Source of the DNA: a virus
Length of the DNA: 64,000 nucleotides
Virus record (IMG/VR): IMGVR_UViG_3300046519_000190
Location: 46,852 to 110,851 of that record
Direction: 5' to 3' (one strand)
Each line of letters opens with the position of its first letter. Position 1 is the stretch's first letter. The position numbers and the translations under genes are program-made. Positions 1-64,000 of the stretch are shown here, in pieces. The notes under the pieces are model-generated. The model searched no databases, had not been told where the DNA came from, and saw only the letters and a list, made by a program, of their open reading frames with translations.

Positions 1-733
1 TCGGTTCATCGCTGCCGCTCGCTTCTGCGTCTGCGAAAGCCTTTTCGACTTTCTGGTTGCGCTCAGAAGCTTTAGCCGTCAGATCATCAACGACATAAGT
101 GCCGTCAGCCTGCATGCCTGGTTTCAGCCTGGTTTCAGCCTCTACCGTGATCGTCTCTTCGGCTTTAGGCTCGGTGAGTGCTTTCGCTTTCTTGAACGCC
201 GCGCGCAGGTCTTTCTCGATCTGACCGATTTCGGAGTTCGCGTCAATCTTGGCGAGAACAGGCTCGGTGATTGCAGAGTGATCGGCATCAGGGTCCAGGC
301 CAAATTCACCCGGCAGGCTCACCAACAGATCGATCACTTGCTCGGCCAGAGCAAGCTCTTTAGCCTGAGTGGCGTCTGGCGTTCCAACCATACCCAGCAT
401 CTTGGCTTGCTCAACGTCACCGCCGGCTGCTTCAAGCAATGCTGCGTCCAGTTGCTCCTGGGTGATTTCGGTTTCGAGGTCAGCAAGTGACGCCAGGTCA
501 TCGTCTTCGGCCGAAGGGGCGGGTTCAGCAGGCTTCGCAGCTACTGCTCTTGGACGAGTCTTGCGAGGTGGTTTCGGCAGCTCTTCAACGATTTCAGCAT
601 CGGTCACGTCGCTGTCGGTAACTGGATGCTTAGCCGTTGGGGCGTCAAGCTCGTCCAGTTGGCTGAGTTCGTCATCGTCAAGACCTGCAAGCAATGCTTC
701 CAGTTCGTCGATGTCGTTCACTTCTTTGGTCAT
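1..733 (-). CDS. Acidic hypothetical protein (3' end outside window)
   Basis: An open frame runs from an ATG at 733 to the window edge without a stop, so about 244 N-terminal residues are visible and the C-terminus is cut off. It begins MTKEVNDIDELEALLAGLDD, is rich in Asp, Glu and Ala, and has a Lys/Pro/Arg-rich patch near residues 50-65. No catalytic motif was recognised. It is the gene after the DNA polymerase III alpha gene, separated from it by an intergenic dyad at 761-790, which places it in the replication transcription unit. The long acidic stretches suggest a soluble, partly disordered protein. Function unknown. Confidence 0.8.
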   Translation of the reverse strand, partial: MTKEVNDIDELEALLAGLDDDELSQLDELDAPTAKHPVTDSDVTDAEIVEELPKPPRKTRPRAVAAKPAEPAPSAEDDDLASLADLETEITQEQLDAALLEAAGGDVEQAKMLGMVGTPDATQAKELALAEQVIDLLVSLPGEFGLDPDADHSAITEPVLAKIDANSEIGQIEKDLRAAFKKAKALTEPKAEETITVEAETRLKPGMQADGTYVVDDLTAKASERNQKVEKAFADAEASGSDEP

Positions 734-760
734 TGGGTGAGTCTCGCTGTTTGTGTGAGT

Positions 761-790
761 GCGTCAGACGCTATTAAAGCGTACTGACGC
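761..790. promoter_or_regulatory. Intergenic imperfect hairpin upstream of the 733 start
   Basis: GCGTCAG (761-767) pairs with CTGACGC (784-790), and ACGCT pairs with AGCGT inside it around an ATTAA loop; one A bulges. It has no U-tract on either strand, so it is not an obvious intrinsic terminator. A TTTAATAG box on the minus strand in the loop could serve as a -10 element. A similar dyad lies at 6088-6114 before the CobS-like gene, suggesting a recurrent regulatory element. Confidence 0.5.
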
Positions 791-805
791 TGGGGCTTCT
801 ATGGG

Positions 806-3800
806 TTACAAGTCGAAGATGTCAGCTACCTGCTGGAACACCTGGTCGAGTAAGGCTTGTTTGCTGGCGTCGAAACAGATCATCGCCGGGTTGAATCCGC
901 TGACCACAGTACAGTCGGTCTTTGGATCGAAGAAAGACTTGCCGCAGTTGTCTTCCCAGCCACCCTTGATATCCGCAACAAGCTGTCGAACCGCTTTGCT
1001 GCCGAGTGCGACGATCACCGGAGGCTTCAAGAGGGCGATTTCTCGATCCAGGAAGCGGGCACATCCGTTTGCGGTCGTGTTCTCAATCTCCTCTTCCTTG
1101 AGCTTGCGAGCCTTGATGAAGCTGGTGACGTACACATCGGACATCTTCAAGCCGGCTTTCGTCATCGCCGCTTTGATGAATGCTCCAGTATCACCCACCA
1201 TCATCTGACCCTTCTCTTCCTCTTTGTACGATGGGCCGTCCAGAACGATCATGACCTTCGGCTTCTTGCCCAGGACAGGTTGAGGGTGTCTGCGCCCAAT
1301 AAAGGGACAGCCGTCACAACCTTTGTTCGTTTGGAAGTCGTCGACAATCTGGATCAGTTCAGCGCTGACGTCGCCAGTGATTTCGATCACGCGCTCTGCC
1401 TTGACGTTGCTAACCACGATCCCAGGGAGAAGCTCCTTCTGGTCACGCAGACGATCCGGGTGTCGGCTGTCCAGTTGACCTGGCTCGATCTTCGCGAACG
1501 CACCGATCTTATCCAGAACCTCCTGGTGACGCTTGTTGCATGCGCGCCGGTCAACTTCGAGGATCAACTCCGCTTTGTTCTTGAACCCGCGACCCAGCTT
1601 CTTACGAGCTTCCACGATTGCGTTGGCAGACTTGTCGCTCATGCCCTTGATCGATTGGAACGGTGCATACAGGATCTTCTGCCCTCTCGCTGCGTCAAAG
1701 CCGACCTCGTAGCGGTTCGAGCTGTGGTTGATGTCAGGGGGTACGATGTAGATATCGTTCGCCTGAGCATCTTTGGCGAGCCCTGAGAGCTTCTGTTCAT
1801 CCAGAATCGACAGACAGGCTGCATAGAACGCTTCGGGGTAGTAGACCTTCACCCACATGGTCATGTAGGAAATGAGGGTGTACGCAACTGAGTGGGATTT
1901 GTTGAAGCCATAGCCAGCGAACTTCTCGATCTGCTCGAAGATGAAGGTCGCGGTTGCGTGATCCAGGCCCGACGTTGCAATACAGCCGTCTACGAACTTG
2001 TCGCGCTGTTCGGCCATCTTCACCGGGTCTTTCTTACCCATGATCTTCCGGAGTCCGTCAGCCTCTGGGAACGTGTAGCCCGCGAGGTCTCGGGAAATCT
2101 GCATAACCTGCTCCTGGTACACCATCACAGACATCGTGGGTTCCAGTGCCGCTTTCATGTTCGGGTGAAGGTACTCAGGCTCGGTGAATTCCTTCTTGAT
2201 GGACACATACATATCCATCAGACCTGCTTTGATAGGGCCTGGTCGGAACAGAGCTGTTGCGGCAACACAGTCGTCGAAGGTCAGATTGCCCCCGCTACCG
2301 AGTTCCTTGAGCAGCTTGCGCATACCCCCAGACTCAAACTGGAACACCCCGTAGGTCTTGCCCTCTGCGAACGACTGGAGAACTTTCGGATCGTCGAGTG
2401 GAAGGGTGGTGAAGTCCACATCGATGCCGGCGCTCTCACGAATGTAATCCCGTGCGAGTCGAAGGATGTCCAAGTTGGACAGACCCAGCACGTCGAGCTT
2501 GATCAAGCCGAAGTCTTCGACGACCCGCTTGTCCCAGTTCACGATGCCCACGCCCTGGCGAGTGTTGACTACGCCACGTTCAACGATGTCTGTTCCTGCT
2601 ACAACCACACCCGCTGCGTGCTTGGCGAAGTTCTTGAACGTGCCCTGCAAACCTACAGATGCCGCCCAAACTTCCGGGTGGTTCAGTGCGAGCTTCTCCA
2701 ACTCGGGTACGAACGCAACCGCTTTCTCAAGTGGGATTGGTACGCCCGACTCTTTCGGCACCAGCTTCGAGCAGTCGTACTGGTTCTCATGCAGACCATG
2801 AGCCTTGCCCACCGCTTGAATAGCGCCAGCACCCGCGATGGTGTTGTAGTTCGCGATCTGGACGACACGATTGCTGCCGAACTTGCCCACCAGATGATCA
2901 ACGATGTCCTGACGGCGACTGGACATGAAGTCGAGGTCGATGTCGGGCAAGTCGATACGTTCCGGGTTGATGAATCGCTCGAAAATCAGGTTGAAACGGA
3001 TTGGGTCCACGTCAGTGATGCCCATCAGATATGCAACCAGGCTACCACCTACCGAACCCCGACCCGGGCCTACCATGATGTCGTCGTTCTTCGACCAATT
3101 GACGATGTAGTGAACCAACTGGAAGTAGGGCTCGAACTCCATCTTCTGGAGAATGCTCAGCTCGTACTTCAACCGCTCCTGATACTTGGGCAGCAGACTT
3201 GCGTCGGGCTTGTAGCCGAACACTTCTTTACCCAGACGCTCTTTCCAACCCTGCTTGCAGATGGCCACGATGTCAGCCATTGGACTCGACGACATGACGG
3301 GCAGACTTGGGGTCATCTTCGACCACTTGTAAGGGTGGTCTTTGAAGTAGGCTTGAGTTTTGCACCAGGCTTGGTTGAAAAGATCGGTCGCTGCATCGTC
3401 GTCGAAACCCATAGCCACTACACGATCGATCGCCAACCCCATGTGTGTGACAACCTCAGTTGCCTCGATCACATGAAGGTCTTCGGGCGGCTCACGGCGA
3501 AACATCCCATCAACTTTGTCATGCGACAAGATGGAGTTCATCGTGTTGCGGAACTTCGCCTCGTCTTTCTGATTGAGCGTGGGCCGGGTCATGATCCCTT
3601 CAATGCCCCGTTCCTGCATGAGTTTCAGCGTGTTGAAGTTGTGCGCGTTGTAGTACGCACTATCAACTGGGATCAGCTCGCACAGTAGCTGTGAGACGTC
3701 GAGCGCATAGCAGAGTGAATCTAGTACGCTCTCACGATGTTTGTGCTGTAGCACGCTATAAGCGCTGCCCAGGGTCATCGTTAGGTTGCCCCGAGTCATG

Positions 3801-4198
3801 AACCAGATCAACTCGTCCAAGCTGATCTGCATACGAGCAGGCTTGGTGCAGTAGTGGTCTTCACGCTGCGCGAGGGTCAACAACTCGCACAAGTCTTTGA
3901 AGCCCTCCTCGTTCCTCACATACAGAGAGGGTACGAAGAAAGGATTGGGCGCTTTCTTTGGCTCGCCCCGCTTCGCTGCTACCCAGTCCAAGTCATGGAC
4001 GACCGCAATCTGCACGCCCAGTCCTACTTTCAGGCCCTTTGCTTTGCCTGCGATGATCGGCATCGAGTCGATTGACTCCACGTCCGTCACCACGATGCCA
4101 TCATACCCGGCAAGCTCCGCTTTCTTTGCGAGGGCTTCCGGGTCGTAGATGGACTCTCCAAGTGAAAAATGGGTCTTGGCCCCCAACAGGTTATTCAT
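806..4198 (-). CDS. dnaE: DNA polymerase III alpha subunit (DnaE-type) with C-terminal UDG-like domain
   Basis: This is the phage replicative DNA polymerase, 1130 residues. The N-terminal PHP domain (about residues 1-200) has lost metal ligands: the usual HxH is KTH and the TDHG region is TDVES. The polymerase core is intact: VGPGRGSVGG near residue 375, catalytic PDIDLDF near 418-424 and the third Asp in IKLDVLGL near 573. A helix-hairpin-helix region follows near 830-890. From about residue 945 the usual OB/tau-binding tail is replaced by a family-4-like uracil-DNA glycosylase fold (CDGC, LDGPSYKEE, MVGDTGAFI, IVALGSKA, SGFNPAM). Its catalytic GEAPG and HPS motifs are altered, so glycosylase activity is doubtful. 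I chose the ATG at 4198, which has AGGAG six bases upstream; a TTG at 4204 has no spacing. Confidence 0.95.
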   Translation of the reverse strand: MNNLLGAKTHFSLGESIYDPEALAKKAELAGYDGIVVTDVESIDSMPIIAGKAKGLKVGLGVQIAVVHDLDWVAAKRGEPKKAPNPFFVPSLYVRNEEGFKDLCELLTLAQREDHYCTKPARMQISLDELIWFMTRGNLTMTLGSAYSVLQHKHRESVLDSLCYALDVSQLLCELIPVDSAYYNAHNFNTLKLMQERGIEGIMTRPTLNQKDEAKFRNTMNSILSHDKVDGMFRREPPEDLHVIEATEVVTHMGLAIDRVVAMGFDDDAATDLFNQAWCKTQAYFKDHPYKWSKMTPSLPVMSSSPMADIVAICKQGWKERLGKEVFGYKPDASLLPKYQERLKYELSILQKMEFEPYFQLVHYIVNWSKNDDIMVGPGRGSVGGSLVAYLMGITDVDPIRFNLIFERFINPERIDLPDIDLDFMSSRRQDIVDHLVGKFGSNRVVQIANYNTIAGAGAIQAVGKAHGLHENQYDCSKLVPKESGVPIPLEKAVAFVPELEKLALNHPEVWAASVGLQGTFKNFAKHAAGVVVAGTDIVERGVVNTRQGVGIVNWDKRVVEDFGLIKLDVLGLSNLDILRLARDYIRESAGIDVDFTTLPLDDPKVLQSFAEGKTYGVFQFESGGMRKLLKELGSGGNLTFDDCVAATALFRPGPIKAGLMDMYVSIKKEFTEPEYLHPNMKAALEPTMSVMVYQEQVMQISRDLAGYTFPEADGLRKIMGKKDPVKMAEQRDKFVDGCIATSGLDHATATFIFEQIEKFAGYGFNKSHSVAYTLISYMTMWVKVYYPEAFYAACLSILDEQKLSGLAKDAQANDIYIVPPDINHSSNRYEVGFDAARGQKILYAPFQSIKGMSDKSANAIVEARKKLGRGFKNKAELILEVDRRACNKRHQEVLDKIGAFAKIEPGQLDSRHPDRLRDQKELLPGIVVSNVKAERVIEITGDVSAELIQIVDDFQTNKGCDGCPFIGRRHPQPVLGKKPKVMIVLDGPSYKEEEKGQMMVGDTGAFIKAAMTKAGLKMSDVYVTSFIKARKLKEEEIENTTANGCARFLDREIALLKPPVIVALGSKAVRQLVADIKGGWEDNCGKSFFDPKTDCTVVSGFNPAMICFDASKQALLDQVFQQVADIFDL

Positions 4199-4200
4199 GG

Positions 4201-4743
4201 TCAACTCCTGATGATCAATTTCTCATCGGCGATCCTGGCAATACCAAGACCTGTCACGACCGACACCCCAATACTTGCCTGCGATGCTGCTACAGACGGG
4301 CTGTGCCCTAGTTTGTCTTTCAGTTCCAGCATGTAGGTGTAGCGATCAACTGGCCCTTTCAAGAGCAGGTCGAACAAAACAGAAACGGCGAGAGGCTTCT
4401 GATCCCGGATTGGGTTCACACCCTCGATCAACATCTTGCGAAAGTTGACCTTCGTCCTGAGTAGGGAAGCTGCTACGCGCTGCGCGTTCTCAGGAATCAT
4501 ACTGATTAGTTTCTGGGCAGTCTCAGGCAAGTCAGCGTCGAATCTGGGTTGCTCTGCGAGCTTCTCAGAGCCTTTGTGAGACATCTTGAGGATTGCATCT
4601 ACGCTGATGAGGGGTCGAAGCTCCTCGATGCGCTGGCGAGCTGCTGTGCGGCACTCTGACGAGTATTCGCATGCCTGGCATACGATGGACTTGACGCTGT
4701 AGGTAATGGCGTTGCCAAAGCACCCGGGTTTGTCGAATTGCAT
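4201..4743 (-). CDS. Hypothetical protein with N-terminal Cys cluster
   Basis: 180 residues, start ATG at 4743 preceded by GGAG and placed after the terminator at 4766-4795. A longer frame would read through that terminator and is rejected. The N-terminus contains GCFG, then C-x2-C-x5-C (VCQACEYSSEC), four cysteines that could bind zinc or an iron-sulphur cluster. The remainder is helical and unremarkable. Its stop overlaps the region immediately before the polymerase start, so the two are probably translationally coupled, suggesting a replication-associated role. No family was recognised. Confidence 0.8.
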   Translation of the reverse strand: MQFDKPGCFGNAITYSVKSIVCQACEYSSECRTAARQRIEELRPLISVDAILKMSHKGSEKLAEQPRFDADLPETAQKLISMIPENAQRVAASLLRTKVNFRKMLIEGVNPIRDQKPLAVSVLFDLLLKGPVDRYTYMLELKDKLGHSPSVAASQASIGVSVVTGLGIARIADEKLIIRS

Positions 4744-4765
4744 CCACCGAACTCCTACGTTGAAG

Positions 4766-4795
4766 ACAAAAAAGCAGGTCACGAAGACCTGCTTT
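4766..4795 (-). terminator. Intrinsic terminator after CobS-like gene
   Basis: On the minus strand AAAGCAGGTC pairs with GACCTGCTTT around a TTCGT loop and is followed by a run of T. It lies 18 bases past the stop of the CobS-like gene and separates it from the polymerase operon. Confidence 0.85.
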
Positions 4796-4812
4796 CTCAA
4801 TTGCTGCCGATG

Positions 4813-6042
4813 TTACGCGAGGATACGTTTCGCGACACCCAGCGCAGCTTCTTTTTCTGCTTCTGGCAGACGGTTGCAGTAGGCATACATCGCGCCTTCT
4901 ACGAAGTCCGCTTTCATCATGCCGATGCGAGCGATGTTGATGGCAACGCGAGGCCCGATGGTCAGCGAAACGATGTTCGGGAACGACTTGTGACGGATTT
5001 CGTCAGCGAACTGGCGAATACGTTTGGCGTCAGCTTCTGACAGGCCAGTCGCAGCGGCGATCATCGCGATTTCTTGCTTCTCTGGTGGGTAGTCCACCAT
5101 CGCTACAACACCGAAACGCTCGATGGTCGCGGCGTCTTGGGTGATGGTTGCTTGGTACAGGCCGGATTGGTCGCCAGTACCGTTCGTGTTGCCCGTTGCT
5201 GCGAATGCGAACAGAGGGTGAGGCTTGATCACACGCAGATGTGGCGGGGCGTTTTTGATGATCAGCGGCTCGCCTTCGAGGATCGCTTGGTACGCAGACA
5301 GAACGGTTGGGCTTGAACGGTCGATTTCGTCAGCCAGGTAGGTCCAGCCGTTCTGCATGGCAGTAGGCAGTGGACCCAGCTCGAACTCAGTGACCGATAC
5401 AGCAGAGCCATCCGGGTTGATGTGAGGCTTGACGACCCACTGGCCGACGATGTGCGACTCTTCGGTGTCGACAGTGTGCTGGAAGCGGAACAGACGACGA
5501 TTCAAACCGGCGCACATTTGCTTGAAGATCGAGGACTTACCAACGCCAGAGTGGCCGTACAGGAAGATCGGGGTACGCAGTTCGAGCGCCATCATCACGG
5601 TCTTGGTCAGATCGGGGTTCAGGATGTAGTTGTCGTTCCAGGCTGGGACCATGTGCTCGTCAGTACCGCCGCGACGGGCGTCAGCAGTGCAAGGGATGCC
5701 GGTGCCAGCTTTGGTGTACGCAGACTTGGTGCTCTTCGGGAAGCGGAAGACTTCGTGGAAGAAGACCTTCTCGACATCAGGATCGGCCGATGCAGCGGGT
5801 TTCGCGCCAGCACCAGGGTTGGCGGCGGCAACTTTAGCCTCTTCGGCTTCGCGCTTCGCTTTCATTTCGGCCATTTTCAGCTTGGCCGTTTCAGACAGCA
5901 GCTCTGCGTCTGGGAATTTGGCACGATAAGTTTCGAGGTCCATCGAAACGGCCGAGTCCTCGCTGTGCGCAGTCTTGAGGTGGTTTGCAATGCTGTGTAC
6001 TTCTTCGCCGCATACTTCGCACTTGATTTTATCGTTGCTCAC
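4813..6042 (-). CDS. cobS: CobS-like AAA+ ATPase with N-terminal zinc finger
   Basis: A MoxR/CobS-class AAA+ ATPase of 409 residues. The Walker A is GHSGVGKSS (about residue 165), the Walker B/sensor region is YLADEIDR, and ATGNTNG is a sensor-1-like segment. The N-terminus carries a C2H2-like finger, CEVCGEEVHSIANHLKTAH, followed by a charged coiled segment. I chose the GTG at 6042 because an AGAGAGG ribosome site lies just upstream; the longer frame lacks one. CobS-CobT pairs in bacteria are the ATPase and VWA subunits of cobaltochelatase, but isolated phage pairs are thought to act as chaperone-like remodelling machines. The CobT-like partner is the adjacent upstream gene. Confidence 0.88.
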   Translation of the reverse strand: MSNDKIKCEVCGEEVHSIANHLKTAHSEDSAVSMDLETYRAKFPDAELLSETAKLKMAEMKAKREAEEAKVAAANPGAGAKPAASADPDVEKVFFHEVFRFPKSTKSAYTKAGTGIPCTADARRGGTDEHMVPAWNDNYILNPDLTKTVMMALELRTPIFLYGHSGVGKSSIFKQMCAGLNRRLFRFQHTVDTEESHIVGQWVVKPHINPDGSAVSVTEFELGPLPTAMQNGWTYLADEIDRSSPTVLSAYQAILEGEPLIIKNAPPHLRVIKPHPLFAFAATGNTNGTGDQSGLYQATITQDAATIERFGVVAMVDYPPEKQEIAMIAAATGLSEADAKRIRQFADEIRHKSFPNIVSLTIGPRVAINIARIGMMKADFVEGAMYAYCNRLPEAEKEAALGVAKRILA

Positions 6043-6087
6043 TGGTGAATCCTCTCTTCGTTTAAGTTTAAGTTGTCGCGTTTGATT

Positions 6088-6114
6088 CAGTGAGCGCATT
6101 TTGTACGCTCACTG
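6088..6114. promoter_or_regulatory. Perfect 9-bp dyad between CobT-like and CobS-like genes
   Basis: CAGTGAGCG (6088-6096) and CGCTCACTG (6106-6114) form a perfect inverted repeat around CATTTTGTA. On the minus strand the loop reads TACAAAATG, which resembles a -10 box. It may be an operator, a promoter element or a processing hairpin; no U-tract supports termination. Confidence 0.5.
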
Positions 6115-6132
6115 ACGGGCGTTCAATGGGGT

Positions 6133-8217
6133 TTAGCTGGCAAGCAGCGCGTCCCGGAGTTGCTTGAGGACGATGCCTGGCAGCTCTTCGACGTTATCCA
6201 GCTTGACGTTCTTGCGGTAGAAGTTCTGCACGGCGTTGGACATGATGCCGACACCGACGATGTTCGTACCGTCTTTCTCGATGCGCTTGACCACTGCTTT
6301 CAAGTGGGCGTTCAGCTTGGCACCAGGCACACCACCAGCAGGTTGACCATCGCTGAACACGATCATCATCTTGCCTTTCTTCTTGCCCCGATTGGCATGT
6401 CGGCACAGGGACTCGTAGGCATACTGCACAGACTCGCCGTCGATGTTCGAAGCCATCGATGACTGGACGTGAGCGTAGCTCGCCATGCGCTTCTTGACTT
6501 CGATGGAGAACTTCTCTTTGAAGGTCTTGAACATCGGCAGTCGAAGTGGCTCACAGCGATCCCAGGACCGGCCGCTGTTGTGCTCTTCGCACATTTCTTT
6601 GTACAGGTCTTTCGACCGCTGAGCGTACAAGTCGCCAGTCGTGAAGCCCATGATTTCGCAATCGACACCCAGACGACCCAGGACGTCTGCAAGCACCCAC
6701 GCAGAACACATGGCTGTATGAATCTTGGCACCGCCCATCGAACCAGAGCAGTCGATCACCAGCGACACGGCTACTTCCCGGGTCTTGTGCTCGATCTTGT
6801 TCTTGTAGATGTGGTCGTCGCCGGCAGTCAGACGATACAGGTTGTTCGACGACAGCTTGCCTTTACGCAGACCCTGTTGAGTCAGCGACTTGTTCCGGGC
6901 TGCGAACGCTCGTTCGAGGTTGCGAGACACTGGGCCGACCATGCCCATGATGGCTTTTTCCATGTCTTCGAGCCATTTCGGGCTGTAAGATGATGGCACT
7001 TTGGGCGCTTCGAGCTGATCCCATTCGCGAGTGAAGACGGTGTAGTCTTCCTCTTCCATTTCTGTCGAACACAGATCGGTGACGTACTGGCCAAACTCAG
7101 TGCCGATATCCTGGGTTTTGTTCCAGTCGAAGTCCTTGAGGTAGTTGGCGCCACCGTATTCAGCTTGTGCGGACTCGGTGTCTTCTTGAGGGCCTTTGTT
7201 CTCTTGCTGGCTGCTGATGCCGTCACCGCCGTCGCTAGCTTCTTCCTCACGACGCTCACCATCATTGCTGCCTTCGCCCTCATCTTCCTCGTCGGCATCG
7301 TCTTCGCCGTCTTCCTCTTCGCCGGCCCCATCTTCGGCTTCTTCATCTTCGGGAAGTTCTTCTTTGTCGCCTTTGCCGCCAGAACCTCCTTCTTCCTCTT
7401 CACCCTCTTCGTCGAGGGCACCGCCACCAGCGCCTTTGTTACCCTTCGGTGGCTTGCTGCCCTTTTTGCCACCACCTTTACCGCCCATGCCGCCCGCACC
7501 ACTGCCACCACCCTTGCCCGATTTGCTCGGGTCTTCATCACCGAATGGGTTGTTGCCGTCGCCTTCTGGGGGTTCACCCATGACCACGTTGCGAATCTGC
7601 TTCGCCATGTCGTAGCAGTCAGACGCTTTGGTCATCGTCTTCATCTTGGAAGCGATTGGGTCAAGCTGCTTCTGAATGCCGGCGATCAGGGACCACTTGT
7701 CGCTCATGTAGTCCTGGAAGAACTTCTGACCACCCCAAGCACGCAATGCGGGGATCGCGAGGACTTGGAACAGCTCTTGCTCTTCGGCGCCGTTTGCGAG
7801 GGCTTCTTTCAGCTTCGGCGTGATGAACTTGTCCACGAACGTTTGGTGCATGTTCGCGAGGTTGTGGCGAGAACCCTGGAAGTTCTTGACCATTTCCTTC
7901 TCGCAGAAGAAGGATTCGAGCGGGTTATACAGACCGCTCATATTCTCGTGAGTCGCACGCAGGTTCGATTTGCCGTCTGCGTACAGGACTTTGGAGATTT
8001 CGCTGTCGAGGAAGCCTTGAATCGCGTCGATCAGCTCTTCGCTGGCGTCGTCCGGGATCATCGGCAAGTTGACGCGCGTTGCCTTCATGGTACGTTCGTC
8101 ATACTTCACGAACGCCTTTACACCCGATTGGGTGACGAGAACTTTGCCGTCAGAGAGGATTTGCGCAATCTTGGTGATTGCTTCCCTCATGATAACGACG
8201 CGTTGAGTGCGATCCAT
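6133..8217 (-). CDS. cobT: CobT-like VWA/MIDAS protein
   Basis: 694 residues. The C-terminal third is a von Willebrand A domain with a canonical MIDAS motif, DCSGSMGG, followed by a Thr (GFTTGD) and an Asp in FSDGQPAGG, the metal-coordinating positions of CobT and related chelatase subunits. The middle contains a long low-complexity Gly/Lys stretch, then a Glu/Asp/Gly-rich stretch (about residues 245-350), typical of CobT linkers. Start ATG at 8217 has AGGTTG upstream. It is transcribed just before the CobS-like AAA+ ATPase, and the two probably form one ATP-driven complex. The substrate is unknown; cobalamin genes are absent from the window. Confidence 0.87.
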   Translation of the reverse strand: MDRTQRVVIMREAITKIAQILSDGKVLVTQSGVKAFVKYDERTMKATRVNLPMIPDDASEELIDAIQGFLDSEISKVLYADGKSNLRATHENMSGLYNPLESFFCEKEMVKNFQGSRHNLANMHQTFVDKFITPKLKEALANGAEEQELFQVLAIPALRAWGGQKFFQDYMSDKWSLIAGIQKQLDPIASKMKTMTKASDCYDMAKQIRNVVMGEPPEGDGNNPFGDEDPSKSGKGGGSGAGGMGGKGGGKKGSKPPKGNKGAGGGALDEEGEEEEGGSGGKGDKEELPEDEEAEDGAGEEEDGEDDADEEDEGEGSNDGERREEEASDGGDGISSQQENKGPQEDTESAQAEYGGANYLKDFDWNKTQDIGTEFGQYVTDLCSTEMEEEDYTVFTREWDQLEAPKVPSSYSPKWLEDMEKAIMGMVGPVSRNLERAFAARNKSLTQQGLRKGKLSSNNLYRLTAGDDHIYKNKIEHKTREVAVSLVIDCSGSMGGAKIHTAMCSAWVLADVLGRLGVDCEIMGFTTGDLYAQRSKDLYKEMCEEHNSGRSWDRCEPLRLPMFKTFKEKFSIEVKKRMASYAHVQSSMASNIDGESVQYAYESLCRHANRGKKKGKMMIVFSDGQPAGGVPGAKLNAHLKAVVKRIEKDGTNIVGVGIMSNAVQNFYRKNVKLDNVEELPGIVLKQLRDALLAS

Positions 8218-8261
8218 AGTTTCAACCTGTTTGAGTGTTTGTTTACAGAACAGAGTATGCG

Positions 8262-8291
8262 CGAAAGAAACTGGGGACACGCGGTCCCCAG
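8262..8291 (-). terminator. Intrinsic terminator upstream of CobT-like gene
   Basis: CTGGGGAC pairs with GTCCCCAG around a 5-base loop. On the minus strand it is followed by TTTCTTT. It closes the ligase transcription unit after the small gene ending at 8299. Confidence 0.8.
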
Positions 8292-8298
8292 CAGGTAG

Positions 8299-8487
8299 TT
8301 ATTCGAGAGGTATCACCTGCTCGACGTAGAAGGCTCGACCATTGTGAAAGTCCTCATCCATTGCATTGGCTGCAACGTGACCCATTTCGCGAGCGGCGTC
8401 TTCGTCATCGGCATAGACGCTGATGTGGCGAGTCTCTGGCGACCCTGAACATTCGCGGATCACGATCAAGAAGTTGGTTCGGCTCAT
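8299..8487 (-). CDS. Small hypothetical protein
   Basis: 62 residues beginning MSRTNFLIVIRECSGSPETR, with an alternating beta/alpha pattern. The ATG overlaps the ligase stop codon in an ATGA arrangement, supporting translation by coupling. It is the last gene before the terminator at 8262-8291. No known family was recognised. Confidence 0.7.
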   Translation of the reverse strand: MSRTNFLIVIRECSGSPETRHISVYADDEDAAREMGHVAANAMDEDFHNGRAFYVEQVIPLE

Positions 8488-9884
8488 GCTGGTTCCACCG
8501 CGTTGTCGAACTGTTCCACAACCTGGGCGTAAGTGTCAGCCACAGACTTGTCCAGGCGACGATCGACATAGACTGGCAGAAACAGGCTGTGCTTCTTCTT
8601 GCCGTCTTTGCTGACCATGATTTCGTTGGACTTAACGGTGATGATGGCCCCGATCCACTCTTCGCGAGCCTCGTTGATTTCACGGCGCAGTTCATCGCTG
8701 AACCCGGTGCCCACGTTGACTTCGAGCAGGCTATCAGAAGTCCGGCACATCAGTGATCCGAAAGTCAGTTCGGTCTTGGCGCCCTCTTTGCCCTCTTCGA
8801 AGTCGAATACTTCCAGCTCGACAGGCACTTCCTGCTTGAGCTTGACCTGATCTTTGGAAGTACCGTCCTTCCAGATCATCGTCGGCTTCTTGACGATCGT
8901 GCCTTCTTGCTTGCGACGGCGAGCAGCCATGTAGTGGTCCATCGCTTCCTGATAGCTGCGAACCACTTTCGTTTCGATGATAGCGATCAGACTATCTTCC
9001 CGCTTCGCTCTGAGCATGCCCACAGCGCTGTTGAGCATGCGCAGACGATTCAGATAGGGGACGTTGTAGCTTCCCTTCTTCACAGCGCTGGTCAGCGGGA
9101 TAACATCCCACAGAACCGCTGTCAGCGTGTAGCCGGGTTGCAGCTCGGTGCCCTGGATCAGCTTGTTGATCATGCCGTTGCCGACTTCGCGAGCCAGGAT
9201 ATTGCCGGCCGAGTCTTCGACAAGAAGCTCACCGTGAGTCTGTGCGCCTGCTTCGAAGTCTTCGGTCAGCAGACCTCCAAACGCGATGCGGAATTGCTCA
9301 GCCAAACGGTCGAAGCTTGGGCTGCTTGGGAACGGTTGACCCTGACGGCTGGTGAAGTTGACGAAGGTCTTGTCGATGTTGCCATCAAAGAACATGCCGT
9401 CAGCTTTGATCTGGCTGATGACACCGGTGTTGAACGGCCATTCATCCAGCTTCGAGTCTTTCGGCAGCGAGCAGCGCATGTACGGGAAACAAGGGATGAA
9501 GTCTTTCTTCACCTTGTTCACGCTGTTCTCACCGAAGCCTGCTTTCAGGTCTTTGTTCATCACGCGCCACAACAGCTCGGCCGACTTCTCGTCGAGGCGT
9601 TTGTACTCAGTTTCGATGGCTGCTTTCGCTGCATCACCGGTCAGCGTGCGATCTTGCAAGTCTTTAAGCAGAATGAACGTCGATTCGCCCCACACGAAGT
9701 TGCCAGCGAAGCCGGTGTAACGAGCGGGACGAACCCCGAACGTGACGAAAGGGTTCAGAGCCAGGCTGAGGATGGACAGAAAGTCAGCCTCAGCCATGTA
9801 GCGTGTGAGCAAAGCCTGCTTGTCGTTCTTGCCGCTGACGAAGGCGATTTCTTCGATCGCCTTCATGACGTTTCTGGAGTTCAT
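8484..9884 (-). CDS. lig: ATP-dependent DNA ligase (T4-like)
   Basis: 466 residues, similar in size and motif order to T4-type DNA ligases, which seal nicks during phage replication. The nucleotidyltransferase motif I lysine is in QIKADGMFF (about residue 160), motif III is HGELLV, motif IV is EGTIVKKP and motif V is QVKLKQE; the C-terminal OB region is present. The start overlaps the stop of the preceding gene (ATGA). It sits between the primase group and the CobS/CobT pair. Confidence 0.92.
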   Translation of the reverse strand: MNSRNVMKAIEEIAFVSGKNDKQALLTRYMAEADFLSILSLALNPFVTFGVRPARYTGFAGNFVWGESTFILLKDLQDRTLTGDAAKAAIETEYKRLDEKSAELLWRVMNKDLKAGFGENSVNKVKKDFIPCFPYMRCSLPKDSKLDEWPFNTGVISQIKADGMFFDGNIDKTFVNFTSRQGQPFPSSPSFDRLAEQFRIAFGGLLTEDFEAGAQTHGELLVEDSAGNILAREVGNGMINKLIQGTELQPGYTLTAVLWDVIPLTSAVKKGSYNVPYLNRLRMLNSAVGMLRAKREDSLIAIIETKVVRSYQEAMDHYMAARRRKQEGTIVKKPTMIWKDGTSKDQVKLKQEVPVELEVFDFEEGKEGAKTELTFGSLMCRTSDSLLEVNVGTGFSDELRREINEAREEWIGAIITVKSNEIMVSKDGKKKHSLFLPVYVDRRLDKSVADTYAQVVEQFDNAVEPA

Positions 9885-10561
9885 TGCTTAGCCTTCTCTG
9901 CTGCCCGGCGCTTGATGAAGTCCGCAGTGGACTCACCTGGCAATGGGCGAAGTGGATTGATGGTTGGGACAGGTGCTTCTGGTTCTTTCCAGGTGGGCGG
10001 CGGTGCAGCTTTCTTCACTGCCGGGACACTTTTCTCCGCGCTCTCTTTCATGAGGACGTTGACGACATCGGCCATGCCCGCTTCGACAAAGCCTGATTTC
10101 GGTTTGGGCGCTGGACGAGGTGCAGGTGGAATACGCTTCTTGGTTTCACGCACTTCACCTGGTCCACCACCGATCGCCCAACCGCGTGCATAGCTTGGGT
10201 TGGTCATATCGTACTTGCCGCTGCTGACTGCGCCGGCCGACTTGTTGTCTTTCTCGACAGCGACCGGGTCGGTGATGTGACGTGGGCGAGGCTTGAAGTA
10301 CAGCGCGTGACCTGCTGCAACCTCTTGTGCTTTGTGCTTCTTCGCAATGCAGTTGTTATGGCAGTAGGCTCGCTGGCACTCGACTGCGATACCAGACGGC
10401 AGATCGTTGTTCTCGATGCGGCGGATGGTGTGCAGGCAGACGGCATAGCTCGCATGCTGCCCACGCTCTTCACAGAAGTTATAAACCGAATTGCGGCCGG
10501 ACATGCTCGCTTCGACCGGAAGTAGAACTGCTAACTCCGGGTCTTCTTTTACTTCGGACAT
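9881..10561 (-). CDS. Hypothetical protein with Cys/His cluster and Pro/Lys-rich tail
   Basis: 226 residues, start ATG at 10561 with an upstream GAGAG. Residues 25-85 contain several Cys and His residues (NFCEER, VCLHTIRR, ECQRAYCHNNC) suggestive of a small zinc-binding module. The C-terminal half is rich in Pro, Lys and Ala with repeated PAPRPAPKPK-like segments and is probably disordered. The stop overlaps the ligase start. Function unknown. Confidence 0.8.
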   Translation of the reverse strand: MSEVKEDPELAVLLPVEASMSGRNSVYNFCEERGQHASYAVCLHTIRRIENNDLPSGIAVECQRAYCHNNCIAKKHKAQEVAAGHALYFKPRPRHITDPVAVEKDNKSAGAVSSGKYDMTNPSYARGWAIGGGPGEVRETKKRIPPAPRPAPKPKSGFVEAGMADVVNVLMKESAEKSVPAVKKAAPPPTWKEPEAPVPTINPLRPLPGESTADFIKRRAAEKAKQ

Positions 10562-10585
10562 GGGAATGCTCTCGTTTGATTTGCA

Positions 10586-10604
10586 CGCTTGCAGTGTACA
10601 AGCG
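10586..10604. promoter_or_regulatory. Palindromic promoter-like element
   Basis: CGCTTG and CAAGCG flank a TACACT box on the minus strand, about 25 bases upstream of the 10561 start. TACACT is a plausible sigma-70 -10, but no good -35 is visible. Related GCGC-TA-ACT boxes lie upstream of the CobT-like gene (near 8257) and of the Hfq-like gene (16489), so an activator-dependent promoter class is possible. Confidence 0.4.
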
Positions 10605-10631
10605 CGCTTTAGGGGATGTGCGGGCTTGCTG

Positions 10632-11411
10632 TCAGCCGAAAGCGCCCCAGCCGCTGCCGTAGACCTCTTCACGGTCGATCTTCGGTTCTGGTTCGCGAAC
10701 ACCATGCGGGACACTTGCAACGTCTATAAACGTGCCGTCAACCGAGTGCATAATGCCTTCGACCACATCGGCGGTTTGCGGACTCGCGGTTTCACTGCGA
10801 GCTTGAGCGAGCAAGGCGCCTACACTGTGACCCTTGCCGTTGATGTTGCTCAAGAAGTTGCTTGTCGGCAGAAGGTTAGCAAGAGCTTTGCCCATGATGC
10901 GGCCGATCTTGTCATGACCACCCTCAACTCCATATGTCCCGGCCTGTATGTCTGTCATAGCAAGAATGGGCAGAGCTGCGTTTTTCGTACCTTTTGAAAG
11001 TTCGACAACGAACTCATGACCAACTTGGAGAGGCACTTCACGGCCAATGTAGTTCTCAACCGTGTAGCCTTTCGAGACTGCTTTGGACTTGACAACCGAG
11101 TACCACTCTCTTTCGCTGACGCGCTTGCATTGCGCCTGGCCTTTTACCTGATCATCTTTGCCCCACCAGGTAAGGGAGAAGCCGTCAACACCAGTAGGCG
11201 TTGTCGCGATGAACATCGATCGCCACAGCTTTCCTTCCGGGTGGCGGCACTCGATCATCGAAGCTGGGTAGGCTGAGCTTGAGCAATCGATCAGAGAGTG
11301 GACGGTTGGGTATTCATCTGGGCCGGTGTGATGTCCAGAAAGTTGCCATCTGACTGTCTCTGAAATCAGCTTGATTCCACAATCTGCTGGGCTGTAAGGG
11401 GTGATAAGCAT
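10632..11411 (-). CDS. Hypothetical protein
   Basis: 259 residues beginning MLITPYSPADCGIKLISETV, with an AGGA ribosome site upstream. The N-terminal two thirds look like a compact alpha/beta domain; the C-terminal part, with SNINGKGHSVGALLAQARSE, looks looser. No catalytic motif was recognised. It is located between the primase and the Cys/His protein within the replication group. Confidence 0.8.
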   Translation of the reverse strand: MLITPYSPADCGIKLISETVRWQLSGHHTGPDEYPTVHSLIDCSSSAYPASMIECRHPEGKLWRSMFIATTPTGVDGFSLTWWGKDDQVKGQAQCKRVSEREWYSVVKSKAVSKGYTVENYIGREVPLQVGHEFVVELSKGTKNAALPILAMTDIQAGTYGVEGGHDKIGRIMGKALANLLPTSNFLSNINGKGHSVGALLAQARSETASPQTADVVEGIMHSVDGTFIDVASVPHGVREPEPKIDREEVYGSGWGAFG

Positions 11412-11436
11412 GTCGAGCGATCCTGTTTATTTCTTG

Positions 11437-12543
11437 CTATAGACTGAATTTTGACATGATCGATACGGCATAGAGCGGGGTTAACTCTTTTGCCTGTACG
11501 AACGCCTGGCGAACGACTTCGGTATCTACTTCGTTCGGGTCTTTGTCGTTCGGGAGAATGGCCAGCTTGACCTTGAACCCATATGTGCGCAGCTTCACAC
11601 CCGTCTTGACAGCGTTGAGGATTGCGCTGGGTGATCCGTCCCACATCATGGTGATTTCTTGCAGGCCGGCTGCTTTCATCCGTTTCAGATCGGAGAGCTG
11701 GTCGTTTTCTGCGCCGGATTCAGCCATCGACAGGTGCATACCGAATGTTCCGCAGATACCCACATCCCTGAACGTGATGTCTTCGTCGAAAGCCTTCTTG
11801 ATTGCAGCCACGTCGAACGCGCCCTCGCCCAGTACGACCTCTTTCAAGCCCAGTGCGTTGTGTGCGTTGTAGATGAACCGCCCTGCACCCGCGAGTCCTG
11901 GTGGGAACAGGTACTTCTGGAAAGAATTAGGCTCAGTGCTTCGACCCTGGAACGTTACAAGCTTCCCGTCGATGCCATATACAGGAATGATGACTCGGTT
12001 TTCCCAGTTCTGGGTCTTCTCTTCACCACCGAGAGTGTAAGAGTAGACCCCGTGCTTGCTGTATCGCCACCCGAAATACTCGGCAAGCTCAATACCAAAT
12101 CCACGAGCCGACAGGTACTTGAGAGTCTTTCCGTTAATGGGCAGGGCGTAGCTGTCCGGGATGTTGATTTCATCGGGGTTCTCGTCTGCTGGGCGTGGAG
12201 CGCGTTTGCGGGTAGAAGACCAGCCCAGGGTCTTTGCGTAGCGCTTGAGGGCGTTGATCGTCTCACGGTGAGATTTGTCGTTGAGGTGATGGATGAAGCT
12301 GTACTTGTTGAAGCCGGGTTCGCCTGAGCATGACCCATGAAAGCAGCTACCCAAGCCTGTATCAGCGTTCAGGTAGACCTTCCAGTCGCGACCCCCACAG
12401 CGAGGGCACTCCTTTAGGTTGAGCTGAGTACCGGATCGCCCGCGAGTGACCCGGTAGTCGATGCTCTCCACGCTCAGGAAATCCTCCATGTCGACCATAT
12501 CAATCAGGTCTTGAATCTCGGAGTCATCCTTCGCAGTGGCCAT
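11437..12543 (-). CDS. DNA primase (DnaG-type, zinc finger and Toprim)
   Basis: 368 residues. The N-terminal zinc-binding domain reads CPRCGG...C...H..C (about residues 42-71). The Toprim catalytic core follows, with VVLGEGAFDVAAI carrying the conserved Glu (about residue 227) and MMWDGSP carrying an acidic pair. A C-terminal helicase-binding domain is short or absent. The protein would lay RNA primers for the DnaE-type polymerase, loaded with the DnaB-type helicase encoded at 14735-16207. The start lies next to the stop of the small gene at 12545. Confidence 0.9.
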   Translation of the reverse strand: MATAKDDSEIQDLIDMVDMEDFLSVESIDYRVTRGRSGTQLNLKECPRCGGRDWKVYLNADTGLGSCFHGSCSGEPGFNKYSFIHHLNDKSHRETINALKRYAKTLGWSSTRKRAPRPADENPDEINIPDSYALPINGKTLKYLSARGFGIELAEYFGWRYSKHGVYSYTLGGEEKTQNWENRVIIPVYGIDGKLVTFQGRSTEPNSFQKYLFPPGLAGAGRFIYNAHNALGLKEVVLGEGAFDVAAIKKAFDEDITFRDVGICGTFGMHLSMAESGAENDQLSDLKRMKAAGLQEITMMWDGSPSAILNAVKTGVKLRTYGFKVKLAILPNDKDPNEVDTEVVRQAFVQAKELTPLYAVSIMSKFSL

Positions 12544-12544
12544 T

Positions 12545-12754
12545 TTACTTGCTCAGCATTTCAGGGTGGTCGTGAAGAGTCGCCAGCATCAGGTTCATCT
12601 GGCTCATGTCCGCGATGACTTCTTCGTTCGGACCCTGCTCGGCGATCTTCTCGTCGAGGTACTTCACTGCGGCCGATTCTTCACCGAAAGCCAGACGAGC
12701 GATTTCGCGCCAGTTGCCCAAAGTCGAATCATCACCACTCCACAATTTCTTCAT
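12545..12754 (-). CDS. Small hypothetical protein
   Basis: 69 residues, mostly helical and acidic (MKKLWSGDDSTLGNWREIAR). The stop lies next to the primase start, indicating coupled expression. No family recognised. Confidence 0.7.
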   Translation of the reverse strand: MKKLWSGDDSTLGNWREIARLAFGEESAAVKYLDEKIAEQGPNEEVIADMSQMNLMLATLHDHPEMLSK

Positions 12755-12784
12755 GTTGCACCTCTAAGTTATTGAAGTTGAAAG

Positions 12785-12812
12785 CATAACAGCCCGAAAG
12801 CGGGCTGTTATG
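12785..12812. terminator. Perfect 12-bp hairpin, weak terminator
   Basis: CATAACAGCCCG (12785-12796) and CGGGCTGTTATG (12801-12812) pair perfectly around AAAG. The minus strand then reads CTTTCAA, a poor U-tract. It lies after the small gene ending at 12830 and may be a terminator or an RNA-stabilising hairpin. Confidence 0.6.
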
Positions 12813-12829
12813 GGTGTCGCAAAGGTAGA

Positions 12830-13039
12830 TCAGTCTTCGTCGGCTTCGTAGAAGTCGAAGCCTACAGCGTTCAGATCCAGGTCGTCAGGAAACTCGAGGG
12901 TGCGGCTATAGCCCTCATTCATGCCGAAACTGTCGTCCTCTTCGCACAGCTTGTCCAGAAGATCGGGGTCGCGGGTGAAACGAACGGCGCTGCTGCCGTC
13001 GCCCAAGTCTTGGGTGAACAGATAAACTTTCTGGGTCAC
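12830..13039 (-). CDS. Small acidic hypothetical protein
   Basis: 69 residues ending in a run of acidic residues (FDFYEADED). The start overlaps the stop of the preceding gene, consistent with an operon of small proteins from 14660 to 12830. Function unknown. Confidence 0.7.
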   Translation of the reverse strand: MTQKVYLFTQDLGDGSSAVRFTRDPDLLDKLCEEDDSFGMNEGYSRTLEFPDDLDLNAVGFDFYEADED

Positions 13040-13377
13040 AGGATTTTTCCTTTCAGGGATTTCACATGAGTTTTGAGGTCATCGAGCTTGTCGAGGTCAA
13101 TCTCGATCAGCACGGTGGTTGTGGTCAGTGACTTGCGCCACTTGCGAAACACGGTCTGCAAGTCACGCCCATCGTCAGTGCTAGTGGCATCGCAGATGCA
13201 GCCAGCAATGATGGTGATTTGATCGGTGTCAGCGCAGGAACCGGGTTCGAAACTGTCATCCGTTTGAGCGCCGTTGACAGTGTAGGAGTCACCTTCTACA
13301 AAGCCGTCTTTTGGCCACCAGGGTTCGCCCAGCTCCCAGAACTCTTTCAGCTCTTTGCCGTTTGTCTTAGTTGCCAT
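13036..13377 (-). CDS. Hypothetical protein
   Basis: 113 residues. The C-terminal segment TTTVLIEIDLDKLDDLKTHV is beta/alpha-like. Both ends overlap neighbouring genes by a few bases, supporting translation by coupling. No family recognised. Confidence 0.7.
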   Translation of the reverse strand: MATKTNGKELKEFWELGEPWWPKDGFVEGDSYTVNGAQTDDSFEPGSCADTDQITIIAGCICDATSTDDGRDLQTVFRKWRKSLTTTTVLIEIDLDKLDDLKTHVKSLKGKIL

Positions 13378-13793
13378 TACAGCTCCTTCCTTCGCACGTC
13401 GGCTTTCTGCATTTCGATCTGGGTCCAGGTATCTGGAGTGATCGCGTTGAGACGGTACTCAGCCTCTTCCAAGCTGATCTGTCTGTGATGCGCCACGAAC
13501 TCTGCCTGAGAGCTGAACACGGACTCATGATCCGCTTCCAGGCCGAGCAGTGTCGGGTGGTTCTGGTTCTCGATGTTCGCACGGAAGATTCGACTACCGG
13601 CACACTGAGGTGCTTGCAGCGCTTTCTCCTTCCAGTCGGGCGTTTCACTGGTGTAGTGACAGTGGCACGGGATGTAGAAAGGCCCGTTGGTCTGTCCCAC
13701 GTACACCTCTGGAGCAGACCCTCCCAAAGCCCCTGGGGCGATATCGCGACGGAACGCACACTCACGGCATGCTTTCTTCGGATCGCGGCTCAT
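13377..13793 (-). CDS. Hypothetical Cys-rich protein (probable metal binding)
   Basis: 138 residues. The N-terminus contains CRECAFRR and PCHCHYTSE, a Cys/His spacing consistent with a small zinc site, together with the phrase GSAPEVYVGQTNGPFYIPCH, a pattern I associate with conserved small phage proteins of unknown function. The rest is helical. It is in the coupled small-gene operon. Confidence 0.75.
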   Translation of the reverse strand: MSRDPKKACRECAFRRDIAPGALGGSAPEVYVGQTNGPFYIPCHCHYTSETPDWKEKALQAPQCAGSRIFRANIENQNHPTLLGLEADHESVFSSQAEFVAHHRQISLEEAEYRLNAITPDTWTQIEMQKADVRRKEL

Positions 13794-14131
13794 ACAGCGA
13801 ACCAGGGCTTTTTGTGCCCAATCTTGCCAGTACCCCTGTTCGGGTTTGGATCAGTGGGTTTGAACCAGCCCACGTAGGTGATGCTCTGAACTTCCATCGA
13901 GCCGTTTGTACGATACTGTTTGGGCAAATCAATGACGAAACGAGGCAGAAGCTCCTTCTTCAAGAGGCGATGATTGCCCAGCACGTTGCGGTCTTTGACG
14001 CTAAAGGTCATCGACTTCGTTGCGCTACCGCCGTTCGGCTGACCCGGGTTCATGTGGTAGACGAACGTGATGAAGTAGTTCCAGTTGCGGCCGGTCAGCT
14101 TGGTGATCAGACGATCCATTGAGAATCTCAT
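13790..14131 (-). CDS. Hypothetical protein
   Basis: 113 residues with a predominantly beta pattern (WNYFITFVYHMNPG, SMTFSVKDRN). Starts and ends in short overlaps with neighbours. Function unknown. Confidence 0.7.
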   Translation of the reverse strand: MRFSMDRLITKLTGRNWNYFITFVYHMNPGQPNGGSATKSMTFSVKDRNVLGNHRLLKKELLPRFVIDLPKQYRTNGSMEVQSITYVGWFKPTDPNPNRGTGKIGHKKPWFAV

Positions 14132-14430
14132 TCGTCGTCTCCATCATCAGGTTTGGTTGCGAACATCGAGTTGTATTCGTCGATCACCTTCTTGGCGGTC
14201 TTGTATGCGAAGGCTTCGTCCATCGCGACAAAGCTGTCTTCGCCCTTTACCCAGGCTTCGTCTTCGTCCTTGCCGAAGTTGGACAGCTTGACTGCACAGA
14301 CGCCCAAGTTTTTAGGCTTGAAGGTGATCTTGATTTCAGGGCCGTAGGTGTTCGGCTCTTCCGAAGCATCGATGGTTAGAAGCACCTGGCCGATGTCTTC
14401 GAACTGGAACAGTTTGGCGAACTGTTTCAT
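14128..14430 (-). CDS. Hypothetical protein
   Basis: 100 residues. The beta-rich N-terminal half contains GQVLLTIDASEEPN and KITFKPKNLGVCAV; the C-terminus is helical and acidic (KPDDGDDE). Overlaps the neighbouring genes by 4 bases each. Function unknown. Confidence 0.7.
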   Translation of the reverse strand: MKQFAKLFQFEDIGQVLLTIDASEEPNTYGPEIKITFKPKNLGVCAVKLSNFGKDEDEAWVKGEDSFVAMDEAFAYKTAKKVIDEYNSMFATKPDDGDDE

Positions 14431-14660
14431 TTGGCTTTATCCCCGCTCATTGCCGCACGAATGGCACATGCAGCGGTGTCACCCTGGCTAGAGTAAGCAC
14501 ATTTGGCGTCGATAGGGTTTGCACCAGCCTGAATCGCCTGAGCGATCTTTGCATTGCCATCCATTGAGCAGCTAACCGGTGCCCATGCGATGAACACTGC
14601 GGCTAGCGCAACGACGATCCAAGCTACGATGTTGCGAAGTTCTTCCCAGTCCATATTCAT
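14427..14660 (-). CDS. Small single-pass membrane protein
   Basis: 77 residues with a hydrophobic segment at about 11-30 (IVAWIVVALAAVFIAWAPV), followed by SCSM, which is only weakly lipobox-like. The remainder is small, with paired Cys residues, and probably periplasmic. It is the first gene of the small-gene operon after the terminator at 14681-14716. A second ATG two codons downstream is an equally good start. Confidence 0.72.
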   Translation of the reverse strand: MNMDWEELRNIVAWIVVALAAVFIAWAPVSCSMDGNAKIAQAIQAGANPIDAKCAYSSQGDTAACAIRAAMSGDKAK

Positions 14661-14680
14661 TCTCGTTTGATGTGTAAAGA

Positions 14681-14716
14681 AAAAGACTCAGACGCGAGTA
14701 TGCACGTCTGAGTCTG
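14681..14716 (-). terminator. Strong intrinsic terminator after DnaB-type helicase
   Basis: AGACTCAGACG pairs with CGTCTGAGTCT (11 bp, perfect) and is followed on the minus strand by TTTTTCTTT. It lies 19 bases after the helicase stop. Confidence 0.9.
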
Positions 14717-14734
14717 GTGTGTTGCGGGCTACGA

Positions 14735-16207
14735 TCAGGTGATTTCGAGAATCCCTGTCATGAAGCGCATCTTGCTGAGCTCCTGCGTAATTTTCAGGGT
14801 GAACTCGCCGGCCTGGTTACGAGAGGCTGCAAAGTAGATTCGGGCTTCGCCTTTGGTCTTCTCTTCGTCCGTGCGGTTGATGGTCAACACCAAGTCAGCG
14901 ATACGGATTTTGTTGAAGTCTTCTGCGGCGTGTTCTGCTTTGGCCACGTCTGCTGTGAAGCCAGCTCGGTTGGTCTGTGTCGCTGTCAGAACTGCGGCGT
15001 TCTCTTCGTGTGCGATTGCCCGCAGACCCAGCCAAACCTGCTTCGACTCGTTGATGTCGTTACCGGATTTGATTTCAGCGGCCATGATGTCGGCGTAGTC
15101 GACCACGATCATGTCGAAGATGATGCCTTCGGCACGGTAGAATTCAATCACCTTGCGCAGATCAGCGCAGGTCATTTGACCCGACGGATACTCGACGACC
15201 TTGAGGTGGCCAGGCTTGCGAAGGCCAGCACGGTCTTTAACGCCCTTCTCGACGTCATTGCCCCGTGAACTGAGGTCGCTCATGTCGATGCCCGCCACGT
15301 TGGCGTCCATACGTTCCATGATGATCTTGGCGGCTACTTCGAGGGTCACGTACAGAACGTTGAAGCCTTTCTGAGAGCCCGCGAGAGCCCAGTGAAGCAG
15401 ACCCGTTGACTTACCCTTCTTGGCACCACCCATGACGACGGACAGTTCTTTACGGCCCCATCCGTGGTGGTACAACATCTTGTCGAGTTTCGGTAGACCC
15501 GAGGTGATACCGTCCTTCGTGATCAGGCCGGCTTCAACATCACGACGATACTGTGTCCGGGTTTCGATGTCGTTCCAGTAGTCGTTGTCTTCGACCACAG
15601 CCTGCGCGCCCGTTGCGAACGCCTTCTGCATGATCTTCTGAGCCTTCTCATGCTCGCCTTTCTCGACGAGTGGAATGGTCATCATGTATGCGGCTGTGAT
15701 TGCTTGCTTCTTGGCGAACTCTGCGACCTTATCTACAGCGTAGTCACGGGCCGGGAGAGCTCCAGTCAGGATTTTCTTGAGCGCTGTGACCATATCCGGG
15801 ACGTCATCGTCACGAATCGCCTTCTCAGCTTTCGCATCCTTGATCAGTTCAGCCCATTCACTGCGCTCGGGCAGACGACGGTACTTCTCATGATAGGTCG
15901 TTGTGATGTGAACCAGCGCCGACAGTGAGCGCTCTTCGAAGTATTCAGGTCGTACCAGGCCGTCTACGCGACGATAGAAAGCTTCGTCACGGCAGATCAG
16001 CGCCGCGATCTTCTGCTGAAACTCACCTTCGAACTGAAAGGCTTCTGAGCCTTCTGGGAGAGTAGGGAGCGGGGTGATGCGCTTTGCTGCCTGCATCACG
16101 GTTTCGAGTTCGTCATCCAGGTCGAGGTCTTCTTCCGGTGCGACGATACCCATCTGTCTGGCCATCTGCTCCGCCAGACTATCCTTGATTTCGGATTCGT
16201 CAGACAT
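14735..16207 (-). CDS. dnaB: DnaB-type replicative DNA helicase
   Basis: 490 residues. The N-terminal helical domain is followed by a RecA-type ATPase: Walker A GGAKKGKST (about residue 260), Walker B DMIVVDYADI (about 372) and the TATQTNR segment. This is the hexameric helicase that unwinds the replication fork. I chose the ATG at 16207 (MSDESEIK) with GGAG upstream; an 18-codon extension has no ribosome site. The start overlaps the end of the Hfq-like gene by 8 bases, so the two are co-translated. Confidence 0.92.
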   Translation of the reverse strand: MSDESEIKDSLAEQMARQMGIVAPEEDLDLDDELETVMQAAKRITPLPTLPEGSEAFQFEGEFQQKIAALICRDEAFYRRVDGLVRPEYFEERSLSALVHITTTYHEKYRRLPERSEWAELIKDAKAEKAIRDDDVPDMVTALKKILTGALPARDYAVDKVAEFAKKQAITAAYMMTIPLVEKGEHEKAQKIMQKAFATGAQAVVEDNDYWNDIETRTQYRRDVEAGLITKDGITSGLPKLDKMLYHHGWGRKELSVVMGGAKKGKSTGLLHWALAGSQKGFNVLYVTLEVAAKIIMERMDANVAGIDMSDLSSRGNDVEKGVKDRAGLRKPGHLKVVEYPSGQMTCADLRKVIEFYRAEGIIFDMIVVDYADIMAAEIKSGNDINESKQVWLGLRAIAHEENAAVLTATQTNRAGFTADVAKAEHAAEDFNKIRIADLVLTINRTDEEKTKGEARIYFAASRNQAGEFTLKITQELSKMRFMTGILEIT

Positions 16208-16445
16208 TGCAGGCTCCAAAGCACTTGATGGCCGACTTGAAGATTGTGCGGTACTGACCATCGCTGTGACGGGTGATGGTGATGGTGTAGTTGTCGAACT
16301 GCGTTACCTGACCGCGTAGCTGCGTGCCGTCGAGCATGTCGAATACAGCCAAGCTGTTCTCACGAATCAAGGTCTTGAGGATCGTCTGATGCCCGTTCTT
16401 GAAATCCTGGGGCTTCTTGTTGGAGTGGGTGTTCGGAGAGTTCAT
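16200..16445 (-). CDS. hfq-like: Hfq/Sm-like RNA-binding protein
   Basis: 81 residues that align across most of Hfq. The helix ILKTLIRENS corresponds to Hfq FLNALRRERV. Sm1 corresponds to VFDMLDGTQLRGQVTQFDNY against Hfq IYLVNGIKLQGQIESFDQF. Sm2 corresponds to GQYRTIFKSAIKCF against SQMVYKHAISTV. The Hfq YKHA signature is changed to FKSA, so proximal-face uridine binding may differ. Host Hfq is a hexameric chaperone for small RNAs; a phage copy could titrate or redirect host riboregulation or serve phage RNAs such as those at 55759-56442. Start ATG with AGGA upstream; it is first in the helicase operon. Confidence 0.8.
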   Translation of the reverse strand: MNSPNTHSNKKPQDFKNGHQTILKTLIRENSLAVFDMLDGTQLRGQVTQFDNYTITITRHSDGQYRTIFKSAIKCFGACNV

Positions 16446-16479
16446 GGTTGATCCTGCTAAGGGTGAGTGTTTGAGTGTT

Positions 16480-16500
16480 GCGATTGCGAGTATACGCGCA
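16480..16500 (-). promoter_or_regulatory. Putative promoter -10 region for the Hfq-like/helicase unit
   Basis: TATACT at 16494-16489 (minus) is a near-consensus -10 embedded in GCGCGTATACTCGC. No convincing -35 is present at the correct distance, suggesting an activator-dependent or extended -10 promoter. Confidence 0.4.
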
Positions 16501-16516
16501 GCGAGAGCGGCAAAAA

Positions 16517-17242
16517 CTATTGGGAGAGAACTGCCGCACGGCGAAGCAGATCATTGCCGGTCTTGGGGAATGCGAACATGACCTGATCGCGGGTGATTTG
16601 GTTCTTGTCCATGATCGTGGAGAGCACACCTTCCGGCATGTTCGAACGCTTGATCTTGGTGAACAGGAAATTCAGGTAGTCGATCTGCTCCGGGCCTTCC
16701 TGAAAGTTGTCGGTGTTGAATGCTTCGTGGGCTGCGTAAAACGTGCTGTGAGACGTGCGGGCTACCCAACGCTCAACAACGTACTCGACCAGTGACGGAA
16801 GCCCTTGTAGGTGCTCTGGGACCGTTCTGGTGTACATCTGCGAGCTGCTGGGCAAGAAGTGCATGCGGGCTTTGTCGGCAAACAGCATTGCGTGCTCGCA
16901 ATAGAAGTCATACGGACACCCAATGCGGTCTGCCATCTGACGACCCTTCCAAAAACCAGTGATCGAGCGAGCGTCCAGTTCGAAGATGCAAGCCTTCTTC
17001 AAGCCTTTCATGTTCAAACCCATCCACAGGTCTGTACGCCGGCTGACAGCACGCTTGAGAGCCGCAGCATAGTGCTGAGCGTAGAGCTGGGTTGCTTGGG
17101 TGGGGTGCAGGAACCGGTAGTCCCAGAACTTGGTCTTATTGAGCTCCGCCTCTTCCTGGAGAAGCTTGATGGGGATGAACCGGAGTGCGAGCGCATCACA
17201 CTCAAGAGAGGACCATTCAGCGCCGGGATTTTGAGGGTTCAT
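16517..17242 (-). CDS. Hypothetical protein
   Basis: 241 residues from the ATG at 17242 (MNPQNPGAEWSSLE). Mixed alpha/beta, with aromatic and Met-rich stretches (LHPTQATQLYAQHYAAALKR). No catalytic motif recognised. It lies between PhoH and the Hfq-like gene, downstream of the dyad at 17327-17389. The ribosome site is weak (AGAGCAC). Confidence 0.75.
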   Translation of the reverse strand: MNPQNPGAEWSSLECDALALRFIPIKLLQEEAELNKTKFWDYRFLHPTQATQLYAQHYAAALKRAVSRRTDLWMGLNMKGLKKACIFELDARSITGFWKGRQMADRIGCPYDFYCEHAMLFADKARMHFLPSSSQMYTRTVPEHLQGLPSLVEYVVERWVARTSHSTFYAAHEAFNTDNFQEGPEQIDYLNFLFTKIKRSNMPEGVLSTIMDKNQITRDQVMFAFPKTGNDLLRRAAVLSQ

Positions 17243-17326
17243 CGTGGAGTGCTCTGCGTGATTCGAGCGACGATGATAGAGAGAAATGATCTGGGTTTGC
17301 AACGTGGACTTGCTTGGTGTCCGCGT

Positions 17327-17389
17327 CCAACTCTTCCCTATTTATAACAATCTTGTCTTGTAAGAAGTATTAAATAAGGGAAGAGTTGG
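17327..17389. promoter_or_regulatory. Long AT-rich dyad with CTTGTAAGAA core
   Basis: CCAACTCTTCCCT (17327-17339) and AGGGAAGAGTTGG (17377-17389) are perfect 13-base arms. The AT-rich interior contains TTATAA and CTTGTAAGAA. A second element with the same interior words lies at 47126-47192. Both sit at boundaries between gene modules. It may be a regulator binding site or an RNA hairpin. Confidence 0.55.
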
Positions 17390-17399
17390 CGTGGATTTA

Positions 17400-18170
17400 T
17401 CAGTCGCGGTAAGCCTTCACGACTTCACGAACCAGAGGGTCGCGGGTGATGTCGTCTTCGTCGAACTCGAACCGGCCCATCGTCTTGGCGTTGCGGAAAC
17501 GGTGGGTGGCGTCTGCCAGGCCATTGTCATCGCCGGCACGGTCAGACTGACGCAAGTCACCTGCTACGACGACCTTCGAACCTTCACCCAGGCGAGTCAG
17601 GAACATCTGCATCTGGCCTTTAGTGCTGTTCTGAGCTTCGTCCAGCAGAACGAAACTGTTACGGAAGGTCGAACCACGCATCATCATCAGAGGTGCGCCG
17701 ACGATCTTCTTGTAGGCGACGTAGCTTTCGACCTTCTTGGCGCCCAGCTTGCCTTCCAGAACTTCAAGAGCTGGGCCGATCCAGGCTTTGAACTTCTCCC
17801 ATTCGGTGCCAGGCAGGAAGCCCATGTCTTCGTCGCAACCCACCATTGGACGAGTGATGATGATCCGTTCGATTTCGTTGGCTTCGAGCATTTCGCAGGC
17901 CAGGCTGATGCTCAGGAAGGTCTTGCCGGTGCCCGCGGGACCGGTGATGAATGCCAGCCGGGTGTCTTCGATGACCTGAATGCAGCGCGCCTGTGATTCG
18001 TTGCGAGGCTCCAACTCGCCAAAGCGGATTCGGTTCATTTCGCGTTCGAGCTTGGCATCCGTTTCCCGTTGGGATGCGTTCAGCTCTGGGAACTTTTGAC
18101 CATGCTTACGCTCGCGGCGTGCTTCTTCGCGGCGTTCACGACGATTTTGACGGCTTTGATTCCCGGACAT
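17400..18170 (-). CDS. phoH: PhoH-like ATPase
   Basis: 256 residues. A charged N-terminus (RRERREEARRERKHG) precedes the P-loop GPAGTGKTFLS (about residue 80), Walker B VLLDEAQN and a GDLRQSD motif, the order seen in PhoH proteins. The family hydrolyses ATP and is linked to RNA metabolism; many phages carry it. It is the first gene of the replication side, directly after the lysis cassette. Confidence 0.9.
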   Translation of the reverse strand: MSGNQSRQNRRERREEARRERKHGQKFPELNASQRETDAKLEREMNRIRFGELEPRNESQARCIQVIEDTRLAFITGPAGTGKTFLSISLACEMLEANEIERIIITRPMVGCDEDMGFLPGTEWEKFKAWIGPALEVLEGKLGAKKVESYVAYKKIVGAPLMMMRGSTFRNSFVLLDEAQNSTKGQMQMFLTRLGEGSKVVVAGDLRQSDRAGDDNGLADATHRFRNAKTMGRFEFDEDDITRDPLVREVVKAYRD

Positions 18171-18180
18171 AGCTCATTCC

Positions 18181-18531
18181 TTACTTCAATGGCGAGGGTT
18201 TGACTGTCACCGGCTTCTTGACGGGAGCGGTTTCAATCTTGATCTTCAACGGTGAAGGCTGCTGCTTATCACCGCCGTTGATATTCTGGATAGAGATACA
18301 ACGCAGAACCTGGATCGAGCATGACTTGAGTTCAGCCTCAAGATCATCTACCGCTTTGGTCCAGTCTTCGTTACTTTTTGGGCGCGCTCTTCCCGGCATT
18401 ACGCACGGGACTAGAGGACATGCTTCCACTTGCCCCGTATTTTGTGGGGTCAGTGGTTGCGGCGCGCTCGTACTGCATCCCGAGCTTATCAGGCACAGCC
18501 ATAGCCATGTAGTCGCGAATAGCCTTGTCAT
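18181..18531 (-). CDS. Rz1: o-spanin lipoprotein (Rz1-like)
   Basis: 116 residues with a lipoprotein signal peptide ending in the lipobox ISSGC (mature Cys near residue 19), followed by Pro-rich and Lys-rich segments. Its first 160 bases overlap the 3' end of the i-spanin gene in another frame, the classic Rz/Rz1 arrangement. With its partner it would fuse inner and outer membranes in the last step of lysis. It is longer than lambda Rz1 at the C-terminus. Confidence 0.85.
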   Translation of the reverse strand: MTRLFATTWLWLCLISSGCSTSAPQPLTPQNTGQVEACPLVPCVMPGRARPKSNEDWTKAVDDLEAELKSCSIQVLRCISIQNINGGDKQQPSPLKIKIETAPVKKPVTVKPSPLK

Positions 18532-18820
18532 TTTTGATCAGCTCCTGGAGCGTGGCAGCGCGCGCTTTGTCTTGCTGCCTGATTTCATCCTGCATGTTTT
18601 GGACGTCTTTGCCAATCTCTAAAAGCGACTTGATGACGTTTTCACGACTCTGTGCCCACTCTCGTTCTTGGCTGATAGTGATGGTGTCTTTCTTGGCCTG
18701 GTCTTGCAGCGCAGTGATGGTCGCATCTTGCAAGGCGACACGACTCCGGCTGCGTTCAAGTTGCCAGGCACTGCCCAAACCAATCACTGCGATCAGGAGA
18801 ACCACACACAATCTCATCAT
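18371..18820 (-). CDS. Rz: i-spanin (Rz-like)
   Basis: 149 residues from the ATG at 18820, which overlaps the endolysin stop (ATGA). One N-terminal membrane anchor (LCVVLLIAVIGLGSA) is followed by a long coiled coil rich in Gln, Glu, Lys and Asp, the layout of Rz. The coiled coil would span the periplasm and engage the overlapping o-spanin. Confidence 0.87.
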   Translation of the reverse strand: MMRLCVVLLIAVIGLGSAWQLERSRSRVALQDATITALQDQAKKDTITISQEREWAQSRENVIKSLLEIGKDVQNMQDEIRQQDKARAATLQELIKNDKAIRDYMAMAVPDKLGMQYERAATTDPTKYGASGSMSSSPVRNAGKSAPKK

Positions 18821-19314
18821 GGGAAAGCACTCATGCAATAGGCTTCCTCGCGAAGCCGGCGTTGCCATACACCATAGCAGTTGTTGTCACGAACCGAGCA
18901 GTCCTGGCCACCTGCAAACTTCCAGCGTGGGAGCTGGTGACAAGCGTCCTCGAATTTACCCTGGACGAGCAGAGAGCGCGCTGTAGACGTTTTGAACTTC
19001 TGCCCACCCACGTTGAACGTGAAGCTTGTGAAAGAGACCAGAACGGGCTCAGGGAGCGTTACGCCCTGTGTTGTATCGAGCACGACTTGCATAGCTTTCC
19101 AGATGTCTGTGCGAAACAGGGTTTCGCAGGCAGCATTGGTGAGCACAAGACCTTTCTTCACTTCCGGGCCAGTGTGACCTCGACAGATCGTCCAGATTTT
19201 CACACTGTCCTGGTAGGCTTTCATGCTGATGCCTTCCTCTGGACCAATGAATGCGGCTGCGGCTGCGATGGCTCCAGCGAAAGTGGTGGCGATTACCTTG
19301 TTCTTAATCTCCAT
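18817..19314 (-). CDS. Endolysin, glycoside hydrolase 24 (T4-lysozyme type), SAR-like
   Basis: 165 residues. The N-terminal weakly hydrophobic, Ala-rich segment (VIATTFAGAIAAAAAFI) resembles a signal-anchor-release sequence. The catalytic triad spacing is intact: Glu in EEGISMKAYQD, Asp eight residues on and Thr five after that (WTICRGHTG), as in GH24 muramidases. Several Cys residues may support disulphide control of activation in the periplasm. The start overlaps the holin end. Confidence 0.92.
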   Translation of the reverse strand: MEIKNKVIATTFAGAIAAAAAFIGPEEGISMKAYQDSVKIWTICRGHTGPEVKKGLVLTNAACETLFRTDIWKAMQVVLDTTQGVTLPEPVLVSFTSFTFNVGGQKFKTSTARSLLVQGKFEDACHQLPRWKFAGGQDCSVRDNNCYGVWQRRLREEAYCMSAFP

Positions 19315-19543
19315 TTTTCTTCTCCTCTTTTGCCATCTTGCGTTTTTCGATCCAGCCTCTTCGCCACTCCATGATCTGCGCCCAGTATTTTGGAATCAAA
19401 AGACCGATCGACATCACCAGGTAAAGGAGCGTGAGGGCAGTGATCCATTCTGCTGGGGTCATGCCCATGAGAAGCGCTCCCGTTACTGCCGCCGGCGGTG
19501 CAATCTTTACTCCTTCGATGGAGATATCCAGGCCGGCGCTCAT
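19304..19543 (-). CDS. Holin
   Basis: 79 residues from MSAGLDISIEG, preceded by GAGGG; a 22-codon extension exists without a good ribosome site. One clear membrane segment (WITALTLLYLVMSIGLLIP) and a possible second weaker one (PPAAVTGALLMGM) are followed by a positively charged tail (EKRKMAKEEKKNGD). Position directly before a SAR-type endolysin suggests a pinholin-like role in membrane depolarisation. Confidence 0.8.
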   Translation of the reverse strand: MSAGLDISIEGVKIAPPAAVTGALLMGMTPAEWITALTLLYLVMSIGLLIPKYWAQIMEWRRGWIEKRKMAKEEKKNGD

Positions 19544-19638
19544 CTTTGAAAACCCTCGAATGGGATACAGAGCTTCATCATTGATCCAAAGTTGATGGAG
19601 TGCCGACATTCTATTTCATGGAGTGGCCTTTAGAGAAC

Positions 19639-19664
19639 AAAAAAGGGCCAGACGGCCCTTTTTG
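19639..19664. terminator. Bidirectional intrinsic terminator before holin
   Basis: AAAAAGGGCC and GGCCCTTTTT pair perfectly around AGAC, giving T-tracts on both strands. It separates the tail-fibre group from the lysis cassette on the minus strand. Confidence 0.9.
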
Positions 19665-19680
19665 TTTCATCAATTTGACA

Positions 19681-19896
19681 TCACTTGGTCTTTGCGACGC
19701 TCGCCTTCTCAGGCACGGCAACAGAGACCGAAACTTGAGCGGTGTAAGTGCCCAAAAGTTCAGCGACGTGAACGACCGCTTGAGGGGTTACAGCCATCAC
19801 TTCCTTCGCTCGGGCATCGGCCGCTTCTTGGGTGTCGAAGCGCTCAGCGTTGACCGGATCGAAAGGACTGGTGGTATTGTAAACGAAATAGGACAT
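19681..19896 (-). CDS. Small hypothetical protein
   Basis: 71 residues starting MSYFVYNTTSPFDPVNAERF. The N-terminus looks like a small beta/alpha module, and the C-terminus ends in an Ala/Val/Lys tail. It sits between the DUF1353 gene and the terminator. No family recognised. Confidence 0.7.
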   Translation of the reverse strand: MSYFVYNTTSPFDPVNAERFDTQEAADARAKEVMAVTPQAVVHVAELLGTYTAQVSVSVAVPEKASVAKTK

Positions 19897-19914
19897 GGTG
19901 TTTCTCCGATTGAT

Positions 19915-20295
19915 TTAAGGTTGTTTCGCGGCGGCGTAAGACTTCGCGCCACCAATGCGAACTCCGGCCCAGAAGAGCCACGCTCGCCATTTTGCCACAC
20001 CTTCTGCTCGAAGTGCTCGGTACAGAATATCGTCGCAGTCTTTGCGGCTCAAGTTCCGTACCGAGTACAGGTAGTCATGAACGGTGGCGCTGTAGTTGCC
20101 GTACCCAGCCACCAGGGCATAGAGCACGAACAGCAGGATGTTATGCAGAGAGCGGATGCTGGCGTAGTCGGTTTCGAACTTGGCTGGGACAGTGATCATC
20201 CCGGCCTTTTCGTCTTCGAAAACGAGCACGTCCAGAAGAACGTGCTCCCACTTGCTGATTTGTTCCGTTTTCAGAGTGGTCCAGAATTTGCTCAT
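19915..20295 (-). CDS. DUF1353-like phage protein
   Basis: 126 residues. The pattern FETDYASI, then HDYLY, then D-x2-LYRAL and a terminal AGVRIGG matches my recollection of the DUF1353 family, common near phage tail-fibre and lysis genes. Biochemical function is not established. A hydrophobic centre (HNILLFVLYALVAGYG) could associate with the membrane. Confidence 0.75.
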   Translation of the reverse strand: MSKFWTTLKTEQISKWEHVLLDVLVFEDEKAGMITVPAKFETDYASIRSLHNILLFVLYALVAGYGNYSATVHDYLYSVRNLSRKDCDDILYRALRAEGVAKWRAWLFWAGVRIGGAKSYAAAKQP

Positions 20296-20798
20296 GCAGA
20301 GGTTCCTTTGTTCGCAGAAGTGTTTGGCCAGCCTTCGTCAAGCATCGACTCAGTGTAGCTGCCATCCAGAACGGCGTCGACCAGCTCAGACTCTCTGTTG
20401 TAGCACTCCTGAACGTAGTCACCAACCTTGTCGCCGATGTAGATCAGGGTTGCTGCGTCCAGTGTCATGAAGCCGCCTGTGGTGAGCTTCCAGTTCACCG
20501 TGTAGGCCGAGTCACGTTGAGCCCGTAGCGAAGCCGCTGTGAGCTTCATCTGGGTTGTCCGGTCTGTGTAGACCGGCATCCCCTGGACTTCCATGCCGGC
20601 CGTCTCTTCGATGAAGCGACGATCAGCGATGGCTTTCAAGTTGTTGGCTTTAATTTCGTCCGCAGTGTACTCCGGGTCGGGAGTGTTTCCACCCTCGACC
20701 CAAGCCAGGTATTCCTGATAGCAGCGGTTTTCTGGATCGACGGGGATGATTGCCCCGTCTTCCACTCGCTCGATCCCATATGGATTCAATTTGTACAT
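20292..20798 (-). CDS. Tail fibre assembly/partner protein (DUF4376-like)
   Basis: 168 residues from the ATG at 20798, which has AAGGGGAAG upstream; the longer frame overlaps the fibre gene end and is rejected. The N-terminal YKLNPYGIERVEDGAIIPVDPEN..YQEYLAWVEGGNTPDP is a tail-fibre-partner signature, and the C-terminal part resembles DUF4376. It overlaps the DUF1353 gene by 4 bases. Confidence 0.8.
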   Translation of the reverse strand: MYKLNPYGIERVEDGAIIPVDPENRCYQEYLAWVEGGNTPDPEYTADEIKANNLKAIADRRFIEETAGMEVQGMPVYTDRTTQMKLTAASLRAQRDSAYTVNWKLTTGGFMTLDAATLIYIGDKVGDYVQECYNRESELVDAVLDGSYTESMLDEGWPNTSANKGTSA

Positions 20799-20808
20799 GG
20801 TCTTCCCC

Positions 20809-23800
20809 TTAGAAGTCGCAGTCTGCGGCCATAGTGAAGTCAGCGTCAGAGGTTGAGAGAGTGTTACCAGGCAAACGGAAGCTGCCCACCCCACCACTCG
20901 AATCCGGGCCGTAGTCTGCGCCACCAGTGTTACCCACAGTCAGATACAGAGTTGGCGAAGCGCGCTTCGTTACCTTGTACGGTCTGTGGTTCCAGCGAGG
21001 CTGGTTGGTTGCAACAGTACCTGGAACCTCTTCGTAATACCGTTGGCAACGACGAATCTCTTCGCTGTAGTCAATCCGCTCGAAAGTGGTTGCAGCCAGA
21101 CCTTGCTCAAGCTGCACGTATGCAACCTGAACCCATGCACCAGCAGAGCTGCCCCATGCAGAGATGCCAGTACCAGCCGGGCCGGTGATGTAGTTACCAC
21201 TCACCCACTTGTTGAGGTTTGCAGCAGTTACAGCCAGCGAACCGTTGTTCAGACCGCAGAAGAGGATCGACAAGCCGGCGCCCGTACCCTGACTGATGGT
21301 AAATGGCAGAGCTGGAAGGTTGATTTCCATTTTCTGCGGCGTACCAGCAGTCGCGGTGTAGCTGAACTGTGCCACATACGAGAAGGCGTTATCACCACTG
21401 CGAATCGAAACGTAATACTTGCCGCCTACCGACGCTGCGAACCAGAAAGACAAGCTGGCTGGCTGCGAGGAAAGCTCGTAGCAGTTGGCTTGTTCGATGA
21501 TATGGCTCGGGCCAGCCCAGTAGAAAGCACTCCCCAGGTTCGTTACCACGGCGTTACAAGTGGTTCGAGCCCAGAAGGTCGGAACGTTGTTCACACCAAC
21601 AGCGGCATTTCGAGACCCGGCGATAGTCCCGCCAGCCCCACCGTTGGTGAATTTCCAACGGTCACAGATGTAGCCGTTTGCAGTGCCTGCAATAGCTGCA
21701 CTGGTAGGACGGTTAGCAACCTGGAACGCGCCGTTCATGACGCGGTTACGACCCATCACGTTGAGCGAAGCTCGGTTACGATCAGGCCAGGCGTTGCTGA
21801 ACACTTCATACCAAATGCCAGTGAACACACCCCCGGTGACGATACGCCAGAACTCACGGTTGACGTTGGTGCCGCTGTAGCAGCGGTAGCGCTGATATTG
21901 GGTGTTCGCATCCCACTGCTGAACTTCCAACAAGTCACCGGCAGCGGAAGCGCCAATATCTGGAGGGAAGCCGGTAGCGCCAGTAGTAATACGGTACGCA
22001 CCGGAAGCCAACAGTTGGTTAATGTTGGTTGTCGATTGAGCTGGACCGCCGATACCGAAGTCACCCACCTTGAGCAGACGACCGGTAGTAGCGTCGAGAC
22101 CAGAACTGGTTGGAACCAGACCCAATGCAGTCTGAGCACCCGCTTGAGTGGTCGCACCAGTACCGCCCTGTGCAATCGACAGCGCTGTAGTCAGACCAGC
22201 CAGAGAGGTGATGTCAGAGTTTGCACCAGCAGCAGCGCTCTCTTTCCACGCAGTCCATACGCCACCAGCCTGAGTACGCCAGAACATACGGCTCGTGCCG
22301 CCCAACTGAACCGCCATCTGCATGCAGCCGCCAGCGTTGTATGGGGCGGTGATCACAGACAGGTTGCCCGCAAGCGGGATGTTCAGCGTCGTGTTAGTGG
22401 TACGACAGAAACCGCCCAGAGTCTCAGCGTTCAGATCGGTAGCCAGCGGGCCAATCGCAGTACCCACACCCAATGCAGCCAGAGCGTTCTGGACAAACGC
22501 GGTGCTCGCGGCGTCAGCGGTGTTGGTGCCATCAGCCAGAGTGGTGATACCCAGGCCGTTGTTGATGTTGACCTTACCAGTTGTGAGGTTGACAGCAAAC
22601 GGGCGGAAGGCGTTGTAGTTGCCGAACTGATCACCACTGTTGGTCAGCATCAGGTACAGCGAACCACCGTCGTTACGCCAGAAGGTGCCGTAGTTGCCAG
22701 AGACGATTCGGAAGTTGTTGCCGCTCGTGGAAGCAATCTCGCCAGCAGCGAGGATCGAATCGAAACCGGTGTTCGAGTAGCTGATGCCAGTACCGATCAC
22801 AGTCAGATCAGCGGAGCGACCTTGCGCAACCGTTTTACCAGCGTTACCTACAGCGCCCGCACGAATGGTTACACCGAAGTTGCCCGTGGTCAGGTTGTAA
22901 ACGGTGTATCTGCCGCTCACTGCCGGAACGATCACGCTCACGTCTGCGCCCAGAGCCCCTGTGAGGTACAGAACCCCGTTGGCTGCTTCTGCTGCGGTCA
23001 GAGTGACGTTGGTGTTGCTCAGCGCCTTACTAGTGATGCCGCTGATCATGCCTGCAACCAGAGCTGGGATACCCAGAGTGGCTTGAGCTGCCGCTGCGGT
23101 GGTGTCATCCAGCACAGTACGCATGAAGGTAGTCACACCGGTGTTCATGGAAATGATTTCGCTGAACACAGGAGGGTTTGCAGCCGAAGAGCAGAAACCA
23201 GTCCAAGTACGACCGTTCGAGTAATCAACGAACAGACCGGTGTAGCCGCCCAGAGTGTCGCGACGACCAGTGATAGTCCAGATACCGAAGCTCGGGTTTA
23301 CGCCAGCTTGGTCAGTCGGCACGGTGCAGCCGTTGGTCTTCGAGGCACCTACGTCAATGAAGCCGCTCCAACCAGATGGCTTGCCCCAGTCAGCGTCAGA
23401 GGCGAGAGCGATCTTGATACCGGCGACGTTGCCGATACCGAAGTCACCCACCTTCATCACGCTACCCTGAGTGGTATCCAGGTTCGAAGTGGTTTTGACC
23501 AGGTTGCTCGACGACCAGGATTCAGACCATGCAGTCCACACGTTGTTGTTCGACGAACGCTGGAACATGCGAGTTTGGCTCTGCGGCATTGCAATTTGCT
23601 GGCAGTAGTTGTTCGCATTGGTCATGGTGATCAGCTTGCAAGAACCTGCAACCGGGCCGTCTGTGCAAGCAGAGCCCATCAGGTAGAAGCCAGTCGCCTT
23701 CATGTCGTTGTAGCTACCCGACGCTACGTCTGCCAGGTCTGTTGCGCCCAGACCGAACGCGCCTACTTGCAGCAGAGCGTTCTTGGTGTTGTCGTAGAAG

Positions 23801-25731
23801 TCGTCTTGAATCGGCAGAGTCTTGCGCTTCGAGATATTCGGCTCTGCGATGTAGATCACACCGCCAGTAGGGAATGTCGATTCAGCTACAACCATCATTC
23901 TCATGCGGTAGGTGGTCGCCGAAGCTTTGACGGTGCCGTACACACGCTGCCAGCCGCCTTTGGTGTTGTCATACGTAGCAACACGAGTGTTCTGAATCGT
24001 AGCGCCAGTCGCTGTGTATTCACCAACGAACAGGCTCAGAGTTGTGCCGGTAGTCGCGTTACCGGTTGCAGTGAGGTATGCAGATAGATCGAGCTTCTCG
24101 CCTGGTGCGACTGGAATCCAGTCATCGGCGTTAACAGATGGGAAGACCAGGTATCCGGCGTTACCAGAAGCTGTGCGAGTCAAGGTTGCCATGCGAGCGC
24201 TTGGGCAACCTGCTGGGACGGCAGAGTCTGCTGCTACGGCGTAACCCAGAGTGTGACCAGCGCTGTTGATGATCGGCAAAGAACCGCTTGCAACCAACAT
24301 CGGGTTGGCTACCCAGTTGTCCGGCATCTTGTCAGTGCCACCCAGGTTGCCCGAGGAAGCGGCAGCAGCGGAAGCAGCAGCATCAGCAGCGCTTTGAGCG
24401 GCAGCAGTCTTGCTGGTGTTCGCGTTGGTCTCGGACGTTGCAGCGTTGGTAGCAGAAGTCGCAGCGGCAGTCTTGCTGGTGTTCGCAGCAGTAGCGCTGG
24501 CAGCAGCGTTCGTTTCGCTGGTCTTCGAGTTGGTCTCAGAAGTCTTCGCAGCGGTCTGACTTGCAAGCGCAGCAGCAGCCGAAGCAGCAGCGTTGGTTTC
24601 ACTGGTGCCGGCGTTCGTCTTGCTCGTTGCAGCCTGAGTAGCGCTGGTAGCAGCAGCAGTTGCCGAGCCAGCAGCAGCAACCTTGCTGGAGTTCGCGTTG
24701 GTTTCACTGGTAGCGGCGTTTGTAGCCGAAGTTGCAGCGGCAGTCTTCGAAGCCAGAGCGTTCGTTTCAGAGGTCGCAGCGGCCACTTTCGAAGCGTTTG
24801 CGTTGGTCTCAGAAGTCGAAGCGTTGGTAGCCGAAGTAGCAGCAGCCAATTTCGAGGTGTTCGCAGCAGTAGCAGAGCCGGCAGCGTTGGTCTCAGAAGT
24901 ACCAGCAGCGTTCTTGCTCGCCAATGCAGCGGCAGCACTCGCAGCGGCGTTGGTTTCCGAAGTCTTGGAGTTCGTTTCGCTGGTCTTCGAGTTCGTTTCC
25001 GAAGTCTTCGCAGCGGTCTGACTTGCCAACGATGCGGCAGCAGAAGTAGCCGAAGCTGTTGCGGAGTTTGCAGCGGCCACCTTCGACGCATTCACGGTGC
25101 TTTCGCTACCAGCAGCGTTGGTTGCGGAAGTAGCAGCAGCAGTCGCAGAACCTGCGGCCGCAGTAGCACTACCAGCAGCAGCGGTCTTCGAAGTGTTGGC
25201 GTTGGTCTCAGAGGTCTTCGCGTTGGTCTCAGAGGTCTTCGCAGCGGTTTGGCTCGCAAGTGCGGCAGTGGCGCTTGTCTTCGCAGCAGTCGCTTGGTTC
25301 TGAGCATCGGTGTAACCGAACGACAGAAGTTCCGGGCACGCGAACAGGCGAGTCGTACCGTAGCGGTCAGTGATCGGGTAGAAACCGTTGCCGTTCGGGC
25401 CACCAGTCTTCGTACCAGTCTGCCAATCGGTGAACTCGGCCATGTTGGTCTGACGGTCAGACAAGAAGGCTTCGATCTTGACGGTCAGATCACGGAAGTT
25501 GACCGCTTGCACAAAGCGAACGATCACGTATTTGAAGGAGCCGGATACCTTCGAAGCGACATCGACCTTGATATGAGTGTCGTCATTGACGGACACCGCC
25601 TCAAAGCACTGGTTGCTTTCGCAGATGATCAGGTCGCCAGGGGAAACGTTGGTCGAAAACGCAGTACCAACACCGACGAGAACGTCACTGTTGGCTGTCA
25701 GCGTCAGCGTGCCTTCACGATATGCTCTCAC
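20809..25731 (-). CDS. Large tail fibre with Ala/Ser/Thr repeat shaft
   Basis: 1640 residues. The N-terminal 140 residues form a virion-attachment domain (LTLTANSDVLVGVGTAFSTN). Residues about 145-460 are a shaft of heptad-like units rich in Ala, Ser, Thr and Asn. Then come three or four pyocin-knob-like modules, each ending in motifs such as VWTAWSE, VWTAWKE and GIWYEVFS, and a C-terminal receptor-binding region beginning MNGAFQVANRPTSA. It would be the side or terminal fibre contacting the host surface. Downstream are its probable assembly genes. Confidence 0.9.
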   Translation of the reverse strand: MRAYREGTLTLTANSDVLVGVGTAFSTNVSPGDLIICESNQCFEAVSVNDDTHIKVDVASKVSGSFKYVIVRFVQAVNFRDLTVKIEAFLSDRQTNMAEFTDWQTGTKTGGPNGNGFYPITDRYGTTRLFACPELLSFGYTDAQNQATAAKTSATAALASQTAAKTSETNAKTSETNANTSKTAAAGSATAAAGSATAAATSATNAAGSESTVNASKVAAANSATASATSAAASLASQTAAKTSETNSKTSETNSKTSETNAAASAAAALASKNAAGTSETNAAGSATAANTSKLAAATSATNASTSETNANASKVAAATSETNALASKTAAATSATNAATSETNANSSKVAAAGSATAAATSATQAATSKTNAGTSETNAAASAAAALASQTAAKTSETNSKTSETNAAASATAANTSKTAAATSATNAATSETNANTSKTAAAQSAADAAASAAAASSGNLGGTDKMPDNWVANPMLVASGSLPIINSAGHTLGYAVAADSAVPAGCPSARMATLTRTASGNAGYLVFPSVNADDWIPVAPGEKLDLSAYLTATGNATTGTTLSLFVGEYTATGATIQNTRVATYDNTKGGWQRVYGTVKASATTYRMRMMVVAESTFPTGGVIYIAEPNISKRKTLPIQDDFYDNTKNALLQVGAFGLGATDLADVASGSYNDMKATGFYLMGSACTDGPVAGSCKLITMTNANNYCQQIAMPQSQTRMFQRSSNNNVWTAWSESWSSSNLVKTTSNLDTTQGSVMKVGDFGIGNVAGIKIALASDADWGKPSGWSGFIDVGASKTNGCTVPTDQAGVNPSFGIWTITGRRDTLGGYTGLFVDYSNGRTWTGFCSSAANPPVFSEIISMNTGVTTFMRTVLDDTTAAAAQATLGIPALVAGMISGITSKALSNTNVTLTAAEAANGVLYLTGALGADVSVIVPAVSGRYTVYNLTTGNFGVTIRAGAVGNAGKTVAQGRSADLTVIGTGISYSNTGFDSILAAGEIASTSGNNFRIVSGNYGTFWRNDGGSLYLMLTNSGDQFGNYNAFRPFAVNLTTGKVNINNGLGITTLADGTNTADAASTAFVQNALAALGVGTAIGPLATDLNAETLGGFCRTTNTTLNIPLAGNLSVITAPYNAGGCMQMAVQLGGTSRMFWRTQAGGVWTAWKESAAAGANSDITSLAGLTTALSIAQGGTGATTQAGAQTALGLVPTSSGLDATTGRLLKVGDFGIGGPAQSTTNINQLLASGAYRITTGATGFPPDIGASAAGDLLEVQQWDANTQYQRYRCYSGTNVNREFWRIVTGGVFTGIWYEVFSNAWPDRNRASLNVMGRNRVMNGAFQVANRPTSAAIAGTANGYICDRWKFTNGGAGGTIAGSRNAAVGVNNVPTFWARTTCNAVVTNLGSAFYWAGPSHIIEQANCYELSSQPASLSFWFAASVGGKYYVSIRSGDNAFSYVAQFSYTATAGTPQKMEINLPALPFTISQGTGAGLSILFCGLNNGSLAVTAANLNKWVSGNYITGPAGTGISAWGSSAGAWVQVAYVQLEQGLAATTFERIDYSEEIRRCQRYYEEVPGTVATNQPRWNHRPYKVTKRASPTLYLTVGNTGGADYGPDSSGGVGSFRLPGNTLSTSDADFTMAADCDF
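24348..25310 (-). repeat. Degenerate tandem repeats coding the fibre shaft
   Basis: About 960 bases encode repeated 7-residue units of the type AATSATN, AATSETN and ANTSKTA. The DNA shows recurrent gcagcagt, ttggtctc and gaagtc words. Such tracts can expand or contract by recombination and alter shaft length. Confidence 0.85.
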
Positions 25732-25776
25732 TGTATCGCCTCATGTAGATTGGACTATCGGGTGACTATATCACGA

Positions 25777-25947
25777 TCAGGACTTCGGGTACTTGTCCTT
25801 GATTGCCTTGATATCGCTGTACATAGGTTCGATCTTTGGAAGAACCCCGTCGTTCATTGCATGCCAGAGAGCGTCAAGCTGTTCCGCAATGTTCGGGTAT
25901 TCCTCTTGCCGGAGTTTGACGTGATCCGACTTGTGCTCAATTTTCAT
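25777..25947 (-). CDS. Small tail-associated protein
   Basis: 56 residues beginning MKIEHKSDHVKLRQEEYPNI and continuing EQLDALWHAM, then ending IKDKYPKS. The pattern of a Tyr-Pro, EQLDxLWH and a C-terminal K-x-KYPK is typical of small proteins encoded next to tail-fibre genes. The start lies within the end of the preceding gene (11-base overlap). It is short and easily missed. Confidence 0.75.
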   Translation of the reverse strand: MKIEHKSDHVKLRQEEYPNIAEQLDALWHAMNDGVLPKIEPMYSDIKAIKDKYPKS

Positions 25948-26359
25948 AGGTCAGATCCACCTGGATGTAGGGCCAGAGTTCGATGGTGATCGAGTGCTGA
26001 GCCTGAATGGAGAAGCTCAGCTCGATGTCAGTGCCGTCAGCCTTGTACTGCGAGCTGTCGATCTGGATGGATGCCCCTTTCGGGACACCTCTCAGCATAT
26101 TGTCGTCCAGTGTGACGCTCATGACCGGGCGGTCTGTGACTTCGCCGTCTTTGACGTACTGAGTCTTTGGGTTGCCCTTCTGTTCGACGAAGCTCTTGTC
26201 ACCGACTAGCTCCAGCTTAACCGGTGATGCGTGCGTCTCCAGAATCTTCCCCGAATCTGGATCGTAGACGGTCATGTAATTCATGACCATCCCTTGCAGT
26301 GCTTCTGGTTCGATTTCAAGCTCGCTCAGTGCGGCTTGCAGCAGCTCTTCTTCACTCAT
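25937..26359 (-). CDS. Hypothetical tail protein
   Basis: 140 residues, acidic N-terminus (MSEEELLQAALSELEIEPEA) then a beta-rich domain. It overlaps the end of the J gene by 4 bases and precedes the fibre genes, a position where lambda-like phages carry small tail-tip or fibre-connector proteins. Function inferred only from position. Confidence 0.75.
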   Translation of the reverse strand: MSEEELLQAALSELEIEPEALQGMVMNYMTVYDPDSGKILETHASPVKLELVGDKSFVEQKGNPKTQYVKDGEVTDRPVMSVTLDDNMLRGVPKGASIQIDSSQYKADGTDIELSFSIQAQHSITIELWPYIQVDLTYEN

Positions 26360-29300
26360 TTCATCGCTCCGAGGATGACGACGCTCGCATTTACCTGGCT
26401 GTCACTGTCGATGGTGACGAAGTAGCTGCCGGCGCCCACGTAGAAGTTGTACACGGCGGTCGCGGTCGATTGGTTGTAGTCACCGTTACCGCCCCAGCCG
26501 TTGGTGTAACCAGCAACAACCCGAGCAAGCAGAGAACCCGCGGAGCTGTAGAGGTTGATGTAGATCGGCTGACCACCAAACGTCTTCGCGGAACGAACTA
26601 CGCTGGCGATGATGACCATGTTTACGGTGTTCTGGTAGCCAATCACGGCTGTTTGAGAGCCGCTGCCACCGATTTGACCGTAGTACGGGATCGTCACTGC
26701 GTTGTTGCCGATGCGGAACGAGTCTACCTGCAACTGACCGATTTTGGCAGTAGTGATCGTTGCGTCACCGATGTGAGCAGTACCGATCTGACCTGCACCG
26801 ATCTTCGCATAGGTGATCGCAGCGTCTTGAATGTGAGCGTTGGTGATCGTTGCATCTTGGATCACCGCGGTGTTCAAGAACACGATACCGCTGATCAACT
26901 GAAACGGCGCTACACCATAGCCGTTTGCAGGGTTCACCATCACTACGCGGTCGGCTTGCAGCAAGATTTGGCTCTGGCTGATGCCTTGTGCAGTGTTCTG
27001 GATACCGATACCCATGCCGGCGACGTAGGTCTGACCGTTTTGCAGAGTCTGAACCTTCACAGTCCACTGCGAAGACAGCTTGCCATCCATCGATGCCAGA
27101 GAAGACGACGCTACCTGAACCGCGGTTGTTGCGTTGTTCGCGGTTGCCTGAGCTGTATCCACCCGAGAAGACAATGCACCGTCAGAGTTTGCCCGAACAC
27201 TCGCCTCAGATTGGATAGCCGCGGCGATATCGCCCGCCATCTTCGAGGTCAGTGTGTCGATCCGGGTGCCCAAAGCGCCGTCAGCGTTCGCCCGAGCGTT
27301 GGTCTCATTCTGGATCGCAGTAGCGTTGGCGCCGTTCTGAGCAACAGTGGTTTCAATACGGCTCGACAATGCACCGTCAGCGTTCGCACGGGCAGTCTGT
27401 TCGGACACCAGAGCTGCGTTGATGCTGGTGCCGTTCGAGTTCACCGCGGCCGTCAGAGCCGACAGAGAGGTGGACAGCGCACTGTCCTGGCTCGCACGTA
27501 CCGTCTGTTCGTTCTGAATCGCAGCGTTAGCGGATGCGACCGAAGCCCTGACGATGGTGATGTCACTCGCCATCGCACTGTCAGCGTCGGCTCGAGTTTT
27601 TTGCTCGCTGACCAGGTTCGCGTTTGTGGTGTCAGTCTTCGAGTCCAGAGCTGTCAGCCGGGTTGCTTGAGCGCTGTCAGCCGTTGCTCGGGTAGTCTGT
27701 TCAACCGTCAGCGCAGCATTGGTAGCCGCAGTGGTCGACTTCAACGAAGTGATGTCGGTCGTCTGAGCGCTGTCCGCGGTTGCACGGGTCGTTTGCTCTT
27801 GAACCAAAGCCGCGTTGGTAGCGTTGGTCTTCGAGTCCAGACCGTTCAACCGGGTAGCAGAAGCCTCGTCAGCGCTTGCACGGGCAGTCTTCTCTTCGAT
27901 GATGGCTGCGTCTTGCTCTTCGAACTGAGCCTGGACAATCTCCAGCGAGTGAGCGACAGCCTGGCGATCGGATACCGCAGCCTCTTGGAGAGCAGTTACC
28001 TTCGCGTTGATGTTGTCGCCGATCGACACACCCAGTTCGGTGATCGACTGCTTGATCTGGAAGTTGTCGTCGTTCCGCAGCAGACCCTCAATCGAGTTAC
28101 CGGAACGAGCAGCTTGTGCCAGAGCGAACGCATCGTCCACGCGCTCTTTCAAACCGTCGGTGATTTCGTCGTACTTGGTATCGATGCCGTCGGTGATTTC
28201 CTTGACGTCATCCAGAATGCCGTCGATACCGTCACCGATGGTGTCGATGATGGTGCCCAGGCTTTCGTCGAGGTCAGTACGTGCGATCACACCGGCCACA
28301 GCAGATGTGCCGGCGGTGGAGTTCTTCGCAGACTCCATCCCACGACGGTTCACTGCCGTTACCCAGTACCAATACTTCATCAGACCAGGGATACCGGTAC
28401 GGGTGTAGGTCTCACCAGGAGTCCTGTCGTACACATACGCGGTCGTCGGGTCGTCTACGGTGTTCTCGTAGATTCGGATGTAGTCCAGGTCGATGATGTC
28501 CGGGTTCTTCCAGTTCAGAATGATCTGACGGAAATCGCCGACTGCTGTGAGATTTGTAGGGGGCTTGGGTGGGTTCAGCGTGCCCAGTGTCGTGTAAGTG
28601 CCCACAAGCTCTTGTGAGAGCTTTCCAGTCAGCGAGACACCCACGACACGGAAATCGTAAATGCACTGCCCAGCGACGTTCAGAAGCTCATAGGCTGGCT
28701 TCGTGACGTACTCTTGTGTCCAACCTGTTGCACCCGCGCCAGAGTTCATTCTCCATTGAACGTAGTAGCCCATCGACTTGCCTTCCCAGGACACGTCGAG
28801 CTTGGTGCCGATCTGACCAGACGAAATCAGGTAGGTGACTTCATCGATCTTCATCGACTCCGGGTTGGAGTTCGTTGGGTCGAGAATGGTGGTCGGGTAG
28901 TGCTCAAGGTTCAGACCTTGCTCAATCGAGGCGTACTTGCTCGGGTTGTGATCCACCACACTGATGGTGAAGCGACCCGGTGTGTCAGTCTGCGACACGC
29001 CAACGCATCGAGCGAGTTGTGGAACCAGGCTCAGCTCAGTAAGAATCCATACAGAGTTGACCAGAGGCAGCTTCACGTTTGCCTCAAAAGGCGCAGTGAA
29101 GGTGATGTCGGTCAAACCTGTGCCGGCCTGTACGACATTCTTCTCGACGAAGGTGCCGTCGGGCATCTGAATGGCGATCACAGAACCCTGAGCGATATCA
29201 GTCGGCGCATCGAGCGTGCAACCAAGTCGGGTCACAGCTTTGATACGGCCACCGTCACGTTTGCCGGCCTTATACTGGTCGTGAATCTTCACGATGTCGC

Positions 29301-30780
29301 CAGGAACGCACTGGAGCCCGCTCAAGCCCACATCGAAGGTGGTTACGTTCGTCTCTACCGATTCGGTGTAGAGAATCCACAAACCGATCCTGTGAGCTTG
29401 TGCGCGAGAGGTACAACCGAATGCGATTGTGTCCGTCTTGCGGTAGCCAAGGGTGTCGATGAGCTGCTTGTCTTCCACATACTCGATTTTCTGCTTGTAC
29501 AGGTCAGTCGGGTCGTTCCACTGAACCTGCACGACGCTGTGACGGTCCTTGCGAGCAGAACCCACACGGTTGAACAGACCATCGACCACGTTGGAGTTGT
29601 TGAACAGGAACTCAGGGTCGGCCGGCGAATCCTGTGTGACCTGAACCATACCGCCCGACCAGTACGACATACCCCGGAATACAGAACAGATGTCCTGGAT
29701 CACCTTGTAGGCTTCGCGCTGTGCAGTGATGACGGTGTTCAGGGTGAAGCGAGGCTCAGTCCCACCTTGACCGTCGTCCACCAGGCCGTCGCAGTAGCGA
29801 GCGATGGAGTACAGCTTGCCGACGTTGATGTTGGACTCTTTGATGAACTCGCCCAGACCATACCGCTTGTTGATCAGCAGGTCGCGCAGAATCCATGCCG
29901 GGTTGTTCGTGTACCCGATCTTGAACGAACCATCCCAGATACCCGTGTAGGTACGGTCGTCAGGGTTGTAGTTCGATGGGATGTTCACGTACAGACCATC
30001 GACCAGGTACGAACGACTTGGGATGTTGGTGAACTGCTCAGCATCGATGTTGAAACCAAACATCACCGAGTTCGGGTAGCTCAGTCGGCTGTTGATGATT
30101 TCGTAGTAGGAGTCGATGTAGGTATCGTTCAGCAGATACGAACTGGTCGAGTCCGGGGTGATACGAGTGATCTGGATTTTGTAGCTCGAACCAGGCTTCG
30201 GCAGACTGATCAGGTGCTCACGCTGGTACTTCGACCGCGACTTATCGTTGATCGAGACTGCGAAGTCTTCCGTGCCGGCGACCTTCACTGGCAAGAATGG
30301 ACCGTTGTCGACGGACATGGAGAAGCTGTAGGAGACCAGGGTGCCCGAGACGTCACCGCTCGCTTCGTCGGTAGACGACAGAGCTGGAAGCATCATGACG
30401 ATTCGAACGGCGTCCGCGTCGATGTCGTTGACGGTCAGCACGTATGGAGTCGCGTAGACGATCTTCAAGCCGATGTTGAACGGCGTGGAGATATCAGGGA
30501 AGCCATCGATCACTGTCTGATCTTGGCGGCCGTCACGGAACTCGTATGTGAAGCCGTTGTAGTTAGTCGTGCCGTCGGCGTTCTGGAGAGAGGTGCCATC
30601 CAGGAACACAGACTCGGCGCCGTTGACCAGGCCCTTGATCTGACCTTCACCCAGCAAGTCCAGAACAGACAGAAGCGCCTTACTCTTGATCGAGTCCGGT
30701 GCTGTGACTGGAGTTCTCGCTTCGTCGTCGCTGGACCCACCGCCAGCACCACCGACTCGCTTCAAATTATTGTCTGTCAT
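26356..30780 (-). CDS. J: Central tail fibre / host specificity protein (gpJ-like)
   Basis: 1474 residues, the lambda J homologue at the tail tip. The N-terminal hub domains include GEGQIKGLVNGAESVFLDG, and fibronectin-III-like modules are present near residues 690-860 (PPKPPTNLTAVGDF). A long helical stretch of about 33-residue repeats follows (EQTTRATADSAQ and variants), and then a C-terminal receptor-facing domain. The ATG at 30780 follows the gpI stop; a TTG two codons upstream is less likely. It sets host range together with the repeat fibre. Confidence 0.93.
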   Translation of the reverse strand: MTDNNLKRVGGAGGGSSDDEARTPVTAPDSIKSKALLSVLDLLGEGQIKGLVNGAESVFLDGTSLQNADGTTNYNGFTYEFRDGRQDQTVIDGFPDISTPFNIGLKIVYATPYVLTVNDIDADAVRIVMMLPALSSTDEASGDVSGTLVSYSFSMSVDNGPFLPVKVAGTEDFAVSINDKSRSKYQREHLISLPKPGSSYKIQITRITPDSTSSYLLNDTYIDSYYEIINSRLSYPNSVMFGFNIDAEQFTNIPSRSYLVDGLYVNIPSNYNPDDRTYTGIWDGSFKIGYTNNPAWILRDLLINKRYGLGEFIKESNINVGKLYSIARYCDGLVDDGQGGTEPRFTLNTVITAQREAYKVIQDICSVFRGMSYWSGGMVQVTQDSPADPEFLFNNSNVVDGLFNRVGSARKDRHSVVQVQWNDPTDLYKQKIEYVEDKQLIDTLGYRKTDTIAFGCTSRAQAHRIGLWILYTESVETNVTTFDVGLSGLQCVPGDIVKIHDQYKAGKRDGGRIKAVTRLGCTLDAPTDIAQGSVIAIQMPDGTFVEKNVVQAGTGLTDITFTAPFEANVKLPLVNSVWILTELSLVPQLARCVGVSQTDTPGRFTISVVDHNPSKYASIEQGLNLEHYPTTILDPTNSNPESMKIDEVTYLISSGQIGTKLDVSWEGKSMGYYVQWRMNSGAGATGWTQEYVTKPAYELLNVAGQCIYDFRVVGVSLTGKLSQELVGTYTTLGTLNPPKPPTNLTAVGDFRQIILNWKNPDIIDLDYIRIYENTVDDPTTAYVYDRTPGETYTRTGIPGLMKYWYWVTAVNRRGMESAKNSTAGTSAVAGVIARTDLDESLGTIIDTIGDGIDGILDDVKEITDGIDTKYDEITDGLKERVDDAFALAQAARSGNSIEGLLRNDDNFQIKQSITELGVSIGDNINAKVTALQEAAVSDRQAVAHSLEIVQAQFEEQDAAIIEEKTARASADEASATRLNGLDSKTNATNAALVQEQTTRATADSAQTTDITSLKSTTAATNAALTVEQTTRATADSAQATRLTALDSKTDTTNANLVSEQKTRADADSAMASDITIVRASVASANAAIQNEQTVRASQDSALSTSLSALTAAVNSNGTSINAALVSEQTARANADGALSSRIETTVAQNGANATAIQNETNARANADGALGTRIDTLTSKMAGDIAAAIQSEASVRANSDGALSSRVDTAQATANNATTAVQVASSSLASMDGKLSSQWTVKVQTLQNGQTYVAGMGIGIQNTAQGISQSQILLQADRVVMVNPANGYGVAPFQLISGIVFLNTAVIQDATITNAHIQDAAITYAKIGAGQIGTAHIGDATITTAKIGQLQVDSFRIGNNAVTIPYYGQIGGSGSQTAVIGYQNTVNMVIIASVVRSAKTFGGQPIYINLYSSAGSLLARVVAGYTNGWGGNGDYNQSTATAVYNFYVGAGSYFVTIDSDSQVNASVVILGAMK
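27140..27930 (-). repeat. Approximately 33-residue helical repeats in gpJ
   Basis: About eight copies of a degenerate unit with EQ-x-R-A-x-ADSA-x4-I/L-x2-L are encoded here. They probably form a trimeric coiled coil extending the tip fibre. Confidence 0.75.
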
Positions 30781-30782
30781 CT

Positions 30783-31352
30783 TCAACCCATCAGTTGGTC
30801 AATTGAAATCGATGCACTCACCGACTGACTGCCAACCAGGCAGCGGCCAAAAATGAGCGGTACTGGGATGCCCTGCGCTGACGTGTTCACCGGGCCGTTG
30901 AAGTAGTAGGACGTTCCGTCATCGCTTGAGCCGTCATCGCTCTTCGGACGTGGAGATAGCAACTCGATCAGACCACCCAGGGCCAAGCTGGCACCCATAG
31001 AGAATGCGGCCGGGCCAAGCCAGATTGCGGAAATCATCAGGATCACACCGACAACGATACGAGCACCAGCACTGGCGCCGCGCGTGATGGGTGTGAATCG
31101 GATGATCGCTGGTTGGGCTCTCTGCAAGCCGAAGGTGTCGTCGTTGAGGGCAACTTTCTTGCCGCTCTTGTCGACCACTGTTACTCGGTAGTTTGCATAC
31201 TTACTGGCGTTGGACTTCATCCAACTGGAGAATCCAGGGTCGTTGGCCTGGATGATTTGCAGGGCCTGGGCCGGAGTGGAGACAGCCAAGTCCCACTCCT
31301 TGCCGAAGCGTTTCCCTAGTGGACCATCAAGAATTACCTTCGTGAGTGCCAT
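30783..31352 (-). CDS. I: Tail assembly protein I
   Basis: 189 residues. The N-terminal ubiquitin-like region (TKVILDGPLGKRFGKEWDL, TPAQALQIIQAN) and the central Gly/Ala membrane-like stretch (GASLALGGLIELLSPRPK) followed by IPVPLIFGRCLVGSQSVSA match lambda gpI. It is placed between K and J in the canonical order. Required for tail-tip assembly in lambda and not retained in its mature virion. Confidence 0.9.
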   Translation of the reverse strand: MALTKVILDGPLGKRFGKEWDLAVSTPAQALQIIQANDPGFSSWMKSNASKYANYRVTVVDKSGKKVALNDDTFGLQRAQPAIIRFTPITRGASAGARIVVGVILMISAIWLGPAAFSMGASLALGGLIELLSPRPKSDDGSSDDGTSYYFNGPVNTSAQGIPVPLIFGRCLVGSQSVSASISIDQLMG

Positions 31353-32097
31353 TATTCAATCCCGGATATCTGAGGTGAGCCACAGAATGCTTCTGCCAGT
31401 ACCCACCATAAATGGACCGGACAGACAATCTGTTTTCGCAATGATGGAGAATCATATCATCTCCAAGGTAAATCGCGACGTGATTCGCCACATTCCCGCC
31501 TGTCTGGATCAAAAACAGGTCGCCCTTTTCTGGTTGAGTGCCGAACAGTTTCTCGAACCCGAGTGTCTCGACAGCTTGTTCCATGAGCGGGTTGTTGTGC
31601 TCCCAGAATCGGGTGTCGCGGTTTTCACGCAGTCGTTCCAGTTCGATGCCGTACTCGCGCTTGTAGTAGTCCACCACCAGGGAGTAGCAGTCGATCACAC
31701 CGTAGTGATACGGCCGGCCGACATAGGGAAGCTCGTAGCCGGATGGCTCATAGACCGCAGTCTCGCTGAAAACGAAGTCTTCGCCCGACTTGTACACGGC
31801 TGTAATGAAGTAAGGCAGTTCAGATGCCTCACACTCAACCAGGTCTGACTCGGATGCGACATTCGTCCTGTTCGGATGCGAATGCCAGACACCGATGATT
31901 TCGCCCACCTCTGACGCCCGATGATACTCCTCGACACTGATGTCGAAAGTCGTCAGGGGTTGTAGTGCAGAGTTCTTGCAAGGAACGAACCCTTGCTTCT
32001 TCCCTTGCGCTACAACGAACCCGCACGCTTCATTTGGGAACTGAGCTGCTGCTTCGGTTTGAAACGCGCTATCGAGCGCAGAGACGTTAGGCTTCAT
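31327..32097 (-). CDS. K: Tail tip peptidase K (JAMM plus NlpC/P60)
   Basis: 256 residues from the ATG at 32097, overlapping the L gene by 11 bases. The N-terminal JAMM metalloprotease has the full ligand set HSHPN...S-x2-D (GVWHSHPNRTNVASESDL). The C-terminal NlpC/P60 domain has Cys in GVIDCYSLV and His in ANHVAIYLGD. The pair is characteristic of lambda gpK, which acts in tail-tip assembly and may cut peptidoglycan during entry. Its 3' end overlaps the I gene by 26 bases. Confidence 0.92.
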   Translation of the reverse strand: MKPNVSALDSAFQTEAAAQFPNEACGFVVAQGKKQGFVPCKNSALQPLTTFDISVEEYHRASEVGEIIGVWHSHPNRTNVASESDLVECEASELPYFITAVYKSGEDFVFSETAVYEPSGYELPYVGRPYHYGVIDCYSLVVDYYKREYGIELERLRENRDTRFWEHNNPLMEQAVETLGFEKLFGTQPEKGDLFLIQTGGNVANHVAIYLGDDMILHHCENRLSVRSIYGGYWQKHSVAHLRYPGLNNGTHEGNS

Positions 32098-32785
32098 ATC
32101 GGGTAGCACCTGGGAAACCGCCAAATGGAAGGACACCTGTACCATACCGGCACTTGCATCCAGAAAGCATTTTCGAGCACACGTCCTTTGTAGCGTCGGC
32201 AGTGGGCTGGTCGAAGCGGTCGAAGAAAGCACCTGTCCAACCACACTCAGCACCACGATACTTCCAGGGACATGCGGACTTGAGCACCTGTCTGTAGGGC
32301 AGCATGACGCCCATCAGGTCGAATACCGATGCCAGTTCGAACTCAAGCTGGTAACGGTTCTCGGTTGTCTTCTGATCGATGAACCAGATGTCGTCTTCCA
32401 GATGCTGACTTGGGTCGGCTTCCGGGTTGACTCCACCTTCGAAGTTCACAGCGTCCAGGAAGCGGGCGAACGTGCGCTTGCGGGTCAGAACGCACCCGAG
32501 CAGGTCATCGTTGGCTGCAACCTCAGCGCTGAACAGACCACCGGTGTTTGCGACCTTGATCTTTGGACGAGGCAATGCACCCTGGGTAGTCATGTCGAAA
32601 CCGGTAGCTTCGATTGGCCAGGGTTGGTACACATTGTCCTGCCACACAACAGGTGCATTCAGCCCGTTGGTGCCAGAGTGGAAGTACAGAATGCCTCCGC
32701 TCTTCGTGCTGGTCATGTCGAGTTCGAACAACTCGATGAAGGACGAAGGCGAGAGGCTTTGAAGTTCTTCGGTGAATTTACTCAC
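32087..32785 (-). CDS. L: Minor tail protein L
   Basis: 232 residues with the gpL pattern: FIELFELDMT near the N-terminus and, near the C-terminus, the cysteines SACPWKYRGAECGW and CSKMLSGCKCRYG, which in lambda L bind an iron-sulphur cluster. Position between M and K fits. Confidence 0.92.
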   Translation of the reverse strand: MSKFTEELQSLSPSSFIELFELDMTSTKSGGILYFHSGTNGLNAPVVWQDNVYQPWPIEATGFDMTTQGALPRPKIKVANTGGLFSAEVAANDDLLGCVLTRKRTFARFLDAVNFEGGVNPEADPSQHLEDDIWFIDQKTTENRYQLEFELASVFDLMGVMLPYRQVLKSACPWKYRGAECGWTGAFFDRFDQPTADATKDVCSKMLSGCKCRYGTGVLPFGGFPGATRYEA

Positions 32786-33123
32786 GATTCAAATACCTGC
32801 TCGAAGGTTGACTTGAGCACAAGGTAGCCTTCCTCGGATGTGACTGTCCATTTTCTTGCGACATACACACCGGGTTCACCCAGCGGGTTGGTCCAGTTGA
32901 ACGCTTCAACGGCTCGACGAGCCCGCAGAAACGTCCTGATTGCCTGGATTTCACCGCTTGGGCGACCGCGACTGAACGTCACGGCCCAGCTTTGATGGTT
33001 CACGTTGATCACGTTGGAGAAACGGGATTCATACCCGTCTCCAAACTGGATGATCGACACTCTTGGCTCCTCGGTATTCTCCGAAGAGATATCGGGAAGC
33101 CAAGTGAATGTCTGTCTTGCCAT
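32782..33123 (-). CDS. M: Minor tail protein M
   Basis: 113 residues with the phage minor tail family signature: FTWLPDISS near the start, VSIIQFGDGYESRF, and FNWTNPLGEPGVYVARKW. It links the tape measure end to the tip complex. It follows the tape measure gene by 10 bases and overlaps L by 4. Confidence 0.92.
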   Translation of the reverse strand: MARQTFTWLPDISSENTEEPRVSIIQFGDGYESRFSNVINVNHQSWAVTFSRGRPSGEIQAIRTFLRARRAVEAFNWTNPLGEPGVYVARKWTVTSEEGYLVLKSTFEQVFES

Positions 33124-33133
33124 TTGCTTCCCC

Positions 33134-36100
33134 TTACTTCCGCTTATCGATGATGCCGCCAGGTCGAGTCTCGGTCAGGAGGGTTTCCCGAACGATGTTT
33201 CGAATCTTGCCGGCCATGTCAGTCAGTGTGCTCTCGCTGGAGTCGCTGCTGGTGTTCTCGCTGCCATCGTTGTTGACCGTGATGTTGATGTTCACGGACC
33301 CGATGCCACCATCACCGCCACTCGATGCGCCAGCTCCAGTCATTGTAACCGGAATGGTTCGACCGTCGGGCAATGGCACATAAGCTTCTGGCTTCTTGCC
33401 TTCACCGTAGATCGCAACTTGTGGAGTGTTTGCGACACCGCCGTTTGCGTACTTCTTCAAGGCGAGCTGACCGTACTCAGTCATGATGCCGCCGTTGGCG
33501 AACTTGTAGGCGCTGCTGTAACCGGCTTGCGAAGCACCCAGGCTCGAAGAGGTTGCTGCGGCCGAACCTGCTTCAAAGCCGTTTGCGCCTGTACTGCCAC
33601 CGAATGCAGCCATACCGAGAGACAGCGCGCCGCTCAACCAACCACCGGCCGCAGAAGCGCTCGACGCAGCCTGAGCCATTGCTCGGGCGATCTGGATCTT
33701 CAACAGCTCCTGGAGGACGTAGACAACGAAGTCCTTCATGGCGAACTTACCAGTGGTCAGACCGGTAGCCAGCGTGTCGTTGAACTTGTCCATCGCGTCG
33801 CCCCACAGCGACTTGTACTGATCGGTTGCATCCTTGTTCACACGAATCCATTGCTCCAGACCGGATTCAGTGTCGCGCTGGTATTGCAGATCCAACTGAG
33901 TGCGGTAGGCGTTGTAGGAGGCCATCGCGTCGGAGTCTTGCGCGAGCTGTTTCTGGTGGTTGGCGTAGAACTCATCCGCCCACTTGCCCTGCCGATCGTA
34001 CTGCTGTTTTACCTTCTCGGTGTTGGTCAGCAAAGCATCGCTGATCGCGTTGGCGTCTTCCTGCATCTTCTTGGCGGTATCGCTGACCTTGAGGTCTTCG
34101 ATTTTCGCCTTGAGCACGTCAATCTGAGCCGCAGTGACTACCGCTTCGCCTTCGAGCTTCTTGAGCAGACCTTCACCCGAGCCGGCTACTTGAGCGTCAT
34201 AGGCTTTCTTCTTGGTTTCTTCCAGTTTGGTTTGCAGGTCGACGAGTTCTTCCTCGTAGCGAACTGCATCCGCGGACGCTTTCTCCCAGGGGTTGAGAGT
34301 CTCGACCTTGGCCAATTTGGCAGTGATCAACGAGCTGATCTGGCTGATACGCTCCTGAGCATCCTTGTACTCATTCGAGGAAGCGGTTACAGCCTTCTGA
34401 GCTTTCTCCAGCGCGAACAGTTGCTCGGCATACGACTTGCCGTCGGACACCATCTTGTCGAAGTTGGGCAGGTGTACGCCGCCCAGAGACTCCACAGTCG
34501 CTGCAAGTTGCGCGAGGTATGGGTTGGTCTCCTCAACCTTCGCATCGAGCGTAGCGAGCTTCTTACGCATCCCATCAACGAAGATGGTCAGCATGTCGAA
34601 AGCAACCTTCTGAGGTTTGCCGCCACCGGCCAGGAAGGTGTCGCTGAACTCTTTGGAAGATTCGAGCAGAGCTGTTTGCTGGTTGCCCAGTTCACCCAGA
34701 GACACACGCAGTTGGTTGGCAGCGATGACTTTGGCTTTGACAGCCTTGTCGTCGAGACCGATCACTGTGCCGTTGCTGGTGATTTCAGCCTTGTCGTTGA
34801 TTTCCTTCTGGATCTTGTCGAGCTGCTGATTGTACAGATCGGCTTGAGCTTGCAGCCGGGTTCTTTCCAGGGCCAGTTTCTGCGACTTGGTTTCGGCTTT
34901 GAAGGTATCAGTCTTGTCAGCGCCGGACTTCTCGCCTTCGGAGAGACGATCCGAGAACTTCTTCATGCCAGCTTCGTATTCTTTGTCGACCTTCGCCATA
35001 CCGTCAGACACAGCGGCGCGCGCAGCCTCAAACTCTACGTTGGCTTTCGACTTGATTACGTTGGCTTCACCGGTGCTGATCGCATCGAGCAACTGGGCGC
35101 TTTGCTTTTTCAGCTCATCGATTTTCTTCTTGTTGCCTTCAACGTCGATGTACTGACCGCTGAGAGCGCCAAGAGCACCCATGATCCCCGTTTTCTTGCC
35201 GGTAGCGAGGTCGTTGTCGTCTTCCAGACTCTTGATGTCTTTCGCGTTGGTCTTGATCTGCTCCTGAGCATCCATAATCTCTTTGAGACCGGCGCCCTGA
35301 CCCTTCGCATCGATCATCGCCTGGATACCAGCTTGTGCGGCCTTCTTGTACTCCCACCAGGAGTAAGCGCCGGCTGCAACTGCTGCTGTCAGCATACCGA
35401 TTGGACCGGTGGCGACCGCTGCGATACCACCGATCGTACCCAAAACACCGCGCATGGCTGTCATCGCACCAGTAGCTACACTGGATGCGCTCCGCATTTG
35501 CATCACGCCGTTGCTCAACTGAGTGAAGCTGGAAGCGATGTTTGCAAACTGGGTGCGTACTTGACCACCTGCACCCGCGAGCGAGCTGATGAATGTACCA
35601 GTGGCCGCTGTCAGAGCCCTGAGAATCGTCACAGCTTTGGTCGCTGCATAGATCGTCAGGAAGGCTTTGCCGAGTTCGATGATTTCAGAGCGATACTGGA
35701 TGATCCACTTGAGGCCATCGATTGCGCTGTTCATGACCTCAGTCAGACCAGCACCGAACGCTTTAGCGCTGGCGATAGTCGAAGGGTCTTTCAGGATATT
35801 GGTCAGCTCACGAATGCCCGACGTTACGCCGTGCATATAGGTGCCTTCACCGTAGCCTTCTTGGAAGCCACCAACGGTCAGCATCAGCTTGGTGAACTCT
35901 GTGCTCAATTGAGCAACAGCGCCGTTCCAGGTGTTCATCATCCGATCAGCAGCACCGGACGATGCAAGCTCCATTTCACGGAACATCGCGATGATCGCAG
36001 GCTCAGATTTGACCTTACCCTGGGAAATCTCTTTCACCAGTTTGGAGTAGGTTACGCCCAGGCCGTTGGCCATCTGTTGGATTGCGGTCGGAACAGCCTC

Positions 36101-36694
36101 ACCGAGTTGCTGACGCAGCTCTTCCATCGAGACAACACCCTTACCGGCCATCTGTTGAATCGCAACAGAGGCTCGTTTCAGGGCTTCGTCGTTACCACCG
36201 AACTGTGCAACCGAGTCGATCAGAGCGTTGAAGCCTTGTTCGATCGGCTCAATGCCGGACACTCGCAGCTTCACGAACGAGTCGGTGATTGCCTTGAGAG
36301 AGAAGGGTGCGTTCGAAGCTTTGGTCAGCAGCATGTTCACGTCAGCCATTGCCTGAGCAGTAGCTTTGACAGGATCAGTTTCCTTGGAGAAGGACTTCAT
36401 GAGCTGGATCGAACGCTGCATGTCGGCGTTGACGTCGATAATCGCCTTCTGCCAGCCCACAGTAGCGTCTGCGACCGTTCGGAACGCATCACGCACAAGG
36501 GCAAGGGTCAGGACTGTATCGCGAAGCAGACGCCCAAACGCACTGAAACTGGAATGGGTACTGTTGACTGCCCGGTTCGCACCTTGCGCACCGAGCACAA
36601 ACTGACCAAGGGCACCGGTGGCTTGACGCAAGCCCACGGTGAATTGACTGCCGTTAAGACTCAGGTCTAGGACCAGTTCGCCCAGGTTGGCCAT
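33134..36694 (-). CDS. H: Tape measure protein
   Basis: 1186 residues, setting tail length. The N-terminal segment (LVLDLSLNGSQFTVGLRQATG) and the conserved block with MAGKGVVSMEELRQQLGEAVP identify a tape-measure N-terminal domain. Hydrophobic segments near residues 415-440 and 990-1030 and long helical, Lys/Glu-rich stretches follow. The C-terminus (FADESPAG-like absent; instead NGGIMTEYGQLALKKYANGG) is typical of the processed tail end. GGGAG ribosome site upstream; the chaperone frame ends 7 bases before the start. Confidence 0.93.
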   Translation of the reverse strand: MANLGELVLDLSLNGSQFTVGLRQATGALGQFVLGAQGANRAVNSTHSSFSAFGRLLRDTVLTLALVRDAFRTVADATVGWQKAIIDVNADMQRSIQLMKSFSKETDPVKATAQAMADVNMLLTKASNAPFSLKAITDSFVKLRVSGIEPIEQGFNALIDSVAQFGGNDEALKRASVAIQQMAGKGVVSMEELRQQLGEAVPTAIQQMANGLGVTYSKLVKEISQGKVKSEPAIIAMFREMELASSGAADRMMNTWNGAVAQLSTEFTKLMLTVGGFQEGYGEGTYMHGVTSGIRELTNILKDPSTIASAKAFGAGLTEVMNSAIDGLKWIIQYRSEIIELGKAFLTIYAATKAVTILRALTAATGTFISSLAGAGGQVRTQFANIASSFTQLSNGVMQMRSASSVATGAMTAMRGVLGTIGGIAAVATGPIGMLTAAVAAGAYSWWEYKKAAQAGIQAMIDAKGQGAGLKEIMDAQEQIKTNAKDIKSLEDDNDLATGKKTGIMGALGALSGQYIDVEGNKKKIDELKKQSAQLLDAISTGEANVIKSKANVEFEAARAAVSDGMAKVDKEYEAGMKKFSDRLSEGEKSGADKTDTFKAETKSQKLALERTRLQAQADLYNQQLDKIQKEINDKAEITSNGTVIGLDDKAVKAKVIAANQLRVSLGELGNQQTALLESSKEFSDTFLAGGGKPQKVAFDMLTIFVDGMRKKLATLDAKVEETNPYLAQLAATVESLGGVHLPNFDKMVSDGKSYAEQLFALEKAQKAVTASSNEYKDAQERISQISSLITAKLAKVETLNPWEKASADAVRYEEELVDLQTKLEETKKKAYDAQVAGSGEGLLKKLEGEAVVTAAQIDVLKAKIEDLKVSDTAKKMQEDANAISDALLTNTEKVKQQYDRQGKWADEFYANHQKQLAQDSDAMASYNAYRTQLDLQYQRDTESGLEQWIRVNKDATDQYKSLWGDAMDKFNDTLATGLTTGKFAMKDFVVYVLQELLKIQIARAMAQAASSASAAGGWLSGALSLGMAAFGGSTGANGFEAGSAAATSSSLGASQAGYSSAYKFANGGIMTEYGQLALKKYANGGVANTPQVAIYGEGKKPEAYVPLPDGRTIPVTMTGAGASSGGDGGIGSVNINITVNNDGSENTSSDSSESTLTDMAGKIRNIVRETLLTETRPGGIIDKRK

Positions 36695-36700
36695 TGCTTT

Positions 36701-37413
36701 TTAACTCCCGCCTAAAAGTTTGTTGAATTTGGCGGAAACAGATGGTTCCGGGGCTACGATTGCGTTCCGCCGAATCGTCACTTTCTCGCCAATTTCCAGA
36801 GTAAGTCGACCAACGTGGTCGTTGATACGCTGGAGCTGTTCTTGGGATTGCGGCGGATGGACAAGCAGGTCTGACTGAATGTTGCGGATTTCGTGTTCCG
36901 CTTGAATCCTGCCGATCTGTTTCTCCATCATCCAAAACCGACGTGCTGGCATAGCCAGCACATGGGTATCAGTCCAACCGTAAAACCAGCAGAAGCGGGA
37001 AAAGATGAACGAGAAGTCAATCGCTTCGACGGTTAAACCTTTGGGGCTTCGACCTCAGACTCGACGACACCTTCACCGTTCAGCTTTGCTTCCTGCGCGG
37101 CCAGTGCTTCTTCGGCCATCTTCTGCGGGTCGCGGTTGGCGAACTCGAATACCGCCAGCATCTGCGGCATCGACAGACCACGTACCACCGATTCCGGGCA
37201 TTCCGGGATGATGGTTTGAATGGTCTTGATCATGTTCTCGAAGAAGGTTTCTTCACTTTGGCCCTTGCCCTTCCCTTTGGAAGCGGCGGCCTTTGCTACC
37301 TTGATGCTGTCCAGCAGTACGCCGACAGAGCGTTCGACCACACCGTATTCGACACCACGAATGGCGATCACACGGTTCAGTTCGGTCAGTTCGTCCAGGT
37401 TCAGAAGATCCAT
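36701..37413 (-). CDS. GT: Tail assembly chaperone GT fusion by -1 frameshift
   Basis: Translation starts at the G ATG (37413) and shifts by -1 at CCCAAAG (37045-37039). It then continues without a stop through LTVEAIDFSFIFSRFCWFYG and WTDTHVLAMPARRFW to 36701. The T part has no convincing start of its own; a GTG at 36961 has no ribosome site. The G/GT pair acts as a chaperone that wraps the tape measure during tail assembly, as in lambda, where the slippery sequence is GGGAAAG. Confidence 0.85.
37033..37413 (-). CDS. G: Tail assembly chaperone G
   Basis: 126 residues, the unshifted product. Start MDLLNLDELTELNR with GGAG upstream. It ends EVEAPKV just after the slippery site, so most ribosomes stop here and a minority make GT. 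Located between the tail tube and tape measure genes, the universal place for this chaperone. Confidence 0.88.
   Translation of the reverse strand: MDLLNLDELTELNRVIAIRGVEYGVVERSVGVLLDSIKVAKAAASKGKGKGQSEETFFENMIKTIQTIIPECPESVVRGLSMPQMLAVFEFANRDPQKMAEEALAAQEAKLNGEGVVESEVEAPKV
37039..37045 (-). other. -1 ribosomal slippery heptamer CCCAAAG
   Basis: In the G frame the site reads C CCA AAG, the X XXY YYZ form needed for simultaneous P- and A-site slippage. The zero-frame stop TAA follows one codon later, and the -1 frame stays open for 110 or so codons. Confidence 0.88.
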
Positions 37414-37464
37414 TGTTTAAGCTCCAATGCAGCGCCCCACAGGAGGGGCGCTTGGTGAGGATGA

Positions 37465-38007
37465 TTAAGGCTTGTTGACGGTAACAGATTTGTCGCCGTA
37501 GGTGAACAGGATACCGGTTTCGGAATCCGGGTAGCCTTTGAACTCGCAGTTGAACACGCGCTCGGCGTCGTACTTGTATGCGAAGTTCATCGCACCAGCA
37601 GTAGCGGCCAGCGGGATCACCAGGTCTTCCGAGTGGTCGCTGTCGGCGTTGGCAATCGGGTGCAGGGTCAGAGTTTTGGCTCGTTCCAGCAGCGACAGAC
37701 CAGTACCGGAGCTGACGACAACGTTCTTCTTCGGCGCCTGCGGGTCAGTGTTGTCGGTCAACAGGGTCGCACCAGGGATGATGGTGGCCATGTTTTCCAG
37801 AGTGGTTTCCACCAGCGGGCAAGTGACCGTGATGGTACGACCCATGATGTATTCGTTGGCGACGGTATCGCCGAACTGGTCCACCTTGGTTTCGTGAGTG
37901 GTGGTGGCAACAGCAACTTCGACACCACCAGTGGTGAAGCCCAAGTCAACGTTGTCGTAAAGCACGCGGCAGGTGCCCATGCGGATGTTTTCGGTACTCG
38001 ATGCCAT
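37465..38007 (-). CDS. V: Major tail (tube) protein
   Basis: 180 residues from the ATG at 38007 with GGGAG upstream. Beta-rich, with the TRTITVTCPLVETT-like strand pattern (here MGRTITVTCPLVETTLENM) and NCEFKGYPDSETGILF near the C-terminus, typical of siphovirus tube proteins. Located immediately before the G/GT chaperones. Forms stacked hexameric rings of the tail. Confidence 0.87.
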   Translation of the reverse strand: MASSTENIRMGTCRVLYDNVDLGFTTGGVEVAVATTTHETKVDQFGDTVANEYIMGRTITVTCPLVETTLENMATIIPGATLLTDNTDPQAPKKNVVVSSGTGLSLLERAKTLTLHPIANADSDHSEDLVIPLAATAGAMNFAYKYDAERVFNCEFKGYPDSETGILFTYGDKSVTVNKP

Positions 38008-38014
38008 TTTCGGG

Positions 38015-38392
38015 TTACTCCCAGTTAGCTGCAAAATTGTAGTTCACGGAAGCCTCGAATTGGCCTCCTTCGGTGCGTGGAAACACCAATGGGTCGTGTT
38101 CTGGCTTGATGAACCGGAAGTTCACCTCACCTCGTACTGCGCCCTCTGTCGTCAGCACCGGCATCAGATCGTTAGCCAGGTTGTAAGCGGCATCGATAGT
38201 AGCTGCTCGGACGATGACTTGGAAAGTGCCTTTTTTCAGACCGTGATACGGGTCGATGCCGACCGGTACGCGAGCCATCACCAGAATGCCGGTGTTGATA
38301 CCAGCCGGCATGTGGGTGTGAAACAGTGTGCGGCCCGGGATACCCAGGCCAGCTTGCTGAATGGTTGCTACAACCGCTTCTTGCAACTTCAT
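38015..38392 (-). CDS. U: Tail terminator (gpU-like)
   Basis: 125 residues with the alpha/beta pattern of tail terminator proteins (MKLQEAVVATIQQAGLGIPG, then VIVRAATIDAAYNLANDLMPVL). It caps the growing tail tube and joins it to the head. Its position directly before the tube gene supports the call; sequence similarity to lambda U is weak. Confidence 0.75.
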   Translation of the reverse strand: MKLQEAVVATIQQAGLGIPGRTLFHTHMPAGINTGILVMARVPVGIDPYHGLKKGTFQVIVRAATIDAAYNLANDLMPVLTTEGAVRGEVNFRFIKPEHDPLVFPRTEGGQFEASVNYNFAANWE

Positions 38393-38841
38393 CGGATCGC
38401 TCCTTTAACGGCTGCTACGATGACTGCGCGCGCCTCTTTGGACTTCTCTTTCAGAGCCCGTGTGAGGTACTTGTAGCCAACAGTGTGACTGCTACCATCC
38501 TGCTTTGCCTGGGACAGCGGCCCCAGGTTGTAATTTGGGTCTTCGTGCATCTTGATCGAGTAGTCGTAGCCGTCGTGCGCTTCCAGATTGAGACGGCTGA
38601 CATCGACACCCACTTGAACTTGAACCTGGCCGAACTGACCCAGAGAGTTACGCTCCCTGGTTTCACTTGCGACGATGGCATTCTCAAGATCACCAGTGTC
38701 GATTGGCGCGTTTGCACGGGCTTCCTCGACAATGATTTGGGCAGCTTCACGAAGACCTGCAAGAGAACCGGCTTTGGTCCTGGCTTCTGTACGAGCAAGG
38801 TTTTTCAGGACTTTATCCAGACCGGTGATCTTCAAACCCAC
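38389..38841 (-). CDS. Z: Tail completion protein (HK97 gp10-like)
   Basis: 150 residues with the gp10 family pattern: GLDKVLKNLARTE, then LREAAQIIVEEARANAPIDTGDLENAI, where APxDTGxL is diagnostic. Acts in head-tail joining. Overlaps its neighbours by 4 and 10 bases. Confidence 0.85.
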   Translation of the reverse strand: MGLKITGLDKVLKNLARTEARTKAGSLAGLREAAQIIVEEARANAPIDTGDLENAIVASETRERNSLGQFGQVQVQVGVDVSRLNLEAHDGYDYSIKMHEDPNYNLGPLSQAKQDGSSHTVGYKYLTRALKEKSKEARAVIVAAVKGAIR

Positions 38842-39182
38842 GTCTGTAGCTCCACCTGGTAGTGATCGATCTGGCCGTACATATCGTAGACAGGTCGAAC
38901 ACCTTTGACCTCGTATTCATCAGCACCAACGGTCAGCAGATCGTTGTTCTGAGGTACGAAGCTCGGGTGGATGAGGGCTCGTCCTTGCTCGACGTTCTCG
39001 TCAGCGAAGGACTTGGTGCCAGATTTGTCTGCACGCACGGAAGTTTGCTGCACGCCATCCGTAACACGGACGATGGACAGACCAACTTTCACTTTTGGAC
39101 CAAAGAGACGATCGCCAGTGACTGTGAAGTCTTCACTGGCGCGTTTGATGTACCCGATGGTCGTAGGGATAAATGCGCTCAT
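38832..39182 (-). CDS. Head-tail connector-type protein
   Basis: 116 residues from the ATG at 39182 (MSAFIPTTIG), just after the stop of the preceding gene at 39190. Beta-rich with LFGPKVKVGLSIVRVTDG and DMYGQIDHYQVELQTWV. Position between the head genes and tail completion suggests a connector or adaptor; no firm family match. Confidence 0.7.
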   Translation of the reverse strand: MSAFIPTTIGYIKRASEDFTVTGDRLFGPKVKVGLSIVRVTDGVQQTSVRADKSGTKSFADENVEQGRALIHPSFVPQNNDLLTVGADEYEVKGVRPVYDMYGQIDHYQVELQTWV

Positions 39183-39189
39183 GCCCACA

Positions 39190-39894
39190 TTATATGCCGA
39201 CGTCAAGGGGTTGGAGAAGGGATTTCGAGTTGTGGTGGAAATATTTCCCTTGAACCTGGTCGTACTGCATCAGGTTTATCTCTTCACCGTCCTTGCTACC
39301 ACCATCGATCCGGGCTTGCTCGATGTCTCGGGCTAACATCACATGCACCATGATGGTGTTGTACTGCTGACGGAAGGCCCAATTCACTTCCCGGCCTACG
39401 TACTCGACTGTTGGGATGGCCATCTTGCCCGTGATGTTGAACGTCAGGTCATGCGTCAGTTGCTCGCTGGTTGCCACAAAGCGACCTGCGATCAGTTGCT
39501 GCCTGACGAATTCGAGGGCTGTCTTTACGTCTCGCGCTACAGCTCGCTCAATGACGTTCTCAAGCTCAGCGGCAAAGCCCCTGTGAAGCGCGTCAGCGAC
39601 TGATAGAGCTTTCGGGCTGATCGACGCATCAGTCAGGGCTTTGCTCGTCTCTAGCGCGCTCTCAGCGACTTGGCCCAGATCATCCAGGATGTTCATTCGA
39701 CTTGTGGACAGATAGCTCTGACCGATCGACTCCACAACCTGGTTCATGGACATCATCGTGACAGTCCCATTACCCAGACCGGACAGCAGCTCGACAACCG
39801 CTCCACGAAGGGCTGTCTCAAACTGAGCGTAGCCCGTCCGAAGACGAGCCACACTTGCCGTCAGGTCAGCGTTATCCCGCGATACGTGTGACAT
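39190..39894 (-). CDS. Putative virion structural protein
   Basis: 234 residues, mainly helical (DDLGQVAESALETSKAL, FAAELENVIERAVARDVK) with a C-terminal segment containing MLARDIEQARIDGG. Overlaps the preceding gene by 23 bases. Located among head-tail joining genes. Not recognised further. Confidence 0.72.
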   Translation of the reverse strand: MSHVSRDNADLTASVARLRTGYAQFETALRGAVVELLSGLGNGTVTMMSMNQVVESIGQSYLSTSRMNILDDLGQVAESALETSKALTDASISPKALSVADALHRGFAAELENVIERAVARDVKTALEFVRQQLIAGRFVATSEQLTHDLTFNITGKMAIPTVEYVGREVNWAFRQQYNTIMVHVMLARDIEQARIDGGSKDGEEINLMQYDQVQGKYFHHNSKSLLQPLDVGI

Positions 39895-40660
39895 AACTGA
39901 TGATCCCTTTCAAAGCGAGAGCAGTTGCACGGCACACCGGGAGTTCCAGTGGTTTGACTGTGCGGTAGAAGTGAGCGGATTCACCGGCGCTGTGCGACAG
40001 CAGACCAGCGAGACGTTGTTTCTCGGGCGTGTTACCAGAGAGCAGGAAGTTGGCTTCAATGACCTGTGCGCGGATCAGTCGCTCTTTCTGGTCTGGGTGA
40101 AGCTTGGCCCAGGTTTCAGTCTTGAGCTGGCGAGTGGAGTAGATTTTCTCCAGATCGCTTTCGAAGATGCCGGTGTCGTCCCACATACGGTTCTGCGGCC
40201 AGTAACGAGCGCGACGATGCGGAGGACAGAAGTCCACATGAACGTCACCGATGTTGTGGTATGCCTGGATCAACGCCGCTTTCTGCTGATCAACCGGGCT
40301 CAGGTTGAACGGTACGATGTCGACCATGAATTTGGCTTGCAGGGACAGATCGCCCCAGGTGCCGAAAGAGTTGTCGAGTACCCGAAGCAAGTCCTTGGCT
40401 TCGATGATGACCTCTGTTCGTTCTGTGCCGATAGAAACATCGGCCGCGAACAGCTCGACCACAAACACAGCGAACGCACTCCAGCCACTGATTGCAGATG
40501 CCTCAGCAGGGAAGGTGACAGTTGCGCCTGTTACGTCGATTTGGTCCGGGCTTTGCCACGCCACTGCACCTGCGATTTCGACAGAGAGCGATGCTTTGTC
40601 AGCACCACTCAATGTCAATGGCAGAGTCAGGGCGGAACCGCTCAGAAGAACGTCCGCCAT
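39872..40660 (-). CDS. Putative head-tail joining / virion protein
   Basis: 262 residues. A beta-rich N-terminal domain (SLSVEIAGAVAWQSPDQIDV) is followed by a helical middle with CPPHRRARYWPQNRMWDDTG and a C-terminal helical part. Position four genes after the capsid in the direction of transcription suggests a connector component. No family assigned. Confidence 0.72.
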   Translation of the reverse strand: MADVLLSGSALTLPLTLSGADKASLSVEIAGAVAWQSPDQIDVTGATVTFPAEASAISGWSAFAVFVVELFAADVSIGTERTEVIIEAKDLLRVLDNSFGTWGDLSLQAKFMVDIVPFNLSPVDQQKAALIQAYHNIGDVHVDFCPPHRRARYWPQNRMWDDTGIFESDLEKIYSTRQLKTETWAKLHPDQKERLIRAQVIEANFLLSGNTPEKQRLAGLLSHSAGESAHFYRTVKPLELPVCRATALALKGIISYVTRIAG

Positions 40661-40665
40661 GACGG

Positions 40666-41328
40666 TTACTCCTGCTCGGCAGTAGCGTCGGCTACTGGGG
40701 CTTCAACAGCGTCAACCGGCACTTCGGTCGGAGCAGGGCGCTCTTCTTCCTTGCTTTCGAGGTCGGTCACGACATTGCCATCGGCGTCGGTGGTTTCGAC
40801 AACAGTGGTCGAAACAACGTCAGCGTCGGTTTGAGCGGTCAGAGCTTGCTCGACAGCAGGCTTGTCGTGAAGAGCCTTCTCGGCCATCAGGTCAGCGATG
40901 ATGCCCTTGATGCTCTTGCCGTTGACGCCGTAAGTTTCAGCGAAAGCACGCAGGCCGGCGATACCTTCGCCGTCAGCAAGCTTCGACAGGTCGTCGTGAG
41001 TGAAGCTGTAGTCAAAGCCGGGTTTGACTGGATCGATCACTGCGCCTGCGGTGACGACAATCGGTGGTGGAGTCGGCAGAGAGCCGCCCTTTGTCAGAAC
41101 GGGGTTGGAGTTGATGCCCATTTCGTCGGCGTTCTTGTTGCTCAGGTCGACCATACGCTGAGTGACGGATGGGTTGGCGCCAGTTTCGAACTCTTCGACG
41201 CGGACGATCGATGCCATGCGCTCGGCTTCACTTGCCGACACGTCTTCGCAGACGCCATCGACGAAGTAGGAGTTGCCCAGGTAGCCGGTGTAGTTCGCAA
41301 AGCCAGGGTCAGTGATGCGGATCTTCAT
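40666..41328 (-). CDS. Hypothetical structural-region protein
   Basis: 220 residues from the ATG at 41328 with GAGGAAAA upstream. The N-terminal 40 residues (MKIRITDPGFANYTGYLGNS) resemble small head-associated proteins. The middle has a SAP-like helical pair (DDLSKLADGEGIAGLRAFAE, VNGKSIKGIIADL), and the C-terminus is acidic and disordered. It lies directly after the capsid terminator. Confidence 0.75.
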   Translation of the reverse strand: MKIRITDPGFANYTGYLGNSYFVDGVCEDVSASEAERMASIVRVEEFETGANPSVTQRMVDLSNKNADEMGINSNPVLTKGGSLPTPPPIVVTAGAVIDPVKPGFDYSFTHDDLSKLADGEGIAGLRAFAETYGVNGKSIKGIIADLMAEKALHDKPAVEQALTAQTDADVVSTTVVETTDADGNVVTDLESKEEERPAPTEVPVDAVEAPVADATAEQE

Positions 41329-41354
41329 GTGATTTTCCTCAGATTCAGAATGTG

Positions 41355-41386
41355 AAAAAGGGGGCTTGGTTTCCCGAGCCCCCTTT
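41355..41386 (-). terminator. Intrinsic terminator after major capsid gene
   Basis: AAAGGGGGCT pairs with AGCCCCCTTT and is followed on the minus strand by TTTTT. Placed 29 bases past the capsid stop; likely partial, tuning capsid against downstream expression. Confidence 0.85.
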
Positions 41387-41414
41387 ATAGCAGTTGCCGG
41401 AGCAACCTGCCACC

Positions 41415-42317
41415 TTACACGTTGGTGATGCCTTTGACAGCAGCCAGCGATTTGGTGGACTTCAACGCCAGACCCACGTACCACTTCAAGCGAGTACGGG
41501 TGGCGTCTTTGTTCTGCACGGTGCCGATGTCTTCGACACGAACACCAGCAGAATCACCGCCGTACAGGCCGTGCAGGCCGTCGACTTCGTTCAGGCGCAG
41601 TGCGTAGACCGAGCAGGTCTGAGCAGTGGTGCCTTGGGCAGTCAGCGGGATGAAGTCGTTGATGATGATCGGGATGCCGTCGTGAGCCGGAATCTGACCG
41701 TAGTTGTCCAGTTGCAGCATGCCGCCGGTGTTACCACCAGCCAGACGCCACAGGGCTTTCAGAGCACGCAGAGTGCCGGTACGCATCATCAGGGCGTCAG
41801 GACGACGACCTTCCAGTTTGTCGATCAGCTCGTCCAGCATGGACAGGCTGATAGCTGCGCCGTTAGCGCCAGCTTCGAAGAAGTTGCCGGTGTCAGCAAC
41901 CAGCTTCGCGATACCGTCGAAGGACTTCGGATCGACGTCGCTGTTACCTTGCACCAGCGCGCGGCGGAAGGTAGTAGCCATACCCTTGGCTTTCATGGCG
42001 ATCTGAAGAGCCAGTTGGCTGTTCTTATCGGACATGGTTTGGTCCAGGAATTTGTCGACGTCAACGTCGCCAGCGATGATGCGCAGCTTGGTCACGACCT
42101 CTTCAACGTCGCTGGTGCCTTCTGGCACTACGTCGTTGACTTCGAGGAAGGTGCCTTCGCTGTTGGTCAGTTCACGGATGTACACCAGGGCTTTACCCTC
42201 GGTGCGTGCGAACGGCAGGAGAGCGAGCAGATCATCGCGATGGATGATTTCCTCGATCACGCCGCGGAGCATCTCCTCTTGGGAGAGCGTTTCAGCTACA
42301 GATCGCAACAGTGGCAT
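41415..42317 (-). CDS. Major capsid protein (HK97-fold)
   Basis: 300 residues with a strong AAGGAG ribosome site. Features of the HK97-like fold include the long N-terminal helix region, the central SMLDELIDKLEGRRPDALMM spine segment and the GIPIIINDFIPL strand typical of this subfamily, followed by VYALRLNEVDGLHGLYGGDS. Gene order (scaffold before, terminator after) supports it. Forms the icosahedral shell. Confidence 0.9.
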   Translation of the reverse strand: MPLLRSVAETLSQEEMLRGVIEEIIHRDDLLALLPFARTEGKALVYIRELTNSEGTFLEVNDVVPEGTSDVEEVVTKLRIIAGDVDVDKFLDQTMSDKNSQLALQIAMKAKGMATTFRRALVQGNSDVDPKSFDGIAKLVADTGNFFEAGANGAAISLSMLDELIDKLEGRRPDALMMRTGTLRALKALWRLAGGNTGGMLQLDNYGQIPAHDGIPIIINDFIPLTAQGTTAQTCSVYALRLNEVDGLHGLYGGDSAGVRVEDIGTVQNKDATRTRLKWYVGLALKSTKSLAAVKGITNV

Positions 42318-42388
42318 TCTCTAACTCCTTCGTTAGATATTTGAATCAATTGGGTTCTTTAACCATCAGCACCGAACCAATCAGGCTC

Positions 42389-43288
42389 TTACTGATTTTT
42401 CTTGGCCAAACCCGCAGCAATTCGTGCGACACCAGGAGAAATAGTCTTCGACTCGTCTTCTGGCTTCTTGCCGCCCAAATCAGCGTTCTGCGAACCTGCA
42501 CCTGGCTTGCCCTGCGCACGAACCATCGCTTTGGCTTCCGGGTGTGCAGCATACAACGCCGCGATGCCATCTTCAAACGATTTTGGCTTGCCGTCTGCAC
42601 CCACGATAGGGGTACGTTCGGAGGCGCCGCGTGGCTTGTCATAAACAACTGCCACACCGTCCACGATGTCTACGTGAGTACCGAACTCTTTCCGGGCAAT
42701 CGATGCCGGGATGAGGGACTTCTCACGGATGAACGCGCTCTCGCTGAATGCGCGGCCAACGGTCAGGTTCACAAGGCTCTCGTCCTTCTGGCTCAACAGG
42801 AGCGTTTGTTGCTCCAACTGGCCTTTCAGGGTTTCGATTTCCTTCGCATGCTCGGATTTGACCTGCTCCAAGATACGGTCGTACTCGCCGCGTTTTTCGA
42901 GCTGGAGGCGCTCGGCCTCTTTCTTCGCTTCGATCAACGCCTTCAACTCGTCAGGCTTGCTTTCGCCGGCAGCGTCTTTGTACGCTTTCAGCTCAGCTTC
43001 GGCGCTCTTCGCCTTGTCCTTCAAAGCCATCAGCTCTTTCAGCAGTTTCGCTTCTGCGTCGGAGGGTTTGCCGTCACCAGGGTTTTGCTTGTTCTTCTCG
43101 GCTTCCAGACGGTCGGCTTCGGCCTTGTCAGCAGCGGCTTTATCAGCAGCAGCCTTGTCGGCTTTGTCCTTTTCGGCAGCAGCGAGTTGCTCGGCGGTCA
43201 GACCACCTGGCAGATCGTTACCGTCGCCATCAGCTTCTTCGAGATAGACGCCTGCGCGACCCAAGAGCTTGATCAGATTCTGGTGCAT
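42389..43288 (-). CDS. Capsid scaffolding protein
   Basis: 299 residues. A charged coiled-coil core (ADKAAADKAAADKAEADRLE through EQVKSEHAKEIETLKGQLEQ) is followed by a conserved C-terminal block (GRAFSESAFIREKSLIPASI, VVYDKPRGASERTPI) that probably contacts capsid. Position between portal and capsid is canonical. No protease signature is seen. Confidence 0.87.
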   Translation of the reverse strand: MHQNLIKLLGRAGVYLEEADGDGNDLPGGLTAEQLAAAEKDKADKAAADKAAADKAEADRLEAEKNKQNPGDGKPSDAEAKLLKELMALKDKAKSAEAELKAYKDAAGESKPDELKALIEAKKEAERLQLEKRGEYDRILEQVKSEHAKEIETLKGQLEQQTLLLSQKDESLVNLTVGRAFSESAFIREKSLIPASIARKEFGTHVDIVDGVAVVYDKPRGASERTPIVGADGKPKSFEDGIAALYAAHPEAKAMVRAQGKPGAGSQNADLGGKKPEDESKTISPGVARIAAGLAKKNQ

Positions 43289-43312
43289 TTTTACGTTCTC
43301 CTGGCTGTTCTC

Positions 43313-44908
43313 TTAGCCATTGGTTTTGCCGGTCTCTCGGCTTTGTGTATCGGTTTTCTTCGAGGAAGCGTCTGCGCGGTTGCGTTTGGCTTCTTCTACG
43401 ACTCGGCTCGCTGTCGAGGAACCGGCCCCGTTTGCCGCCAGCGCTTTCTCTTGCTCTGTCGGCTCGTTGGACCACTCTTTGACTTCTGCACGAATCTTGT
43501 CCATCAAATCCTTCGACAGATCGGGGAACAGCTTGGCAACCAGACGGTTGACTTGCTCTTCCATTACCAGCGGTGGCAGGCCCATCAGGCGCAGCTTCAT
43601 CGCGGTATCGATTTCGTCGTACATGGTACGAACGTCGAATTGGCTTTCTACCGGGTACGTTACCAGATTTGCATCTTCTGGCAAGGTCTCACCGGTCCAG
43701 GCTGCAATCACCTGCATCATTTTGTACTCGACAACTTCCAGCGCGTCGGCCTTGGCACTGAGCAGCGCTACTACGCGCTCGAAGTCCTTGGTCTTGGCAA
43801 CACCGGAGCTGTTGTCGATACCCTGTGAGTTGTCCTGCTTGGTACGTTCACCAGCAAGACCCACAGAATGGTAGATTTCGTTGATCAGTTGGCCGATGGC
43901 CGACAGGATCAGGGTAGCCTGACGAGGGTCTGGAGACAAGAAGACTGGGGCGTTGCCCGCTTCACCGTCATACAGGAACACTCGCTTGGTGCCCATTTCG
44001 AGAACCTTGTTGTACGCATCGTCACCTGGGAGAACGCCCTGTGCTGGCATTGCCAATTGGGAGAACGCCTGGTCCTGAATAATTGCGTCAAGGTTCGAGG
44101 CGTAGTTCGAGACTGCGCGGTCGAGGTAGGCAACGTCTGCGATCAAAGCAGGGCAATCCCACTTGTCGCTACCGATGCTGTTGTTCGCCGGGATGACTGG
44201 AACCAGACCGAGATTGTGTTCGCCGCTACCAACGACTTCCCACTTCCCACCGTCCTTCGCTTTCGCGTTCGCCTTGAACTCGAACAGAACCCATTCCATC
44301 CGGGTCCACAGACGATAGCGTTTGTACAGCGCACCCGATCCATTGATTGGGTCAGCGTCGTCACGGCAGTGTTCTTCGATCAGAACCCACAGCAGCTCAC
44401 CAGCTTCGTCGAATGCGTAGTCAGGAACTTGCTGAGGCGGAACCAGGTAGGCGTACAGATCAGGCTCAGCGACTTCGGCAGCAGAAGCGTCGACCGGGAC
44501 ATCAGTCACGCGGTTGTCGATGACAATCCAGGGACGACCGAAGATCGACTGCTTGAGCGAAACCACACGCATGAATTCGTCGATGTCCAGACCGGTCGAG
44601 TCGACCTTCTTCCAGAACTTCTGGATGGATTCTGGGGCATCGTCAACCCTGCGGTTGATTGGAGCGCGGAACAGGTACTTGTTGACCAGATCCACAGTCT
44701 CGCGGGTATGGTTGAAGCGGTAGGCACGCGCAACACGGTCGCTGTATTCGCGATCACCTTCCTTGATGTAGCGGAAGATGTTCTCTTTGAACCAACCGCG
44801 CCCGCCCTTGTAACTGGCTTCGAGGAAACACCAATGCGGCACCAACTCTTCGTAAAGAGGGTGCTTGCGCTCAACGATGGCTTTAGCCGTTTTACTGTCG
44901 ATTGGCAT
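43313..44908 (-). CDS. Portal protein
   Basis: 531 residues. The fold pattern of siphovirus portals is visible: WCFLEASYKGGRGWF, YLFRAPINRRVDD, a clip/wing region with VVPPQQV-like YLVPPQQVPDY, and the crown helices AIGQLINEIYHSVGLAGERT. The C-terminus is Lys/Ser-rich. I favour the ATG at 44908 over a GTG at 44920, which lacks a ribosome site. The dodecameric ring is the DNA channel and terminase docking site. Confidence 0.9.
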   Translation of the reverse strand: MPIDSKTAKAIVERKHPLYEELVPHWCFLEASYKGGRGWFKENIFRYIKEGDREYSDRVARAYRFNHTRETVDLVNKYLFRAPINRRVDDAPESIQKFWKKVDSTGLDIDEFMRVVSLKQSIFGRPWIVIDNRVTDVPVDASAAEVAEPDLYAYLVPPQQVPDYAFDEAGELLWVLIEEHCRDDADPINGSGALYKRYRLWTRMEWVLFEFKANAKAKDGGKWEVVGSGEHNLGLVPVIPANNSIGSDKWDCPALIADVAYLDRAVSNYASNLDAIIQDQAFSQLAMPAQGVLPGDDAYNKVLEMGTKRVFLYDGEAGNAPVFLSPDPRQATLILSAIGQLINEIYHSVGLAGERTKQDNSQGIDNSSGVAKTKDFERVVALLSAKADALEVVEYKMMQVIAAWTGETLPEDANLVTYPVESQFDVRTMYDEIDTAMKLRLMGLPPLVMEEQVNRLVAKLFPDLSKDLMDKIRAEVKEWSNEPTEQEKALAANGAGSSTASRVVEEAKRNRADASSKKTDTQSRETGKTNG

Positions 44909-44927
44909 TAGGGTATCCACTTTTGAA

Positions 44928-44974
44928 TGGCACTATGGTAAAGGACTTCTTCGCCATAGTGCAAGCGTTTATAG
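44928..44974 (-). promoter_or_regulatory. Hairpin plus TATAAACGCTTGCAC motif upstream of portal
   Basis: GCACTATGG and CCATAGTGC form a 9-bp stem between TerL and portal. On the minus strand TATAAACGCTTGCAC (from 44973) overlaps the TerL stop; TTGCAC then lies about 18 bases before TACCAT. The same AAACGCTTGCA word recurs at 58367, 61581 and 63585, suggesting a phage promoter family. Confidence 0.45.
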
Positions 44975-46240
44975 AGAGTGTCCAACGAGAACGATTTTCT
45001 TCACCGGATGCTCCAGTTCGATGCAGTAGCCCATTGCGTCCGTGATGTGCTCCATGCTCGCTGCCTTGTCGATGTCTCGACTGCCAGCCTTGTACAGCGT
45101 CTGCTCCAGCGACTGAACCACGTTCGTGCAACCTGGGTTCACTTTCAGGGTGATCTTCCCGCTGGCGTCCAGCAACAGACGGTTCACGCTGTTCACCCGA
45201 TCTGCAATGAGTGGGTGCTTGCGACGGAACTTGATCCGATTGAATCCCTTCTGCCTGAAAATCTCAAGGTCAGATTCACCGCGAGCGTGCTGGCGTGCAG
45301 CGCCGGCCGGGTCCGGGAAGATCGTGATGTTGCTCATGTACCGCCAATAACGCTTCTCCAGCTCCTCGCACACTTCCAGGGTGTTGGAGTTGTGCAGGAA
45401 AATCTCGTCGACGATCCACAGTTCACCGTTCGTTTGAGGCTGCATGATGCACGCGGACATTGGGTCGATGTTGAAGTCGACGCCAACGAAGATCGGGCGG
45501 CCCGGGTTGAACTTGACCTTTGGGTCGCAGTGTACGTGCCGATCGAATGGGTAGTAGACCCTACCACTCATTGTCTCGAAAGATGCCTCAAACTCCTGTC
45601 TGAACGTGCGAGGGTCCATGTCTCGCCGAGCTTCGATGATTTCGCTTTCAGGGATGAAGGGCGAAGTGATCGTTGGGAACTGATACGAGGACCAGGCTTT
45701 GCGAGCAGCGTCCTGACCGAACTGATAGACCTCATACAACTGGTTGTAGGCTTTGGGGGTGCCGATGAACAGCGCCTCACCGCGGTCTTTTGCCAGCGTA
45801 GGTCGAATGATCGTTGTCCAGGTGTCTGGACGGATGTCTTGGAATTCGTCCATTACGACGAAGTTCAGACCAACACCCCGGAGTGTGTCAGGGTTATCAG
45901 CGCCCTTGCACTCGATGACCGACCCGTTCCGCAGGGTGATCGACATTTCGGTTTCGTGTTCGCGCACAATCCACTTGCGCGGGATCGAAGCCTTGAGGTC
46001 GTTCCACATGATCTGCTTCGCCATCCGATAGGTCGGGGCGATGTACCAGATTTTCTGGTTCGGGATTTTGGCCCGCTGGATCATTTCGGTTTTGGCGAGT
46101 GCAGTCTTACCCCAGCGTCGGCCGGCTACAACGACTCGAAACCGGGTCGTGTCCAGAAACACCTCAGCCTGCTTTGGATGCAGGCCGATTTGTGTGGCGA
46201 GTGGGGTTAGGCCGCTTGGCGCAGCGTTGGTGATCTTCAT
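44969..46240 (-). CDS. terL: Terminase large subunit
   Basis: 423 residues. The ATPase domain has Walker A VVAGRRWGKTALA (about residue 34) and Walker B VVMDEFQDI. The RNase-H-like nuclease has FVGVDFNIDPMSA with the catalytic Asp, and a second acidic cluster near DRVNSVNRLL. This motor packages DNA into proheads and cuts the concatemer. It overlaps TerS at the stop/start. Confidence 0.95.
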   Translation of the reverse strand: MKITNAAPSGLTPLATQIGLHPKQAEVFLDTTRFRVVVAGRRWGKTALAKTEMIQRAKIPNQKIWYIAPTYRMAKQIMWNDLKASIPRKWIVREHETEMSITLRNGSVIECKGADNPDTLRGVGLNFVVMDEFQDIRPDTWTTIIRPTLAKDRGEALFIGTPKAYNQLYEVYQFGQDAARKAWSSYQFPTITSPFIPESEIIEARRDMDPRTFRQEFEASFETMSGRVYYPFDRHVHCDPKVKFNPGRPIFVGVDFNIDPMSACIMQPQTNGELWIVDEIFLHNSNTLEVCEELEKRYWRYMSNITIFPDPAGAARQHARGESDLEIFRQKGFNRIKFRRKHPLIADRVNSVNRLLLDASGKITLKVNPGCTNVVQSLEQTLYKAGSRDIDKAASMEHITDAMGYCIELEHPVKKIVLVGHSL

Positions 46241-46947
46241 CAGGTCACCGCCGGCTCATCACCTTCGACTACGATGTCATCTTCACCTTCGTCAAGCGCG
46301 GCATCCAAAGCATCCAGGTCGTCTGGACTCAGCTCGGTGCCCAGAAGATCGTCATCGTCGATTTCACCGTTCGCTTCTGCTTCCTCGCGACGCTGCTGGT
46401 CACGAAGTTCAGCCACGTCGTTTTCGGTCATCAACTTGATGTGGAGTTCCGGCATCTGCTCATCTGGATTCAACGCCTGGTCGAGACCCAGGATACGGGC
46501 GCCGGTGTTGTAGTTCAGGTGAATGATCTTCGAGGCTTCGTTCAGAGCTTTCAGGTCATTGAGCTTGTCGGACAGAGGCGTATTGTCCTTGATGGACTTG
46601 GCGACGTCGGAATAAGCCTTCTTGTTGAACAGCTCCAGAGCCTTGAGCGCGACCATTTTGATGTCGTGCGCCTGGACAGCAAGCTCTTCGGCCTGAGCAG
46701 CACTGGTTTTTTCGATGGCACGTTTGACCGCAGCGCTCACTTTCTTGGCGTCGGAGCCTTTCGTGAGGGTGTCACGCTTGAACCGGCGACTCAATGCGGT
46801 TGCACTGACCCCGACGGTATCGGAAATTTCTTTGAGGCTGTAGTCCCCGGAAGTCCACATCGTCTTCGCCCTGGCGTATTCGCGGGGCGTCAGTCGTTTG
46901 GCTTTTTCATCTTCCGGCACAGATGGAGTATCAATGGTTTCGGTCAT
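46240..46947 (-). CDS. terS: Terminase small subunit
   Basis: 235 residues from the ATG at 46947 (a GTG at 46959 is an alternative without a ribosome site). The N-terminal helix-turn-helix (GDYSLKEISDTVGVSATALSRRF) binds packaging-site DNA. A central helical oligomerisation region follows, and the C-terminus is strongly acidic, for contact with the large subunit. Overlaps TerL by one base. Confidence 0.87.
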   Translation of the reverse strand: MTETIDTPSVPEDEKAKRLTPREYARAKTMWTSGDYSLKEISDTVGVSATALSRRFKRDTLTKGSDAKKVSAAVKRAIEKTSAAQAEELAVQAHDIKMVALKALELFNKKAYSDVAKSIKDNTPLSDKLNDLKALNEASKIIHLNYNTGARILGLDQALNPDEQMPELHIKLMTENDVAELRDQQRREEAEANGEIDDDDLLGTELSPDDLDALDAALDEGEDDIVVEGDEPAVT

Positions 46948-46959
46948 AGCATCCGTCAC

Positions 46960-46988
46960 GAAAAATAGGTGAGAGGCGGTCCTCTCAC
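46960..46988 (-). terminator. Hairpin with T-tract directly upstream of TerS
   Basis: GTGAGAGG and CCTCTCAC pair around a 4-base loop. On the minus strand the hairpin is followed by CTATTTTT. It may end the upstream ParB/ABC/GNAT operon or attenuate entry into the late genes. Between here and 47202 there is no gene; the dyad at 47126-47192 is the only other feature seen. Confidence 0.6.
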
Positions 46989-47125
46989 CCTCATGGACTC
47001 ACTCGTTAGCGCCATCATTGGACCGGATCACCTGGAAAATGTCAAATAAACGCTTTTTCTAAGGCATCCTTGAGGCAGTACGGTATTGCCTCTTGCTTCC
47101 GGGCTTGCGCTCGACGATTATACTG

Positions 47126-47192
47126 CTTGTCCCTTCTAACAACTTGTAAGAACTCTAAGAAAAAGAAGTAGTTATAAAGAAGGGAAAACAAG
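47126..47192. promoter_or_regulatory. AT-rich dyad with CTTGTAAGAA core upstream of late genes
   Basis: CTTGT-CCCTTCT (47126-47137) is complementary to AGAAGGG-AAA-ACAAG (47178-47192). The interior contains CTTGTAAGAA at 47143-47152 and TTATAA at 47172-47177, the same words as the dyad at 17327-17389. It lies at the start of the late region and could bind a phage regulator. Confidence 0.5.
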
Positions 47193-47201
47193 GCACCCGG
47201 A

Positions 47202-47540
47202 TCAAGTCAGTTCCAACAAGACCACATCATCTTCCTCAGACTCTACATACACCGGAACATGAGCAGGTTTTGGAGGTGTAACAACCCGGATTGCTACCGC
47301 TGTTGGTGCCAACGTCTGCTTCATCCTCCCATCTCTCATCTCTTTACCACCCGGAATGATCCAGCCCTGCTTTTTCAGGATAGCAAGGCTACACATCATG
47401 GACTCACGGGTGGATTCGTAGGGAACCCGGCTCATGATTTGGTAGACGTCAACGTCTGAAACCCGGGTGCCTGATGCGTCCAAGTTTCCACGTACCACCA
47501 CTTTCATGATTTCGCGTTGTTTCGTGGTCATCGCTTTCAT
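47202..47540 (-). CDS. Small winged-helix-like protein
   Basis: 112 residues. The N-terminal 65 residues (MKAMTTKQREIMKVVVRGNL, then YQIMSRVPYESTRESMMCSL and ILKKQGWI) have the helix-helix-helix-strand spacing of a winged helix. It ends in an acidic hydrophobic tail. Last gene of the coupled operon starting at 51379, and the nearest candidate regulator to the late genes. Confidence 0.72.
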   Translation of the reverse strand: MKAMTTKQREIMKVVVRGNLDASGTRVSDVDVYQIMSRVPYESTRESMMCSLAILKKQGWIIPGGKEMRDGRMKQTLAPTAVAIRVVTPPKPAHVPVYVESEEDDVVLLELT

Positions 47541-48418
47541 AGCAGGTCCAACCTCAATGGCTCTGACGGACCTTGCAAGTCGAAAGCCCGGAGCGGTAAC
47601 GATTGTGGAATCTCCCTACCCAAGTCCGGGTTGGTCCAGATTCCGTAAACTGGGCTCGCGAACACAAGCTGCTGTAGCTCACGCAGGAGGTGCTCCGGCT
47701 TCATCCCTTGCACTTTCCCTGTACCCGCATTCAGATTGCTCCCTGTCTTCTCCCTCGCGCTGTGACGGTAGTAGAACTCTTGCATCGCGGTCATCACACG
47801 CGCTCGGTGAGCTGGAGTGAAGCTGTTGAGCTCCTCCATGATCGCCTGGTGGTCAGCAGGGTGGCCTGCAAACTGGCTCCGCATGAACTTCAAGCCCTGC
47901 ACGTAGGCAGCAGCAGGCTTCAAATGAGCATGTTGGAACCCGGCTTTCACATCAAACGGATTGAATTTGGACATCGAGGACTGAATCTCGATGAACCTCA
48001 TCCCATCCATTCGCATGGCCAGGTTCACCATTCGATACGAAACCCCAACACCGCGGTACATGGTGTCCGTCACGATCCGTGCAGCCCGGCGAAAGTTCGC
48101 ATTCAGGAACGTTGCCCGGTGTACGTTGGTGAAATGGCTGTCATTGCCCGGTTTCAGCTTGGGGAATACCTGGTGACGAGGCGCCAGAAGCAGGCTTACC
48201 GTGCTGAGTACCACAATACCAACGAGACAACCATCATCAGTAACACAACGCCAGTACCTGGGTCCGGCGGGTAGATTCTCAGCCTTGTAGTGAAGGTCGT
48301 GAAGTTCATCCCAGTCTTCCTTGGTGCCCCGTTCGACACGCATGGTATCCAGCAGAGAGAACCGCGGCTTGGCGGCCGGGTTCCGTTCGACAACGATTTC
48401 CCATTCAGGCTGGCTCAT
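47537..48418 (-). CDS. GNAT-fold acyltransferase (Mom/COG2401-like)
   Basis: 293 residues from the ATG at 48418. The acyl-CoA binding motif A is recognisable in RIVTDTMYRGVGVSYRMVNL (about residues 125-145), followed by FIEIQSSMSKFNPFDVKAGF, a signature of the acyltransferase domain that in COG2401 proteins is fused to an ABC-type ATPase. Here the ATPase is a separate gene (49110-49745) in the same operon. GNAT enzymes of this type include Mu Mom, which modifies adenine in DNA. DNA modification is an attractive inference; the acceptor is not proven. Confidence 0.75.
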   Translation of the reverse strand: MSQPEWEIVVERNPAAKPRFSLLDTMRVERGTKEDWDELHDLHYKAENLPAGPRYWRCVTDDGCLVGIVVLSTVSLLLAPRHQVFPKLKPGNDSHFTNVHRATFLNANFRRAARIVTDTMYRGVGVSYRMVNLAMRMDGMRFIEIQSSMSKFNPFDVKAGFQHAHLKPAAAYVQGLKFMRSQFAGHPADHQAIMEELNSFTPAHRARVMTAMQEFYYRHSAREKTGSNLNAGTGKVQGMKPEHLLRELQQLVFASPVYGIWTNPDLGREIPQSLPLRAFDLQGPSEPLRLDLL

Positions 48419-48740
48419 CTTCACCACCGCTATCAACATCGACCTTGCTGCATGCCAGCATCAGCGCGTCCGACACCTCTTGGTTGGTCTGGATGTTCGA
48501 GTCCCAGATCGTGAAGCACGCACCGTTGGGGCCAGCAGCCTGGTCACACATGACGATGATGGCTTTGCTCCAGTCACCGCCCATTGCGTGAAAAGCTTCC
48601 GCGGCGAGAGCCAGGCCGGCGACGTAATCCTTGAAGATCGGGTCTTTCGCAGCTTTCCATTCGGTCGCTGGAACCACATCAAGGTCTTGTCGACCGACAA
48701 CCTGACGGCTCTTGAAGTTTACTTTGATCAGCTCAGACAT
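48405..48740 (-). CDS. Hypothetical protein
   Basis: 111 residues from MSELIKVNFK at 48740. Alternating beta/alpha with GDWSKAIIVMCDQAAGPNG in the centre. Overlaps the GNAT start by 14 bases and its upstream neighbour by 8. Conserved-looking, but not recognised. Confidence 0.72.
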   Translation of the reverse strand: MSELIKVNFKSRQVVGRQDLDVVPATEWKAAKDPIFKDYVAGLALAAEAFHAMGGDWSKAIIVMCDQAAGPNGACFTIWDSNIQTNQEVSDALMLACSKVDVDSGGEDEPA

Positions 48741-49113
48741 TTTTCGCGCCTCCAATAGCAGTAGTGGCTTCGTTTCTGATCAGAGTGTTGATTCTGGTGG
48801 CGAGAGCTGCATCGCCAGCATTGGCAACGGCACTGATGTTGATGCTCGGGTTCATTTCCGCGCGGAGCTCCATCGATCGCAGGCCAGTGTTGTTCTTCAT
48901 GAAACCTGGAGCGACGGCAACACCGCCACCCCACATTCCCATGTCAGCGGTCTTTTCTTCGTCGCGCTTGGTGCTCAGCACCTCACCGGCCCGGGCTTCG
49001 CAGACTTCAGCCAGACGATCACGGATCTTATTCCACTGATCCTCAGTTGGAGCTGTGTCGCCGTTGATGTCTACGAAGCCTTTCAGCCAGATTGCGAAGT
49101 CGTTGGAGTTCAT
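48733..49113 (-). CDS. Hypothetical protein
   Basis: 126 residues. The N-terminal segment NDFAIWLKGFVDINGDTAPT followed by EDQWNKIRDRLAEV is a pattern I associate with small phage proteins of unknown function. Cys-containing middle and a helical C-terminus. Coupled to the ABC ATPase by an ATGA-type overlap, with AGGTGG ribosome site. Confidence 0.75.
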   Translation of the reverse strand: MNSNDFAIWLKGFVDINGDTAPTEDQWNKIRDRLAEVCEARAGEVLSTKRDEEKTADMGMWGGGVAVAPGFMKNNTGLRSMELRAEMNPSINISAVANAGDAALATRINTLIRNEATTAIGGAKNV

Positions 49114-49745
49114 GCTGCCACCTCTACTTTGATTTTGTCCTTGAAGCGCTTGTCCACGTAGATGGTGGGAGCCAGCTCTTCGCGAAGGTCTTTGTGTGTG
49201 GTGGCAACGATCACAGTTGCACCAACTCTTGCTGCCTGCTTGCGCAGGTTGAAGGCGACAACTTTCGCAGTCACCCGGTCCAGTACAGCGCCGAACTCGT
49301 CAGCTACCCAGACGTTCGCACCAGAGGTCATCAGGAGCGCGATCTTGAAGCGGTAGCGCTGCCCGTCAGACAGCTCGCTTGGCTTGCGGATCATCAGGTA
49401 GGCGTCGTTCAGACCGGCCAGGGACAGAATCTTGATAGCTTCGTCGGTGCTACCCCCGATCTGATCAACGAGAGGCTTCTCTTGGAGAGAAACCTCGTCG
49501 ATATCAGTGACCATTTCGGTCGAGCGCATCTGTTTTGCCAGCTCTTTGAGCAGCAGAGACTTGCCCGACCCGGATTGGCCAGTGATGTACAGCACGTCGC
49601 CCTGATTGACCTCGATTTCAAAGTCTTTGTAGACGGTGAATTCCTTGTCTTCCAGCCCCAGCCCGAAGCCTTCTGCGACTTCGATCACCCGACGGCTACG
49701 AATCACCGAGCTGGGGAACGTCTTGTTGACGACATACTTGGTCAT
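49110..49745 (-). CDS. ABC-type ATPase (COG2401-like, no transporter domain)
   Basis: 211 residues with a complete ABC nucleotide-binding domain: Walker A GQSGSGKSLL (about residue 57), signature LSDGQRYRFKIA, Walker B VWVADEFGAVLD and H-loop ATTHKD. There is no membrane segment and no permease neighbour, so it is not a transporter. In COG2401 proteins this ATPase is fused to the GNAT domain found here three genes downstream. Probably powers a DNA-acting complex with the ParB-type proteins encoded upstream. Confidence 0.88.
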   Translation of the reverse strand: MTKYVVNKTFPSSVIRSRRVIEVAEGFGLGLEDKEFTVYKDFEIEVNQGDVLYITGQSGSGKSLLLKELAKQMRSTEMVTDIDEVSLQEKPLVDQIGGSTDEAIKILSLAGLNDAYLMIRKPSELSDGQRYRFKIALLMTSGANVWVADEFGAVLDRVTAKVVAFNLRKQAARVGATVIVATTHKDLREELAPTIYVDKRFKDKIKVEVAA

Positions 49746-50434
49746 TTTCCATCATCCTCGTCTTTGGCTTTCTGGTCAGCCCAGTCTTCCATTGCACGCA
49801 GCAGAGCTTCTGCCGGGTCGCAGTTGTAGTAGTCCTGAGCTTCGCCGATGAAGCGCTTCAATTCACGGGACTGTGTGCCGCTGATTTTGCTTACACCAAT
49901 GGCTTTGGTCAATGAGACTTCGCCTTCATCGGTGGTCTCGATTTCCCTTTCGGTTCGAGTGGTCTGCTCAGCAACTTCCGGCGCGATGTCTTCGCTGAGG
50001 CTACCCAGGTCGATGTCACCCAGGTCGTCGATAGCGAATTGCAGGTCGCGCACGTCAAAGAACTCGCCCATGTCGATACCGTCGTCGAGAACCAGGCTCT
50101 TGAGCTCCAGACTCAGCAGGCCGGTGTCGTGACCACCCTCTTGAACCTTGTTGTCGATCAGTCGCAGAGCCTTCGCTTGCTCTTTGGTGATGCCCTTGAC
50201 GACAGTGACCGGCACCTTTTCTTGGAGCAGATCGATCGCAGCCAAACGACGGCCGTGACCAGCGATGATCGTACCGTCTTCTTCGACGACAATCCGGGTG
50301 GTCCAGCCGTACCGACGGATCGAAGCAGCGATCTTGGCCACTTGCTTGGGGTCATGACGCTTGCTGTTAGCAGCGTATGGAACGAGCCGATCGATGGACC
50401 AGGTTTCGTCCTTCTTCTCGTAGGTGTCAGTCAT
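49742..50434 (-). CDS. ParB-type nuclease/CTPase-fold protein (first copy)
   Basis: 230 residues. The ParB N-terminal domain spans residues 10-100: DRLVPYAANSKRHDPKQVAK, GTIIAGHGRRLAAIDL with the conserved GHGRR box, and VPVTVVKGITKEQAKALRLI. The C-terminal half is acidic with KRFIGEAQDYYNCDPAEALL. Phage members of the family are often DNA nucleases or specificity factors rather than partition proteins. Overlaps the ABC ATPase start by 4 bases. Confidence 0.87.
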   Translation of the reverse strand: MTDTYEKKDETWSIDRLVPYAANSKRHDPKQVAKIAASIRRYGWTTRIVVEEDGTIIAGHGRRLAAIDLLQEKVPVTVVKGITKEQAKALRLIDNKVQEGGHDTGLLSLELKSLVLDDGIDMGEFFDVRDLQFAIDDLGDIDLGSLSEDIAPEVAEQTTRTEREIETTDEGEVSLTKAIGVSKISGTQSRELKRFIGEAQDYYNCDPAEALLRAMEDWADQKAKDEDDGK

Positions 50435-50594
50435 TTTCGAAGTCTCTGAAATTGGTGTTTTCCCAGGAGATATCCCGATCAGGATTCATTGGGCGATTGC
50501 GTTCGGCCAACTCCTCCTGACGGCGCTTGGCGTGCCGCTCGAACACTTCCTGACGTTCCTGTGGAGTCATGTCCCGCATATGCTTGCCTCTCAT
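50427..50594 (-). CDS. Very small basic/acidic protein between the ParB genes
   Basis: 55 residues, MRGKHMRDMTPQERQEVFER then a helical, Arg/Glu-rich stretch and a C-terminal DISWENTNFRDFEND. The start overlaps the second ParB stop (ATGA), and the stop overlaps the first ParB start, so coupling strongly supports a real gene. Function unknown. Confidence 0.7.
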   Translation of the reverse strand: MRGKHMRDMTPQERQEVFERHAKRRQEELAERNRPMNPDRDISWENTNFRDFEND

Positions 50595-51379
50595 TCGAAG
50601 AGGTCTCGCAGCAGGTGAACCAGCGCATCGCCGTCGTTGGTCAGATCGTCAGAGGCAACGTAGCCCTCGTCGATCTTGGTCTTCTTGAAGAGTTCAGCCA
50701 GCTTGGCCTGATCTTCCATCGACACCCGGAAGCGAATGATCTGGTGGGTCTTGAGAGGCTTGCCGGCGCCCAGATCGAGGGTTTCGTCTTCCTCGTCTTC
50801 CTCTTTCTTGGAGCCGTCGTCGAGCGCGTCGTCGATGTCCAGATCGACAGTCTCGGAAGTCAGGTGGCTGAAATACTCGGCCAGCTCTTCCTCGTCGATA
50901 GGCATTGTGTCCAGGAGTGAAGCGGCATCGCCGATGTCTGGATCACTAAGCAGAGCAGATAGGCGGTCAAGGTTGTCAGACCCATAGCGGTAATTGTCGA
51001 GCAGAGTTTCGCGTTTGGCTTCGGCATCACTGATTTTGCCTCGATTGATAATTGGGACTTCTTTCCAGCCCAGGCTGATAGCAGCTTCTGTCCGGTGCTG
51101 GCCGCCGATGATCTGATAGTCACCATTGTCGAGCTGACGGACAACGATCGGGCGTTTGATGCCGTCACGCTTGAGGGATGCTTCCAGCTTCTGCTGGTTG
51201 ATTGGGTCGACCGCATTGGGGTTCCAGGGGTTCGGTCGCAGTTCTTGCGGGCTTACATACTCGACACCCATTTCGAAGGTGGGCGTGATCGTCGCAGCTT
51301 GAAGAGCCGCATCGACGGTCGCGAGGTCATTCAAGTCCATTTCGAGGTCGTCGAGGTCAGAAAAATCGTCAGTAGCCAT
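50591..51379 (-). CDS. ParB-type protein (second copy)
   Basis: 262 residues from the ATG at 51379. The ParB domain spans about residues 40-140: SPQELRPNPWNPNAVDPINQ, then DYQIIGGQHRTEAAISLGW (GGQHR in place of GHGRR) and VPIINRGKISDAEAKRETLL. A Glu/Asp-rich linker (KKEEDEEDETLD) and a C-terminal helical domain follow. Clearly paralogous to, but diverged from, the copy at 49742. First gene of the operon and divergent from the SF2 helicase. Confidence 0.87.
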   Translation of the reverse strand: MATDDFSDLDDLEMDLNDLATVDAALQAATITPTFEMGVEYVSPQELRPNPWNPNAVDPINQQKLEASLKRDGIKRPIVVRQLDNGDYQIIGGQHRTEAAISLGWKEVPIINRGKISDAEAKRETLLDNYRYGSDNLDRLSALLSDPDIGDAASLLDTMPIDEEELAEYFSHLTSETVDLDIDDALDDGSKKEEDEEDETLDLGAGKPLKTHQIIRFRVSMEDQAKLAELFKKTKIDEGYVASDDLTNDGDALVHLLRDLFE

Positions 51380-51397
51380 TAGTTTGCCTTGTCTGGG

Positions 51398-51428
51398 TTG
51401 GTGAATAACCTTACAGTTGGAGTACAAT
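51398..51428 (+). promoter_or_regulatory. Putative sigma-70 promoter for the SF2 helicase
   Basis: TACAAT (51423-51428) is a good -10; TTGGTG (51398-51403) is a possible -35 at a long 19-base spacing. The helicase ATG follows at 51460 with GTGGAAGTG upstream. Confidence 0.5.
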
Positions 51429-51459
51429 AGCGGTTGACATCGAATAGTGGAAGTGATCC

Positions 51460-53148
51460 ATGTCCAAAACTTTGAAAATTGTCCACAACGCCGTCAGGGC
51501 GAAACTGGTAGAACCGGATCGCAATGCTCGGCTGATTGTGAACGAGCTGCTTTCGTACAAGATCGAAAGCGGGATCAAGGGCATGGGCGTCGCTCATGGT
51601 TCCATGTTCGACATGAACAAGGATTTCTTCCCGACAGGCTTTGTTCGCCTGGTTCGCAAGACCCTCGAAAAGCACGGATACCGGATCATCGTGCAGAGCA
51701 AAGCTGTACCTGAGCCCCAGGGGCCGGCAAACCCTGTTGTAAGCTCGTTCCCGCCCGATCCCCGTTACGACTATCAGCCCAAGACGATGGAGCGTCTGGT
51801 GCAGCTACAGCGCATGACAGCTCAAGTCGCTACCGGTGGTGGCAAGTCTGAAATCTTCAAGCTGTGCTGCGAGCGCCTGCAACTGCCGACCCTGTTCATC
51901 ACCACTCGAAAGTCCTTGATGTACCAGATGGCCAAAGGATACCGATCGGTGAAGTCTGCTCGGCCAGTGGGTTTCCTGGGTGACGGTCACTGGAACCCGG
52001 AACCTACCGGTGTGAACTTCGCCATCGTCGACACCTTGACCTCAAGGCTCGAAGAGTCCTCGTTTGAGATTGAGCTGAACCGGATCGTCGATAAGCACGT
52101 AGCCATGCTGGAGAAAGAGACGGAACGAGTCTTCAAAAAGGCTGGTCTGCCGCTCAATCCATCGGTTGCCCGCAAGGCTGATGCCGCGACTGTCGAGAAG
52201 ATGACTCGCTACAGAGCGGCGATCGCCAAGAAGTACGAGCTGAACGAGCGTGAAGTGCGCACCAAAGCTCAGGCTGTCGCCGACAAGAAGGCCAAGACAC
52301 GCGCAGAAACCCTCAAGTTTCTGGAGTCTGTAGGCTTTCTGACTCTCGAAGAGGCTCATGAAGTGTCCGGCACCGGGTTCTTCGGTCTGTGCAACGCCAT
52401 GACCAACGCTCACTACCGCCTGGCATTGACCGCTACCCCGAACATGAAGGACTCGGAAGAGGCCAACATGCGCCTGGCAGCAGTTGCAGGCACGATCGGT
52501 ATCCGCGTCACCGAGAAAGAGCTGATCGACAAGGGGATTCTGGCAACACCTCTGTTCAAGTTCGTCGATAGCCGTCCACCAGTTGGCGTCACCCGAGGTT
52601 CTGCGTTCCCCGTTGCTTACGAGCGCGGCATCGTCAAGAACGCCGGCCGTAACACGCAGATTCTCCAGCACGTCATGGAAGCCAAGAAGTTCGGTCTGAC
52701 GACCATGATCTTGGTGCAACGTACCGATCACGGCGACATCTTGAAGAACCTGCTCAAGACCGCTGGCTTGAAAGCCGAGTTCATCAGGGGTGAAGATTCC
52801 CAAGAGCAACGGCAAGCAGCCCTCGACGCTTTGGGTGCAGGCAAGCTTGATGTGTTGATCGGGACAACGATCCTCGACGTGGGCGTTGACGTCCCTTCTG
52901 TTGGTCAGGTGATCCTGGCTGGCGGGGGCAAAGCTGAGGTGGCGGTGCGTCAGCGTATCGGTCGTGGATTACGGTCGAAGAAGTCCGGCCCCAACGTCTG
53001 CTTCGTGGTCATGTTTCAGGACACCTGGAACAATCACACCAACAGCCACAGTCGTGAGTGTCTGCGGATCATTCAAGAAACGCCGGGGTTCGCAGAGAAC
53101 ATCCTCAAGGTCTTCGATTTCGAAGGGGCGGGATTCACGAAAGTCTAG
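51460..53148 (+). CDS. SF2 DNA helicase (UvsW/DEAD-like)
   Basis: 562 residues. Motif I ATGGGKSE (about residue 125), motif II TLEEAHE, motif III LTATP, motif V DVGVDVPSV and motif VI RQRIGRGLRSK define an SF2 ATPase like T4 UvsW, which remodels recombination and replication forks. About 70 N-terminal residues (VNELLSYKIESGIKGMGVAH) look like a separate small domain. It is the only large plus-strand gene of the core genome and is followed by its own terminator. Confidence 0.92.
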   Translation: MSKTLKIVHNAVRAKLVEPDRNARLIVNELLSYKIESGIKGMGVAHGSMFDMNKDFFPTGFVRLVRKTLEKHGYRIIVQSKAVPEPQGPANPVVSSFPPDPRYDYQPKTMERLVQLQRMTAQVATGGGKSEIFKLCCERLQLPTLFITTRKSLMYQMAKGYRSVKSARPVGFLGDGHWNPEPTGVNFAIVDTLTSRLEESSFEIELNRIVDKHVAMLEKETERVFKKAGLPLNPSVARKADAATVEKMTRYRAAIAKKYELNEREVRTKAQAVADKKAKTRAETLKFLESVGFLTLEEAHEVSGTGFFGLCNAMTNAHYRLALTATPNMKDSEEANMRLAAVAGTIGIRVTEKELIDKGILATPLFKFVDSRPPVGVTRGSAFPVAYERGIVKNAGRNTQILQHVMEAKKFGLTTMILVQRTDHGDILKNLLKTAGLKAEFIRGEDSQEQRQAALDALGAGKLDVLIGTTILDVGVDVPSVGQVILAGGGKAEVAVRQRIGRGLRSKKSGPNVCFVVMFQDTWNNHTNSHSRECLRIIQETPGFAENILKVFDFEGAGFTKV

Positions 53149-53153
53149 ACAAG

Positions 53154-53180
53154 AAAAAGCCCCTTTTCAGGGGCTTTTTT
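53154..53180 (+). terminator. Intrinsic terminator after SF2 helicase
   Basis: AAAAAGCCCC and GGGGCTTTTT form a perfect stem and are followed by T. On the other side it would also stop the convergent tRNA transcript. Confidence 0.9.
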
Positions 53181-53237
53181 GGTTCGGCGAAGGTTGATCA
53201 ATCCCTCTCTTGACTATCCCGCTGCCGGGACCGAATT

Positions 53238-53313
53238 TGGCAGGCCATGATGGACTCGAACCACCAACCAGCGGGTTTGGAATCCGCCGCTCTCCCAATT
53301 GAGCTAATGACCT
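53238..53313 (-). tRNA. tRNA-Trp (CCA)
   Basis: A 76-base cloverleaf with encoded CCA. Acceptor AGGTCAT pairs with ATGGCCT (one G-U). D-stem GCTC/GAGC, T-arm GGTGG-TTCGAGT-CCATC. Anticodon loop TTCCAAA gives CCA. The anticodon stem has an A31-C39 mismatch. Confidence 0.93.
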
Positions 53314-53318
53314 ATGTT

Positions 53319-53404
53319 TGGTGGATGAAGATGGTATCGAACCACTAGCCAGAGGCGGCGCATTTACAGTGCGCTGTGACTTGCCCAGTCACTCTACTTC
53401 ATCC
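53319..53404 (-). tRNA. tRNA-Tyr (GTA)
   Basis: An 86-base class II tRNA with long variable arm. Acceptor GGATGAA/TTCATCC, discriminator A, encoded CCA. Anticodon loop CTGTAAA gives GTA. Confidence 0.94.
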
Positions 53405-53409
53405 AAAAC

Positions 53410-53487
53410 TGGTTGCGGGAGCTGGATTTGAACCAGCGACCTTCGGGTTATGAATCCGGCGCTCTAACCAAGCTGAGCTATCCCGCA
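53410..53487 (-). tRNA. tRNA-Met-like (CAT)
   Basis: A 78-base tRNA with encoded CCA. Acceptor TGCGGGA/TCCCGCA, so position 1-72 is paired (T-A), unlike initiator tRNA. The 3' half (CATAACCCGAAGGTCG, then GGTTCAAATCC) is very close to bacterial initiator tRNA, whereas the D-arm is elongator-like. Stem positions 27-43 (C-A) and 31-39 (A-C) are mismatched. Elongator Met is most likely; Ile2 (lysidine) is possible. Confidence 0.85.
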
Positions 53488-53507
53488 ATGGAGGCGACTT
53501 TATCAGG

Positions 53508-54110
53508 TCAAGATGCCTGGAGCAACCCCATGAGTGCGGTGAGCTTGTTGTCTGCTCGCGCTGTCTGCTGACGTAGTTCGTGTCGCTGCTGTTCGCTCAT
53601 GTCGCTTAGTATCTGCTCATACAGAGCGTCTGCCGCTTGAATCTGCGCACTGATCAGCGTTTTCTGTTTGCGTTGCTTAGAATCGCTCTCAGAAGCTTGA
53701 CCGCTTTCGCTGATCAGGTTCTGGATGCTCTCGAAGTCACTCAGCGCCCGCGTTCCCAGGTCTGCACGGCCGATTTCAGACATTGCAGCCGGCAAGAACT
53801 CGATGTAGGTCTTGAACGCTGCTCCCTTTGTCAGTCGAGTCATGCCGGACCCGCCTGTATACGCGCTCACGGTGATCTTGCCGATGTGAGCAAGGTTCGA
53901 CTTGTTCTGGCAGAGACTGTGAGCGGTTGACACGATCTTCATATGGTTCTGCGAGTACCAGCTACTGAGCCGGCCCTTGAAGAGATAGTTGACCGTCTGT
54001 GGCTCCATTCCCTGTTCGAGCTGATCGATGACGGTCGATCTGAGAGCGGACATGAAGGTTATTAAATCGTGGGCTATCGACAGAAATACATGACTGGCCG
54101 ATGACTGCAT
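53508..54110 (-). CDS. Hypothetical protein upstream of tRNAs
   Basis: 200 residues with GAGAG ribosome site before the ATG at 54110. Helical throughout, with a Gln/Ser/Lys-rich C-terminal region (ASESDSKQRKQKTLISAQIQ, MSEQQRHELRQQTARADNKL). No motif recognised. It would be co-transcribed with the three tRNAs downstream. Confidence 0.75.
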   Translation of the reverse strand: MQSSASHVFLSIAHDLITFMSALRSTVIDQLEQGMEPQTVNYLFKGRLSSWYSQNHMKIVSTAHSLCQNKSNLAHIGKITVSAYTGGSGMTRLTKGAAFKTYIEFLPAAMSEIGRADLGTRALSDFESIQNLISESGQASESDSKQRKQKTLISAQIQAADALYEQILSDMSEQQRHELRQQTARADNKLTALMGLLQAS

Positions 54111-54248
54111 TTTCGCACTCTCTATGCGTGTTTAAGTTCGCGCAGTATCGAGCTGTTTCTGAGGCACTGCTATATGCGAAACACGGCGATATCTCAATGC
54201 CGTTACAGTGTCGGGGATCACAAATCCCACGCAGGCAGTTGTAAAAAA

Positions 54249-54280
54249 TTCGCTTGCAATACTTACACAGCATCTATAGA
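54249..54280 (+). promoter_or_regulatory. Promoter-like element for the plus-strand cassette
   Basis: TTCGCTTGCAA (54249-54259) contains a TTGCAA -35, and TATAGA (54275-54280) lies 15 bases on. The CGCTTGCA word is shared with several other intergenic regions. Spacing is short, so confidence is limited. Region 54111-54320 holds no gene. Confidence 0.4.
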
Positions 54281-54320
54281 GTTCGTCACATCAGCAGCGA
54301 GCACAGCGAGCAAACACAGA

Positions 54321-54854
54321 ATGAAAGCATATGTAGGAGCGGGAGCAAGCGATACGCCCACCGAAGTGCTGGAAATGATGGGTCAAATCGCTGGAGTGAT
54401 GTCCGCTAAGGGTTTCACATTGCGGTGTGCAGAACACAGCGAGGCTGATAGAGCGTTCATCAAAGGTTCAAAAGGTCGATTCCACTCGTTCGTCCCGTTC
54501 AACGTGATTGACGAGAGCCTGGATAACCCCGACGGACCCGAGTATGTGAACAGCGTCTGGGCAATCCCATCAGATATTGATCCGGGATCATCGGATGCCA
54601 CATTCGCTCGAAGCCTCGATCCCAAGTTTCTGATGCTTCCGAAGGTTGAGAAACAGTGGGATGTGGTAGCAAATTCGCTGATCTACGGTCTTGATCGTGT
54701 CAGCGTGGCAAAGATGTTGATCGTGTGGTCTACACCTCATGATCACGTCTACAGGTACATCACAAAGGCTGTTGCAGCCGGCGTGAAGGTGTATAACCTG
54801 GCTCTGACAAAAGATCGAGCCGTAATGCAGTCGTTGATCGACAGAGGTGCTTGA
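54321..54854 (+). CDS. SLOG/YspA-like nucleotide-binding-fold protein
   Basis: 177 residues from the ATG at 54321. MKAYVGAGASDTPTEVLEMM, then GFTLRCAEHSEADRAFIKG, the Rossmann-like pattern of the SLOG superfamily (YspA/DprA-like); the usual GAxGAD motif is AEHSEAD here. SLOG proteins sense or process nucleotides and appear in many conflict and phage loci. First gene of a plus-strand cassette with small membrane proteins and a TerB-like gene. Confidence 0.7.
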   Translation: MKAYVGAGASDTPTEVLEMMGQIAGVMSAKGFTLRCAEHSEADRAFIKGSKGRFHSFVPFNVIDESLDNPDGPEYVNSVWAIPSDIDPGSSDATFARSLDPKFLMLPKVEKQWDVVANSLIYGLDRVSVAKMLIVWSTPHDHVYRYITKAVAAGVKVYNLALTKDRAVMQSLIDRGA

Positions 54855-54855
54855 A

Positions 54856-54960
54856 ATGAAGGTTCAAATTGAGACATCCAAATCTGCAAAGGTTGTTGGT
54901 TGGATCGTGCTGATCGCCTGCATCATCATCGCTTTTGGCTTCACGATGACCAAATACTGA
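54856..54960 (+). CDS. Tiny single-pass membrane protein
   Basis: 34 residues, MKVQIETSKSAKVVGWIVLI followed by ACIIIAFGFTMTKY. One hydrophobic helix with basic residues at its N-terminal side. Follows the SLOG-like gene by one base. Confidence 0.65.
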   Translation: MKVQIETSKSAKVVGWIVLIACIIIAFGFTMTKY

Positions 54961-54967
54961 GGTTCGC

Positions 54968-55087
54968 ATGAGCAACAATAACACCGTCGTAAAGAACACC
55001 CGGCTGATTCGCATCAGCGCTGTCACCGGTCTGGTCGTTCTCGTAGGCTTCTTGGTCTACGGCTACTTCCAGTATTTCGCAAACTAA
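54968..55087 (+). CDS. Tiny single-pass membrane protein
   Basis: 39 residues: a polar Asn/Thr/Arg N-terminus, then a hydrophobic helix (AVTGLVVLVGFLVYGYF) and a short tail. Follows the previous tiny gene by 7 bases; likely the same operon. Confidence 0.62.
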   Translation: MSNNNTVVKNTRLIRISAVTGLVVLVGFLVYGYFQYFAN

Positions 55088-55132
55088 ACCCGGGTCATCT
55101 GACCACAACTCTCAAACGATAAGGATTACACC

Positions 55133-55564
55133 ATGCTCAGCATGTTCAAGCGCAAGAAACGTGAAGCCCAAGCAGCCGTAGCTGTCATGACCAACCGCGA
55201 TCTGATGCAAGCCGTCGTCTTCGGCGCCTTCTACGTCGCAGCGGCCGATGGCGATCTGAGCGCGGCCGAAATGGCCAAGCTGGAAAAACTGATCAGCAAC
55301 ACCCCTGAGCTGAAAGGCTTCGGCCCCGAGCTGGGCAACACGATGGATCTGGCCGAAAAAGCATTCACCGAAGGCGGTGCTCGCATCCTGCGTCAGCGCG
55401 CTGAAAAAGAGCTGGCCGATCTGGCTCACAGCCCTACCGATGCAGTCACCGTGATCAACATCATGCTGACCATCGCTGACGAAGACGGCATCGGCGCAGA
55501 AGAAATGGTCATCCTGGAGAAATCCGCGAAGATCATGGGCCTGAACCTGAAAGACTATCTGTAA
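55133..55564 (+). CDS. TerB-like protein
   Basis: 143 residues after an AAGGAT ribosome site. The helical pattern with acidic pairs (YVAAADGDLSAAEMAKLEKL and TIADEDGIGAEEMVILEKSA) is that of TerB/TerB-like domains, which bind divalent metal via paired Asp/Glu in two pseudo-repeats. TerB domains in phages are linked to stress or defence contexts. Neighbours are membrane proteins, in line with TerB acting at the membrane. Confidence 0.8.
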   Translation: MLSMFKRKKREAQAAVAVMTNRDLMQAVVFGAFYVAAADGDLSAAEMAKLEKLISNTPELKGFGPELGNTMDLAEKAFTEGGARILRQRAEKELADLAHSPTDAVTVINIMLTIADEDGIGAEEMVILEKSAKIMGLNLKDYL

Positions 55565-55566
55565 AG

Positions 55567-55758
55567 ATGGCCTGGGTGCGTGAGCTTGGGAGTAGCCTAC
55601 GGGCTGCTCTCATCATGATCCTTCTTCTGGCTGTCGTGCTGCTCGATTCGGTGTCCCGGATCATCAGCATGTTCGAAGATGGGGTTTGCGTTGCATTGAT
55701 CCTGGTCTTGATCTGGCCACTGCTCAAGAACCAAAAAGAACCGCCCGCAGTAAAGTAG
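55567..55758 (+). CDS. Small two-helix membrane protein
   Basis: 63 residues with hydrophobic segments at about 13-27 (ALIMILLLAVVLLDS) and 40-54 (VCVALILVLIWPLL), basic C-terminus (NQKEPPAVK). Starts 2 bases after the TerB-like stop. Last protein gene before the structured-RNA locus. Confidence 0.7.
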   Translation: MAWVRELGSSLRAALIMILLLAVVLLDSVSRIISMFEDGVCVALILVLIWPLLKNQKEPPAVK

Positions 55759-55775
55759 AAAGCCCTTCTAAGCCT

Positions 55776-55855
55776 TCGGACCGAGCACCGGCCCATTAAG
55801 CCGGGAGAGCTGACCTCCTAAGGGGAGGCATAGTAAGGGCGGTCTTACTGAAAGG
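55776..55855 (+). ncRNA. Three-hairpin leader of the structured RNA locus
   Basis: In order: CCGGC-(7)-GCCGG, then CCTCC-TAAG-GGAGG, then AGTAAG-(6)-CTTACT. GCCCTT upstream could pair with AAGGGC in the third hairpin as a pseudoknot. It is followed at once by the terminator at 55856. No open frame of note. Confidence 0.5.
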
Positions 55856-55881
55856 AAAAGCCCCTGTAGTCAGGGGCTTTT
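55856..55881. terminator. Bidirectional terminator inside the RNA locus
   Basis: AAAAGCCCCTG and CAGGGGCTTTT pair perfectly (11 bp) around TAGT, with T-tracts on both strands. Confidence 0.85.
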
Positions 55882-55888
55882 CACTGAT

Positions 55889-56006
55889 GATTTAGGTCTG
55901 AACCATTGGTGTTGTCGTCTAAACGTAAAGACGCGGACTGTGGCCACAGATGATCCCGTATGCTGGCGACGAAACGTCGGCCAATACGATGGTTCAGACC
56001 TAAGTC
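55889..56006 (+). ncRNA. Structured RNA element 1 (15-bp closing stem, three internal hairpins)
   Basis: TTAGGTCTGAACCAT (55892-55906) pairs perfectly with 55989-56003, with extra pairs beyond a wobble. The interior of about 82 bases has three hairpins: CGTCT-AAACGTAA-AGACG; CTGT-GGCC-ACAG with a self-complementary loop; and CGTAT..TGGC-GACG-AAA-CGTC..GCCA-ATACG. This is a four-way-junction layout. Strand is inferred from the downstream tRNA-like element and terminator. Confidence 0.7.
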
Positions 56007-56105
56007 TTCACTGGAAGCGATTGGACTTGCAAACAGCGGGGTGGCCACCTCTCTATAGTCCTTGACTGTGACCAAGAGATTGAGGTCCAATCGCTTCCAA
56101 TGAAG
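56006..56105 (+). ncRNA. Structured RNA element 2 (15-bp closing stem, GGCC-loop hairpin)
   Basis: TGGAAGCGATTGGAC (56012-56026) pairs perfectly with 56085-56099. After a single C-A mismatch CTTCA/TGAAG adds 5 bp. Inside are GGGGT-GGCC-ACCTC (same loop as in element 1) and CTTG-ACTGTGAC-CAAG. The shared closing length and GGCC loop make it a relative of element 1. Confidence 0.7.
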
Positions 56106-56111
56106 ATTTAC

Positions 56112-56187
56112 CGGGTTGTACGAGAATTGGGATATCGGCCAAGCGTGGAGCTTGGTGTTGGTGGAGGTTCGAGTCCTCCCAACCCGA
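56112..56187 (+). tRNA. tRNA-like cloverleaf, anticodon TGG (Pro-like)
   Basis: 76 bases with acceptor CGGGTTG/CAACCCG, discriminator A and no encoded CCA (CCG follows). T-arm GGAGG-TTCGAGT-CCTCC is perfect. The anticodon arm CCAAG-CGTGGAG-CTTGG gives TGG, but base 33 is G instead of T, and the D-arm has only three pairs and lacks conserved bases. It may be a degenerate tRNA-Pro or a tRNA-mimic within the RNA array. Confidence 0.5.
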
Positions 56188-56253
56188 CCGAATTCGTCAG
56201 GCGTGGCGATGTTGTGCTGGTAAGTTTGTTGTGGCTCGAACAGGTGTAATGAA

Positions 56254-56361
56254 GTAGCGGTGACAATCTCCGAGGATCGTGGGAGTCACTACGAAAAGTC
56301 ACAGAGCCTGTCGAGGTGCCTGGAGGTTTCCTCCTTTACTCCGGGTGCGCAAATCTGTGAC
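56254..56361 (+). ncRNA. Further hairpins of the structured RNA locus
   Basis: GTGAC (56260-56264) pairs with GTCAC (56285-56289). GTCACAGA (56298-56305) pairs with TCTGTGAC (56354-56361), enclosing GGAGG-TTT-CCTCC. These link the tRNA-like element to the terminator at 56409. From 56188 to 56253 no firm structure was assigned. Confidence 0.55.
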
Positions 56362-56408
56362 CTCCTAAACCCCGCTGTCTGAGGGGAACGATTCCATGCA
56401 GACGACCT

Positions 56409-56442
56409 AGCCCCTAGATTTGTTCAATCTAGGGGCTTTTTC
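56409..56442 (+). terminator. Strong intrinsic terminator ending the RNA locus
   Basis: AGCCCCTAGATT and AATCTAGGGGCT form a perfect 12-bp stem with loop TGTTC, followed by TTTTTC on the plus strand only. It fixes the direction of the RNA locus. The remaining bases to 56592 show no gene. Confidence 0.92.
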
Positions 56443-56592
56443 TTGTCTGCGATATTCTCGTCTGAATCACTCGACATTCTGTCTCTGGGAAGCGCTCTCT
56501 GATGCGTTTTGAGACGTTTTCTCTATGATTGTGCGTCTGTGTAGCGCTCACAAAAAAGCGCGCTATTAGCGCGCTCTAGTGAAGCTTGCCAA

Positions 56593-57135
56593 TCAGATGG
56601 CAGGATGAATCTCTCGCAGGTCCTCTGGCTCAACCCACTTCCAGGACACAGTGTCGAAACACCGGAGCTTGCCACCGCTGTTGCTGTCGAACTCGATAGC
56701 CTTGTTGACGGCCGCAACCGCATCCACGCCCATCGACATCGCGGTCATCGCGAATGGAGTACCCGAGCCTGCTGCGAGTGGCAGAGAAGCCGAGAACGGA
56801 ACCATTTCTTCTGTCACCAGCCAGAACTCACCCTCTTTGGTGACGATGACGATCCCGATGCTTGCGTTCTGTGGGTCGGGGTGAATGCCGAAGATGCTGA
56901 ACAGGTCTTCCGGGTCGCGTCTGAAAAAGTCGCCGCCACTTGAGAGCCAGTGAAGCAAGGCTGTGATGTTGATCACGTTGCCCGAGCAACCGATTACGGC
57001 TCGAGTTTTCTTGCCGTTGATAGTGATCGCCAGCTCATGGAGCTTTTTCTCAGCACGACCAACAATCATCCCGTCCCCAGTAGTGCAACGTCCATCTGAG
57101 GCCAGGTAGCGTCCATCAAAAGCAATAGTGGTCAT
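56593..57135 (-). CDS. Proteasome beta/HslV-like Ntn-hydrolase
   Basis: 180 residues. After Met removal the N-terminus would be TTIAFDGRYLASDGR, the start of T1-family Ntn-hydrolases with Thr as nucleophile and an Asp at position 17-18 region. Later come AVIGCSG and AGSGTPFAMTAMSMGVDAVA with DSNSGG, matching the beta-subunit fold. No ATPase partner is adjacent. It may be a phage self-compartmentalising protease or a remnant acting on host proteins. GGGGAAG ribosome site upstream. Confidence 0.78.
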   Translation of the reverse strand: MTTIAFDGRYLASDGRCTTGDGMIVGRAEKKLHELAITINGKKTRAVIGCSGNVINITALLHWLSSGGDFFRRDPEDLFSIFGIHPDPQNASIGIVIVTKEGEFWLVTEEMVPFSASLPLAAGSGTPFAMTAMSMGVDAVAAVNKAIEFDSNSGGKLRCFDTVSWKWVEPEDLREIHPAI

Positions 57136-57225
57136 ATCTACTTCCCCGCGAATTTGGGCTGACTGCCCGTGATGTACGCATTATCATAGACTTTCAAAAC
57201 CCTTTCACACCACAGGAACTTTCCG

Positions 57226-57483
57226 ATGTTGAACCATTACACCATCTACACCATGCCCAACTGCCCGCACTGCGTTGCAGCCAAAGAACTGTTCAAGCGC
57301 GAGGGTCTGAACTTCACTGAAATCACTCAGTTCACCCCGGAAGAACTGATCGCCGCGGTTGGCCCCGTTCGCACGCTTCCACAGATCATCGTCGAAAACT
57401 CAGAGCGCTTTCACATCGGCGGCTACACCGATCTGCTGAAATACCGCGCCGGCGAGATTCCTGTCCTTCGCAAGCTGGGCTGA
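57226..57483 (+). CDS. grx: Glutaredoxin
   Basis: 85 residues with the redox motif CPHC (YTMPNCPHCVAAKELF), the cis-Pro segment TLPQIIV and GGYTDLLKY near the C-terminus. Reduces disulphides, typically for ribonucleotide reductase; no reductase gene is in the window. Good AGGAA ribosome site. Confidence 0.92.
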   Translation: MLNHYTIYTMPNCPHCVAAKELFKREGLNFTEITQFTPEELIAAVGPVRTLPQIIVENSERFHIGGYTDLLKYRAGEIPVLRKLG

Positions 57484-57524
57484 TATCACGTAACATGGAT
57501 GACGCACTCATAGGAGGCGTCATC

Positions 57525-57749
57525 ATGTTCTATCTGGTCACACAATCACAAAATGGCCATCGTCTCGTTGATTTCAGCGACAAGATGGACGAGCTTCTCC
57601 CTCAGATCGACCCTCTTCTAAGCCAAAACGCCGCTGCACTGCCCGTCATCTATGATGAAAAGGCGATGCGAGCGGCGTTTTTGGTTGATGGGTTCGGAAT
57701 CATCGCTCAGGAAGGCGATGGCTACCTGGTATCACTGGACGATCTTTGA
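57525..57749 (+). CDS. Small hypothetical protein
   Basis: 74 residues from the ATG at 57525, preceded by a strong AGGAGG. MFYLVTQSQNGHRLVDFSDK; alternates strand and helix and ends GYLVSLDDL. Its 3' end overlaps the converging gene at 57732 by 18 bases. Confidence 0.75.
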   Translation: MFYLVTQSQNGHRLVDFSDKMDELLPQIDPLLSQNAAALPVIYDEKAMRAAFLVDGFGIIAQEGDGYLVSLDDL

Positions 57750-58334
57750 GTCACTCTGGGTGCCGGCGATGTCTGCACCCATTTTCACGAAGTCTTCCCA
57801 AGACTTGCTGGTCATGATCCGGGTCACATCACGATCCAACTTGATCAGAATCGCAGCCGGCACTGTCACCAGGCCATTCTCTTCAAGCCATTCCCGTTGC
57901 AGCGCTCGGATCAGCTTCTTCTTCAAGTCAGGGGCTTTGTCCGCGAGCAGCTTGTTGTGGCTGACCAGATAGATGGTCGTCGCACGCTTGCGCACCGGGC
58001 TGTAGACCAAAGCGTTCATGCTCAGCACGTTTACTCCGCTGAAAGCCCACAGCAGCGTCACCCTGTTGCTGACCTTGAGCGTGCGCGAGGGCTGAACATC
58101 GCCCGAAGCTACAACCTGATCGATCGCAGCCTTCAAAGCGCCCTCTGGGCCAGCGTAGAGGCTGTCAGCGTAGTTCCCGGACAGAACCAGCTCGCCGTTA
58201 CGCTTGATTTTCGTCTGCCAAGACTTGTTCCGATGGTTTCGAGCGATGCCTCTGGGTACGAGGTACGTCTGGTCATCGACGACTACCTCACGGCAGGGCA
58301 GACTCGTTTCGCCGAATTGCAGGTTATGTTTCAT
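57732..58334 (-). CDS. Hypothetical protein with AP2-like segment
   Basis: 200 residues from the ATG at 58334. YLVPRGIARNHRNKSWQTKI, then GNYADSLYAGPEGALKAAID, is weakly reminiscent of AP2-like DNA-binding domains found in phages. The C-terminal half is a separate alpha/beta region. Own promoter (58351-58381) and a terminator upstream mark it as a single-gene unit. Confidence 0.7.
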   Translation of the reverse strand: MKHNLQFGETSLPCREVVVDDQTYLVPRGIARNHRNKSWQTKIKRNGELVLSGNYADSLYAGPEGALKAAIDQVVASGDVQPSRTLKVSNRVTLLWAFSGVNVLSMNALVYSPVRKRATTIYLVSHNKLLADKAPDLKKKLIRALQREWLEENGLVTVPAAILIKLDRDVTRIMTSKSWEDFVKMGADIAGTQSDSKIVQ

Positions 58335-58350
58335 ATCGAAAAATCTCTTT

Positions 58351-58381
58351 GTGTATAGTGCTATTTTGCAAGCGTTTACAA
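58351..58381 (-). promoter_or_regulatory. Sigma-70-like promoter with AAACGCTTGCA word
   Basis: On the minus strand TTGTAA (58381-58376), 18 bases, then TATACA (58357-58352), followed by CAAAGAGA. AAACGCTTGCAAAA lies within the spacer. A related TAAACGCT...ACACAAAGA arrangement precedes the gene at 61518. Confidence 0.6.
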
Positions 58382-58400
58382 GATAAGTCAACTTAGGACA

Positions 58401-58438
58401 AAGAAAACCCGCGATCCCAGTCCATGCGGTCGCGGGTT
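58401..58438 (-). terminator. Intrinsic terminator
   Basis: AACCCGCGA and TCGCGGGTT form a 9-bp stem with a 15-base loop. The minus strand continues TTTTCTTTG. It ends the 61518-58452 operon. Confidence 0.8.
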
Positions 58439-58451
58439 ATTCTCAAGTAGG

Positions 58452-58769
58452 TCAAGAGAAGTGACCAGAACCCTCCGGCCATTGAGGTTCGTTATCAGGT
58501 TCGTCTTCCTCATCGTCTTCCTCTTCATCGGGAGGCTCAAGACTGAACGGAAGCGCCCCCAGGATCAGCTTGGCGACGTGCAACCCGGCCCGGAAGCCTG
58601 CGAGCTTTTCGCCCTCAATGAGAATGTCGCTGTCGTCTTCCTCATTGCGGAGTTTCAGCCCCTTGTCGCCCGGCGTATTGAGGATTTCGTCGATCTGACT
58701 CAGCCTGGACTCATGCCACTTGACTACCATGTCAGCCAGATACTGAATGCCATCTTCTTGGTCAGCCAT
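58452..58769 (-). CDS. Acidic hypothetical protein
   Basis: 105 residues, helical start (QYLADMVVKWHESRLSQIDE) and a strongly acidic C-terminus (EPPDEEEDDEEDEPDNEP). Last gene of the operon from 61518. Function unknown. Confidence 0.72.
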   Translation of the reverse strand: MADQEDGIQYLADMVVKWHESRLSQIDEILNTPGDKGLKLRNEEDDSDILIEGEKLAGFRAGLHVAKLILGALPFSLEPPDEEEDDEEDEPDNEPQWPEGSGHFS

Positions 58770-59238
58770 CGATCACTCTCCCGATCATGTTGTTCACGTC
58801 ACTGAGCTTCGCCCAGAAGCGGATGGTTTTCAACTTGCGCGAGGCAGTGAACAGCGGATCACCGATCGCACTGACCCATTGCTTACTCCGGAAGGTCACG
58901 CTGTCGAAGTCTTGCCCGCCCTGGCGAATATAGATGCGGTCCATCTTGAGCTCCGTACCTTCGCGAAAGGTGAACAAGTGATTCCACTCGCCGCTCCAGT
59001 AGTCGTAGTTACCACCGCGATGCCCGGGATAGGGCGTGTACACCCAGTCGGTCTTGTCGATTTCTGCGGCACGCTGACCCAGAGTCAGACGACCCCAGTC
59101 ATCGTGCGCTCGATATGGAGGTGTGATCCCGGCCTGGTCGATCAACTTCTGGTTCCGGGACTCTTCGTACAGGTTGAACGTCCAGTCTTTTTCGAGCTGG
59201 ATGACAGTGCCCAGAGGCGGTATGAAAATCTGTGGCAT
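58762..59238 (-). CDS. Conserved hypothetical protein
   Basis: 158 residues. PPLGTVIQLEKDWTFNLYEE, then MDRIYIRQGGQDFDSVTFR, a pattern I associate with a widespread small phage family of unknown function. Beta-rich. Overlaps the next gene by 8 bases and follows the previous one with a 1-base overlap. Confidence 0.78.
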   Translation of the reverse strand: MPQIFIPPLGTVIQLEKDWTFNLYEESRNQKLIDQAGITPPYRAHDDWGRLTLGQRAAEIDKTDWVYTPYPGHRGGNYDYWSGEWNHLFTFREGTELKMDRIYIRQGGQDFDSVTFRSKQWVSAIGDPLFTASRKLKTIRFWAKLSDVNNMIGRVIDG

Positions 59239-59501
59239 TACTGCAATACCTCGCCGTCGTCGCTAAGCACAAACAGAGTGCGGTTTTCAGGGGTCATCAC
59301 CACATCATGGTGCGATAGCAGATCATACGCCTGACACTCCAGATTACTGGCGCTGTCGATCGCCGCGTACTCGACCGGGATCAGCAAATGCCGGCCGCTG
59401 GCTTGTTCAAGAGTGAAGATCGCAACCTGCGGGTCTTCACGAAACTTGGCCGCTCGAACGCTTGCGTCGTCGACCAGTTTCTTCAGTTCACTCAGCCTCA
59501 T
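59238..59501 (-). CDS. Small hypothetical protein
   Basis: 87 residues, MRLSELKKLVDDASVRAAKF. The first five residues match those of the 60433 gene (MRLSE). Beta-rich C-terminal half. Coupled to both neighbours. Confidence 0.7.
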   Translation of the reverse strand: MRLSELKKLVDDASVRAAKFREDPQVAIFTLEQASGRHLLIPVEYAAIDSASNLECQAYDLLSHHDVVMTPENRTLFVLSDDGEVLQ

Positions 59502-59716
59502 AGCTCAACGTCTCCGCGCGCCGCTGCGTGGTCTACGACACCCTGGCCATGTCCCGACAGCCACAGGCTGTACAGGTCTTCGGTTTCAAGGCTGTTGTAT
59601 GTACCGTCTTCGTGCTTCGAGAAGTCCAGCTTCCCGGCCCGCAAGACGATGTTCCTCATGGTGTGCAGTGCGCAGTGTTCAAACAACGCCTGCAATCGTT
59701 TGGCATTTGAAGTCAT
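59498..59716 (-). CDS. Small hypothetical protein
   Basis: 72 residues from the ATG at 59716, which has a strong AAGGAG; the longer frame is rejected. MTSNAKRLQALFEHCALHTM, then a short acidic tail. It overlaps the previous gene by 38 bases. Confidence 0.68.
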   Translation of the reverse strand: MTSNAKRLQALFEHCALHTMRNIVLRAGKLDFSKHEDGTYNSLETEDLYSLWLSGHGQGVVDHAAARGDVEL

Positions 59717-59960
59717 TGTCGCTCTCCTTAAAACTGTGAAGCTGGTCACGCACGTATTGTCCGCCCGCAACCCAAAGTTGGAATAACTGTCTGGTGCTGC
59801 TCTGAATCCACTGACTTTCGTCTTCTGGATCGCGGTAGCAGTCACGGGGCTTGAGAACCCGGGTCTTTACTGCTGCCACTTCGAACTCAGCCATCTGGGC
59901 AAGTCGTTCTTGGTACAGAAGCGTCTCGGCAATCGAAACGCCAATGTGTTGGTTTGTCAT
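59679..59960 (-). CDS. Small hypothetical protein
   Basis: 93 residues, helical N-terminus (VSIAETLLYQERLAQMAEFE) and a WIQSSTRQLFQLWVAGGQYV segment. Its LWVAGG phrase resembles LWLSGHG in the downstream 59716 protein (both follow SLYS/QLFQ-like residues), hinting at paralogy. Function unknown. Confidence 0.68.
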   Translation of the reverse strand: MTNQHIGVSIAETLLYQERLAQMAEFEVAAVKTRVLKPRDCYRDPEDESQWIQSSTRQLFQLWVAGGQYVRDQLHSFKESDNDFKCQTIAGVV

Positions 59961-60433
59961 CGGTCAAGCACCTTGAAAGTCTTCGCCACCACCTGGGTGT
60001 AATCGATGCCCCAGGCGTCGAAATCGTCATCCAGCAGACTCTGCAAGTGCGGAAGATCGATTTTTAGCCAGTTTATGACCATGTTGTTGGTGTAGCCTGC
60101 AACGCCCGTGTTTTTCTGCGCCCAACTGCGTATCAGCCAGAACACAGTAAGAGCCTCAACGCGCTCCGCCAGATAGAACGCTCGCGTGTGCGGGATGTAC
60201 CCGGTGACCAGATTCGCAAAGTTGGTGTACTCCGCGACATCCATCTCACCATCTGGGTTGAGCATGTCCAGCTTGGTGGCAATCTCAAAGCGCGTCAGAG
60301 CCTCTTCATCCTTCTGCATGATCATGTAGTCACGCACAACCCGGACGTTCATTGCGTGGTCTTCTATGAAGCCAAGACCGCTCTTGCTCTTCTCGGGCTT
60401 GTCGCTCGCACCCCAAATCTCACTGAGCCTCAT
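59957..60433 (-). CDS. Hypothetical protein with N-terminal IWGA motif
   Basis: 158 residues beginning MRLSEIWGASDKPEKSKSG, then a helical body. Two other proteins in this operon (starts 61154 and 61518) begin with the same (S/G)xIWGA(S/T)(D/E) motif and then diverge. The shared short tag on unrelated bodies suggests a targeting or processing signal. Confidence 0.75.
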   Translation of the reverse strand: MRLSEIWGASDKPEKSKSGLGFIEDHAMNVRVVRDYMIMQKDEEALTRFEIATKLDMLNPDGEMDVAEYTNFANLVTGYIPHTRAFYLAERVEALTVFWLIRSWAQKNTGVAGYTNNMVINWLKIDLPHLQSLLDDDFDAWGIDYTQVVAKTFKVLDR

Positions 60434-60819
60434 GAGACGTGGGTGAAAACGATGTAGGTCAATCGACGCTCAAGCTCTTCCTCGCTCAAGCCCGCAAAAC
60501 GCAGCGTGTCGATGGTTTCTTGCTTCTGCGCTGCGGTAATAGGCTCTTCGGGGCTGAACATGGTAAAGCCCAGCGTTTCACCCTCGTAGCTGTCCGCGTA
60601 GTCAACCACACGCCCGGCGATCATGTACTCGCAGCTCATGCAGTCGTCCACGACAACCACCGGCTGGTCACGAACGTCTTTCTGTATACGGTACGGCAGA
60701 CCCATGAAGCGGTCGCTTCTGTAGTCACCATTTTCATGGTCTTCGAAGAACATCCTTTCTCCCTCTTCGAAGCTCAGCTTCACGCCGAACATCACCAACT
60801 GCCGTTCACGGGTGCTCAT
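60430..60819 (-). CDS. Hypothetical protein
   Basis: 129 residues. VKLSFEEGERMFFEDHENGD, a central PVVVVDDCMSCEYMIAG with two Cys, and a C-terminal helical region (EEELERRLTYIVFTHVS). Overlaps both neighbours by 4 bases. Function unknown. Confidence 0.72.
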   Translation of the reverse strand: MSTRERQLVMFGVKLSFEEGERMFFEDHENGDYRSDRFMGLPYRIQKDVRDQPVVVVDDCMSCEYMIAGRVVDYADSYEGETLGFTMFSPEEPITAAQKQETIDTLRFAGLSEEELERRLTYIVFTHVS

Positions 60820-61154
60820 AGTGTCATTCCCATTAATCTGACGTTGTTCGCCAGGCTTTCGTAAATTTGAGGCAGACGATCGAGGTCAAACTTCTCCACA
60901 TCGTCTGTGCAAAGCCAGTCCATCTCTTGGTTCGTGCAACCAAGCATGCGGGTGATTTTGTCCGCGTTCATCCTCGCGTTCTCTGGACGCAGGAAAAACT
61001 CGTCGATCTTTCTCACGATGGCCAGCTTGCCCGCTTTCACACCGGCTTCGAAAGCCTCTTTGGGTGTCATTCCGGTGGTGTCCACGTTGTCCATTTCTGG
61101 CAGAGGCGCAGAGTTCTCTGTCGCACCCCAAATATCACTGGTTTTAAGCGTCAT
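60816..61154 (-). CDS. Hypothetical protein with N-terminal IWGA motif
   Basis: 112 residues, MTLKTSDIWGATENSAPLPE, followed by a helical domain (GMTPKEAFEAGVKAGKLAIV). Second member of the IWGA set. Start overlaps the previous stop by 11 bases; AGAGATAA upstream. Confidence 0.73.
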   Translation of the reverse strand: MTLKTSDIWGATENSAPLPEMDNVDTTGMTPKEAFEAGVKAGKLAIVRKIDEFFLRPENARMNADKITRMLGCTNQEMDWLCTDDVEKFDLDRLPQIYESLANNVRLMGMTL

Positions 61155-61518
61155 CGTTTATTATCTCTGTTGGGAAAAATTCAACACCTTTGCCGACAAG
61201 TTCTACCACGTCTTCGGTGGTCAGTCCCACAAGAATAGCTGCCACGTTCTGCATCCGCGACGCTTGAAGCGGGAAGCTCTCGAAGTATTCAGGCTCCAAG
61301 CTGATCACCGCTCCAAACGCTCTTGGACTCATGCAGAAGCTCTTTCTAAGGGTCTGCATGTCTTCCGCATTACAGAACTCGCCTTTGTCTTGCAGGTCGA
61401 CGATCTTGTGGTGGATAAAATCCAGCGAGTCCCTCACAGACATCAGAAACCGATCCTCTTGCTTGCTTTCCTGGGGCTTGTCTGCGTCTGTAGCGCCCCA
61501 AATCTCTCCCATCTTCAT
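61144..61518 (-). CDS. Hypothetical protein with N-terminal IWGA motif
   Basis: 124 residues, MKMGEIWGATDADKPQESKQ, then a helical domain (LQDKGEFCNAEDMQTLRKSF). Third member of the IWGA set and first gene of the operon running to 58452. GAGAG ribosome site. Confidence 0.75.
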   Translation of the reverse strand: MKMGEIWGATDADKPQESKQEDRFLMSVRDSLDFIHHKIVDLQDKGEFCNAEDMQTLRKSFCMSPRAFGAVISLEPEYFESFPLQASRMQNVAAILVGLTTEDVVELVGKGVEFFPTEIINDDA

Positions 61519-61540
61519 AGGTACTCTCGTTCTGTCTGTG

Positions 61541-61600
61541 CTTCTTTGTGTACAGCTTGTCTGTTTTCAGCGTTTATAAGTGTAAACGCTTGCACAAGGT
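61541..61600 (-). promoter_or_regulatory. Promoter region of the IWGA operon
   Basis: The minus strand contains GTGCAAGCGTTTACA, TATAAACGCT and then GTACACAAAGA. The TAAACGCT-(n)-ACACAAAGA order matches the promoter at 58351-58381. A perfect -35/-10 pair could not be fixed. GCAAGCG is the reverse complement of the CGCTTGC word. Confidence 0.45.
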
Positions 61601-61615
61601 CTATGTTGGCTCCCA

Positions 61616-61644
61616 ACAAAAAGCCCAGAACGAAGTCCGGGCTT
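61616..61644 (-). terminator. Intrinsic terminator after the 61666 gene
   Basis: AAGCCC and GGGCTT pair with additional inner pairs. The minus strand then reads TTTTTG. Confidence 0.75.
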
Positions 61645-61665
61645 GACGTTCATGAGGTAACAGCG

Positions 61666-62085
61666 TCAGCGCACGCTTTTGAGAAGCGGGATCGTCTTCT
61701 GTGTGGTCAAGTCATAGATGGCAGTGGCTTTCTCAATGGCCTTTTGGACATCGGTAGGCATGTGTGTCTGGAGCTTGTTCATGGACTGTGTTTCGAGCAC
61801 CAGGATGTCACGCGCCAATCGTTTGATTTCCTGACTCCGGGTTTTGGCTTGCTCGATAGCCTTGTGACGGTGAATCTGGATCTGCATGTAGTCGTCTTCG
61901 TCGTGGGGGTCGAGTCCGCCATTCTCAGCAAGCCGGCGAAGCCGGGCTTCGTGTAACTGGGCGTCCCCGTATTGGTTCAGGGCTTTACGCTGGTGGGGCG
62001 TGTGGAACCCGAGTTTATTCCACAGGCGTTCAAGTCCGTTACGGGGTTTGGGCATTTCGAAGTGGTCGTGTAAGGGCTTAGGCAT
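61666..62085 (-). CDS. Charged hypothetical protein
   Basis: 139 residues, basic N-terminus (MPKPLHDHFEMPKPRNGLER), then long charged helices (AIEQAKTRSQEIKRLARDIL). Could be coiled-coil. Preceded by the direct-repeat region at 62099-62207. Function unknown. Confidence 0.73.
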   Translation of the reverse strand: MPKPLHDHFEMPKPRNGLERLWNKLGFHTPHQRKALNQYGDAQLHEARLRRLAENGGLDPHDEDDYMQIQIHRHKAIEQAKTRSQEIKRLARDILVLETQSMNKLQTHMPTDVQKAIEKATAIYDLTTQKTIPLLKSVR

Positions 62086-62207
62086 GTTGGTCTCTCTTGT
62101 GTAAGGGGTTACGTGGTTAAGTGTTATGTGGCTACGTGGTTAAGTGTTTACGATCCGGCTGTGTAAGGGGCTATGTGGTTAATTCCTACTCCTGGTTGTG
62201 TAAGGGC
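62068..62207. repeat. Iteron-like direct repeats
   Basis: GTGTAAGGG occurs at 62068, 62099, 62161 and 62197. In two cases it is extended as GTGTAAGGGG-(T/C)TA(C/T)GTGGTTAA. ACGTGGTTAAGTGTT occurs at 62111 and again near 62134. No open frame uses them. They could be protein-binding iterons of an origin, or regulator sites; no gene was found from 62086 to 62319. Confidence 0.6.
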
Positions 62208-62273
62208 TGTTCCTGGGAGTCCGGGACAATGGCGCCAATAGGGCCACACTTTCAAACTACCATCTAAGACTTT

Positions 62274-62301
62274 GACAACTTACTCCAACTAGTAAGTTGT
62301 C
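62274..62301. promoter_or_regulatory. Perfect 11-bp hairpin at the left edge of the GG/CC-free tract
   Basis: GACAACTTACT (62274-62284) and AGTAAGTTGTC (62291-62301) pair perfectly around CCAACT. The last CC before the GG/CC-free tract is in this loop. No T-tract follows on the minus strand. Confidence 0.6.
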
Positions 62302-62319
62302 TTATATATTAACTAACAA

Positions 62320-62646
62320 CTAGTGTGCAAACTTAGCGCACAACTTAGCGCGTACAATAGCGCGTATATCAGAGCGCATTGTATATACACTAGTGCGAGT
62401 GCAACTAACATCTAGTGCGATGCGTACAACATGACGCTTGATAGCGTCATATACAGCGCTTGCACTAGCAGCGTCTAACATCACACTAACGTTATCAGAG
62501 CGATGCAGATAGTAACGCTTATGAGCGCGCACATAGCGCAATTGAAAAAGCGCGTTACTTGCGCACGTCACATAGTAGCGACGATCTGTTACGAGCGCGC
62601 TAGCGTGCGCTGTGAGACGTTTTGCGTGTGTCATGCTCATACTCAC
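62320..62646 (-). CDS. Hypothetical protein lacking Gly, Pro and Trp
   Basis: 108 residues at most, starting at one of three closely spaced Met or GTG codons (MSMSMTHAKRLTAHASALV). Arg/Ala/Val/Tyr-rich and basic. It has no Gly, Pro or Trp because their codons need GG or CC, and no Glu. There is no clear ribosome site, so its status as a gene is less certain than its neighbour; the alternative is a noncoding part of the tract. Confidence 0.55.
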   Translation of the reverse strand: MSMSMTHAKRLTAHASALVTDRRYYVTCASNALFQLRYVRAHKRYYLHRSDNVSVMLDAASASAVYDAIKRHVVRIALDVSCTRTSVYTMRSDIRAIVRAKLCAKFAH

Positions 62647-62658
62647 TGCTTGAATCAG

Positions 62659-62691
62659 AGAAAAGCGCTCTCAGACGATCTGAGAGCGCTT
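62659..62691 (-). terminator. Strong intrinsic terminator made without GG or CC
   Basis: AAGCGCTCTCAGA and TCTGAGAGCGCTT form a perfect 13-bp stem with loop CGA, and TTTTC follows on the minus strand. Its stem alternates G and C, in keeping with the surrounding constraint. Confidence 0.88.
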
Positions 62692-62705
62692 GTGTGTGCG
62701 CTTGA

Positions 62706-63260
62706 TTAAGCGCTGTAAATCGCAATCAACTCTTTGAGTACAACTGCATCTTTGTTCAAGTTGATAGTCTTTTCAGACTTCGAGTAAGTTGCGAAGTTGA
62801 AGAAGATCGCGCACGTTTTGAAATACTGCGCTTGCGTAGTAGTTTCGTGTTGCATTTGTGCGCGCACTTGTTCAAGCGTCATGCTCACTGCATCTTTTGC
62901 GACGATGAATTGCAGCACAGCGTCAAGCGCACGATCGTTAACTTTTTGTTTGTTTGCGATTGCTTCGAGAATCGCAATCGAACGCTTTTTCAGTTCACGC
63001 GATTGCTCAGAAAGTTGCGCAGCGTCAACTTTGTACTTGCTCAGACTTGCGAGCGCTTTTTCGCTCATGTTCGACAGCGCTTCTGTGTAGCGCTCGTGAG
63101 TCGACGCAGTTTTAGCAGTAGCGTTGAAGCTAACGCGCTCTTCATCAGACTGCGCTTGCTCAGCTTGCTGCAAAGCTTGCGTTTTAGTGTTGCTGTAGTT
63201 CACAGCAGCGTTAGCGAAAACTTCTTTAAAAGATGCAGCTTTAGCATTGATAGTAGTCAT
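62706..63260 (-). CDS. Helical hypothetical protein lacking Gly, Pro and Trp
   Basis: 184 residues from the ATG at 63260, ribosome site GAGAG. MTTINAKAASFKEVFANAAV; Ala/Gln/Lys/Ser/Glu-rich, predicted almost fully helical, with Cys only in FKTCAIFF. Gly, Pro and Trp are completely absent, which is extraordinary for this length. A strong promoter lies about 80 bases upstream and a strong terminator follows, suggesting an abundant, possibly early, product. Not recognised. Confidence 0.85.
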   Translation of the reverse strand: MTTINAKAASFKEVFANAAVNYSNTKTQALQQAEQAQSDEERVSFNATAKTASTHERYTEALSNMSEKALASLSKYKVDAAQLSEQSRELKKRSIAILEAIANKQKVNDRALDAVLQFIVAKDAVSMTLEQVRAQMQHETTTQAQYFKTCAIFFNFATYSKSEKTINLNKDAVVLKELIAIYSA

Positions 63261-63337
63261 GATAATACTCTCTCGTTGTGAGCTTCGCGATATTGCGAAG
63301 TCTCTGCAAGTCGCGTTGTGCGTCTTGCTTGAAATGA

Positions 63338-63367
63338 ATATTAGCAGACTCAAAGTCCTGTGCAAGC
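63338..63367 (-). promoter_or_regulatory. Strong sigma-70 promoter for the 63260 gene
   Basis: On the minus strand TTGCAC (63367-63362), 18 bases, then TAATAT (63343-63338). CGCTTGCAC extends the -35. It sits exactly at the right edge of the GG/CC-free tract. Confidence 0.78.
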
Positions 63368-63589
63368 GATTTTTCGATTATTTCTCAGATCGGAAAAGCA
63401 TAAGCTTAGATCGAAAAAATGCTTGCTCTGCAAGCGTTCACTGTGATAGTCGCGCAGCGCGCACATAGATAAACGACGTTCCGGCTCAGAACTGGCTTTT
63501 CGGCATTTTGTGGCTAAAGCCCGGTTTCGGGCCACATTCCGAGGCAAGCCGCGGCTTGGGTTCCCGTGGAAAATAAATCGAAAAAACGC
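63368..63589. promoter_or_regulatory. Divergent intergenic region with palindromes
   Basis: No gene was found here. TTGCTCTGCAAGCG near 63424 forms a short dyad and another AACGCTTGCA word on the minus strand, a possible second promoter. GCCCG-GTTT-CGGGC and the palindrome AAGCCGCGGCTT lie at 63516-63560. The plus-strand half returns to normal GG/CC frequency. Confidence 0.5.
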
Positions 63590-63617
63590 TTGCAACCGTC
63601 CCGTGGCGTCCTAGAAT
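63590..63617 (+). promoter_or_regulatory. Sigma-70 promoter for the 63644 gene
   Basis: TTGCAA (63590-63595), 16 bases, TAGAAT (63612-63617), preceded by AAAAAACGC. Ribosome site AAAGGAG follows. Confidence 0.68.
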
Positions 63618-63643
63618 GAACACATACCAAAGGAGATACCGCA

Positions 63644-63859
63644 ATGAACTCAATCACCTCGCTCTTCCTGTCCATGATGATCGTCTGCCTCGCCATCCCA
63701 GCCGCCCTCGCCGTGACCGGCGCAACCGCCCAAGGCGCCCGGGAGCGCGCCGCGGAAATCCGCTACCAGGAAAAATCCGGGACTGCCAAGCTAAACGGGG
63801 CCATTTTCCGGGCCAACCTCAAAGCCGCGGCCAAAGCCTGCCCCAACTGCCAAATGTGA
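63644..63859 (+). CDS. Small exported or membrane-anchored protein
   Basis: 71 residues after AAAGGAGATACCGCA. The N-terminal hydrophobic stretch (LFLSMMIVCLAIPAALAVTG) followed by ATAQGA could be a signal peptide or an anchor. The mature part is basic and ends KACPNCQM, with a CxxC. Function unknown. Codon and GG/CC use is GC-rich, in sharp contrast with the tract to its left. Confidence 0.75.
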   Translation: MNSITSLFLSMMIVCLAIPAALAVTGATAQGARERAAEIRYQEKSGTAKLNGAIFRANLKAAAKACPNCQM

Positions 63860-64000
63860 CCCAAACCCGCCCAAGGGCCACCAAAAGGCTGGCCCGCCCT
63901 GAATCCCTCCCAATGTGACTCCCAAGCTCCCACGGGCCATCCCACGGCCCAAGGCACCCGGCGACCCCGCAGGCAACCATAGGCGGCTCCATAGAGCCGT
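63860..64000. other. GC-rich window end with hairpins
   Basis: GGGCCA..TGGCCC, CGGGCC..GGCCC and CGGCTC-CATA-GAGCCG are successive hairpins. No T-tract and no supported gene. It could be the leader of a further plus-strand gene or a structured end region. Confidence 0.4.

Follow-up and report, generated by a model that had tools for sequence, protein, structure and literature searches.

A kilobase-scale locus purged of a variable GG motif in a family of phages and phage-plasmids

A GG- and CC-free tract in a Nickievirus contig

Why should a kilobase of phage DNA, genes and intergenic signals alike, contain neither GG nor CC? The DNA in question lies in the final 64 kb (the window) of a 110,851-bp virus contig. 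Core-gene identity and synteny place this contig in Nickievirus, the genus of Pseudomonas syringae phage nickie: identities to nickie were 91% for DnaE, 96% for TerL, 91% for the capsid protein (MCP), and 80% for gene A, described below. Direct counting revealed no GG and no CC in the 1070 bp from 62287 to 63356, exactly as the first-pass annotation had reported; approximately 128 sites are expected at the window's own rate. Within this tract, GC occurs 118 times and CG 87 times. The banned motif, NGGN, is absent from both strands, and the bounding dinucleotides are CC at 62285 and CC at 63357. The next longest GG/CC-free run in the window was 102 bp, and no second tract of this kind was found in the remainder of the contig. 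Searches of the tract for Rfam families gave no match. The late genes lie on the minus strand of the window; "genome orientation" below refers to the reverse complement of the window.

The tract contains two genes, both on the minus strand. Gene A (62706-63260) is an ORF of 184 residues that lacks Gly, Pro, and Trp and for which homologs were found. Gene B (62320-62646) is a 108-residue ORF with a GTG start that had no match in family searches; it is optional within the family, being missing from B1VFA and X66. Between the two lies a hairpin, AGCGCTCTCAGATCGTCTGAGAGCGCT (62664-62690, minus strand), the probable gene A terminator, which is also free of GG and CC. A sigma70-like gene A promoter, TTGCAC-N16-TAATAT (63338-63365, minus strand), contains the tract-ending GG in its spacer: this sense-strand GG is the CC at 63357 on the + strand, between the -35 and -10 elements. 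The promoter spacer, which is not transcribed, tolerates GG in several Nickieviruses. At the gene B end, an AT-rich hairpin (62274-62301, minus strand) holds the tract-ending CC, at 62285, in its loop. The extent first described for the ban, over coding and noncoding DNA and the terminator, stands; the promoter is not a necessary part of it, as shown by the GG in the gene A spacer. Beside the tract, a small ORF of 71 residues with a signal-peptide-like start (63644-63859) lies in DNA that is unusually rich in GG/CC. Elsewhere in the window, tRNA genes for Trp, Tyr, Met, and Pro occur at 53238-53487 and 56112-56189; Trp and Pro are among the residues absent from the tract proteins.

Gene A belongs to no family of known function in Pfam or PHROGs. 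AlphaFold2 models were confident for both gene A families (pLDDT 95.0 and 92.4). Both comprise a helical N-terminal domain and a C-terminal winged helix; in the window's gene A (pLDDT 95.0), the N-terminal domain is all-helical. Based on the latter model, the product is predicted to be a winged-helix DNA-binding protein and does not appear to be an obvious enzyme. A fold search of the PDB with the model returned winged-helix regulators only, with weak scores. Among viral models, there was a match to a single uncharacterised protein (E = 9e-4) and a weak one to a RepL-domain protein (E = 0.16); no sequence match to RepL was found. Alignment of the two gene A families using hhalign gave a short C-terminal match only.

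Conservation of the ban and variation of its motif

GG/CC-free tracts of 1083-1137 bp occurred at the same gene and place in all five of the other independently sequenced Nickievirus genomes examined. In the most distant pairs of tracts, the aligned DNA was 57-60% identical, with more than 400 substitutions, and the number of GG/CC sites was still zero. The question posed by the first-pass annotation, whether relatives keep the absence despite divergence, is thereby answered in the affirmative. An assembly artefact, which it had also considered, is refuted by the same-place tracts in these five genomes and in Rhizobium phages.

The Rhizobium phages belong to the same wider lineage (capsid 45-57% identical) and have tracts of 0.8-1.3 kb with zero to few GG/CC sites. 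That of V1VFA-S is 1279 bp long with no GG/CC, and that of N1_10 is 1146 bp long with two sites; the tracts of Y2_11, X66, and B1VFA are similar, and that of RHEph10 has slightly more sites. The tract gene of these phages has the size and place of Nickievirus gene A, with no blast or profile match between the two. In genome orientation, gene A points rightward in Nickievirus and leftward in the Rhizobium phages. The latter also have a second gene A homolog approximately 2-3 kb from the tract (L015:21680-22600, L019:7539-8375, and homologous places), in which GG/CC is ordinary.

To how much of the lineage does the rule apply? Its genomes are siphophages and phage-plasmids of about 100-120 kb, and the viral contigs are mostly metagenomic. 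Scanning for a UvsW-like helicase yielded 80 additional loci, and a profile search identified 70 gene A-type ORFs among all loci. One IMG/VR contig (215,656 bp; L091 and L113) seemingly contains two related phage genomes head to tail. Across the gene A-type ORFs, the GG/CC ratio ranged from 0 to 0.95. In the middle group, the leftover GG was mostly GGT or GGG and was equal between strands (GGA 9/TCC 12, GGC 21/GCC 17, GGG 35/CCC 24, and GGT 106/ACC 100).

An unsupervised search of 48,528 degenerate 4-mers identified, for each locus in turn, a GG-core motif that was absent or almost so. The banned motifs were NGGN, NGGV (GGT allowed), DGGN (CGG alone allowed), HGGM (approximately 15 loci), HGGC, GGB (GGA allowed), and, in SSU5, VGGK/MGGB. 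Using each locus's own motif, tract lengths were 0.5-1.7 kb, most of them 0.8-1.7 kb, and the longest motif-free run exceeded the second longest of the same locus by a median of 8-fold. The search involves multiple testing, yet many loci yielded the same motif, and MGGB was also absent in relatives outside the discovery set. In SSU5-type elements from Klebsiella and E. coli, MGGB was the top motif in each, with tracts of 1300-1384 bp, and one MGGB-banning element of this type was only 53% identical in protein. In all, some 40 further loci of the lineage, enterobacterial SSU5-type and Acinetobacter phage-plasmids among them, have a homologous tract of 0.8-1.7 kb from which a lineage-specific GG-core motif is absent on both strands; these loci are related, so the counts are not independent. 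Across relatives, what is excluded is an xGGy motif that differs by lineage, with plain GG as its strictest form. This family of phages and phage-plasmids keeps approximately 1 kb at a conserved site, around one gene, purged of the variable motif.

Homologs that contain GG/CC freely, named at the outset as counter-evidence, were seen only as paralogs outside the tract and in a few lineages, most of which still lack a narrower xGGy motif. The ban is absent in ANB28, L083, L093, and L111, and partial in L092, L095, and L109. When synonymous codons were simulated with the protein fixed and codon usage taken from the locus, gene A had 0 motif sites as against about 20-54 expected (z = -6 to -10), so the protein sequence is not the cause of the motif's absence. 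The V1VFA paralog outside the tract had 144 sites for 150 expected (z = -0.8). Protein-driven composition was ruled out based on the simulation and these normal paralogs. Selection on nucleic acid, as first proposed, is borne out and can be narrowed to the DNA itself: the ban is strand-symmetric, acts at the synonymous level in coding and also in noncoding DNA, and survives saturation divergence. An RNA-level rule, considered from the placement of the sigma70 promoter, was rejected: GG and CC are equally depleted, and the zone stays put when gene A is inverted.

Is the ban a trait of the phage or of its host? L061-type elements, which are phage-plasmids of A. baumannii, ban DGGN, and the L062-type tract, which matches a plasmid of A. 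baumannii AR_0056, bans HGGM. MGGB is banned in common by SSU5-type elements of E. coli, Klebsiella, and Salmonella. With two bans within Acinetobacter and one ban across three enterobacterial hosts, the ban is a property of the phage and not of host immunity. The first-pass annotation had suggested evasion of type I-F CRISPR (PAM 5'-CC) or of restriction, or avoidance of GGA-type (RsmA/CsrA) or G-run RNA binding. We consider each of these explanations extremely improbable. Bans follow lineage rather than host, differing between Acinetobacter lineages, one of which keeps approximately 25 GG/CC in gene A; Rhizobium phages obey as well, and a single fixed kilobase, approximately 1 of 110 kb, is affected. 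As for RNA binding, sense-strand GG and CC are equally depleted, and GGA-type sites are tolerated both in L063 and in the SSU5 type (AGGA and CGGA). In restriction-site avoidance by phage genomes, selection on DNA likewise removes a short motif, but the effect is genome-wide and host-dependent, whereas the ban here is local, non-palindromic, and dependent on phage lineage. The closest precedent for immunity evasion is the depletion of CC/GG PAMs in P. aeruginosa phages targeted by I-F systems (PMC12174588); that depletion is mild, genome-wide, and host-linked, whereas the present one is total, confined to one fixed zone of approximately 1 kb, directed at a phage-specific motif, and unrelated to the immune system of the host.

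The edge site and candidate agents

A conserved edge site, AAGTCTTAG (62264-62272, minus strand; AAGTC[C/T]TAG in relatives), adjoins the tract. Every tract-bearing genome that was examined in full has a single copy of this 9-mer; it invariably lies on the genome + strand and marks the right-hand edge of the tract, regardless of the direction of gene A. To its right lie, in order, a CC-rich box (62206-62260, minus strand), in which CC recurs every ~10 bp on the genome + strand, and three to five direct iterons (CCCTTACACA or CCTTATAC). In the window, the iterons are CCCTTACAC(A), spanning 62068-62206 on the minus strand with copies at 62068, 62098, 62160, and 62197; their equivalents in relatives are CCTTATAC. 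The iterons are clustered at the edge site only, with few copies elsewhere, an arrangement that characterizes iteron-type origins. Phage ANB28 retains AAGTCTTAG, but its tract is not motif-free; there, GTTCAGC-type repeats form a GG/CC-free array of 174 bp (L018:15624-15798) to the left of a non-homologous gene that occupies the position of gene A.

The flanks of the tract are polar. At 38 related loci, counted without correction for relatedness, CC on the + strand was the nearest flanking motif on the left in 30 cases (30:8), and GG on the + strand was the nearest on the right in 29 (29:9); past these first sites, both flanks have mostly CC on the + strand. Contig ends lie within 800 bp of the tract in 2 of 23 near-complete contigs, where 0.6 are expected, and in the present contig, a small excess. 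Ends within a few hundred bases were noted at window 63357-64000 and in L037, L038, L051, and L085; perhaps genomes end, or assemblies break, there. Public virome reads of E. coli LF82 (ERR8973296; PMC9928086) include some from phage-plasmid Cyrano, at the depth of plasmid background.

That the motif is wholly missing from both strands over approximately 1 kb implies a heavy cost for even one site and points to an enzyme more than to a binding protein. We infer that a phage-encoded enzyme of xGGy specificity acts near the edge site and that a single target inside the tract carries a very high cost. The first-pass annotation's third hypothesis, a requirement of a phage DNA-modifying or nicking enzyme, survives in this form. 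Candidates encoded by every full genome compared include the terminase, DnaG, RuvC, ParB-like proteins, and four families of unassigned function.

Gene A itself is present in nearly every tract and evolves fast. Being a predicted winged-helix protein, it might bind xGGy and coat or shut down DNA except for its own operon. We regard such a silencer as very unlikely: occasional sites should be tolerable for a binder whose core is two bases, the paralogs outside the tract are normal in GG/CC, and the edge of the zone is at a site outside the gene.

The zone also tracks the gene A operon, measuring 1279 bp in V1VFA, which has gene B, and 851 bp in the related B1VFA, which does not. This behaviour would fit an operon kept unmodified: if the phage modified xGGy sites and thereby blocked transcription or another early step, gene A, as the first gene needed and perhaps an RNA-polymerase or replication factor, would have to lie on DNA that escapes modification. 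The tolerance of GG in the untranscribed promoter spacer of several Nickieviruses agrees with this scheme, as does a both-strand, zero-tolerance, lineage-specific motif with fixed neighbours, as for a modification enzyme. The sharp edge at AAGTC[C/T]TAG and the iterons are left unaccounted for, however, and neither the annotated shared genes nor the scanned shared families, four of which are of unassigned function, included a recognisable base-modification enzyme. We hold this explanation to be possible but unlikely.

The iterons, restricted to this site, bring to mind a lytic replication origin, with gene A as a RepL-like initiator, the iterons and AAGTC[C/T]TAG as the origin, and a tract devoid of start sites for primase or another replication enzyme. 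The predicted winged helix and its weak structural match to a RepL-domain protein are consistent with this role. Primase sites are similar in format to xGGy: PMC12839067 mentions 5'-(G/T)2GTC for T7 primase, and template specificity is set by the zinc domain (PMC10557236). A DnaG-type primase was encoded in 27 of 27 genomes tested. Nevertheless, priming does not explain the intolerance of one site on either strand, and T7 has no GTC-free zone, that is, no zone free of its own primase sites. Moreover, a bidirectional origin was predicted to show convergent polarity, and on the left side of the tract the polarity was opposite to that expected of bidirectional priming.

A comparison of two Acinetobacter lineages also bears on the primase. 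Their phrog_2500, DnaB, DnaG, and ligase were 98-99.6% identical and their other core genes 35-79% (TerL, 75%; TerS-like, 46%), a pattern that points to a recent exchange of a replication module; the block is found in G006 (L173-L178) and G009 (L179-L184). DnaG and DnaB are thus 99% identical in two phages with different bans, which is suggestive, not decisive, evidence against DnaG, DnaB, ligase, and phrog_2500 as the agent. Against primase it speaks only weakly because the stricter tract (DGGN) also lacks HGGM and so fits both bans. Overall, an origin seems a doubtful explanation of the tract.

Another phage nuclease of xGGy specificity, such as a RuvC-type Holliday-junction resolvase or a ParB-like protein, might instead leave the zone uncut or unresolved during recombination-dependent replication. 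A RuvC homolog was present in 27 of 27 genomes, two ParB-like proteins are encoded near the tract in the genomes compared, and C|C dependence is on record for a resolvase of the RuvC fold (MOC1, PMC7078210). We think this quite unlikely: a resolvase cuts junctions only, which makes the extreme strictness hard to explain, and the RuvC and ParB-like proteins are without established specificity.

Our leading, though tentative, proposal is that the tract, as a terminal repeat or processing zone, has to be devoid of cleavage sites for a strand-cutting enzyme of the phage, most likely the terminase. The tract would be, or would sit within, a direct terminal repeat made at packaging. Anchored at the edge site and iterons, the terminase would nick opposite strands at xGGy sites on either side of the tract, and a polymerase would copy the repeat, extending from the 3' ends. 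Since nicking of either strand within the repeat would destroy the end, the repeat would have to be site-free. The banned motif would drift with the specificity of the terminase, and gene A and its operon would sit in the repeat as terminal, probably early, genes.

We rank the terminal repeat first based on the inverted edge sites, the literature on staggered nicks, and the typing of a Nickievirus. Specifically, the inverted nearest sites are the geometry that would be expected of staggered opposite-strand nicks, at which terminal repeats have been described to arise by extension synthesis (PMC5557969), and Nickievirus Nican01 is listed as "DTR (long)" in PMC11256456. Further support comes from the zero tolerance on both strands even with the protein fixed, from the median 8-fold lead of the longest motif-free run, from the constant placement of the tract relative to AAGTC[C/T]TAG, from bans that go with the phage rather than the host, from the terminase, which is present in all full genomes compared and divergent between the two Acinetobacter lineages, and, to a small degree, from the contig ends near the tract. 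Counting against it, xGGy sites abound in the remaining genome, which would require the enzyme to act only locally; packaging alone does not explain the invariable gene A; both flanks bear mostly + strand CC past the first sites; and neither T5 nor T7 displays such an exclusion. An analogy to T5-like first-step transfer was tried and rejected, the terminal repeat of T5 having no banned motif.

Known systems and significance

We know of no terminal repeat described as motif-purged, and that of T5 is not; nor do we know of a motif-free zone at iteron origins of the P1 RepL or lambda O type. Such origins go with an initiator gene and share with the present locus a DNA-binding gene beside a cluster of direct iterons. 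The likeness to the direct terminal repeats of T7, T5, and SPO1 (PMC5557969) is that of a defined unit adjoining a fixed site. Recognition sites of the T7 gp4 primase and MOC1 type are similarly short and have a strict central dinucleotide; for this type, no zone of a genome is reported to exclude them absolutely, and T7 does not have one. No description of a GG-motif-free zone was found in the literature searched. To our knowledge, the tract ranks among the most absolute sequence exclusions in natural genomes.

On balance, we favour the view that the locus is a new cis-acting element, a "self-exempt zone", in which an operon and its adjoining site are kept free of sites for the virus's own fast-evolving GG-core enzyme. 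If so, the banned motif of each genome would be a readable record of the specificity of this enzyme. Hundreds of phage-plasmids in public records make the exclusion accessible to study: an SSU5-type gene A is present in 753 plasmid records, and 153 Acinetobacter plasmids match the L061-type gene. Phage-plasmids are mentioned in PMC9600943 as spreading resistance genes. Banned motifs that record enzyme specificity would give access to a hidden step in the life cycle of these elements, making testable how their ends are formed, how their replication starts, and how a virus protects critical DNA of its own.
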